Below are positions 1 to 30,005 of a DNA stretch of 30,005 bases, piece by piece. Origin of the DNA: a virus; the IMG/VR virus record IMGVR_UViG_3300030106_005012, positions 1 through 30,005 of that record; one strand, written 5' to 3'. The position numbers were made by a program, and so were the translations under genes. The notes under the pieces are model-generated. The model was given only the letters and a program-made list of their open reading frames with translations. It was not told where the DNA came from and ran no database searches. How positions within the stretch are numbered: the first letter of the stretch is position 1; every line of letters begins with the position of its first letter.

Positions 1-22
1 TAAAGAAAGTAGGAAGGGGAAT

Positions 23-466
23 ATGATGCAGGCAATAAGTTTTTACAGCTTAAAGCTCAAGCGTAAGATAATGGTGAACGCACAAGATATTACCCTAGTT
101 CACCTTCCAAATGGCAGACCTGCTGCTAGGGCTACCGCTGAGTATGAAGGCAATACATATAGATTGTATAAGTTATTAAAGGATAAGGAAGCAGAGATAT
201 TAACTCAGGAGGTTAAGATGAATGTTATAGGAACGATAATGAATTTGTGGAATTTAAACAGAGGCTTACCAGCTTCAGGCAAGGTGGTCATCAAGGAAGG
301 TATCGATGTGATATCTGCTCTTGGTAGATCACTAAAGGATAATAAAATTACCGCTAAAGAAAAAGCTATCATTGTAAATGAAATACGTCAGTTTTCAAAT
401 GCGGCTATTAAAACATTGGAATCTATAACGATTCCTGAAGAAAAACCCAAGGGAAAGAAGAAGTAA
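23..466 (+). CDS. hypothetical protein (147 aa)
   Basis: I do not recognise this protein. It starts at the first of two adjacent ATG codons, after a purine-rich AGGAAGGGG at 11-19 that fits a ribosome binding site. It is basic and predicted mostly helical, with a Lys-rich C-terminus ending PKGKKK and no signal peptide or clear membrane segment. An internal Met at residue 17 (MVNAQ) is a possible alternative start but lacks a good binding site. It lies 47 nt upstream of the membrane-protein gene on the same strand, so the two are probably co-transcribed. The position suggests the end of the phage late region, which is inference only. Confidence 0.8.
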   Translation: MMQAISFYSLKLKRKIMVNAQDITLVHLPNGRPAARATAEYEGNTYRLYKLLKDKEAEILTQEVKMNVIGTIMNLWNLNRGLPASGKVVIKEGIDVISALGRSLKDNKITAKEKAIIVNEIRQFSNAAIKTLESITIPEEKPKGKKK

Positions 467-513
467 GAAAAAGGAATGGGAATACAGGGTACTTCTTTTA
501 ACTAGGAGGTATT

Positions 514-1887
514 ATGAAACTCATAAAAAAATTTAAAAAATATATACGAAAAGGTTTTCGGTATATAACCTCTATCCCTTTGCCGAAAGTTAAACTCCCC
601 AAGGTAAACATACCCATACCACAGATACAGATACGCAGTAAGTATAAGCGTGGTTTTAAAAAGACAGCTACAATATTTAGGGATATCATATCTGCTACAG
701 TAATCACTTCAGGATCTGTAGGATTACTAATATCGTACGTCAATCCACTCCCATTAATTAATAAATACTATACAACCACACCATTTGTGAATGATAACGT
801 GGCCCTACTGTATGCTAATGTTCAGACAGCAGTCTGGGTATCCATAGGATTAATTTCATTTGGATTACTTTTACACGTTAACAACTTTAAGGCTTGGAAA
901 AGAAACATTAGAGCCTTTCCAAGAGCAGTAATAAAATCCCCTAAGAGAATGTACAGGAAGCTAGTAGTCTTTAGAGACTGGTTCCTAGAAACCTGTAACA
1001 GGCTGAATGAAGAATCAGCCAAGTGGCACAGAATGTTTTCTGTTCTACGATCACCGTATAGTTTGTTACGAGGATTAGGATTTAGTCCACAGATGGCAGT
1101 CGCATTATTGACAGTAGGCTCGACTGCAACTACTGGTGTTGTGGTCAATGAGACTATCTTAGCCGACAGGTCTTTCTCTCGTGGAGATTCTGGTGTTTAT
1201 GCTGCTAGTGTTATCGGCAACGAGGCACCACTTGATATACCAACCTCGTACTCCGAGAAGGAAAACACTCTTAGAATCGACCTGGGAGCCACTCCTGTGC
1301 GTGAAATCACTATAGAAAATGTTACAGTGGGTACTGCCTACACAAACTCAACACTTCCACAAGGGGAAGCTAACGTTGTTCAGATATCAGGGAACCCTAA
1401 TGCAGAAAACTTTACTCCAACAAGATTAGAGGTTGGGGAATTAATCTTTGAAAAGAATCGGTGTAAGAAACTGACGCTTTCAGATATTAATGCACATACA
1501 ATACTAGTTGAAGGTAATGCCAGTGATGGACAATCCATAGCACCAAGTCCTGGAACAGCTAGGATGAGAGCTATAGGTGGTGGTCATCACCAAGCCGAGG
1601 CCATGATAACATCAGGTGGTACCTATGACCGAATATGGATTCAGGCTCCATCATCAGGAGTTAATGGAAAAGTAGGAACCTTAAAACTTAGTAACCTGTT
1701 TACTAAAGGTGGGGACTGTGTATTATCCAAGATGGATATTGGTACGTTAACTGTTAAATTAAATGAGATTGGTAATGGTGATGGATTTGCCACTAAAGAT
1801 TTCACGATAGCGACAACTGTGACTGGTGCTAATCTTTCCATTACTGATAACGTAGAAGTTTCAATATCAGAACCAGCAACTCAATAG
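514..1887 (+). CDS. membrane-anchored phage protein with beta-rich C-terminal domain
   Basis: Function unknown. A strong AGGAGGT at 504-510 sets the start. Residues 1-50 are very basic and contain a Pro-Lys-rich stretch (PLPKVKLPKV). Hydrophobic segments at about 58-76 and 103-122 look like membrane helices, with a short loop between them. A basic, aromatic linker follows, then a third hydrophobic segment at about 194-214. Residues 215-457 are rich in Thr, Val, Gly and Asn with alternating hydrophobic residues, as in a beta-sandwich or beta-helix ectodomain, and contain only two Cys. It could be a structural, entry or envelope-interacting protein, or a late membrane protein acting near lysis. 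Its 3' end overlaps the convergent small gene by 7 nt. Confidence 0.8.
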   Translation: MKLIKKFKKYIRKGFRYITSIPLPKVKLPKVNIPIPQIQIRSKYKRGFKKTATIFRDIISATVITSGSVGLLISYVNPLPLINKYYTTTPFVNDNVALLYANVQTAVWVSIGLISFGLLLHVNNFKAWKRNIRAFPRAVIKSPKRMYRKLVVFRDWFLETCNRLNEESAKWHRMFSVLRSPYSLLRGLGFSPQMAVALLTVGSTATTGVVVNETILADRSFSRGDSGVYAASVIGNEAPLDIPTSYSEKENTLRIDLGATPVREITIENVTVGTAYTNSTLPQGEANVVQISGNPNAENFTPTRLEVGELIFEKNRCKKLTLSDINAHTILVEGNASDGQSIAPSPGTARMRAIGGGHHQAEAMITSGGTYDRIWIQAPSSGVNGKVGTLKLSNLFTKGGDCVLSKMDIGTLTVKLNEIGNGDGFATKDFTIATTVTGANLSITDNVEVSISEPATQ

Positions 1888-2072
1888 TTAGGGTTGCTGT
1901 AAGTAGCGGCAGTCAGCTTTGAAGCTATGCTCATAAGCATAGTGTGGTCAAGGTTAGGATTGTCTTCCTTTAACTTTAAAAGAAAGAGCTTATATGTCGA
2001 GTATATTTTCGCCTCTCTCGAACGTATAGGCTCTTTTTCTTTGCCCATATATATACGTTCTATATTTGCCAT
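1881..2072 (-). CDS. hypothetical small protein (63 aa)
   Basis: A charged 63-residue frame, convergent with and overlapping the end of the 514-1887 gene. Its composition (Lys/Glu-rich N-terminus, then an amphipathic helical stretch such as DHTMLMSIASKL) looks like a real small protein. However, no Shine-Dalgarno sequence precedes the ATG at 2072, and the U-tract of a leftward terminator ends only 16 nt upstream. A TATACT box lies 6 nt before the ATG on the minus strand, so a leaderless transcript is conceivable. It may equally be a shadow frame. Not recognised. Confidence 0.4.
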   Translation of the reverse strand: MANIERIYMGKEKEPIRSREAKIYSTYKLFLLKLKEDNPNLDHTMLMSIASKLTAATYSNPNY

Positions 2073-2088
2073 GGAAAAAGTATACCAT

Positions 2089-2144
2089 AAAAAAACCTAC
2101 ACTTGCTTACACAAGAAAAGAAAAGAAAAGTAAACAAGTGTAGG
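2089..2144 (-). terminator. intrinsic terminator T1 (leftward)
   Basis: Arms CCTACACTTG at 2096-2105 and CAAGTGTAGG at 2135-2144 are perfectly complementary. After one mismatch the stem continues for four more pairs (2107-2110 with 2130-2133). The loop is a repeated AAAAG purine tract on the plus strand (pyrimidine on the transcript). Seven A residues at 2089-2095 give a U7 tract on the minus strand, so it terminates leftward transcription. The plus-strand side (ATTTTA) is a weaker U-tract. Confidence 0.85.
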
Positions 2145-2193
2145 ATTTTAACCTACTATCTACCGAAAGGTAATAGATATAGGAGAAGAAACA
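2089..2193 (-). ncRNA. candidate phage small RNA (~105 nt)
   Basis: A sigma-70-like leftward promoter at 2199-2227 lies about 105 nt upstream of terminator T1, with no convincing minus-strand frame between them. The predicted RNA starts near 2193 with a pyrimidine-rich leader. It then folds a hairpin over 2152-2183: outer arms CCTA/TAGG, inner arms UAUU/ACC-type pairing around a four-base loop at 2165-2168, with small bulges. It ends in the T1 stem, whose loop is a CUUUU repeat, plus U7. Promoter, structure and terminator are seen in the sequence; expression is inferred. The 5' leader contains UCUCCUA, complementary to the core of the AGGAGA sites before the genes at 22547 and 29855. Confidence 0.5.
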
Positions 2194-2198
2194 TATAT

Positions 2199-2227
2199 AT
2201 GTTAAATAGTAGTTTGTCCTTTGTCAA
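2199..2227 (-). promoter_or_regulatory. sigma-70-like leftward promoter for the candidate small RNA
   Basis: On the minus strand TTGACA (2222-2227) is separated by exactly 17 nt from TAACAT (2199-2204). The -35 box is a perfect consensus match and the -10 matches 4 of 6. It begins four bases after the U-tract of terminator T2, so it would restart transcription directly after termination. Confidence 0.6.
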
Positions 2228-2231
2228 TAAT

Positions 2232-2278
2232 AAAAACCCCACACCTGAAAAGAGAAAGGTAAAACAGGTGTGGGGTTT
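2232..2278 (-). terminator. intrinsic terminator T2 (leftward)
   Basis: A perfect 14-bp stem: AAACCCCACACCTG at 2234-2247 and CAGGTGTGGGGTTT at 2265-2278, with a 17-nt purine-rich loop. The minus-strand transcript ends GGGG then U5, so it is oriented for leftward transcription. It is the main candidate for ending transcription from the replication operon or from the promoter candidate at 2513-2541. Confidence 0.85.
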
Positions 2279-2337
2279 AGGGTCTGCGAGCAATTATAGG
2301 AGTTGGGAGGCTCATAGCTGTGCAAAAGAGGTCTTGC

Positions 2338-2371
2338 TTACTGGAGAAAATCTGGACAAAATATCCAGTAA
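2338..2371. repeat. inverted repeat with alternative pairing
   Basis: TTACTGGA at 2338-2345 and TCCAGTAA at 2364-2371 are perfect 8-bp arms. Between them, CTGGA at 2352-2356 can instead pair with TCCAG at 2364-2368. The two pairings use the same right arm and so exclude each other in the RNA. The element lies in the transcribed spacer upstream (in the leftward sense) of T2. Its role is unknown. Confidence 0.6.
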
Positions 2372-2512
2372 ACAGCGAATTTTTATTTTATATACCTAGG
2401 GATAAATAACAATGTTGTTAAGTGCATACGTTAGTAGGAGGTACACGATAGTCAACAAACACATTTAGGTACACAGCATATTTAATAATTGCTCGAATAT
2501 TTAATTTTGTAA

Positions 2513-2541
2513 ATTATATATACAATTTACAAACAAAGCAA
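2513..2541 (-). promoter_or_regulatory. possible leftward promoter with overlapping palindrome
   Basis: On the minus strand TTGCTT (2536-2541) lies 17 nt from a perfect TATAAT (2513-2518), just after the stop codon of the 2557-3069 gene. A perfect inverted repeat, TTGTAAATT at 2507-2515 and AATTTACAA at 2524-2532, covers the -10 box and could be an operator. The -35 matches only 3 of 6, and the region is so AT-rich that a chance match is possible. If real, it would make an RNA of about 275 nt ending at T2. Confidence 0.35.
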
Positions 2542-2556
2542 GACTTGTACGCTTAT

Positions 2557-3069
2557 TTATAAAAGACTAGCTATAAAAATTTCAATATGCTTCCACTCTA
2601 TGTATTTATCAAGGCCAATATCATAAACAAATTCTTCAAGAGATTCTTTGTTCTGTGGCCCATGTTCTGCAATAAAATCTTCTAACCTGTCAAGCATTTC
2701 TTCTACGTCATACAACGTCTTTTCCTCCTTAATATTTCTAATATGTCCGCCGATAGAGCAAATACTGTTTTTGTAGCGTGTTGGTACAGATCTACTACAA
2801 GCAGTTTTTACAGTTTTTTCACGCCCTTTTATCTTTCTTGCTTCTTTTTTTGAGTTAGTATCCCAATTTCTAATGCGCCTGCCTTTTCCACCGTCCCAAC
2901 AATCAACGCAGTACCCGTCACCTAGTATTCCCACAGCGTAGCATGTGGCAGAAATACAAGTACCATAACTTTTAAATGGTATTGTAGCCCCAAGGGACGG
3001 TGTGATTTGGTAAGAAATCATTTGTTTAATAATCGGGCCTAATTTAAAATCTATATATTTTGTTTCCAT
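2557..3069 (-). CDS. hypothetical Cys-containing protein (170 aa)
   Basis: Last gene of the leftward replication operon, 22 nt after the methyltransferase gene, with AAGGA placed correctly before the ATG. Not recognised. Cys38, Cys43, Cys54 and Cys57 (the last pair in GYCVDCWDGG) could form a zinc site and are followed by a basic stretch around residues 61-90. The C-terminal half is acidic and helical (residues about 115-165). A zinc-binding nucleic-acid protein is a guess. Its place next to two methyltransferases is compatible with a role in modification or anti-restriction. Confidence 0.75.
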   Translation of the reverse strand: METKYIDFKLGPIIKQMISYQITPSLGATIPFKSYGTCISATCYAVGILGDGYCVDCWDGGKGRRIRNWDTNSKKEARKIKGREKTVKTACSRSVPTRYKNSICSIGGHIRNIKEEKTLYDVEEMLDRLEDFIAEHGPQNKESLEEFVYDIGLDKYIEWKHIEIFIASLL

Positions 3070-3091
3070 TATTTCCTTCTTTCTTTTATTT

Positions 3092-4075
3092 CTATAATAA
3101 TACAGGTTGTGTTGATGTTATTCTTCTAACTGCAATGTCTAGGTATTCCTTATTAAGATCAACACCAACGCTTTTTCTACCATACTTTTGTGCTACTGCT
3201 GTTGTAGTCCCAGAACCTACGAATGGGTCTAAAACCACACCATCTTTAGGGCAACCCGCCAGTATGCAGGGTTCAATTAATTTTTCTGGGAATGTAGCAA
3301 AGTGTACCTCTGAATATGGTTGTGTGGCTATGGTCCAAACACTGCGTTTGTTACGGCCATTAGGGTGTGTAGCGTTTGGCATTGCTTTTTTTTGACTTGT
3401 ACCCATGGTTAAGTCTATTTGTTTCCTAGCTGGACCTGTAGGGTGGTCTATCATTCCCTTGCCTCCGTAATTGTCCCATGACGCTTCGTTACCAGTTATT
3501 TCTCTTATAGCATCAGCATCATAGTAGTATTTAGGACTCTTGGTTAACAGGAAGATATACTCATGTGCTTTAGTTGGCCTGTCGTGTACACTTTCAGGCA
3601 TTGGGTTAGGTTTACTCCAGATTATATCTGACCTTAGATACCAACCATCTGCTTGTAAAGCAAAAGCAACTTTCCAAGGGATACCAACTAGATCTTTTGG
3701 TTTTAATCCTGGAACAGCTTTACGAGAGGTACCAACACCATCTTTTCCTAGCTGACCTCTGTTTACATAATTAGAAGATTTCCTAACTGTTTGTTCGGGT
3801 TCAGCACCGCCTTGGCTACTATAACTATCCCCAAGATTTAACCAGACAGTGCCAGTTGGTTTCAACACTCTCCAGACTTCCCTAAAAACTTCAACCATTG
3901 TGTTAGCATATTCTTCTGGGGATTCTTCTAAACCTATTTGCCCATTAATCCCATAATCCCTAAGCCCATAGTAAGGGGGGCTAGTAACTACACAATCAAC
4001 AGAACCATCTGGTATTGGTATCTGTCTGCTATCGCAGTTGTACAAGGTTACAAATTCATTATTAAATATTTCCAT
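3092..4075 (-). CDS. DNA amino-methyltransferase, beta class (N4-cytosine or N6-adenine)
   Basis: S-adenosylmethionine-dependent DNA methyltransferase of the N6_N4_Mtase family. The catalytic motif TSPPYYGL lies at residues 31-38 and the SAM-binding motif DPFVGSGTT at 283-291. This order, catalytic motif first, defines the beta class. The SPPY form is most common in N4-cytosine enzymes, although some N6-adenine enzymes share it, so the modified base is not certain. A target-recognition stretch fills roughly residues 90-260. At 327 residues it is full length. AAGGAGAAGG precedes the start. No partner restriction enzyme lies nearby, so it is a solitary phage methyltransferase, most likely protecting phage DNA from host restriction. 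The C5 methyltransferase is directly upstream. Confidence 0.93.
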   Translation of the reverse strand: MEIFNNEFVTLYNCDSRQIPIPDGSVDCVVTSPPYYGLRDYGINGQIGLEESPEEYANTMVEVFREVWRVLKPTGTVWLNLGDSYSSQGGAEPEQTVRKSSNYVNRGQLGKDGVGTSRKAVPGLKPKDLVGIPWKVAFALQADGWYLRSDIIWSKPNPMPESVHDRPTKAHEYIFLLTKSPKYYYDADAIREITGNEASWDNYGGKGMIDHPTGPARKQIDLTMGTSQKKAMPNATHPNGRNKRSVWTIATQPYSEVHFATFPEKLIEPCILAGCPKDGVVLDPFVGSGTTTAVAQKYGRKSVGVDLNKEYLDIAVRRITSTQPVLL

Positions 4076-4091
4076 TCCTTCTCCTTTATTT

Positions 4092-5009
4092 TTACAATAG
4101 TTTCTCTATTATTTTTTTAACTACTACAGTAGTAACAGCATTTCCTAGAGTTTTATATCTCTGGGTGTCTGACAATCCTTCGGTCCAACCATCAGGGAAT
4201 CCTTGTAGCCGTTCCACTTCTGTAGGTACTAGTTTTCTTACACCGTCATTTGTTAGAATTAACGGGACATTATGCCCCCCTGTGCCCATGTTGGCTGTTA
4301 GAGTAGGGCAAATATTATTTTTATTTTCTCTTACATAAACTCTCCGCCATTGATAAAATGTGTCTTTAGAAGTAATGTGTTTTATTAAATCTTTGTACAT
4401 ATATTTATCTGCCCGATAATAAAATTTTTCATCTGCTGTTGGTTTTATTATGTCCGTAATGTTAGGCATAGTATTTGAATAAGTAAAAGAAAAAAAATCG
4501 TCAGAGATCTTATTTTCAAAACTTCCGACAATAAAGACCCTCTCTCGGTTTTGTGGAACACCATGATCTTTACTGTTAAGAACCTGCCATTCAACTCCAT
4601 ATCCTAAAGCGGAGAGAACCCTAAGAATTGTTTGGAAAGTTTCTCCCTTGTCGTGTGATAGCAAACCTTTGACGTTTTCAAGTAACAAATATTTGGGCCG
4701 TTTAGCTAAAAGAATCCTTGCGATATCAAAAAAGAGAGTTCCTCTAGTTTCGTTAAATCCTTCACGCCTGCCTGCTACACTAAATGCTTGGCAAGGGAAT
4801 CCTCCAACCAAAAGGTCAAAGTCTGGGAGCTGCTCCCCATCGATTGTAGTTGCGTTTCCGTAATTCTTTACTCCTGGAAAATGTTTTTCGTATACCTGTA
4901 TTGCATACTTATCTATTTCAGAATACCCGATAACTTCTACTTCTTTCGATGCCATTTGAATACCTAATTCAAAACCGCCTATTCCACTAAATAAACTAAA
5001 TACTTTCAT
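4092..5009 (-). CDS. DNA (cytosine-5)-methyltransferase
   Basis: A complete 305-residue C5-cytosine methyltransferase (Dcm family). It transfers a methyl group from SAM to carbon 5 of cytosine in DNA. Visible motifs: I, FSLFSGIGGFELG (residues 4-16); IV, GGFPCQAFS with catalytic Cys73; VI, ENVKG (111-115); VIII, QNRERVF (153-159); and X, TLGNAVTT near the C-terminus. The target-recognition region between VIII and IX is short, as expected for phage enzymes. The start overlaps the stop of the RusA gene by 4 nt (ATGA), so the two are translationally coupled. The recognition sequence cannot be read from the protein. Likely role: self-modification against host restriction. Confidence 0.95.
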   Translation of the reverse strand: MKVFSLFSGIGGFELGIQMASKEVEVIGYSEIDKYAIQVYEKHFPGVKNYGNATTIDGEQLPDFDLLVGGFPCQAFSVAGRREGFNETRGTLFFDIARILLAKRPKYLLLENVKGLLSHDKGETFQTILRVLSALGYGVEWQVLNSKDHGVPQNRERVFIVGSFENKISDDFFSFTYSNTMPNITDIIKPTADEKFYYRADKYMYKDLIKHITSKDTFYQWRRVYVRENKNNICPTLTANMGTGGHNVPLILTNDGVRKLVPTEVERLQGFPDGWTEGLSDTQRYKTLGNAVTTVVVKKIIEKLL

Positions 5010-5374
5010 CCAGTTTCCTCTATTTCTATAATTGTTTTCTCTTCCTTCCCCACTACAAATTGCACTGGAGCATTTGATATATACTCACTACTGTCATCTA
5101 TAAATAATTTACAGTCTTTGACTAACACATCTATAATCTTTTTTGAGGCCGCTAAAAAATTGTCGCCATCCCTTTTTCTATTTTGTTTAAAATGAAATAT
5201 AAATGTAAGTGTGGCATGGCCCTTGACTGGCTGTATCTTTTGCTCTTTGCATCGAGCCCAAACAAGTGTTAAGAAATCTTTTACATCTTTCTTGTACATA
5301 TCCGACCAATGCCTGCGCCTGTTTGGTAGCAACTTTTGCGGAATCCTGGAATCTATAACTAAAGTTTGTTTCAT
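5006..5374 (-). CDS. rusA: RusA-family Holliday junction resolvase
   Basis: A 122-residue endodeoxyribonuclease of the RusA family, which cuts four-way DNA junctions symmetrically as a dimer. The acidic metal-binding signature is present: RDGDN with Asp69 and Asp71, a helix (AASKKIIDVLVKD), then FIDDSS with Asp93/Asp94, matching the Asp triad of Escherichia coli RusA in spacing. The N-terminal IPQKLLPNRRRHW and the beta-strand THATLTF-like segment near residues 53-61 also fit. The length is typical. It is coupled by 4-nt overlaps to the sigma-like gene upstream and the C5 methyltransferase downstream. It would resolve recombination or replication intermediates before packaging. Confidence 0.9.
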   Translation of the reverse strand: MKQTLVIDSRIPQKLLPNRRRHWSDMYKKDVKDFLTLVWARCKEQKIQPVKGHATLTFIFHFKQNRKRDGDNFLAASKKIIDVLVKDCKLFIDDSSEYISNAPVQFVVGKEEKTIIEIEETG

Positions 5375-5865
5375 GCTGACACCTTTGCTTTTATTTTTTT
5401 AATAGCAGTTTTTTCTATCTGCTCAACCCTTTGTTTAGATACTCCCATTTTTTCCCCTATTTCGCTTTGGGTTTTTGTTGTACCTTGACCCCCTAATCCA
5501 TACCTGTCAACTATTACTAGTTTGTACCGACTAGGGAGACCGCTAAGAATTTCTTCGATTTGCCTATCTATGTGCTCTTTGTTGGGCTTTAGTTTAAGTT
5601 GTCGCACAAACAGCCTTTTTTGCCTATCTGCAACACTAATCACTTCGGTTACAGCCCTTTCTTTATACAAATCCATAAACGATGGCGGGAGCCTAAGAAG
5701 CTCGTTGCAATCACACTCTACTTCATAGACTGTAGTTCTTCTTTTGCCGTGGGCAGGGTGTGTCCAAACCACAATCCCGTGGTGCCCAATGTGGTTAGTA
5801 TAATTCTTGCTAGTAATAACAACTTCGTCACCATAATAAAATTTTCTGCCTCTATATATTGTCAT
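5371..5865 (-). CDS. sigma-70 region 4-like protein with extra N-terminal domain
   Basis: Residues about 104-162 match sigma-70 region 4: LSGLPSRYKLVIVDRYGLGG, then a helix-turn-helix with SEIGEKMGVSKQRVEQIEKTAIKKIK. This part of a sigma factor reads the -35 box and touches the RNA polymerase beta flap. No region 2 or 3 is present. Residues about 10-60 (YGDEVVITS, HHGIVVW) resemble a small SH3/KOW-type beta barrel; that is a weak judgement by eye. Cys51 and Cys53 are adjacent. At 164 residues it is too short to be a full sigma factor and may be a transcription regulator or co-sigma switching to phage late genes. It overlaps the primase-helicase gene by 14 nt, with GGGGGG before its ATG. Confidence 0.8.
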   Translation of the reverse strand: MTIYRGRKFYYGDEVVITSKNYTNHIGHHGIVVWTHPAHGKRRTTVYEVECDCNELLRLPPSFMDLYKERAVTEVISVADRQKRLFVRQLKLKPNKEHIDRQIEEILSGLPSRYKLVIVDRYGLGGQGTTKTQSEIGEKMGVSKQRVEQIEKTAIKKIKAKVSA

Positions 5866-8074
5866 TATTCCCCCTGTATTCCCATCTATTTTCTTCTACC
5901 TGAACCCAAGATGAAGGTTTCTCCACAAGATCCTCTAGCCTTGTTTTGGAAGGCGTTGTGGGTTCTTCTTGGCCTATAGACAAAGACCAGTGCGGTGGGT
6001 TGTGTATCAACCACCCCCTAGATTTCCATTTACTTAAAAGTGGGCCAACATTATTAACGGGCTTCTCTAAATAATCTGCGATTTCCTGCACTGTCAGCTT
6101 TTCATTTTTGGTCAAGGCCACTTGGACTAAATCCCAATCTTTCAAGTGCTTCTTAGCATCTGTGTTTTGTATTTGGTAATCAGACATGCGCTCAAAAGAA
6201 ACCAAACGATTATTTTCAAACTTTCCGTGCCATGCCATAACATTTTGTATGGGCTGATTGTTTGCTTTCCAATGTACAAGAGAAAACCCCATTTCACCTT
6301 GTGGGAAATCATCTATACGCAGGAGTTCAAACATGTTTCGTGACCAGTTCTTTTTGAATACAGAACCATAAAGAGCGTCAGGCCCAGTGTCTGTTTTATT
6401 GGAGTGGTCTAAAAGAGTTATAGAAACACGAAGCCCTCTGAGAACCTCGAAGTTTCTGCTCACGCTTTCTTGTGTAGTAACATCGCCTTTAAAAGCGGCC
6501 CCTACTGAGTCAACAACAATATTCCCAATGTTGTATTTTTCTATCCACTCCCTGATTTTATCAGCAGAATCTACTAGATTCTTGTCCATGTATTTGTAAT
6601 ATATTCCATGTTCTTCTAGTGAATCTACTGGAATATTGAGTGCCTCGCAAAGTTCTTGCCTTCTTCTTTTTGCATCGTTCTCATTAGTTTCCCAGTCTAG
6701 GTAGCCTGTGTTGGTTCTTTCAACACTCAAACCCCCATGGTTTTTGCCACTAGCTGCAAGCAGTGCTATATACATGGCAAAATAACTCTTGCCTGACCCG
6801 CCTTGCCCAAAGATAGTAGTAATAGTATTTTTTTCTAGTATTGGTTTGACTGTGTATTGTATTTCAAAAGATTCATCAGCCTTACCTGTAAGCAAAACAG
6901 GGTCTTCTTCTTCTCGGTGCTCTGTAAGTAGTTTGTCGCACAGCACTTCAAGTATTTCTTCCCATTCATCGAGAACAATACTACCATCTGCATTGTAAAG
7001 AGATTTGGCAAACGAGTTTTTGCTTTGTGTTGCTGTAAGTGTTAACGTCTGCCTTCTTAACAACCCTCTCTTTGTAGGTCTTGTAGATCTTATAGCAATT
7101 TCTGCCCTGAGTTCTCCATCCCTTGTGGTTGTCATATTATAAATATCTGCATAAATATCGTATTGATTCCATAAGATTCTATAAGTACCTACTCCAAGCA
7201 ACCCCTCAGTACTAACATCTTCAGTTTTAGGCAGTTCTTGGTGAGCAGATGTATAATCGTCCCAACTCTTGGCATTATTGAAAGCACTAGACATACGTTC
7301 TCGGAACAAATCTACGTCGCCTGGATTTGAAAGCCACAGATCTGAAGGATCTTTGTGACCCTCAAGGGTATCGGAGGTTATTAATTTTACCCTGTCTTTA
7401 AAACTAGTATTAATTAGCCATTTTAAAACGGCGTTGCCCCCCTGATCTGGCTCTATAACAACATAAATATCCTTAAAGGACTCAAAATATTTTTCAAAAT
7501 GTGGCTTCCACATCTGTGCGCCAGGCACCCCGATTGCATTAAAGCCTGCATACCACAATGTATGGCAATCACTCTCCCCCTCTACAATAAGTACAGAGTC
7601 CTCATTTGTTTTCATTCTCCACAATCCGTAAAGAATAATGTTCTTGTCGTCTCCGCGCTTCCAACGAAAACTCTTTCCCGCGGAACGATATCTTGTGCAA
7701 GCCAACTTGCCTTCTTGGTCGAAATATGGAATCTTTATTCGTCCACCTTCATTAGCAAGAAGGAAATCACTTTCAAGAATAATCTTAGGTATTCTTTTTT
7801 CTTCGGAATACTGATCTACTGTGTATGTTACTGCCACAGGTTCCCTATCGAGAGTTTCAGGCACGCGATGTAGATCTTTAGCCTGCAATGCCTGTATTAT
7901 TTTATCTTGCGAGCATCCTGCGTGGCATTTATATAACAATTTATCCCCGCCATCTGTGATTGTTAGTGACGGGGAGTTGTCGGCATGTGCAGGGCAGTGA
8001 GTGTTCCCGCCCTTGTAGCATATGCAATAATTATTACCACAGCGTAATGCTGATCGTACTGTTTCAGCGTTCAT
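5852..8074 (-). CDS. primase-helicase (CHC2-like zinc finger, TOPRIM, RecA-like ATPase)
   Basis: A 740-residue fusion for replication: RNA priming plus DNA unwinding. In order: a CHC2-type zinc finger (Cys27, His30, Cys50, Cys54, in HCPAHADNSPS and KCHAGC); a TOPRIM domain at about 160-245 with LIVEGESDC and VVIEPDQGG; a linker; then a RecA-like ATPase with Walker A GQGGSGKS (423-430) and Walker B NIVVDSVGA (518-526). A winged-helix-like segment near residues 665-695 (LTVQEIADYLEKP) ends it. The TOPRIM DxD is present as EPD. Related phage proteins act at forks without a host helicase. It is coupled by a 4-nt overlap to the nuclease gene upstream and has AAGGGGG before the ATG. Confidence 0.92.
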   Translation of the reverse strand: MNAETVRSALRCGNNYCICYKGGNTHCPAHADNSPSLTITDGGDKLLYKCHAGCSQDKIIQALQAKDLHRVPETLDREPVAVTYTVDQYSEEKRIPKIILESDFLLANEGGRIKIPYFDQEGKLACTRYRSAGKSFRWKRGDDKNIILYGLWRMKTNEDSVLIVEGESDCHTLWYAGFNAIGVPGAQMWKPHFEKYFESFKDIYVVIEPDQGGNAVLKWLINTSFKDRVKLITSDTLEGHKDPSDLWLSNPGDVDLFRERMSSAFNNAKSWDDYTSAHQELPKTEDVSTEGLLGVGTYRILWNQYDIYADIYNMTTTRDGELRAEIAIRSTRPTKRGLLRRQTLTLTATQSKNSFAKSLYNADGSIVLDEWEEILEVLCDKLLTEHREEEDPVLLTGKADESFEIQYTVKPILEKNTITTIFGQGGSGKSYFAMYIALLAASGKNHGGLSVERTNTGYLDWETNENDAKRRRQELCEALNIPVDSLEEHGIYYKYMDKNLVDSADKIREWIEKYNIGNIVVDSVGAAFKGDVTTQESVSRNFEVLRGLRVSITLLDHSNKTDTGPDALYGSVFKKNWSRNMFELLRIDDFPQGEMGFSLVHWKANNQPIQNVMAWHGKFENNRLVSFERMSDYQIQNTDAKKHLKDWDLVQVALTKNEKLTVQEIADYLEKPVNNVGPLLSKWKSRGWLIHNPPHWSLSIGQEEPTTPSKTRLEDLVEKPSSWVQVEENRWEYRGNNDNI

Positions 8075-8856
8075 ACAGCCCCCTTAACAACCAATGATTT
8101 TGTGTTTTTATAAGAGTCGTTTTTAAGTGCGTCATAAAGAAGCCAAGACCTGTTAAATATATCCTCGTAATGCCCAAGATCTACATGCTGGACCTCTACC
8201 TTGTTAGAATCTCTCATTATGTAATGTATTCTGCCTTCTAGTATTGGGTAATACTTAGAAATCATGTGTCTTAAAGCCCTTGAGTAAGCAGCAATTTGGC
8301 AACGATCTTTCTGGAATACTTGGTTGGGCTTTCCATTATAAGAACTAGTCTTTTTAGTTTTAAAATCATGTATAACATAACATTCTTTTTCTGGGTCCCA
8401 ACTTATAGCATCAATAGTTCCGCCGTAGTTATATATGTTATCAAAAACATACACCTCACTTGCTCTCCAGTCGGTATCTTTACCAACGTAATTGTACCAA
8501 TTCATAAATGGCTTATTGTCTTTTGCAATTACCCCCTTTTTAATGTAGTTTTCTATCAATCCGTGTATTTCCACGCCAGTTTTAATAGAATTTATTTGCA
8601 CATCTTTTGCTGCAAATGCCCTACCTGTCTTGTTAGCTAAATTCATAGCCCAGTCCATAAGATACGAGGTATCTTCGGTGTTTTTAATAATACCTGTCAC
8701 GCTATCACATTCTTCTCCAAAAAATTCTTCGTCCTCGCGTCGCATACTATAAACATGCTTTGTCTGTAATTGGCCCCAGTCGTTTGTTTCTTTCTTTTCT
8801 TCAAAAGAAACATATAAAAATCCCCCAAATCGTGTTTCGTGTAATTGTACTGTCAT
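8071..8856 (-). CDS. PD-(D/E)XK nuclease, RecB/Cas4-like
   Basis: A 261-residue exonuclease-type protein. It has the PD-(D/E)XK core: a conserved His in GVEIHGLIENYI (residue 98), Asp149 in GGTIDAISWD, HDFKTKK with Asp164 and Lys166, and the RecB-family QIAAY motif (Gln187-Tyr191). This arrangement is known from Cas4 and phage recombination exonucleases that resect DNA ends. The four-Cys iron-sulfur cluster of Cas4 is absent. AGGAGG precedes the start, and both neighbours overlap by 4 nt. With the primase-helicase and RusA it forms a replication and recombination set. Confidence 0.88.
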   Translation of the reverse strand: MTVQLHETRFGGFLYVSFEEKKETNDWGQLQTKHVYSMRREDEEFFGEECDSVTGIIKNTEDTSYLMDWAMNLANKTGRAFAAKDVQINSIKTGVEIHGLIENYIKKGVIAKDNKPFMNWYNYVGKDTDWRASEVYVFDNIYNYGGTIDAISWDPEKECYVIHDFKTKKTSSYNGKPNQVFQKDRCQIAAYSRALRHMISKYYPILEGRIHYIMRDSNKVEVQHVDLGHYEDIFNRSWLLYDALKNDSYKNTKSLVVKGAV

Positions 8857-9098
8857 AAATTGCCTCCTAAAAATGCTAGTTGTTTTTCACTACAAGAATA
8901 ATAGACATACTTGCCTCGTCTTTCTCTAGTCAGTATCCCGTGCTGGGCAAGCCGTCTCGCTTCCCTGTCAGCACTGCTTCCGAGCCAACCCCATGGAGTA
9001 TTTACTTTTTGTAAATTCCAGGATGGGACTGGCTCGACTGCATGACGGACTACACGTTCTATTATTTCAGATTGTGTTAGTTTTTTTATGTCCGTCAT
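8853..9098 (-). CDS. small winged-helix-like protein
   Basis: An 81-residue protein. I chose the ATG at 9098 because AGAAGG at 9105-9110 is then six bases away; an ATG at 9104 would overlap the upstream stop but sits against that site. The segment SSADREARRLAQHGILTRERRGKYVYY has the helix-helix-wing form of winged HTH proteins that sense or bind DNA. The preceding TPWGWLG is Trp-rich. Probably a transcription or replication accessory protein; no specific function can be given. Confidence 0.75.
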   Translation of the reverse strand: MTDIKKLTQSEIIERVVRHAVEPVPSWNLQKVNTPWGWLGSSADREARRLAQHGILTRERRGKYVYYSCSEKQLAFLGGNL

Positions 9099-9100
9099 AA

Positions 9101-9589
9101 TCATCCTTCTCTCTCTAGCTCCTCCATAATTTGTTTTGGAAATTCTTCTATTTTCTCATTATATGCAGTTGCAACAACCTCATACATATCCTTTAAGACA
9201 TCAGCCTGCATTAACGCAGACTCCGATTTAAAGAAAGCAGTAAAATCTGTTTTACTGTGATCTAATTCTCCCGATGAACTGTCGTAAAAAAAGGTAATAA
9301 CTTCGAATATATTCTCACGTTCGTATTGCTCTCTGCACTTCTCACATAAATCCCCGTTGTCTTCTACACAATTACAAAGATCTGTATCATTTGGAACCTC
9401 TGATGCTGAAATGTATCTATCTAATTCACTCTTTAAAATAAATCTTCTACGGCCTACCCAGTAACTTTTTAACTTGCCATCATCAAGCAACTGGTAAATC
9501 AGATATTGCGATATACCATTCTTGCCTCCACCAAGATACCTTCGTGCCTCAGTAATACTAAAGCTATTTTTTTCTAATGTGTTTTCCAT
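9101..9589 (-). CDS. excisionase-type HTH protein with Cys cluster
   Basis: A 162-residue protein. Residues about 10-62 (SITEARRYLG, then IYQLLDDGKLKSYWVGRRRFILKSELDRYI) fit the HTH_17/excisionase fold of small phage DNA-bending and regulatory proteins. Cys72, Cys74, Cys82 and Cys85 follow, in an acidic context, and could bind zinc. The rest is helical and acidic. No integrase is visible, so a replication or regulatory role is more likely than excision. It starts 12 nt after the 9602-10279 gene, with GGAG upstream. Confidence 0.8.
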   Translation of the reverse strand: MENTLEKNSFSITEARRYLGGGKNGISQYLIYQLLDDGKLKSYWVGRRRFILKSELDRYISASEVPNDTDLCNCVEDNGDLCEKCREQYERENIFEVITFFYDSSSGELDHSKTDFTAFFKSESALMQADVLKDMYEVVATAYNEKIEEFPKQIMEELEREG

Positions 9590-9601
9590 TATTCCGTCTC
9601 C

Positions 9602-10279
9602 TTATTCTTTTTCGTTTTGTTCCCATTGATGTTTTTGTCTTTGCTGACCCTCGGATAGTGGAGAGTTTTCATTAAACTCAAATGGGTCATCAACATCTAC
9701 AGGCTCGTTGTTTACTACTTCTTCAGGCAGGTTGTTATAATACCTGATTCTTCTGCCTGCCAAAACAGACCTTTCTGCCATTTTATCTATCCATTCATCT
9801 GATGGGAAATCAAGGTTTATTTTCCAGTAATCCATAATAGCTTCCCTGCCATTTGTGGTACCATTCCCACGTTCTGCCCCGCTCTCCATGCTACTAGGTG
9901 CGGACTTTGTTTGTGGTGTGGCTGCTCTCACTGGAGCAGGAGCGCTAGATTGATTAGCAATAGACATTGTTTTTACATAGAACTGCTTAATGCCATTATG
10001 TTCTGGCTGTTGTCTGTTGGGCGATAGTTCTACATTTACGATTTGCCCTACGAGGTTCTCGAACCCACCATGTTTATCAGCAAGCGCATCTGCCCATGGC
10101 TCCCTATCTGGTTTGTCAAAACCCTTACCAATGGTAATGCTGACTTTATCTAAAAACTGCAAGTCCTCATCCACCAACTCTTGTGGTTCGAGGTAAAAAT
10201 TTTGGAAAGGATAAGCACCTTCCCTGTGGGATATAATTTTCCCTATTGTTTTAAACTTATCGCTTATCTGAGTTGCCAT
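9602..10279 (-). CDS. putative single-stranded DNA-binding protein
   Basis: A 225-residue protein preceded by a strong AAGGAGG. Residues about 1-112 read as a beta-rich domain (FKTIGKIISHREG, DKVSITIGKGF, GQIVNVELSPN, IKQFYVKTMS) compatible with an OB fold. A Ser/Ala/Pro-rich linker (about 113-140) and an acidic, Gln-rich C-terminus follow. A beta domain with a flexible linker and acidic tail is the usual shape of ssDNA-binding proteins, and the gene opens the replication operon. This is a prediction from shape and context, not a recognised family match. Confidence 0.6.
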   Translation of the reverse strand: MATQISDKFKTIGKIISHREGAYPFQNFYLEPQELVDEDLQFLDKVSITIGKGFDKPDREPWADALADKHGGFENLVGQIVNVELSPNRQQPEHNGIKQFYVKTMSIANQSSAPAPVRAATPQTKSAPSSMESGAERGNGTTNGREAIMDYWKINLDFPSDEWIDKMAERSVLAGRRIRYYNNLPEEVVNNEPVDVDDPFEFNENSPLSEGQQRQKHQWEQNEKE

Positions 10280-10289
10280 ATATTCCTCC

Positions 10290-10544
10290 TTATACTTTAG
10301 TTGTATTAATTTCTAATCTGTCTGCATTGCGACTAGCTGACGCAAGATGTCTTTCTCTAAGGTATAACAATGATTGTTCAATCTCGCTATCCAGGAAGTA
10401 GAAACCTCTGCCAATGCTTATGCCTTTAATGAATCCCTGTTTCCTGTACTCATTCAAGGTAGCAACACTAACGCCCAACTTCGCTGCAGTTTCGTAAGAA
10501 TCATAAAGTCTATGATCTTCGTGCCTACATGGTATTTTTTCCAT
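10290..10544 (-). CDS. excisionase/MerR-like HTH protein
   Basis: An 84-residue protein, first gene of the leftward replication operon. Residues about 13-60 (YDSYETAAKLGVSVATLNEYRKQG, then FYFLDSEIEQSL) form the short HTH and wing of the excisionase (HTH_17) group. A perfect AGGAGGT precedes the start, and a strong promoter lies 28 nt further upstream. A first-gene HTH protein beside its own promoter is often an autoregulator. It could also be a directionality factor if an integrase lies outside the window. Confidence 0.8.
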   Translation of the reverse strand: MEKIPCRHEDHRLYDSYETAAKLGVSVATLNEYRKQGFIKGISIGRGFYFLDSEIEQSLLYLRERHLASASRNADRLEINTTKV

Positions 10545-10571
10545 AGAATACCTCCTTTCTGTGTATGTTTT

Positions 10572-10600
10572 ATATTAAGCCGAACAGATATAAAAGTCAA
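10572..10600 (-). promoter_or_regulatory. strong sigma-70-like promoter P1 of the replication operon
   Basis: On the minus strand TTGACT (10595-10600) is separated by exactly 17 nt from TAATAT (10572-10577); the start would be near 10565. The leader is about 20 nt, then AGGAGGT and the ATG at 10544. The -35 box directly follows the U6 tract of terminator T3. Confidence 0.8.
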
Positions 10601-10601
10601 T

Positions 10602-10656
10602 AAAAAATACCTTCCAGTCATAGGTAATAACTTACGCTAAAAAGTTGGAAGGTATT
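10602..10656 (-). terminator. intrinsic terminator T3 (leftward)
   Basis: A perfect 11-bp stem, AATACCTTCCA at 10606-10616 and TGGAAGGTATT at 10646-10656, with a 29-nt loop. Six A residues at 10602-10607 give a U6 tract on the minus strand. It ends transcription coming from the 11563-10821 genes just before promoter P1. Confidence 0.8.
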
Positions 10657-10687
10657 CATTTACGAAACCAATTGACAAGGCATTCTA

Positions 10688-10817
10688 CATACTGTCAGGT
10701 GCCTTCTCTAGGCAACTACATAAGCCACCTAGAGAAATTGCATGGCACCAATTAATAAGATCAACTCAATATGACTCTTTTTTCAATTTAATATATAAAA
10801 ACTCGATCTTATTAATT
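10688..10817 (-). other. structured intergenic RNA region
   Basis: Two strong inverted repeats lie between the 10821 stop codon and T3. The first has perfect 13-bp arms, AATTAATAAGATC at 10750-10762 and GATCTTATTAATT at 10805-10817, starting right after the stop. The second nests a 9-bp stem, TTCTCTAGG and CCTAGAGAA, inside GGTGCC/GGCACC arms with a 7-nt bulge, over about 10699-10749. Neither is followed by a U-tract, so they are not plain terminators. No frame of useful length covers the region. It may be a structured 3' UTR, an RNA released by processing, or a protein-binding site. Confidence 0.55.
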
Positions 10818-10820
10818 ATC

Positions 10821-11060
10821 CTACTTTGATGGATTAAATTTGCCTGATAATTGTATATATTCTTCTAAGACTTCTTTTAAGTTAGTAAGAATTTCCTTTT
10901 GGCAATTTTGATTTTCGCTAGGATAACAGCAATCTGCATTGCATTCTAATGCAGCGCCACCACAGAGACATTCTCCACCTAACAAATCCACAAGATCTTC
11001 AAACAATTTTACGGCTTTTCGTTTTACGTTATTGTTTGCATTATATTTTTTAATTAACAT
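10821..11060 (-). CDS. small Cys-rich protein (79 aa)
   Basis: Not recognised. Six cysteines lie within residues 31-53 (Cys31, 33, 40, 44, 45, 53; CLCGG and NADCCYP), flanked by a basic N-terminal helix and an acidic C-terminal helix. The cluster suggests a bound metal, probably zinc. GAGGAG precedes the start at a long spacing. It is the last gene of its unit, followed by the structured region and T3. Confidence 0.75.
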   Translation of the reverse strand: MLIKKYNANNNVKRKAVKLFEDLVDLLGGECLCGGAALECNADCCYPSENQNCQKEILTNLKEVLEEYIQLSGKFNPSK

Positions 11061-11100
11061 ATTACCTACTCCTCTGTATTTAACTCTTTTAATAGATTTT

Positions 11101-11415
11101 CTAAATTAACCAGTCGTATTTGTCTATATAATCTCCGCAGTCTGGGTTCTGGCACTTTATTGAGTTCCATTCAAAGTGGTAAACAACTGACGGGGCGTGG
11201 CAATGTGGACAGGTAATTGATCGCCCATTAAGTGGGTCTGCTTGACTTCTTTCTGTGACGTGGCTACCAACAACTTCACTGTTGGTCTTGCGAATGTGAT
11301 GGTCTAGTTCTTTCTTTATCTCTGCGATCTCTTTATTCTGGGTAGCGATCTGTTGGTGTATGTTCTTTAGTATTTCATACAATTCGGAAAGATCATTGCT
11401 TGTTGTTGTTTTCAT
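11101..11415 (-). CDS. coiled-coil protein with C-terminal zinc ribbon (104 aa)
   Basis: Residues about 8-42 form a charged amphipathic helix suited to a coiled coil (heptad-like LYEILKNI, IAEIKKELDHHI). A polar linker follows. The C-terminus carries a zinc ribbon with Cys69, Cys72, Cys88 and Cys93 (CPHC, then CQNPDC) and ends in an aromatic tail. This layout suits an oligomer that contacts nucleic acid or an RNA polymerase subunit. The function is unknown. The start overlaps the end of the 56-residue gene upstream by 23 nt, with GGGAA before the ATG. Confidence 0.78.
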   Translation of the reverse strand: MKTTTSNDLSELYEILKNIHQQIATQNKEIAEIKKELDHHIRKTNSEVVGSHVTERSQADPLNGRSITCPHCHAPSVVYHFEWNSIKCQNPDCGDYIDKYDWLI

Positions 11416-11563
11416 GTTCCGATTCCCTTTCTCTTAAATATAAATTTTGCCCTGCTATATACTGTTTGACTTCATAGTCCTTTGGGCCAGGCCCAACCCA
11501 TTTGTGCGACTCGAATTGGTCTTTGGGTTTCTTGGGCAGTTTTCTAATAATCCGATCTTCCAT
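11393..11563 (-). CDS. hypothetical small protein (56 aa)
   Basis: A short frame starting at 11563 with a strong GGAGGTG seven bases upstream. The protein is basic at first (MEDRIIRKLPKKPKD), then has WVGPGPKDYEV and ends in a charged, Asn-rich tail. It overlaps the following zinc-ribbon gene by 23 nt. It is first in its unit, behind promoter P4. Not recognised. The good binding site and tight packing support its being real. Confidence 0.7.
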   Translation of the reverse strand: MEDRIIRKLPKKPKDQFESHKWVGPGPKDYEVKQYIAGQNLYLRERESEHENNNKQ

Positions 11564-11616
11564 ATGCACCTCCAGGATGTTTACTTCTATGGCAAAAACG
11601 CCATTCTATAAAGTGT

Positions 11617-11645
11617 AGCATAACAAAAAGATATAATTTGTGCAA
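11617..11645 (-). promoter_or_regulatory. leftward promoter P4 (extended -10)
   Basis: On the minus strand TTGCAC (11640-11645) lies 17 nt from TATGCT (11617-11622), which is preceded by TGT, an extended -10 element. The -35 is poor, but the extended -10 compensates. It directly follows a hairpin with a U5 tract and would drive the 11563-10821 genes. A small palindrome, ATGGC/GCCAT at 11589-11604, lies in the leader. Confidence 0.5.
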
Positions 11646-11650
11646 AATTG

Positions 11651-11681
11651 AAAAATTCGCGCTGGGCAGCGGAAAATTTTT
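11651..11681 (-). terminator. possible bidirectional terminator T5
   Basis: Arms AAAAATT (11651-11657) and AATTTTT (11675-11681) enclose a GC core, CGCT/AGCG, with a short loop. The minus strand reads GCG then AAUUUUU, the plus strand AAAAUUUUU, so it could stop transcription either way. The core is only four pairs with a mismatch region, so it is weaker than T1 to T4. Confidence 0.45.
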
Positions 11682-11741
11682 AATGTTTTTTTGGGTGATT
11701 GGTCGGGCCGAATGGCCCATTTGCTGGTCCAGCTTGGGGGA

Positions 11742-12299
11742 TTATCCCCCCCACTGGGACGCCATCGCCTCCGCGATTCCTTGATAGGTTCTTGACCTGT
11801 CGCGCCATCGGTTTTCACTGGGTGCCATCATGTGAATATTTGGGGCGCGTCCTTCTACTTCATTGGTTGGCTGAAGTAATGGGAGATTTTTTAACCACAG
11901 CCCAGTTTTCTTGGTCTCCCCATGTCCAAATTGATATGGCTGAATATATTGATCTGGTTTTCTGATATAACTAGAAATCACGCTTACAGGGTTTTCTAGG
12001 GCAATGTGAGGGATTGGGGCGTCTAACAGTTCCTGAACGAATCTGAGGGCGTCCTGTTGTCTCCCGTCTGCCCTTTTCTCTTTAAACCACTTAGCCCCCG
12101 AAACTGCCAAATGAGTACAGGGCGGGTGTGCTATCATAAGATCCCATGTTTTGGATCTTATGATCTCTAAAACATCGCCTATAATATGAGGCCCCTCTGT
12201 TTCTGATGGCAACAGATCGCAACTAATAGCGTCATGGCCCCTAGCCCTGAAGGCATCGCGCACGATACCACTAAATTCACAAGCAATTAAAACTCTCAT
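11742..12299 (-). CDS. short C5-cytosine methyltransferase-like protein
   Basis: A 185-residue protein that keeps the core signatures of C5-cytosine methyltransferases in the normal order: a SAM-loop-like CEFSGIVRDAF (7-17); IAHPPCTHLA (56-65), where Cys61 corresponds to the catalytic cysteine; and LENP (101-104) in place of ENV. It ends with a helix in the position of motif X. The target-recognition domain is missing, and the protein is little over half the usual length. Short proteins of this type are common in phages and are annotated as DNA methylases, but whether they methylate DNA is uncertain. It sits alone behind promoter P2, with AAGGGGG before the ATG. A hairpin spans its stop codon. 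Confidence 0.8.
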   Translation of the reverse strand: MRVLIACEFSGIVRDAFRARGHDAISCDLLPSETEGPHIIGDVLEIIRSKTWDLMIAHPPCTHLAVSGAKWFKEKRADGRQQDALRFVQELLDAPIPHIALENPVSVISSYIRKPDQYIQPYQFGHGETKKTGLWLKNLPLLQPTNEVEGRAPNIHMMAPSENRWRDRSRTYQGIAEAMASQWGG

Positions 12300-12336
12300 A
12301 GTTCCCCCTTATAGAAATTATGCAAAATTAAAAAAC

Positions 12337-12363
12337 TTCCCTATTTTATAAAATTATAGGGAA
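12337..12363 (-). promoter_or_regulatory. operator-like palindrome over the P2 -10 box
   Basis: Perfect arms TTCCCTAT (12337-12344) and ATAGGGAA (12356-12363) flank an 11-bp AT centre and cover the -10 box of P2 and its probable start site. A symmetric site there is typical of a repressor operator. In RNA it is also followed by U6, so a terminator role is an alternative. Confidence 0.5.
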
Positions 12364-12381
12364 ATAGTATTAAAAAGTCAG
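12353..12381 (-). promoter_or_regulatory. sigma-70-like promoter P2 of the short methyltransferase gene
   Basis: On the minus strand CTGACT (12376-12381) lies 17 nt from a perfect TATAAT (12353-12358). The predicted start is near 12346, about 45 nt before the ATG at 12299. A further perfect inverted repeat, TAACGAGA/TCTCGTTA at 12410-12417 and 12432-12439, lies upstream and could bind a regulator. Confidence 0.65.
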
Positions 12382-12481
12382 AAAATGCCAATAATAGACG
12401 CACGAGGATTAACGAGAAACGTTTTTTATTATCTCGTTAGTACTCTAGCACCCAGAAGAAATGGCAAATTGTACAGGTTGT

Positions 12482-12526
12482 AAAACAACAAAAAAACACG
12501 GGCGGGGAATTAACCCCCAACCCGTG
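12482..12526 (-). terminator. intrinsic terminator T4 of the small-gene operon
   Basis: The minus-strand RNA folds CACGGG/CCCGUG with an inner GGGG/CCCC stem and a small internal mismatch (12497-12526). It is followed by U7 and further U-rich sequence (12496-12482). This is a classical Rho-independent terminator, 21 nt after the last gene of the 15695-12547 operon. Confidence 0.88.
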
Positions 12527-12546
12527 CTTTGATATGTACTCTTATA

Positions 12547-12786
12547 TTATAGTACTGGTATTACTGGCAAATCGTCTAACGTCGTAAATAAGGCCCCTCC
12601 ATTGTTGCCTTCGTCGTCCATGCTAGGCCACAAATAAGAACCATCATTTAGGCGTAATATAATTGGGCGATGGTCCCACCCAAATTCTTTCGCTTCGTCC
12701 TCTGGCATATATGAAACTCCTGTTATTGTCTTTCCAAGTAAACCCTTTGCTATATCCTTTGTCCAATTCTTTTCTACCCTATCCAT
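12547..12786 (-). CDS. conserved small phage-type protein (79 aa)
   Basis: Residues 13-65 show the pattern of a small protein seen in many phages and bacteria: GLLGKTITGVSYM, an acidic helix, GWDHRPIILRLNDGSYLWPS and DDEGNNGGALF. I recognise the pattern but know no function for it. It is the last gene of the operon, overlapping the preceding stop codon by one base (TAATG), with AAAAGGGGG upstream. Confidence 0.78.
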   Translation of the reverse strand: MDRVEKNWTKDIAKGLLGKTITGVSYMPEDEAKEFGWDHRPIILRLNDGSYLWPSMDDEGNNGGALFTTLDDLPVIPVL

Positions 12787-13010
12787 TAATTACCCCCTTT
12801 TGGTGTGACTCGTGAGAGCCATTCTATAACTGGCATTTTGTCATAACATGAGGAGCAATATACCCCCCTGTCTGGTTCGTCTAGGTGCTCATGATATGCG
12901 AGGTTGTCATCATGATAAAAACCTCTATAAATAGCATCTTTGACGCTTATAGTAGCCTCGCCTTCTTTGAAAGGTTCCTCGCAGATCATACAAGTGTCTA
13001 GCCTATCCAT
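12786..13010 (-). CDS. small zinc-ribbon protein (74 aa)
   Basis: Cys7 and Cys10 (CMIC) and Cys52 and Cys55 (CSSC) form two knuckles of a likely zinc site, with His33, His40 and His42 between them. The function is unknown. AAGGGGGC precedes the start, and the ATG overlaps the upstream stop by 8 nt (ATGGATAG), so translation is probably coupled. Confidence 0.75.
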   Translation of the reverse strand: MDRLDTCMICEEPFKEGEATISVKDAIYRGFYHDDNLAYHEHLDEPDRGVYCSSCYDKMPVIEWLSRVTPKGGN

Positions 13011-13275
13011 TGGTTGCCCCCTTACTAAAATTAATGCCTATTTCTTTTAGTTCTTCGAGGCTGTCGCAGATTCTAGAAAAATCCCCCATGTTGTTTTTGT
13101 CGCTAGTGTTTAACAGGTGTTCAAAATCTGCCTTAATCAATTTCCTTTTATTATTCTTGAAACAATTAGACAAAACAAACTCTAGCACGTCATAATCACG
13201 CATAGATAAGGACTCAGAGAGTTTGTCTGAAACTTCGAGGTAAAAGGACGCTTGAACCTTGATTATATTACTCAT
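13003..13275 (-). CDS. hypothetical protein (90 aa)
   Basis: I place the start at 13275 (MSNIIKVQ) rather than an upstream ATG, because AAGGGGGTG lies at the right distance and the ATG overlaps the previous stop by 8 nt (ATGAGTAA), as elsewhere in this operon. The protein is helical and charged with no Cys cluster apart from single residues. Not recognised. Confidence 0.7.
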   Translation of the reverse strand: MSNIIKVQASFYLEVSDKLSESLSMRDYDVLEFVLSNCFKNNKRKLIKADFEHLLNTSDKNNMGDFSRICDSLEELKEIGINFSKGATNG

Positions 13276-13591
13276 GATTGCACCCCCTTGTTGATGGTCT
13301 TGGGAAAGATAATTTATTACCATCAAATCTTTCAACAATGCAGATATCAGGATAAGTAATCCTAGCGAACCACTGGTAGTCCTTTTGGAACACCTTAAAA
13401 TTGAGTGAAAATTGGTTACTAGCCTGATTCATTCTTAATTTACTAGTTGGCGAAAACCACCCCCCCGTGTCCAAATCAACAACGCAACAATTGAATTTAA
13501 CAACGTCTGTATTATGATACCTAACTATTGTTTGCCCTTCCTCTGTTCTTATAGTGGTCTTATGGGCCCCTATCTCGTTAATATTAGCCAT
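13268..13591 (-). CDS. hypothetical protein (107 aa)
   Basis: A beta-rich small protein (TIVRYHNTDVVKFNCCVVDL, FSLNFKVFQKDYQWFARITY) with a Cys pair at residues 35-36 and a Gly/Arg-rich end. Alternating hydrophobic residues suggest a compact beta barrel or sandwich. No family is recognised. It starts after GAGGG and overlaps the upstream stop by 8 nt (ATGGCTAA). Confidence 0.72.
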   Translation of the reverse strand: MANINEIGAHKTTIRTEEGQTIVRYHNTDVVKFNCCVVDLDTGGWFSPTSKLRMNQASNQFSLNFKVFQKDYQWFARITYPDICIVERFDGNKLSFPRPSTRGCNHE

Positions 13592-13751
13592 TGTATCCCT
13601 CGCTTTCGTCTTGTTTAAAATCTTCTAATAACTCCCTCAATGCTTTACTGGTAAATCTTTCCTTTCCTTTCTTAGTGGTAAATTTAACCCCTATTTTTTG
13701 GTTGGTGTCCCAGATCGTCCACCTTTTAAACTTCTTCTTTCCGATGACCAT
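13584..13751 (-). CDS. small basic protein (55 aa)
   Basis: A short frame starting at 13751 with AAGGGGT eight bases upstream. It is strongly basic (MVIGKKKFKRW, then KFTTKKGKERFTSKAL) with an acidic C-terminus. Possibly a nucleic-acid-binding peptide; not recognised. The 8-nt overlap with the next gene and the binding site support it. A frame on the opposite strand over the same bases has no binding site and is ignored. Confidence 0.68.
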   Translation of the reverse strand: MVIGKKKFKRWTIWDTNQKIGVKFTTKKGKERFTSKALRELLEDFKQDESEGYNG

Positions 13752-13806
13752 AAATAACCCCTTTCTCTTTTGTATATATCCTCATCAGTGCCGACAATAT
13801 CGACAG

Positions 13807-13831
13807 ACTAGGGGAACAGTGCCCCCCTAGT
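13807..13831. repeat. intra-operon hairpin
   Basis: Perfect arms ACTAGGGG (13807-13814) and CCCCTAGT (13824-13831) with a 9-nt loop lie in the 91-nt gap between two operon genes. No U-tract follows on either strand, so an RNA-processing, stability or translational-control role is more likely than termination. Confidence 0.55.
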
Positions 13832-13842
13832 TTCGGATTGTT

Positions 13843-14037
13843 TTACCCCCAGATATCCCCCCTTTCTTCTTTGATATATTGCCATAGAAACGCGCTTATT
13901 ACTTCGTCGGTATATGTTGGGTGGGTTATGTATTTATAATGCTCTCTATAGGCGTTTACGACGTCGTCAATCTCTTGTATTGTTGCCCGTCCTACCCTTT
14001 CCGTTATTTCATTTAATACTTTTTTTGTGTATCCCAT
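13843..14037 (-). CDS. hypothetical helical protein (64 aa)
   Basis: A small, mostly helical protein (LNEITERVGRATIQEIDDVVNAYREHY) ending in a Trp/Gly tail. The first half could be a helix-turn-helix, but this is not certain. Start at 14037 with GGGGGG seven bases upstream; it begins directly after the preceding stop codon (TTAAATG). Not recognised. Confidence 0.72.
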   Translation of the reverse strand: MGYTKKVLNEITERVGRATIQEIDDVVNAYREHYKYITHPTYTDEVISAFLWQYIKEERGDIWG

Positions 14038-14199
14038 TTAATCCCCCCTACTTAATATTATTCTTTCAATAATTGTGATTGCTTTGTCTAGGTCGTCCCG
14101 TTCCTCGCCCTCTGGCAAATCCCCCCTATCCACTAGGACATGCTCAAGTATTAATTCTAAAGCGTCTTTTTCTTCTTCAAACGTGGTAAATTTTGGCAT
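14038..14199 (-). CDS. small acidic protein (53 aa)
   Basis: A strongly acidic, helical protein (FEEEKDALELILEHVL, then LPEGEERDDLDKAI). Starts at 14199 with AGGGGG and follows the upstream stop codon without a gap. Small acidic phage proteins are often DNA mimics or inhibitors of host proteins; that is only a suggestion here. Not recognised. Confidence 0.68.
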   Translation of the reverse strand: MPKFTTFEEEKDALELILEHVLVDRGDLPEGEERDDLDKAITIIERIILSRGD

Positions 14200-14511
14200 T
14201 TAATCCCCCTTTTTTTCTTGTCTGATTTTCTTTATATATTCTTGCTGCAACCTTTCCCGCCATGCTTCAGCCAACCAAAGGCTCTCGTTTTCGTATTCCT
14301 CCCATTCTTCCCAACTATTGAACCCGTCGTATCTTTCCCCGAATGATGCCAACTCTCCACAACTTGAGCATTGGTATTGGTCAGCATGTGCCCACGTTTT
14401 GCCGTCCCAATTGAGAGGCTCCGCATCACAGCAATAACTCACTAGGTCGAGTTTTTCTTCTTCGTCTTCGTCCCAGTCCCCTGAGTCAATAATAATTGTT
14501 TTAATAGCCAT
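14200..14511 (-). CDS. acidic protein with zinc-ribbon cysteines (103 aa)
   Basis: Start placed at 14511 (MAIKTIII), with GGGAGG at the right spacing; an upstream ATG has none. After an acidic stretch (DWDEDEEEK), Cys27/Cys28 and Cys48/Cys51 (YCCDAEP, then CSSC) look like a zinc ribbon. The C-terminal half is Glu- and Trp-rich and helical. The function is unknown. It overlaps the upstream gene by 11 nt. Confidence 0.75.
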   Translation of the reverse strand: MAIKTIIIDSGDWDEDEEEKLDLVSYCCDAEPLNWDGKTWAHADQYQCSSCGELASFGERYDGFNSWEEWEEYENESLWLAEAWRERLQQEYIKKIRQEKKGD

Positions 14512-14749
14512 TGTTTGCCTCCCATTGTTGAACGATGTTATCCCAAGAATAATTACCATCTGTAATTGATAATATTATGCCCTCGACTTCATCAGATATT
14601 TCATTAAATTTATCTTGTGCTTCTTCGGTGTAGGAGCCATCGGAATTGTCCATGCCGACACCATCAGGGAAATAGTATTTTAACAATATAATGTCCGATA
14701 CATCGCAATATAATTCTATTACTTCCTCTGTCTTTAATTTCCAAGTCAT
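14501..14749 (-). CDS. hypothetical acidic protein (82 aa)
   Basis: An acidic helical protein (TEEVIELYCDVSDI, EEAQDKFNEISDEVEGI) ending WDNIVQQWEANNGY. An AAAGGA binding site precedes the ATG at 14749, 35 nt after the DUF1281-like gene. Not recognised. Confidence 0.72.
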   Translation of the reverse strand: MTWKLKTEEVIELYCDVSDIILLKYYFPDGVGMDNSDGSYTEEAQDKFNEISDEVEGIILSITDGNYSWDNIVQQWEANNGY

Positions 14750-14784
14750 AATTATTCCTTTCTCTTTGTTGTTTAAATAGCCTT

Positions 14785-15252
14785 TTATAAGTATCCCGCC
14801 TTTTGCATGCCGTCCTCACGATAGAACCACTGCATAGAGCAATTGGGGAGCATTTCTTGTATCTTTTCGTGTATCCCGTAAGGTGGGCACCACGCAGTAA
14901 TAAATTGCATATCAACACAGGTGCTATCGATGGTATGTTGATCGTTGATTGTGAAATCATGGGCGTTCCACTTCGTGCCCCAATTTTCGATGCACCAATA
15001 ATAACCATGATCGTTATACCATTTGGCAAATGGCGTTTGCGTCATTTCTGCATAGCCCACTTTGGCCAGTTTCGTTTCGGGGTCTCTTTCTGGCGCTTCC
15101 ACAGGGTAGGGTATGACCAACTCAAAATCTAGCTGTACCCCTTGCTTGTCTTCGTCCCTTATAAAGCAATCAATAAAAAACCTTTTTAACTCTTTTTCCC
15201 CTTGCTTGTTCTCTGCATAAATACTGACTTCATTCTGGCACCAATTAGGCAT
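14785..15252 (-). CDS. Api92/DUF1281-like ferredoxin-fold domain protein
   Basis: Begins MPNWCQNEVSIYAE, the hallmark start of a phage and plasmid family with a ferredoxin-like fold (Api92-like, DUF1281). It also has the family's later blocks: ENWGTKWNAHDF near 89-100 and FITAWCPPYGI near 117-127. I chose the start at 15252 for this reason, with AAGGGGGC upstream and the usual 8-nt overlap (ATGCCTAA). At 155 residues it is of family size. The biochemical role of the family is not established as far as I know; members occur in accessory regions of phages and conjugative elements. Confidence 0.85.
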   Translation of the reverse strand: MPNWCQNEVSIYAENKQGEKELKRFFIDCFIRDEDKQGVQLDFELVIPYPVEAPERDPETKLAKVGYAEMTQTPFAKWYNDHGYYWCIENWGTKWNAHDFTINDQHTIDSTCVDMQFITAWCPPYGIHEKIQEMLPNCSMQWFYREDGMQKAGYL

Positions 15253-15538
15253 GATCTGGGCCCCCTTGCAATGTTGTTTCAATTAAAAAAGTTGCGTCAA
15301 ATATTTTCCCCTTTCTCTCTTGGTATTCTTGTTTGGTTTCAATACGCCCATTTCTTAATAAACAAACTCTATAAATAATTAATAATGCTTTCATGTTTAC
15401 GCCTTCCCAGTCCAACCAGTCCTCGACGTACTCCGTTTGTTCAAAATCCCCCGTTCCATCTGCCCACTGTGGACAGCATTTTAAATTGTAATCATCATCT
15501 ACCCAAAATATCTTTCCGAATTGTTGAGATTTATACAT
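15245..15538 (-). CDS. hypothetical protein (97 aa)
   Basis: Start placed at 15538 (MYKSQQFG), with GGGGGGAG four bases upstream and an 8-nt overlap with the previous stop (ATGTATAA). An ATG at 15559 gives a longer product but has no binding site. The N-terminal half is acidic and aromatic (WVDDDYNLKCCPQWADG, EYVEDWLDWEG) and contains a Cys pair; the rest is basic. Not recognised. Confidence 0.72.
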   Translation of the reverse strand: MYKSQQFGKIFWVDDDYNLKCCPQWADGTGDFEQTEYVEDWLDWEGVNMKALLIIYRVCLLRNGRIETKQEYQERKGKIFDATFLIETTLQGGPDHA

Positions 15539-15695
15539 TTTCTCCCCCCGTTTCTTCATTTAAAAAAGCATCTTTAGCAATTCTAGATTCTACACAAACG
15601 CCCTTATAATAAACCCTGATTTCACGCTTAGGGGGAAAATACCCCTTCGCCTCAATCCTTGCGGTTTCATTTTTAGCGCTTTCTCTTTTGTCCAT
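15531..15695 (-). CDS. small basic protein (54 aa), first gene of the operon
   Basis: A short frame starting at 15695 with AAGGGGG seven bases upstream, some 40 nt after the predicted start of promoter P3. It begins with a charged helix (MDKRESAKNETARIEAKG) followed by FPPKREIRVYYKGV, a likely beta strand. Not recognised. The promoter, binding site and overlap with the next gene make it the likely lead gene of this unit. Confidence 0.7.
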   Translation of the reverse strand: MDKRESAKNETARIEAKGYFPPKREIRVYYKGVCVESRIAKDAFLNEETGGENV

Positions 15696-15727
15696 AAATT
15701 CCCCCTTCTTGGTTAAATGCGCCTATG

Positions 15728-15741
15728 CGCGTAGATACGCG
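15728..15741. promoter_or_regulatory. operator-like palindrome at the P3 start site
   Basis: CGCGTA and TACGCG arms around a two-base centre, lying over the predicted transcription start of P3. Two ATGCGC copies lie just downstream in the transcript direction. Its GC content contrasts with the AT-rich surroundings. The location suggests a repressor site. Confidence 0.5.
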
Positions 15742-15743
15742 TG

Positions 15744-15772
15744 ATTATAAACATAACAACAACATAAGTCAA
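15744..15772 (-). promoter_or_regulatory. strong sigma-70-like leftward promoter P3
   Basis: On the minus strand TTGACT (15767-15772) lies exactly 17 nt from a perfect TATAAT (15744-15749). The predicted start near 15737 gives a leader of about 40 nt to the first gene of the small-gene operon. It shares the TTGACT -35 box with P1. Confidence 0.82.
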
Positions 15773-16305
15773 TACCCTAGATTAATATATTTGTTTTGCT
15801 AAACAGGAGAGGGGGAAGGGTAGGGAGTAGGGGACATTAGGGGCCCTTTGTCAATGATTCTATGGGCTAATTTTGAGCCCTTCTGAGGGGGTCAATTAAA
15901 GATTCTAGCGACGCTGACGGCGTAAAGAAAAAAGGATAATTTTCACTAATATCTTAACGCTGAATTTATGGCTTTTTTGGGCCAAAATCTCTATACATTT
16001 CCTATACCTTCGTTTCAATTCGTAGCTGGACCATCCTATACCTTGAGGGGCCTTTTGAACCTAAGCGAACGCGCATATTAAAGGAAAACTATACCAAATT
16101 TATAGCTGCAGGTAAAGGGGTTATCTTCCTGGTTTTGCCATTTTCCCTGCCGTGTCGAGAGTCGTTAATAGTAGTCGATAGCAGTAGGTGCAGGGGTATG
16201 CCTTAGCAAAGTCTGTATGGGTCTATAGATACCCGTGACAATATTATTTTTGACAAAAGGGGTTACCAGGTAAAAAACATTACGAATAAGCACGGTTTAC
16301 CTACG

Positions 16306-16353
16306 ACTTAACTGTTAAGTTGTATGCAAGTTTTAGTTAAGTTTGCAAAACTT
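16306..16353. repeat. repeated palindromes upstream of the rightward promoter
   Basis: Two imperfect palindromes, ACTTAAC-T-GTTAAGT (16306-16320) and AAGTTT-GCA-AAACTT (16339-16353), stand directly upstream of P-R. GTTAAGTT is repeated at 16314-16321 and 16336-16343, a 22-bp period or about two helical turns. TGCAAGTT occurs at 16325-16332, again at 16503-16510, and inverted at 16469-16476. They look like activator or repressor sites, or iterons. Confidence 0.65.
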
Positions 16354-16355
16354 AG

Positions 16356-16384
16356 TTGACAAATTATTAAAAAGTTTGTATTTT
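16356..16384 (+). promoter_or_regulatory. rightward promoter P-R for the packaging genes
   Basis: A perfect TTGACA (16356-16361) lies 17 nt before TATTTT (16379-16384). The start near 16391 would give a 160-nt leader carrying the long hairpin before the terminase small subunit gene. A TATAAT at 16434-16439 could be an alternative -10 but has no matching -35. Confidence 0.65.
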
Positions 16385-16465
16385 TAGATCAATTTGTGAT
16401 TTTTTATTAAAAAATAATAAATTTTCGCCGCATTATAATATATATAATAATAATAAATATATAAT

Positions 16466-16513
16466 ATTAACTTGCATATAATTTGTTTAGGCAAATTAAA
16501 TATGCAAGTTAAT
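16466..16513 (+). repeat. long hairpin before the terminase small subunit gene
   Basis: Fourteen perfect pairs (16466-16479 with 16500-16513), a two-base bulge, then six more pairs (16480-16485 with 16492-16497) around a six-base loop TTTAGG. No U-tract follows. It ends 40 nt before the ATG at 16554. It could regulate translation of the terminase genes, protect the transcript, or act as a recognition site in DNA. Confidence 0.7.
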
Positions 16514-16553
16514 GTAATACAAAGAAAGAAAACCAGCAAAAGAAAGAAAATTT

Positions 16554-17027
16554 ATGGAAAATGAGCCAAAGCCAAAGATGAGCATGGAGTATCGTAATCA
16601 AAAAACGATAACGAACAAAAAATTGTTAATCAAGGCTGTTGAGGAGCTTGGTGGAAACATGAAAGCGATCAAGGCTGCGGGAATATCCGCGAGGACTTAC
16701 AGCAGGTGGATGAAAGAAGATCCTGAGTTTAGGGATGATATAGAAAAAGCCAGGGTGGCCTTTGGTGAAAGTATGCTAGAGGTTGCGATTGACAGAATAA
16801 AGAATCCTGACAAAGGCAAGGGTAGTGATGTATTATTGATATCGTTATTAAATGCGTATCTTAGTCACATATTCAGGCCGACAGCTGTTGTTGGTGAGGA
16901 TACAGCGAAGGAATTAATTACGGAATGGCGTAAAGCTGCGAGAGCAGATGCAAAAAACAAGGTTGACAACCCGTTATCGGAAAATATGGAAGACACTCTT
17001 GATGATATTTTAAGCAAGAAAAAATAA
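16554..17027 (+). CDS. terS: terminase small subunit
   Basis: A 157-residue protein directly before the large terminase gene, which is its standard position. Residues about 24-62 contain a helix-turn-helix (AIKAAGISARTYSRWMKEDPEFRDDIEKA), the DNA-recognition fold of terminase small subunits that select phage DNA for packaging. A central helical part likely forms the ring, and the Lys-rich end is flexible. The site before the ATG is a weak GAAAG. The stop overlaps the next start by one base (TAATG), coupling the pair. Confidence 0.85.
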   Translation: MENEPKPKMSMEYRNQKTITNKKLLIKAVEELGGNMKAIKAAGISARTYSRWMKEDPEFRDDIEKARVAFGESMLEVAIDRIKNPDKGKGSDVLLISLLNAYLSHIFRPTAVVGEDTAKELITEWRKAARADAKNKVDNPLSENMEDTLDDILSKKK

Positions 17028-18391
17028 TGGCCACAGAAACAAAGAAACCTAACATTAGGGATATAGTTTTCAACCATATTGGGTTTAATCCCACTAAGGA
17101 ACAGCAGGTTATTATTGATTCTCCTTACAGGTTTAATCTTGTAGCTGGTGGTGAGCAGGCAGGAAAAAGCATGATAGCTAGTAAATATCTGCTTTACCAA
17201 TATTTTTTACATGACGAAGAAACCTATGGCCCTGGATTATACTGGCTGGTAGCAGCAGATTATGAGCGTACAAGGGCTGAATTCGAATATTTAAGGGATA
17301 ACTTTACGGAACTCGGATTATTAGCTGAATGTTCTAAGAGAGTAGACCCAGGATATATTTTAATGAAAGATGGTACGAGGATAGAAACCAAATCTGCCAA
17401 AGACCATAGAACCTTAGCGATGAAAGCACCGAATGGAATATTGGGCTGCGAAGCATCACAGCTAGACCTTGATACCTTTCATAGATTGATGGGAAGATGT
17501 GCTCCGAAAAAGGGATGGTTATTTCTTTCAGGGACATTTGAAGGCTCTCTTGGTTGGTATCCACAAATGTTTACCGCATGGGCTAGCGGTGCGGATAAAG
17601 AAGCAAGATCTTACAGTTTACCAAGCTGGACCAATATTAATTTATACCCAGAAGGTAGAGATGACCCAGAAATAAAACGATTGGAAGCATTATCCAGTGA
17701 TGATTTCTTTATGGAACGTATCGCAGGTAAGCCAAGTCCTCCCAGAGGGTTGGTATTTCCAGAGTTCAGGCCAGATATTCACGTTAAAGATGTGGAATAT
17801 GAGAAGGGAACGCCAGTACATTTATGGATGGACCCAGGTTATGCAGGAGCATATGCGGTAATTGCAGTGCAAATTGTGAACGAACAGATACGAATTATTG
17901 ACGAAATCTACGAACAAGCGTTAATTACTGACGAAATCATTGATATTGCTACTGCAAAACCATGGTGGGGTGATGTACAATTCGGCGTGATTGACATAGC
18001 AGGTAACCAACATCAGGCGATGGCGGCACCTGCAGAGCTATGGTTAGACAAAGCTGGCTTGTTTATGTCCAGTCAGAAAATAAAAATAAACGAAGGCTCT
18101 GAACGATTGAAATCCTGGCTTAAAATTGACCCTACTACCCATGAAGCAAAAGTAATTATACACCCAAAATGTCAGGGAATATTGTCAGAGTTCGGGGCTT
18201 CACCTAATCCGTTTGACGGACAGACTAAAGCATACAGGTGGAAAACCGACAGAGAGGGCAATATTGTAGGAGATGTTCCAGAAGACAAATACAACCATAG
18301 TGTTAAAGCATTAATTTATGGACTTATTGATAGATTTGGCTATGGATATGTTCAAAACAGAGACACGATTCGTGTAAAAAGGTGGGCGTAA
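17027..18391 (+). CDS. terL: terminase large subunit (packaging ATPase/nuclease)
   Basis: The motor that drives DNA into the head and cuts it. The N-terminal ATPase shows Walker A GGEQAGKS (41-48) and an acidic Walker B-like strand GILGCEAS (137-144) with Glu142 as a likely catalytic acid. The RNase H-like nuclease starts at about 265 with WMDPGYAG (Asp269), continues with GVIDIAG near 330, and has a final conserved helix, DKYNHSVKALIYGL, near 425-438. At 454 residues it is a usual length. There is no separate Shine-Dalgarno; translation probably depends on the upstream gene. The portal gene follows with no gap. Confidence 0.93.
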   Translation: MATETKKPNIRDIVFNHIGFNPTKEQQVIIDSPYRFNLVAGGEQAGKSMIASKYLLYQYFLHDEETYGPGLYWLVAADYERTRAEFEYLRDNFTELGLLAECSKRVDPGYILMKDGTRIETKSAKDHRTLAMKAPNGILGCEASQLDLDTFHRLMGRCAPKKGWLFLSGTFEGSLGWYPQMFTAWASGADKEARSYSLPSWTNINLYPEGRDDPEIKRLEALSSDDFFMERIAGKPSPPRGLVFPEFRPDIHVKDVEYEKGTPVHLWMDPGYAGAYAVIAVQIVNEQIRIIDEIYEQALITDEIIDIATAKPWWGDVQFGVIDIAGNQHQAMAAPAELWLDKAGLFMSSQKIKINEGSERLKSWLKIDPTTHEAKVIIHPKCQGILSEFGASPNPFDGQTKAYRWKTDREGNIVGDVPEDKYNHSVKALIYGLIDRFGYGYVQNRDTIRVKRWA

Positions 18392-20233
18392 ATGGTACGA
18401 AGAAAACCAGAAGATATCGTGAGATTAGTGGATGCTCACTATACAGCAACAGAACCACTCAGGCAAAGGATGCAAGATGACCATTCTTTATACAGATTAG
18501 ACCCATATGATGCTGGTGAAGGATACCAGTCATATACGTCTAATGAACCACACAACTATGCACAAAAAATTATTGGTTGGATTACTGGGGCAGAAATGAC
18601 AGTCAGTATTCCTCACGATCAGGCAGATTCAGATTTGCGTGAAAAAAATGATATGAAAGAAAGATTTTTGATCGGTATTACAAAATCGGCCGATGAACGA
18701 TTGTGCAGAATGATGATGCCTACTATCCGAGACCAACTAGCTTGGTACGCTTCATTGCGTGGCTGGTATGCTGGCCGAGCAATTCTTGCAAAAAACAAAG
18801 ACGGAGCTACCTATGTAGATATAACTCCCTGGGATCCAATGCACACATACTGGAGTGTTGGATCTGATGGGCTAGAATGGGCTTGCCATAAAGTACCAAA
18901 AACCAGAGATCAGATACTTGCACAGTATGGCATAGAAATAGACTGGGATTCTAACTACAGTGCAGAAGGTATTGATGTTTATGATTTTTACGACAAAGAA
19001 ATGAACACTATTATTATTCACTCTGGAGATGCAGAAAGTGCAAACATCAGAGTAGTAAAGAAACAAACTAAACACGGAGCTGACCAGGTTCCTGTTTTCT
19101 TAGGCCCAATAGGTTCCAACCCTTACATCGTAGCTATGACTCACACCAATATGGATGATACTATAGCCGATGTAGGGGAAGGTATCTTTACTGCAACCAG
19201 AGATTTGTATGACAAACATAATCTTATGATGTCAACAATGTTAGAACTAACAGCCAGATCAAGACGACAAGGATTAATCGTCAGGTCTCGTGATGGTTCT
19301 AAAACCCTTGATGAAGACCCATACTTGGAAGGTTCGGAGATTGCATTATCTCAAAATGAAAATGTTGAACCACTAGGATTACTAGAGGTTGCAAAGGAAA
19401 CTGGGGCATTTATGTCTTTAGTTTCTGGAGAAATGCAACGTGGTGGTATCCCCTACTCCGTATATGGAGATGTACCATTTCAGCTATCAGGATTTGCTAT
19501 TAATACGTTAAGGCAAGGTGTTGAAACCGTAGTCAGTAAATACCTGAGAGGTGTAGAGAAAGCATACGAAATGATATTTAATTTAATATCCGACCAGTAT
19601 GCAGGTGGTGCATTTGAATCATTAGAACTATCAGGTATGGACAGAAACCGAACATACTTTACAGAAACCATAGAACCAGAAATGCTAAAAGGCACTGGTT
19701 CTCCAATCGTAAATCTTGTCGGACAACTTCCACAAGACGATATGACTAGGTACTCAATGGCACAAATTGCAAGGGAAGGACCCACACCGCTCTTGTCAGA
19801 TCGAGCAATTCGCGATAGAATCTTAGCCATACAGGATGCAGATCAGATGGACAACTCCATCAAGGAACAAATGGCTGAAAGAATGTTGCCAGAGGCAGCG
19901 CTATGGACATTACTCCAAGCAGCAGAACGCCAAGGCAGAGAAGATTTAGTCAATTTTTATGTGGGAGAATTAACAACTGTACTTATGCAAAAAAGGCAGG
20001 CTACCCAGATGATGGAACAACAGATGATGCAGCAACAGATGATGCAAGAGCAACAAATGGTTGCACCGCAAGGCCCTCCGCCTCCTACAGAAGAAGCGGC
20101 TGTCCCTCCAACTACTGACCCAAGAGTCATGCCTAATGCAATGATGGGGGTTCCGCCCCCAACACCTACACCACAAGCAGGTCCAAATGTTCCCCCTGGA
20201 ACTCCACGACCTGGAGCACAAGGAGGCGTGTAA
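18392..20233 (+). CDS. portal protein
   Basis: A 613-residue portal, the twelve-fold ring at the head vertex through which DNA enters and leaves. It lies directly after the large terminase gene and has the expected mixed wing and stem composition, with an N-terminal YTSNEPHNYAQKIIGWI-type segment and long helices around residues 260-400. The last 100 residues are low-complexity: a Met/Gln-rich run from a CAGATGATG-like DNA repeat, then a Pro-rich tail, probably disordered inside the head or a scaffold contact. GGTGGG precedes the start. Confidence 0.88.
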   Translation: MVRRKPEDIVRLVDAHYTATEPLRQRMQDDHSLYRLDPYDAGEGYQSYTSNEPHNYAQKIIGWITGAEMTVSIPHDQADSDLREKNDMKERFLIGITKSADERLCRMMMPTIRDQLAWYASLRGWYAGRAILAKNKDGATYVDITPWDPMHTYWSVGSDGLEWACHKVPKTRDQILAQYGIEIDWDSNYSAEGIDVYDFYDKEMNTIIIHSGDAESANIRVVKKQTKHGADQVPVFLGPIGSNPYIVAMTHTNMDDTIADVGEGIFTATRDLYDKHNLMMSTMLELTARSRRQGLIVRSRDGSKTLDEDPYLEGSEIALSQNENVEPLGLLEVAKETGAFMSLVSGEMQRGGIPYSVYGDVPFQLSGFAINTLRQGVETVVSKYLRGVEKAYEMIFNLISDQYAGGAFESLELSGMDRNRTYFTETIEPEMLKGTGSPIVNLVGQLPQDDMTRYSMAQIAREGPTPLLSDRAIRDRILAIQDADQMDNSIKEQMAERMLPEAALWTLLQAAERQGREDLVNFYVGELTTVLMQKRQATQMMEQQMMQQQMMQEQQMVAPQGPPPPTEEAAVPPTTDPRVMPNAMMGVPPPTPTPQAGPNVPPGTPRPGAQGGV

Positions 20234-22537
20234 ATGATATCAAAATACTCTTGGCTATCAGAAGCGTTTGGAAATGTAAACAATACAATGGAAACAGATG
20301 ATTATTTGGCAGATATGTATTCTGCTTTAACTCCCGAAGAACAAGACTTATATGCGGCAGTTGCTAGTGATAACGATTTATTAATTGCTGCTGTGCAATT
20401 TGAACAAGCAGGATCGTTAGACATTACAGCTTTAGAAACCGTAAGTGGAATGTTTACTATTTATGGGGACGGTTTTAATGTAGAACAGTTGCAACAAATA
20501 GCTGCAGAATACCCTGCACTTACTGTAACAGGAGATCTGTTAGCAGAAGACCAAACTGATATAGTAGATGCTGTGGAACTTTCAAACACATCTGATTTTT
20601 CAAATGCCGTAAATACAATTACTGAAGAAGCAGAAAACCAAAATGTAGATTTTATAGGCTCTGCAATAAAACCAGAAAATAGCGACCTTGTAAATGCGCT
20701 TATTAATTTATTGCCAACTATTTCAGATACAAGAATATATGACGAGGAAACATTTGATGAAGGCGCGTATATATCCCCAATGGCAACTTCTACTTTTACC
20801 CTTGGTGGCGAAGGTGTAGCATCTGCATTTATTTCGGATATGAAAAACAAAGATGAATTACAAAAAAAAGAAGAACAAGCTGCTAAAGAAATAGCTGTAG
20901 GTGGCACTGTTACTGACGCAACAGCAACCGCACTGACAGGATTGCAAAAAGCAGCTGAAGGATTTAGAGATTATAAAGGATATAATACGCTTTTAGAAAC
21001 ATATCTAAATGATGGATATCAGGGTTTTGAAGATTTTGTTACTACAGAATTAAATTACAATACAAATACTGGAGTAACACCCGATGTTGTTACGCAGTTT
21101 ATAGACGACCTTGGAGATCCAACAACTGCATATTATCCAGGAGACGAAAACTTAACTCCTCAATTAATAACTGATTTAAGTTTTGCTCATGAGGAATTTA
21201 TGCAAGAGTGGAATCCCGAAGGTGGGTATGGAACAGACGTTAACTGGGTTCCTCCAACATACTATAGTGATGCAGATCGGCAAAGAACATGGACTGAACA
21301 TAACAAGCTACTGCAAGAACGAGAAACAGAAGGCGGAGCATTTGCACCAACATTAGTGCGCGGGAGACAAATGACTACAGGTACTGGCATATTAAATACA
21401 AATTATGCTTTACAATACAAAAATAATCCGCAAGAAACCTTGCCTGTAGGGGCAAATGGAGTTCCTTTAGGAAATTACGATTTTGCACCGCCAGAAAATC
21501 TTTCCCAAGATGAAAAAGATTATCTTAACCAACAAAACAATGAAATAATACAATACAAAGAAAACTTAATGGGTTCTGATATATCTGACCCCTCGTTTGG
21601 TGTAGACGTTCCAATATTGACAGGACAAGGAACAACTCCTGGTCTTGTTTATGGGCAAACAACATCAGGTCCAACAGGTACTGGTGTAGACCCAATAACA
21701 GGGCAACCTATGCAACAAACAACAGCTGACGGCACTACAGCTCCCGCAGGCACAACTCCCGCAGGCACAGGTGAGACTGGGACTGTAGAAACAAGAGTAG
21801 ACCCAATAACAGGTTTACCCGCCGCTCCAATGGCTCCAGGAACATCATTTGCTGATTTTGTAGGAACAATGACTCCTAAACAATTCAGACTTGCAGCGGC
21901 TCAAGCGACTGGCCAAGCAGATGCAACAACATATTTCACACCAGAACAACAATTTATGCAAGCAGCTATGAGGACAACAGGGCCGTCTTCTCCTTTAAGA
22001 CAAGCAATATATGGGGCACAAAATCCTTTATTGCAACAATATTATTTAAGTGGATATGGTTCGTTACCTCAATATGGTGGCACTGGAGAAATTAGAGGAT
22101 TTCAAGATTTCTTAGGGGATTTTGGCCAAGGAAGAAAAATTGCTGACGATTCACTTATAAAAATAGCTGAACAAGCAGCTCGTATAGGAGCTATGGAAGA
22201 TATTGATTATGCAGAATCATTATACGACCCCGAAATGTCAAGAGAGGAATTAAACAGAAGAAGATTGTACAGATACACATACGGTACAGGCCCACAAGCA
22301 GATCAAAATAGACAAAACCTTGCTAGGTTTTTAGCTTTGCAAAGACCAGGTGGGGGTGTTTATGGAGGCGTTTTAGGTAGAGCATTGGGTTCGTCGGTAG
22401 ATGAGATGGCAACAGCATATGCGGCCATGCGGCCAGATCAAGGCCAAGACTTTTTGAGTTATTTCTTACAACAATCAGCAGGAAGAAACAAGCCAGGAAC
22501 AGCTGGTGCTGGACAAAAATCTACAGCAAGAGATTAG
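20234..22537 (+). CDS. putative virion protein (767 aa)
   Basis: Not recognised. A strong AAGGAGG overlaps the end of the portal gene. The first 250 residues are acidic and helical with little aromatic content. The middle is rich in Asn, Tyr and Thr. Residues about 475-545 are Gly/Thr/Pro-rich with a twice-repeated VDPITG motif (GVDPITGQP, RVDPITGLP). The C-terminal 220 residues are helical, with QxxG-rich turns. Its place between portal and capsid, its size and its lack of enzyme motifs suggest an internal or neck protein that is packaged with the DNA. Confidence 0.75.
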   Translation: MISKYSWLSEAFGNVNNTMETDDYLADMYSALTPEEQDLYAAVASDNDLLIAAVQFEQAGSLDITALETVSGMFTIYGDGFNVEQLQQIAAEYPALTVTGDLLAEDQTDIVDAVELSNTSDFSNAVNTITEEAENQNVDFIGSAIKPENSDLVNALINLLPTISDTRIYDEETFDEGAYISPMATSTFTLGGEGVASAFISDMKNKDELQKKEEQAAKEIAVGGTVTDATATALTGLQKAAEGFRDYKGYNTLLETYLNDGYQGFEDFVTTELNYNTNTGVTPDVVTQFIDDLGDPTTAYYPGDENLTPQLITDLSFAHEEFMQEWNPEGGYGTDVNWVPPTYYSDADRQRTWTEHNKLLQERETEGGAFAPTLVRGRQMTTGTGILNTNYALQYKNNPQETLPVGANGVPLGNYDFAPPENLSQDEKDYLNQQNNEIIQYKENLMGSDISDPSFGVDVPILTGQGTTPGLVYGQTTSGPTGTGVDPITGQPMQQTTADGTTAPAGTTPAGTGETGTVETRVDPITGLPAAPMAPGTSFADFVGTMTPKQFRLAAAQATGQADATTYFTPEQQFMQAAMRTTGPSSPLRQAIYGAQNPLLQQYYLSGYGSLPQYGGTGEIRGFQDFLGDFGQGRKIADDSLIKIAEQAARIGAMEDIDYAESLYDPEMSREELNRRRLYRYTYGTGPQADQNRQNLARFLALQRPGGGVYGGVLGRALGSSVDEMATAYAAMRPDQGQDFLSYFLQQSAGRNKPGTAGAGQKSTARD

Positions 22538-22546
22538 GAGATAATT

Positions 22547-22909
22547 ATGGCGCTAAATAATAATTCATTTTCAAACTTTTTATCAGGAGACCAGTGGGGC
22601 TCTTTGTCGCCATCTGTAGGTGAAATGGTGTTATCTCAAATGCCACAAGCACAATATATGGATTATGCAGAACGCACGTTTGGTGGTCGTGGAAGAAGAG
22701 GTAGAGCCGCACAACAAGCATATGGCGATGTGTACAATCAATATTTAGGGGAAATCGGACGATCTTTGCGAGAAGGTCAAACACCTGCAACGTTCAAAGA
22801 TTTTCTTGGTACTGATCCGTTTACTAAACGATATAGCCAATTGCCACAATTTGAACGTGGTGTAACACAAACTATGACTAATCCAAGAACGAGGTTTATT
22901 TTTTACTAA
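22547..22909 (+). CDS. hypothetical small virion-region protein (120 aa)
   Basis: A 120-residue protein with Arg/Gly-rich segments (FGGRGRRGRAAQQAY) and aromatic ends (NPRTRFIFY). Starts after AGGAGATAAT. It resembles the C-terminal part of the 767-residue neighbour in composition (repeated Gln-Tyr, Ala-Gln turns) and may work with it; I see no clear alignment. The stop overlaps the start of the giant gene by one base (TAATG). Confidence 0.75.
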   Translation: MALNNNSFSNFLSGDQWGSLSPSVGEMVLSQMPQAQYMDYAERTFGGRGRRGRAAQQAYGDVYNQYLGEIGRSLREGQTPATFKDFLGTDPFTKRYSQLPQFERGVTQTMTNPRTRFIFY

Positions 22910-25900
22910 TGGTACAAGATAACAAAAATATATTTCAAAAAGCGTGGGAAAGTGGTCCTGTTCAAGGGTTTTTTAATTACCCTGAATATCTGCGAGACGA
23001 AGGTATACAGCGAGTTATGGAAGCCAATGAGGCTTTTAATGAAAAAGGATTTTTAGGTGGCTTGGGACATGTGTCCAGAGAGTACGCAAGTGATATAGTT
23101 GGATTTCCTTCCGCAATAGTAGGCCTGCCAAATGAACTAGCTGAATGGCTGGACCCGTCTACCGAAACACAAATAGGTAGCATGGTGGAATCTGCATACG
23201 AAAATCACCGACAAACATACGGCAAAGATCCGTCAATGGCAGAAAAATACGATATTATGCAAAACGTACAAAACCAAGTTAGTCCATGGTTGACAGAAAC
23301 TGTACCTATAGCAGGTATGGATGTTACTAAAAGAGGATTAATTGGATTACCAGTAGCGGGAGCAGCGTTTGCCGCAGAAGTTGCAGTAACAGGAGGTACG
23401 GCAGCTATAGCAAAAGGTTTAGCAAAAAAAGGTGTGCGTGAATCTGTGGAAAAAGCACCACAAACATTAGCAAAACAATTTGCGGAAGGCACAAAAGATG
23501 TTGCAAGAGAAACAACAAGGCAAGCATTATTGATACCAAAAAGAATTGATGATGTTGTAGCATCAACACTAAAATACACAGTCGGTAAACCTTTACAATA
23601 TAGTGCTAAATTAACATTAGCTGGAGGGAAAAAAGGTTTTGATATTTCCAAAGCAGGTTTATATGCAATACCAGGTGGTAAATATGCCGCTGATGTTTTG
23701 TGGAGCCGTGCGACAGGAAAGGCTGCAGAAAGAAATCTTGCATCAGAAAAATCAACACGAGAAAAATTTAGAGAAGCAGGAAAGAGACAATTTGGTACTG
23801 AATGGAAAGATGATTGGTCAAATATTGAAGATGATTTAGATGATATGTTTCTTGCAGAAGCAGGCGGGGGAGTCTATGAGGGGGCACGAAGACCTGAAGG
23901 CGTTCCTAGAATATCTGGCGACATATTTGGTCCTGACCCTAATTACGAAGAAGCATATGTTAAAAGAAGCTGGTGGGATATGTTAAAAGGTGTGTGGCGA
24001 GGGCTTCCTGGAGAAAGCCATGGAGAAGCCATAATGAAAGCTATAAAATCTAAAGACGCGGAGCTTGAAGAAATAATACAAACAATGTCGCAAAGAGATT
24101 ATAATTTATGGATTGCTTTTATGAGAATGTTAGAAACAGAAGAATATTTTGGGAAAACTATTAAACAAAACAAAGGAACTAAAGGAAAAGGAAAAGCAGA
24201 ATATGCTCAACAAACTGGTGAAGGTTTTACCTTAACAGATGAAGAATTGCAAAGATTAGGACTGCGGTCACGCGATGTGACGTTTCAAAAAGAAATAGAA
24301 GTTGATGAACAGTATTATAACGAAATGATAGCGTCAGGAAAATCACGCACAGTACGAGTGGACGGTAAAAAGTATTTTACAAACCCACGCAACTTAAACG
24401 GTGGTGGCCCAGGAGTAGGTGACGTTATTCAAAACTTTGACAAATACGAGGCGGCTTTAAAAGCATTAAAAGTAAATATTGATGATAAAGTATTAGATCG
24501 ATGGGGAGCATTAGACGAAAGTATTAATGCAAAAGCAATATTGCTTGGCGATAACGGAGGAAGGAAATTAAAAGGCGAAGAGTTGTCTGCTTACGATATT
24601 ATGGGGGCCATGAGAAACATATGGCAAAAATATGAAAACCAAGGTATACGAGACGGGGCTGCAGGAGCTGGGTTAGGACTAGCTACTACATATGCAAAAA
24701 CCGCAGATGGTTATTTGGTTCAGGGCAAAGGTGGAGCAAATGTTGCAAGAAAAATAGTAATAGAAGAAGCAGATAGAACTGATGAAGCTAGGTCTTATTG
24801 GTTGACAGAAGCTCCCGAAGAACGAACAATTCCTAGTGAAGCATTGCTTATACATAGAGGGTATAGGTTAGCAAATCCCGCAGAAGCATTGTTAGATCGT
24901 GCAAATTTTATAGGTAATTCTTGGAAAACAGCCAAGCAACGAGAGTTTGTAAAAAGAATGTCTAATGCTTTAGGGCTTAAACACGGCACACTAGAAGAGC
25001 TTGTTGGTCCAAAAATATTTGATGATATTAATAAAAGTTATTTAAGAATAAGAAACATTTTTAATGGAATACCGACTAAAGCGGCACGATCAATAGCTAA
25101 TGAATTAAATGAAATTACTAACGAACAAAATTTTGCAAGGCTTGTAAAAACAGGAGACGATTCTGCTACAAATACTATAAGAAAAGAAATGGTCAGGCTT
25201 GAAAAAGTAACTGGCACTACAAACGCAAAAATAAGAAATGCAATGAAAGGCAAAAATTGGACCGCTGCTCAAAGAAAAGAAGTAAACCTTTTATTAAAAC
25301 GAGCTGAAAAACAAATCGGCAAAATATTTAAAGAAGCAGGAGACGGGGTAGAAATTATAAAAGGGCTTCAAAAACCTACTGGACAAACTTCAGCAGGGTT
25401 TTTTGAAGATTATTATTTTCCAGAAGAATTGCATAACGCATTAACAAAAGGAATTAATGATTTGTATAAAATTAATTCCGAACAAAGGCAAAACGCTTTC
25501 TCAATAGCAAATAATCTAAGTCGTACCTTTTCGGCAACTGGAGACTTTAGTGCCGTAGCAATACAAGGGTTGTTGCCTTTGTTAAACGATTTAAAACTAC
25601 GAGCAAATAAAGCTGGCGTAAAAGGATTAGGAGTGCTTAGTCAAGGCGATACCTTTAATGCAATAGGCGATATGTTTAAATCATTTTTAAGGGATGGGGA
25701 AAGGGTAGCTGGTGAATTTTTCCTAAGAGCAGATACATTTGCAAGATTAAATGGGTTAGGAACAGTAGATGATGCAATACAATCAGGTGTAAAAATATTA
25801 GGCAATGCCCCCGACCAATTTGTTAACGCAAGGCAATGGGGAGCTTTAAACAGAATTCCAAGTTTGCGTAATTTTGACAGGTCCTTTACTCATTTTGGAA

Positions 25901-28173
25901 ATGTTATGAGGTACCAAGTATGGAACCTCGAAATGCAAATAAGAGCATTAGAAAAAGGAATGACTGTCAGACAGCTTATTGATAGTGGTGATGCTGCGCA
26001 AATAGCAAATATTGTTAACAAAATGACTGGTGTGGGTAAACGTGGCTATGGCGGAAACTTAGGCGAGTTTTTGTTGTTTGCACCGCGATTTTTTAAAGGA
26101 AGACTAGACACACTAGGAAATGCTTTAGGTGGCACCCTTAAGGGGCAAGACGCATCGCTACAACAAGCTATTGCAAGAAAATACATGATGACTATGTTGG
26201 GAATGGGAACAACATTAACAGTAGGTATAAATACTATGATGGGGGAAGAAACGGATTTCCAACCCTGGAAACAAAACGAAGCCACAGGTGAGTGGTATTT
26301 TAATCCCAACTTTATGCGTACACATATAGGAGAACTAGATATTAGTTTCTTTGGTACATGGGATACTTTGTTTAGATTAATACAAACACCAGCAATGCTT
26401 TATGTAAACCAACTAAATGACGACAAATTATTTGATTCTAACCAAATGTTAGCAGATCTCCGAAGTATAGTTAGTGGCCCATTGTTAAGTAAATCGTGGG
26501 ATTTAATAACAGGGGAAGATGGTATTGGCCAAAGAACAAGGTCGGTATTAAAAACAGACGAAGATACTGGAATGATTACAGAAGAAAACTGGTTTACCAG
26601 TTGGAACTCTACGAAGCAAGTTGGTGAAACTTTGATTGAAGGGTTTATTCCGTTTGCTTGGGACGATGTAGCGTTTGATAGCCCAGGAAAACCAAGTGTT
26701 GTTAAACGAGCAGCAAATGGTTTAGTTCAAGGTTTTACTGGTAAAGAAGGAGACCGAATGGAAGGGTTCCAGGAAGCAGGTACTGCAGGTGCTCAGTTTG
26801 TTGGCCAATTCTTTGGCGTTAAAAGTAGTTATGAAACCTTAAGTGAAGTTATGGATGAAGCCGAAGCTGGAATTTTAGAACTTGGGGCATCTGATGTTCG
26901 GTTACAAGAAGCATTTGGAATGAATGAAAAAGAGCTTGGCATATATCTAGCTCAACATGGGAAAGAAGTTTGGGACAATGGCACTTTAAATATATCATCA
27001 TTGCGAGGGTTATTAGCTGGAGAAAGAACTCCCGACTTTAGTGACATAGCTAAAGACTACCAGAAAAACATACAGAGCATGCAAGAAGAAGGTAGGTTCC
27101 CAGAGTTCTTTACGCCACAACAATGGGAAGAAGTTCAAAAACAATACAACGACAAATTGTATGGCAACAGAAGTGAATATTCTATGTATACAATAAAAAG
27201 AGATTCTTTAATGGATCAAGAGCAAACAGAATTAGCAAACCTAGAAAATGCTTTTAAACAAGGAAAGATATATGAAAACCCAATAACAGGTGAAAAAATA
27301 GATACGGGCAAAATGCAAGACATGTCTACATATTATAACATGACTCGAAAAATACGATCAAACTATGCACAAACCCGTAGAAATTTAACCGACCCAATTA
27401 ATGGTGAATTTAGAAATTTAGATGAGTTGTTTAAATTTGGAAGAAACACTGCATTAGGTTCTGTATCTTCGGCAGATGCAGATATATATGATTATGGCCA
27501 AGCCTCATATTATGAAAAAGTTTGGGGAGAAGACGGGGCCATAATGGCAGATGGTGAGGTAAATTGGGAAAAACGAGAAATTATAATTAGCCGATGGGCA
27601 GAAGATATGAAAGAAAAATATCCTTCTTTAACAGAAGCAGATATTGCATCTTATTTGCTAAGAATAGAAAAGAAAGCAAAAGCTGACGCACCTCCCATGC
27701 AAAGAGCAATGACAGAAATGACAACTTATATACAGGAAGCAGGATATTACGACATAGAAAGAAACACTTTTTATGACTTGATAGACCGAATGAATATTCA
27801 AGGACCCGAAAGACAAAATTTAATAACACAATATGCTCGATGGAAAATACAAACTCCACAAGACAAAAAAACATTGGAAGAAACAGTTCCAATACTAAGA
27901 GAAGTTACAAGAATAGCAACAGAAAAAAAGAAAATATTCAGAGCAAATAATTCTAGGGTAGATGCTATGTTAAGAATTGTTGGCTCTAGCAAATCAAAAG
28001 TTGCTTTAAGCAACTGGGGCATGTTTGTTGATAATGTTATGAACGCAAACAGGCGAAAACCAATACCAGAAGAAAAAATGTTAAGTTTTCTTTACGATCT
28101 TTTAAACGAGGAGGTTGGATATAGTAAATCATATAACAAATTTTATGAACTTAATAATGAAGGAAATATATAG
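22909..28173 (+). CDS. giant putative internal virion / ejected protein (1754 aa)
   Basis: By far the largest gene in the window. Largely helical and Lys/Glu/Gln-rich, with hydrophobic segments at about 142-175 (LPVAGAAFAAEVAV) and about 1090-1112 (MTMLGMGTTLTVGINTMMG) that could insert in a membrane. No lysozyme, protease or polymerase motif was found by eye. Proteins of this size in short-tailed phages are often stored in the head and ejected to form a channel or act on the host at entry; large polyvalent proteins are another option. There is no Shine-Dalgarno sequence; it relies on coupling to the upstream stop codon. Position between portal and scaffold is unusual for its length. Confidence 0.78.
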   Translation: MVQDNKNIFQKAWESGPVQGFFNYPEYLRDEGIQRVMEANEAFNEKGFLGGLGHVSREYASDIVGFPSAIVGLPNELAEWLDPSTETQIGSMVESAYENHRQTYGKDPSMAEKYDIMQNVQNQVSPWLTETVPIAGMDVTKRGLIGLPVAGAAFAAEVAVTGGTAAIAKGLAKKGVRESVEKAPQTLAKQFAEGTKDVARETTRQALLIPKRIDDVVASTLKYTVGKPLQYSAKLTLAGGKKGFDISKAGLYAIPGGKYAADVLWSRATGKAAERNLASEKSTREKFREAGKRQFGTEWKDDWSNIEDDLDDMFLAEAGGGVYEGARRPEGVPRISGDIFGPDPNYEEAYVKRSWWDMLKGVWRGLPGESHGEAIMKAIKSKDAELEEIIQTMSQRDYNLWIAFMRMLETEEYFGKTIKQNKGTKGKGKAEYAQQTGEGFTLTDEELQRLGLRSRDVTFQKEIEVDEQYYNEMIASGKSRTVRVDGKKYFTNPRNLNGGGPGVGDVIQNFDKYEAALKALKVNIDDKVLDRWGALDESINAKAILLGDNGGRKLKGEELSAYDIMGAMRNIWQKYENQGIRDGAAGAGLGLATTYAKTADGYLVQGKGGANVARKIVIEEADRTDEARSYWLTEAPEERTIPSEALLIHRGYRLANPAEALLDRANFIGNSWKTAKQREFVKRMSNALGLKHGTLEELVGPKIFDDINKSYLRIRNIFNGIPTKAARSIANELNEITNEQNFARLVKTGDDSATNTIRKEMVRLEKVTGTTNAKIRNAMKGKNWTAAQRKEVNLLLKRAEKQIGKIFKEAGDGVEIIKGLQKPTGQTSAGFFEDYYFPEELHNALTKGINDLYKINSEQRQNAFSIANNLSRTFSATGDFSAVAIQGLLPLLNDLKLRANKAGVKGLGVLSQGDTFNAIGDMFKSFLRDGERVAGEFFLRADTFARLNGLGTVDDAIQSGVKILGNAPDQFVNARQWGALNRIPSLRNFDRSFTHFGNVMRYQVWNLEMQIRALEKGMTVRQLIDSGDAAQIANIVNKMTGVGKRGYGGNLGEFLLFAPRFFKGRLDTLGNALGGTLKGQDASLQQAIARKYMMTMLGMGTTLTVGINTMMGEETDFQPWKQNEATGEWYFNPNFMRTHIGELDISFFGTWDTLFRLIQTPAMLYVNQLNDDKLFDSNQMLADLRSIVSGPLLSKSWDLITGEDGIGQRTRSVLKTDEDTGMITEENWFTSWNSTKQVGETLIEGFIPFAWDDVAFDSPGKPSVVKRAANGLVQGFTGKEGDRMEGFQEAGTAGAQFVGQFFGVKSSYETLSEVMDEAEAGILELGASDVRLQEAFGMNEKELGIYLAQHGKEVWDNGTLNISSLRGLLAGERTPDFSDIAKDYQKNIQSMQEEGRFPEFFTPQQWEEVQKQYNDKLYGNRSEYSMYTIKRDSLMDQEQTELANLENAFKQGKIYENPITGEKIDTGKMQDMSTYYNMTRKIRSNYAQTRRNLTDPINGEFRNLDELFKFGRNTALGSVSSADADIYDYGQASYYEKVWGEDGAIMADGEVNWEKREIIISRWAEDMKEKYPSLTEADIASYLLRIEKKAKADAPPMQRAMTEMTTYIQEAGYYDIERNTFYDLIDRMNIQGPERQNLITQYARWKIQTPQDKKTLEETVPILREVTRIATEKKKIFRANNSRVDAMLRIVGSSKSKVALSNWGMFVDNVMNANRRKPIPEEKMLSFLYDLLNEEVGYSKSYNKFYELNNEGNI

Positions 28174-28187
28174 AAAGGATAAATAAT

Positions 28188-28952
28188 ATGGTAATGCCAA
28201 CAGAATCACAAATTGAAGAACCAATACAAGATGTTCAGGCTGAAGCTCCGACTGAGGAACCTACGCAAGACGCTCCTGTGGAGGAAGCAGAAGTACCTGT
28301 AGCTCCTACGGAGGGGCAACAAGAAGCAACTGTGCAAGGAGAATTGCCTTTGCAGGAAGATCCAATTGCTATAGAGCAACCAGCTCCTCCGTCAGACCAA
28401 GATCCTAATATACAATCACAAATAGAAGAATTGCATCGAATGAAGCAAGTTGATGCCCAAAAACAATGGGAACAACAAATATACAGGCAAGCTCAAGCTA
28501 TAGAACGTAGAGCACAGGAACAAGGGCACGACCCACAAAGCGCTAGAGAATTAGCCAAACAACACGTCACCTCGCAAAAACAACTACGAGATCAACAAGA
28601 TCAATCGTTAAACTTAGTTCGTAACGTAGAAGGTAGAAGAGAAGCGGCTTTGCATTTCTTAGAAAAACACAAGCTAGCTGACAAACGAATGTTAGACGAT
28701 TTTAGAGCATTAAGTAATTTTAATACTCCACAAGACATGGAGCGTGAAGCAATGAGAATTGCTCAGCTTCGACAACAAGCAGCAGAGATTGCTCGGTTAA
28801 AACAGGGACAGGTTCCACCACAGGCTTTTGATAATAGCCAGGGTGCTGCTGAACCTACAAGCAATCAAGACCGTTTGTTGCAGGAATATATAGCAGGTGA
28901 AAGATCAGAAGCCCATCAAGCTGCAGCACGAAGAGCGGCGGGAATGGGGTAG
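28188..28952 (+). CDS. putative capsid scaffold protein
   Basis: A 254-residue protein directly before the major capsid gene, the usual position of the scaffold. The first 80 residues are acidic and Pro/Glu-rich (EEPTQDAPVEEAEVP), probably disordered. Residues about 85-215 are Gln/Arg/Glu-rich helices suited to a coiled coil. This fits internal assembly scaffolds that are lost or cleaved later. The sequence family is not diagnostic. AGAAAGGA precedes the start; a second Met at residue 3 is possible. Confidence 0.78.
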   Translation: MVMPTESQIEEPIQDVQAEAPTEEPTQDAPVEEAEVPVAPTEGQQEATVQGELPLQEDPIAIEQPAPPSDQDPNIQSQIEELHRMKQVDAQKQWEQQIYRQAQAIERRAQEQGHDPQSARELAKQHVTSQKQLRDQQDQSLNLVRNVEGRREAALHFLEKHKLADKRMLDDFRALSNFNTPQDMEREAMRIAQLRQQAAEIARLKQGQVPPQAFDNSQGAAEPTSNQDRLLQEYIAGERSEAHQAAARRAAGMG

Positions 28953-28982
28953 TTTATTTAAAATGCTGAAAAGGAGGCTATA

Positions 28983-29843
28983 ATGGCACAAACAGCAACT
29001 ACAGGTTCTCTTGAGAACGCTCAGAACATAATAATAGCTGCAGCTCGCTACACAGAAGAGCATAACGCTCCAGCTATGAATTTGATTGAGCAGTTCACCC
29101 TACCCAAGGGAGCCAAACAAGTAACAGTTCCAAAGGTAGGACAGATGTCTATGCAAGATCTCACTGATGGGGTCGATATCGTAGACGAGGAAGACATTGG
29201 GATGACCACTGTCGACCTAACCGCATCCGAAGTGGGTGCAAAAATTATTCTCACAGACAAATTGGTTCGCCAATCTGCAGAGAATGTCTTTAGCATGATC
29301 GGACGACAGCTCGGTGATGGTATGGCTAGAAAGAAAGACGTAGACGTGCTAGCTCTTTATTCTGGTTTTAGTACCGACATTGGTGCTGCAGGACGAAGCA
29401 TGAGCTTGGCAAACGTCAGTGCTGCTGTAGCCTATGCTAAAGGTAAGAAGTTTGGTTCTAACGTGTACATTGTTCAACACCCATTTGCGGTATGGGACAT
29501 TGCTAACACAGCAGTAACAGCTTCTAGCACATACCCAGTACCAGCAGGTTGGTCTGCTGACTTACTAGGTAACTTCTTCAGTGGGTTACGCCCAATCAAC
29601 GGTGTACCTATCTTTGAAGATGGTAACATTAGCATTGACAGTAGCGATGATGCAGTTGGTGTTATTGCAGACAGATCTGCATTGGCTGTTCTTAAGTCTG
29701 TTGACATGAATAAAGAACAAGACCGAGACATATCTTTAAGAGCAACAGAGGTAGTTATTACCGCTGACTATGGTGTATTCGAACTTGATGATAGCAAAGG
29801 TGTAGCATTAACACTTGACGCTGGTACACCTGCTACAGCCTAA
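28983..29843 (+). CDS. major capsid protein (HK97 fold)
   Basis: A 286-residue coat protein, after a very strong AAGGAGG, as expected for the most abundant product. It carries the features of HK97-fold coats: an N-terminal helical arm, an E-loop-like stretch (KQVTVPKVGQMS), a helical spine (IGRQLGDGMARKKDVDVL), and a P-domain/A-domain end with a PINGVPIFED-type strand. No N-terminal protease-cleaved delta domain is apparent; the separate scaffold gene upstream replaces it. I could not assign a precise capsid family. Confidence 0.88.
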   Translation: MAQTATTGSLENAQNIIIAAARYTEEHNAPAMNLIEQFTLPKGAKQVTVPKVGQMSMQDLTDGVDIVDEEDIGMTTVDLTASEVGAKIILTDKLVRQSAENVFSMIGRQLGDGMARKKDVDVLALYSGFSTDIGAAGRSMSLANVSAAVAYAKGKKFGSNVYIVQHPFAVWDIANTAVTASSTYPVPAGWSADLLGNFFSGLRPINGVPIFEDGNISIDSSDDAVGVIADRSALAVLKSVDMNKEQDRDISLRATEVVITADYGVFELDDSKGVALTLDAGTPATA

Positions 29844-29854
29844 TAGGAGATAAT

Positions 29855-30005
29855 ATGAGTTTTTCAACGAAGGAAAGAACAGAGCTTAGATCAGAACTTA
29901 ATGATGTAGGGTACAAATGGGATTATGTTGATTCGTGGCCTGCAAAGACTACGTTATATCGACATAGAGCACAGACGAATCCTCAAGGTGAAATTGTTAG
30001 CGATG
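29855..30005 (+). CDS. partial head/neck-region protein (runs off the window)
   Basis: An open frame from the ATG at 29855 (AGGAGA seven bases upstream) to the edge, 50 residues seen. It begins MSFSTKERTELRSEL and contains GYKWDYVDSWPAK and YRHRAQTN. The position after the capsid gene suggests a head-completion or connector protein. The product is not recognised. Confidence 0.65.
   Translation, partial: MSFSTKERTELRSELNDVGYKWDYVDSWPAKTTLYRHRAQTNPQGEIVSD

Follow-up and report, generated by a model that had tools for sequence, protein, structure and literature searches.

Genomic context of the locus

The window, i.e., the whole stretch of DNA analyzed here, corresponds to an entire linear viral record of 30,005 bp. 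A leftward operon extends from 15559 to 2557, and rightward genes begin at 16554. The leftward operon ends 670 bases away from a convergent structural gene on the plus strand (514-1887), and in this intergenic region two consecutive minus-strand noncoding units, designated here as unit 1 and unit 2, were recognized (Table 1). An earlier note on this DNA had flagged unit 2 as a small-RNA gene, but had overlooked both the conserved noncoding unit directly upstream (approximately 2506-2232) and the extended -10 promoter with which the next gene begins, directly after the terminator; the U7 terminator that it described is one of two related hairpins. The RNA of interest adjoins the flagged region rather than falling inside it.

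A host search found no relative of the terminase in assembled genome contigs, and the phage terminase matches were all below 27% identity among the matches listed. No tRNA or tmRNA was found, and such a reading was rejected, although GTAGG-TTAAAAT-CCTAC in unit 2 is similar to a T arm. Elsewhere in the window, two adjacent minus-strand genes (3092-5009) resemble DNA methyltransferases, as judged from sequence. An inverted repeat of 20 bp with a 20-nt loop (TATAATATTAACTTGCATAT / ATATGCAAGTTAATGTAATA; 16460-16519) is located directly 5' of the small terminase gene, and a 1754-aa protein with no Pfam match is encoded at 22909-28173, among the head genes and between the terminase region and the capsid gene.

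Relatives of the locus were reached via the downstream 63-aa protein and the structural gene on the other side. This approach yielded five records with the same locus, i.e., L009/L002 (G001), L010/L003 (G002), L013/L004 (G005), L005 (G008) and G011 (L112). Together with the window, six sequences were thus compared, effectively representing three lineages.

Table 1. Positions of predicted features at the locus and of reference genes in the window.
Feature	Position	Strand	Remarks
Terminase large subunit	17027-18391
Capsid protein	28983-29843
Primase/helicase	8074-5852
Unit 1, structured noncoding RNA	about 2232..2506	(-)	predicted transcript ~270 nt; position conserved in five relatives
Unit 1 putative -35, TTGCTT	2536..2541	(-)	weak (3/6), 17 nt before -10; sequence
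Unit 1 -10, TATAAT	2513..2518	(-)
P1 5' arm, CGAGCAATTAT	2485..2495	(-)	long-range closing stem
P2 5' arm, GCTGTGT	2471..2477	(-)
P2 3' arm, GCACAGC	2317..2323	(-)
P1 3' arm, ATAATTGCTCG	2287..2297	(-)
Terminator hairpin T1	2234..2278	(-)	14-bp stem, pyrimidine loop; then T5 at 2236-2232, overlapping stem end
Unit 2 promoter, TTGACA-17-TAACAT	2227-2199	(-)	consensus match
Unit 2, predicted short noncoding transcript	2089..2192	(-)	~100 nt; this phage only
Bulged leader hairpin	2152..2183	(-)	not significant
Terminator hairpin T2	2089..2144	(-)	15-bp stem + U7
Extended -10 promoter, TATGGTATACTT (TGGTATACT)	2078..2089	(-)	identical in four relatives; one change in G011
63-aa gene P0001	1881..2072	(-)	82-97% identical in four viral relatives

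Unit 1 has a conserved position and a putative conserved fold

A noncoding stretch ending in a hairpin was common to all six loci. The 5' boundary of unit 1 (position 2503 in the window, TAAATATT(T)CGAG) was similar to that of each of the five relatives (0/1000 shuffles each), and the 3' boundary of the window copy, together with its hairpin, matched those of L010 and L009 (0/500 shuffles). A TATAAT or TATTAT precedes the conserved 5' end by exactly 9 nt in four of the six phages (the window, L009, L005 and L013), the genes upstream of which differ, with three different upstream sequences. The weak -35 of the window is a point against independent transcription of unit 1. L010 and G011 have two small ORFs directly 5' of unit 1, in place of the -10, and in G011 a matching TATAATTCTTCAAA is found 433 nt upstream, before these ORFs.

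The small ORFs directly 5' of the structured RNA begin MATKDSR... and MAKRGLY... (456-862 in L112; upstream of 5743 in L010). The promoter-like TATAATTCTTCAAA adjoins the RNA in L013 and precedes the small ORFs in G011; this arrangement suggests that a gene cassette may have been inserted between promoter and RNA in G011.

Folding of the unit 1 stretch of the window gave a z score of -3.99 (0/200 shuffles). Its P1 stem is a perfect helix of 11 bp with arms 187 nt apart (3/2000 shuffles); no other inverted repeat of this length whose arms are spaced by 100-220 nt occurs in the 30-kb window. When RNAalifold was applied to four relatives, with the window left out, P1, P2 and P3 were recovered as the main helices. 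In hand-anchored counts that included the window, 95.8% of cells were paired, compared with 28-48% when slid, and both-side changes were observed in 7 of 40 pairs (0/500 shuffles); the arms in this alignment were chosen by hand, which favours structure. In the window copy, P1 reaches 11 bp in total: two of its pairs are doubly changed in a compensatory manner (U-A to C-G and C-G to U-A), and two pairs are additional. In P2, both sides have changed in one pair that is now G-C and in another that is now U-G. The positional conservation and the compensatory changes are direct observations, and the latter point to a conserved fold, as seen in few sequences with hand-chosen arms.

The relatives' own folds were weaker, with z scores of -0.3 to -2.4. 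A covariance model built from the relatives missed the window copy even with filters off. The body of this copy has diverged and has no significant sequence similarity to the bodies of the relatives. Homology of the window unit 1 is proposed on the basis of its two ends, its stems and its position. No more distant relatives with unit 1 were detected among the records searched, and nothing at the locus matched an Rfam family at the gathering score, the sub-threshold matches (eukaryotic families and Pseudomon-1) being at chance level.

Conservation of terminator loops is unusual. The pyrimidine loop of the terminator (TGTTTACTTCTCTTTTCA; 2264-2248 in the window) is identical in all five relatives (L009, L010, L013, L005 and L112), despite a difference of approximately 25% in the upstream RNA between the two groups that these relatives form.

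The main rival to an independent RNA, although one that we consider rather unlikely, is that the leftward operon ends in unit 1 as a structured 3' UTR, which would protect the mRNA or aid termination. This reading would account for the fact that unit 1 closes the leftward operon in each phage and directly follows small ORFs in L010 and G011, but not readily for the constant spacing between a -10 hexamer and the conserved 5' end in four of six phages, the upstream genes of which differ. The reading that we favour is that unit 1 is an independently transcribed structured phage RNA.

Unit 2 is a plausible short transcription unit present in this phage only

The minus-strand promoter at the start of unit 2 is present as previously described, i.e., TTGACA (2227-2222) and TAACAT (2204-2199) separated by 17 nt. 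It agrees with the consensus at 10 of 12 positions, and it is by this match that unit 2 is assigned a promoter of its own. The tested intergenic regions contained just three promoter-like sites with a match of 10/12 or more, each with a 17-nt spacer: that of unit 2 and two others (15772, minus; 16356, plus) in the divergent intergenic region separating the leftward and rightward operons. Shuffling of the inter-hairpin stretch produced a site of at least 10/12 in 4.3% of cases, falling to 0.25% when the -35 had to be perfect, making the observed promoter a rare outcome by comparison.

The T2 stem (CCTACACTTGTTTAC / GTAAGCAAGTGTAGG; 2144-2130 / 2110-2096) comprises 15 pairs, including one U-G, and is followed by U7 at 2095-2089, as in a Rho-independent terminator. 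The 109-nt stretch that includes T2 folded at -31.7 kcal/mol (z -7.5; 0/200 shuffles), mostly owing to the T2 stem, such that T2 as a predicted structure is beyond doubt and the intrinsic terminator proposed previously is borne out. The bulged 12-pair hairpin said to lie between promoter and terminator can indeed be drawn, but it lacks significance: the leader folded alone gave a z score of -1.68, with 13/200 shuffles equally good, and the 3' arm of the hairpin competes with GTAGG-TTAAAAT-CCTAC (2156-2140). Consistent with the view that unit 2 holds no convincing reading frame, its 12-codon ORF (MFLLLYLLPFGR, ATG at 2194) has no Shine-Dalgarno (SD) sequence and a negative codon score, and a peptide leader was rejected on these grounds. 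The earlier note's reading of 2227-2089 as a short noncoding RNA that has a promoter of its own and ends at an intrinsic terminator is fair, and unit 2 can plausibly be regarded as a short transcription unit.

The TTGACA-leader-T2 unit was absent from all five relatives carrying the locus. Searches by exact pattern, blastn and handles identified no relatives of unit 2 in the records searched, a set that possibly leaves the record's own near copies outside; a pattern match in one Akkermansia MAG compares with an estimated chance expectation near 0.5. Given its absence from the five relatives, conservation cannot back unit 2, which stands as a candidate phage sRNA with no conservation behind it.

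Each relative has a single hairpin, with the loop TGTTTACTTCTCTTTTCA, followed directly by TATGGTATACTT (with one change in G011) and then by the 63-aa gene in L010 or an 87-aa ORF in L009, L013, L005 and the truncated G011 contig. The window, in contrast, has two related hairpins, of which T1 occupies the place of the relatives' hairpin when seen from upstream and T2 when seen from downstream. The 5' arm and loop of T2 are nearest to the L010/G011 hairpin (0/300 shuffles), while the segment before T2 resembles nothing else and has no recognizable source. With one hairpin in the relatives and two in the window, unit 2 looks like an insertion, and is best read as a lineage-specific insertion flanked by a duplicated terminator. 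That unit 2 might be a degenerate copy of unit 1 was rejected, given that the similarity is limited to the terminator and the part before T2 is dissimilar.

The same hairpin relationship raises the possibility, which we rate below an even chance and on the doubtful side, that unit 2 is no functional RNA but a spacer or relic of the terminator duplication, acting at most as an insulator for the 63-aa gene. The pre-T2 segment with no likeness to anything else and the non-significant leader hairpin are consistent with such an origin; the perfect -35 with 17-nt spacing, seen between the hairpins in only 0.25% of shuffles, argues against it.

The downstream gene appears to have its own promoter

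In the window, the ATG of the 63-aa gene lies 7 nt after the extended -10 (6 nt in L010) and has no SD, suggesting that this gene is possibly leaderless. A distant homologue of the 63-aa protein (L113 2118-1939, 38% identity) also has a TATAAT just before its ATG.

The order of elements, i.e., promoter, structured RNA, intrinsic terminator and gene, is that expected if unit 1, unit 2 or both were cis-regulatory leaders governing read-through into the gene that follows (the 63-aa gene or, in relatives, the 87-aa one). In the leader fold, pairing is also possible between the GTAGG of unit 2 (2156-2152) and the 5' base of the T2 stem. The competing helix, however, has 5 bp as compared with 15 bp for T2, and the extended -10 promoter right after the terminator is conserved in all six phages. 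With an SD-less ATG 7 nt past this -10, a read-through mRNA would have no ribosome site in the window. Since the next gene starts from its own promoter, cis-regulation of this kind is improbable.

Complementarity of unit 2 to Shine-Dalgarno regions does not exceed chance

The earlier note had proposed that unit 2 acts in trans on late-gene translation, with its pyrimidine-rich leader and CUUUU loop complementary to SD regions; on this reading, the two would block the SD sites of late phage genes. The letters do match, in that UCUCCUA is complementary to the UAGGAGA before 22547 and 29855, and the promoter and terminator of unit 2 are credible. The energies, however, are ordinary. Across 32 start regions, the mean duplex energy of the unit 2 leader was -13.4, compared with -13.6 +/- 0.8 for shuffled leaders (54/100 as good), and at the two named targets 65/100 (22547) and 14/100 (29855) shuffled leaders performed equally well. 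The CUUUU loop gave the same outcome, with no excess over chance. Moreover, the predicted unit 2 fold places the CCUA of this motif in a paired segment, and UCUCCUA matches the SD consensus itself and so favours no late gene. Coupled with the absence of unit 2 from the relatives, these findings leave the proposed action on late genes with no support, and we consider an SD-blocking role highly improbable; as judged by duplex energies of leader and loop against shuffles, it was rejected. Pairing of unit 2 with unit 1 was also rejected (15/200 shuffles as good). In pyrimidine-rich leaders, SD complementarity is easily over-read.

Hardly any weight can be given to a plus-strand explanation, in which AGGAGA (2180-2186) is the SD of a 66-codon ORF (2199-2399): the frame is open and an SD-like string precedes its ATG by 12 nt, but this spacing is too long, the L009 equivalent runs into a stop, and the codon score is -0.07, compared with 0.02 to 0.49 for genes and -0.27 +/- 0.23 for non-gene frames.

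Interpretation of the two units

Taken together, the data are best accommodated by a joint reading, to which we assign a probability of roughly 0.5, in which unit 1 is a structured-RNA unit shared among these phages and unit 2 is a lineage-specific terminated short RNA. The sequence features themselves, and the lack of unit 2 in the relatives, are observed directly; from them we infer transcription of the two units and any function. Unit 1 (approximately 2506-2232) would consist of a promoter, a structured RNA and a terminator, common to the five relatives. It most likely gives rise to a stable, independently transcribed RNA closed by the long-range stem, which would act via its fold, e.g., as a protein- or RNA-binding scaffold, and not as a protein gene. 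Unit 2 (2227-2089) would have been added in this lineage, flanked by a second copy of the T1-type terminator. It probably yields a short terminated RNA of approximately 100 nt, with no specific target indicated, and its clearest predicted effect would be to place another strong stop ahead of the 63-aa gene, which has a separate promoter. As a candidate for a working phage RNA, unit 1 is the stronger of the two. More tentatively, and with less than an even chance, unit 1 may represent an undescribed family (approximately 270 nt, with a long-range closing stem and a terminator with a conserved pyrimidine loop), with unit 2 a recent second RNA gene that arose via terminator duplication.

Comparison with known systems

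Beyond lambdoid and enterobacterial systems, the list of known phage noncoding RNAs is, to our knowledge, short. OOP, PreS and VpdS are examples of phage sRNAs that have a promoter and a terminator of their own (PMC12197685). The OOP RNA of lambda is an autonomous phage antisense sRNA with its own promoter, pO, and terminator (PMC12197685). Unit 2 would resemble OOP in being a short transcript from a phage, with a separate promoter and an intrinsic terminator; unlike OOP, which is antisense to cII, it has no annotated gene on the opposite strand. PreS (LPR1) of lambda and VpdS of phage VP882 are phage-encoded trans-acting sRNAs of 50-90 nt (PMC12197685). These are Hfq-dependent and have tested targets, whereas for the candidate unit 2 no target is indicated.

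In the HK022 put-type antiterminator RNAs and riboswitch-type leaders, too, a structured RNA is followed by an intrinsic terminator and a gene. The present locus differs in that a separate promoter for the gene is located past the terminator. GOLLD and ROOL are structured noncoding RNAs in phage genomes and measure several hundred nt, as compared with approximately 270 nt for unit 1, which has no Rfam family match and is a candidate undescribed structured RNA. GOLLD and ROOL have been called large ornate bacterial RNAs (PMC12286853). A structured RNA locus that is held at one genomic place while the neighbouring genes change offers a tractable test case for the use of RNA by phages.
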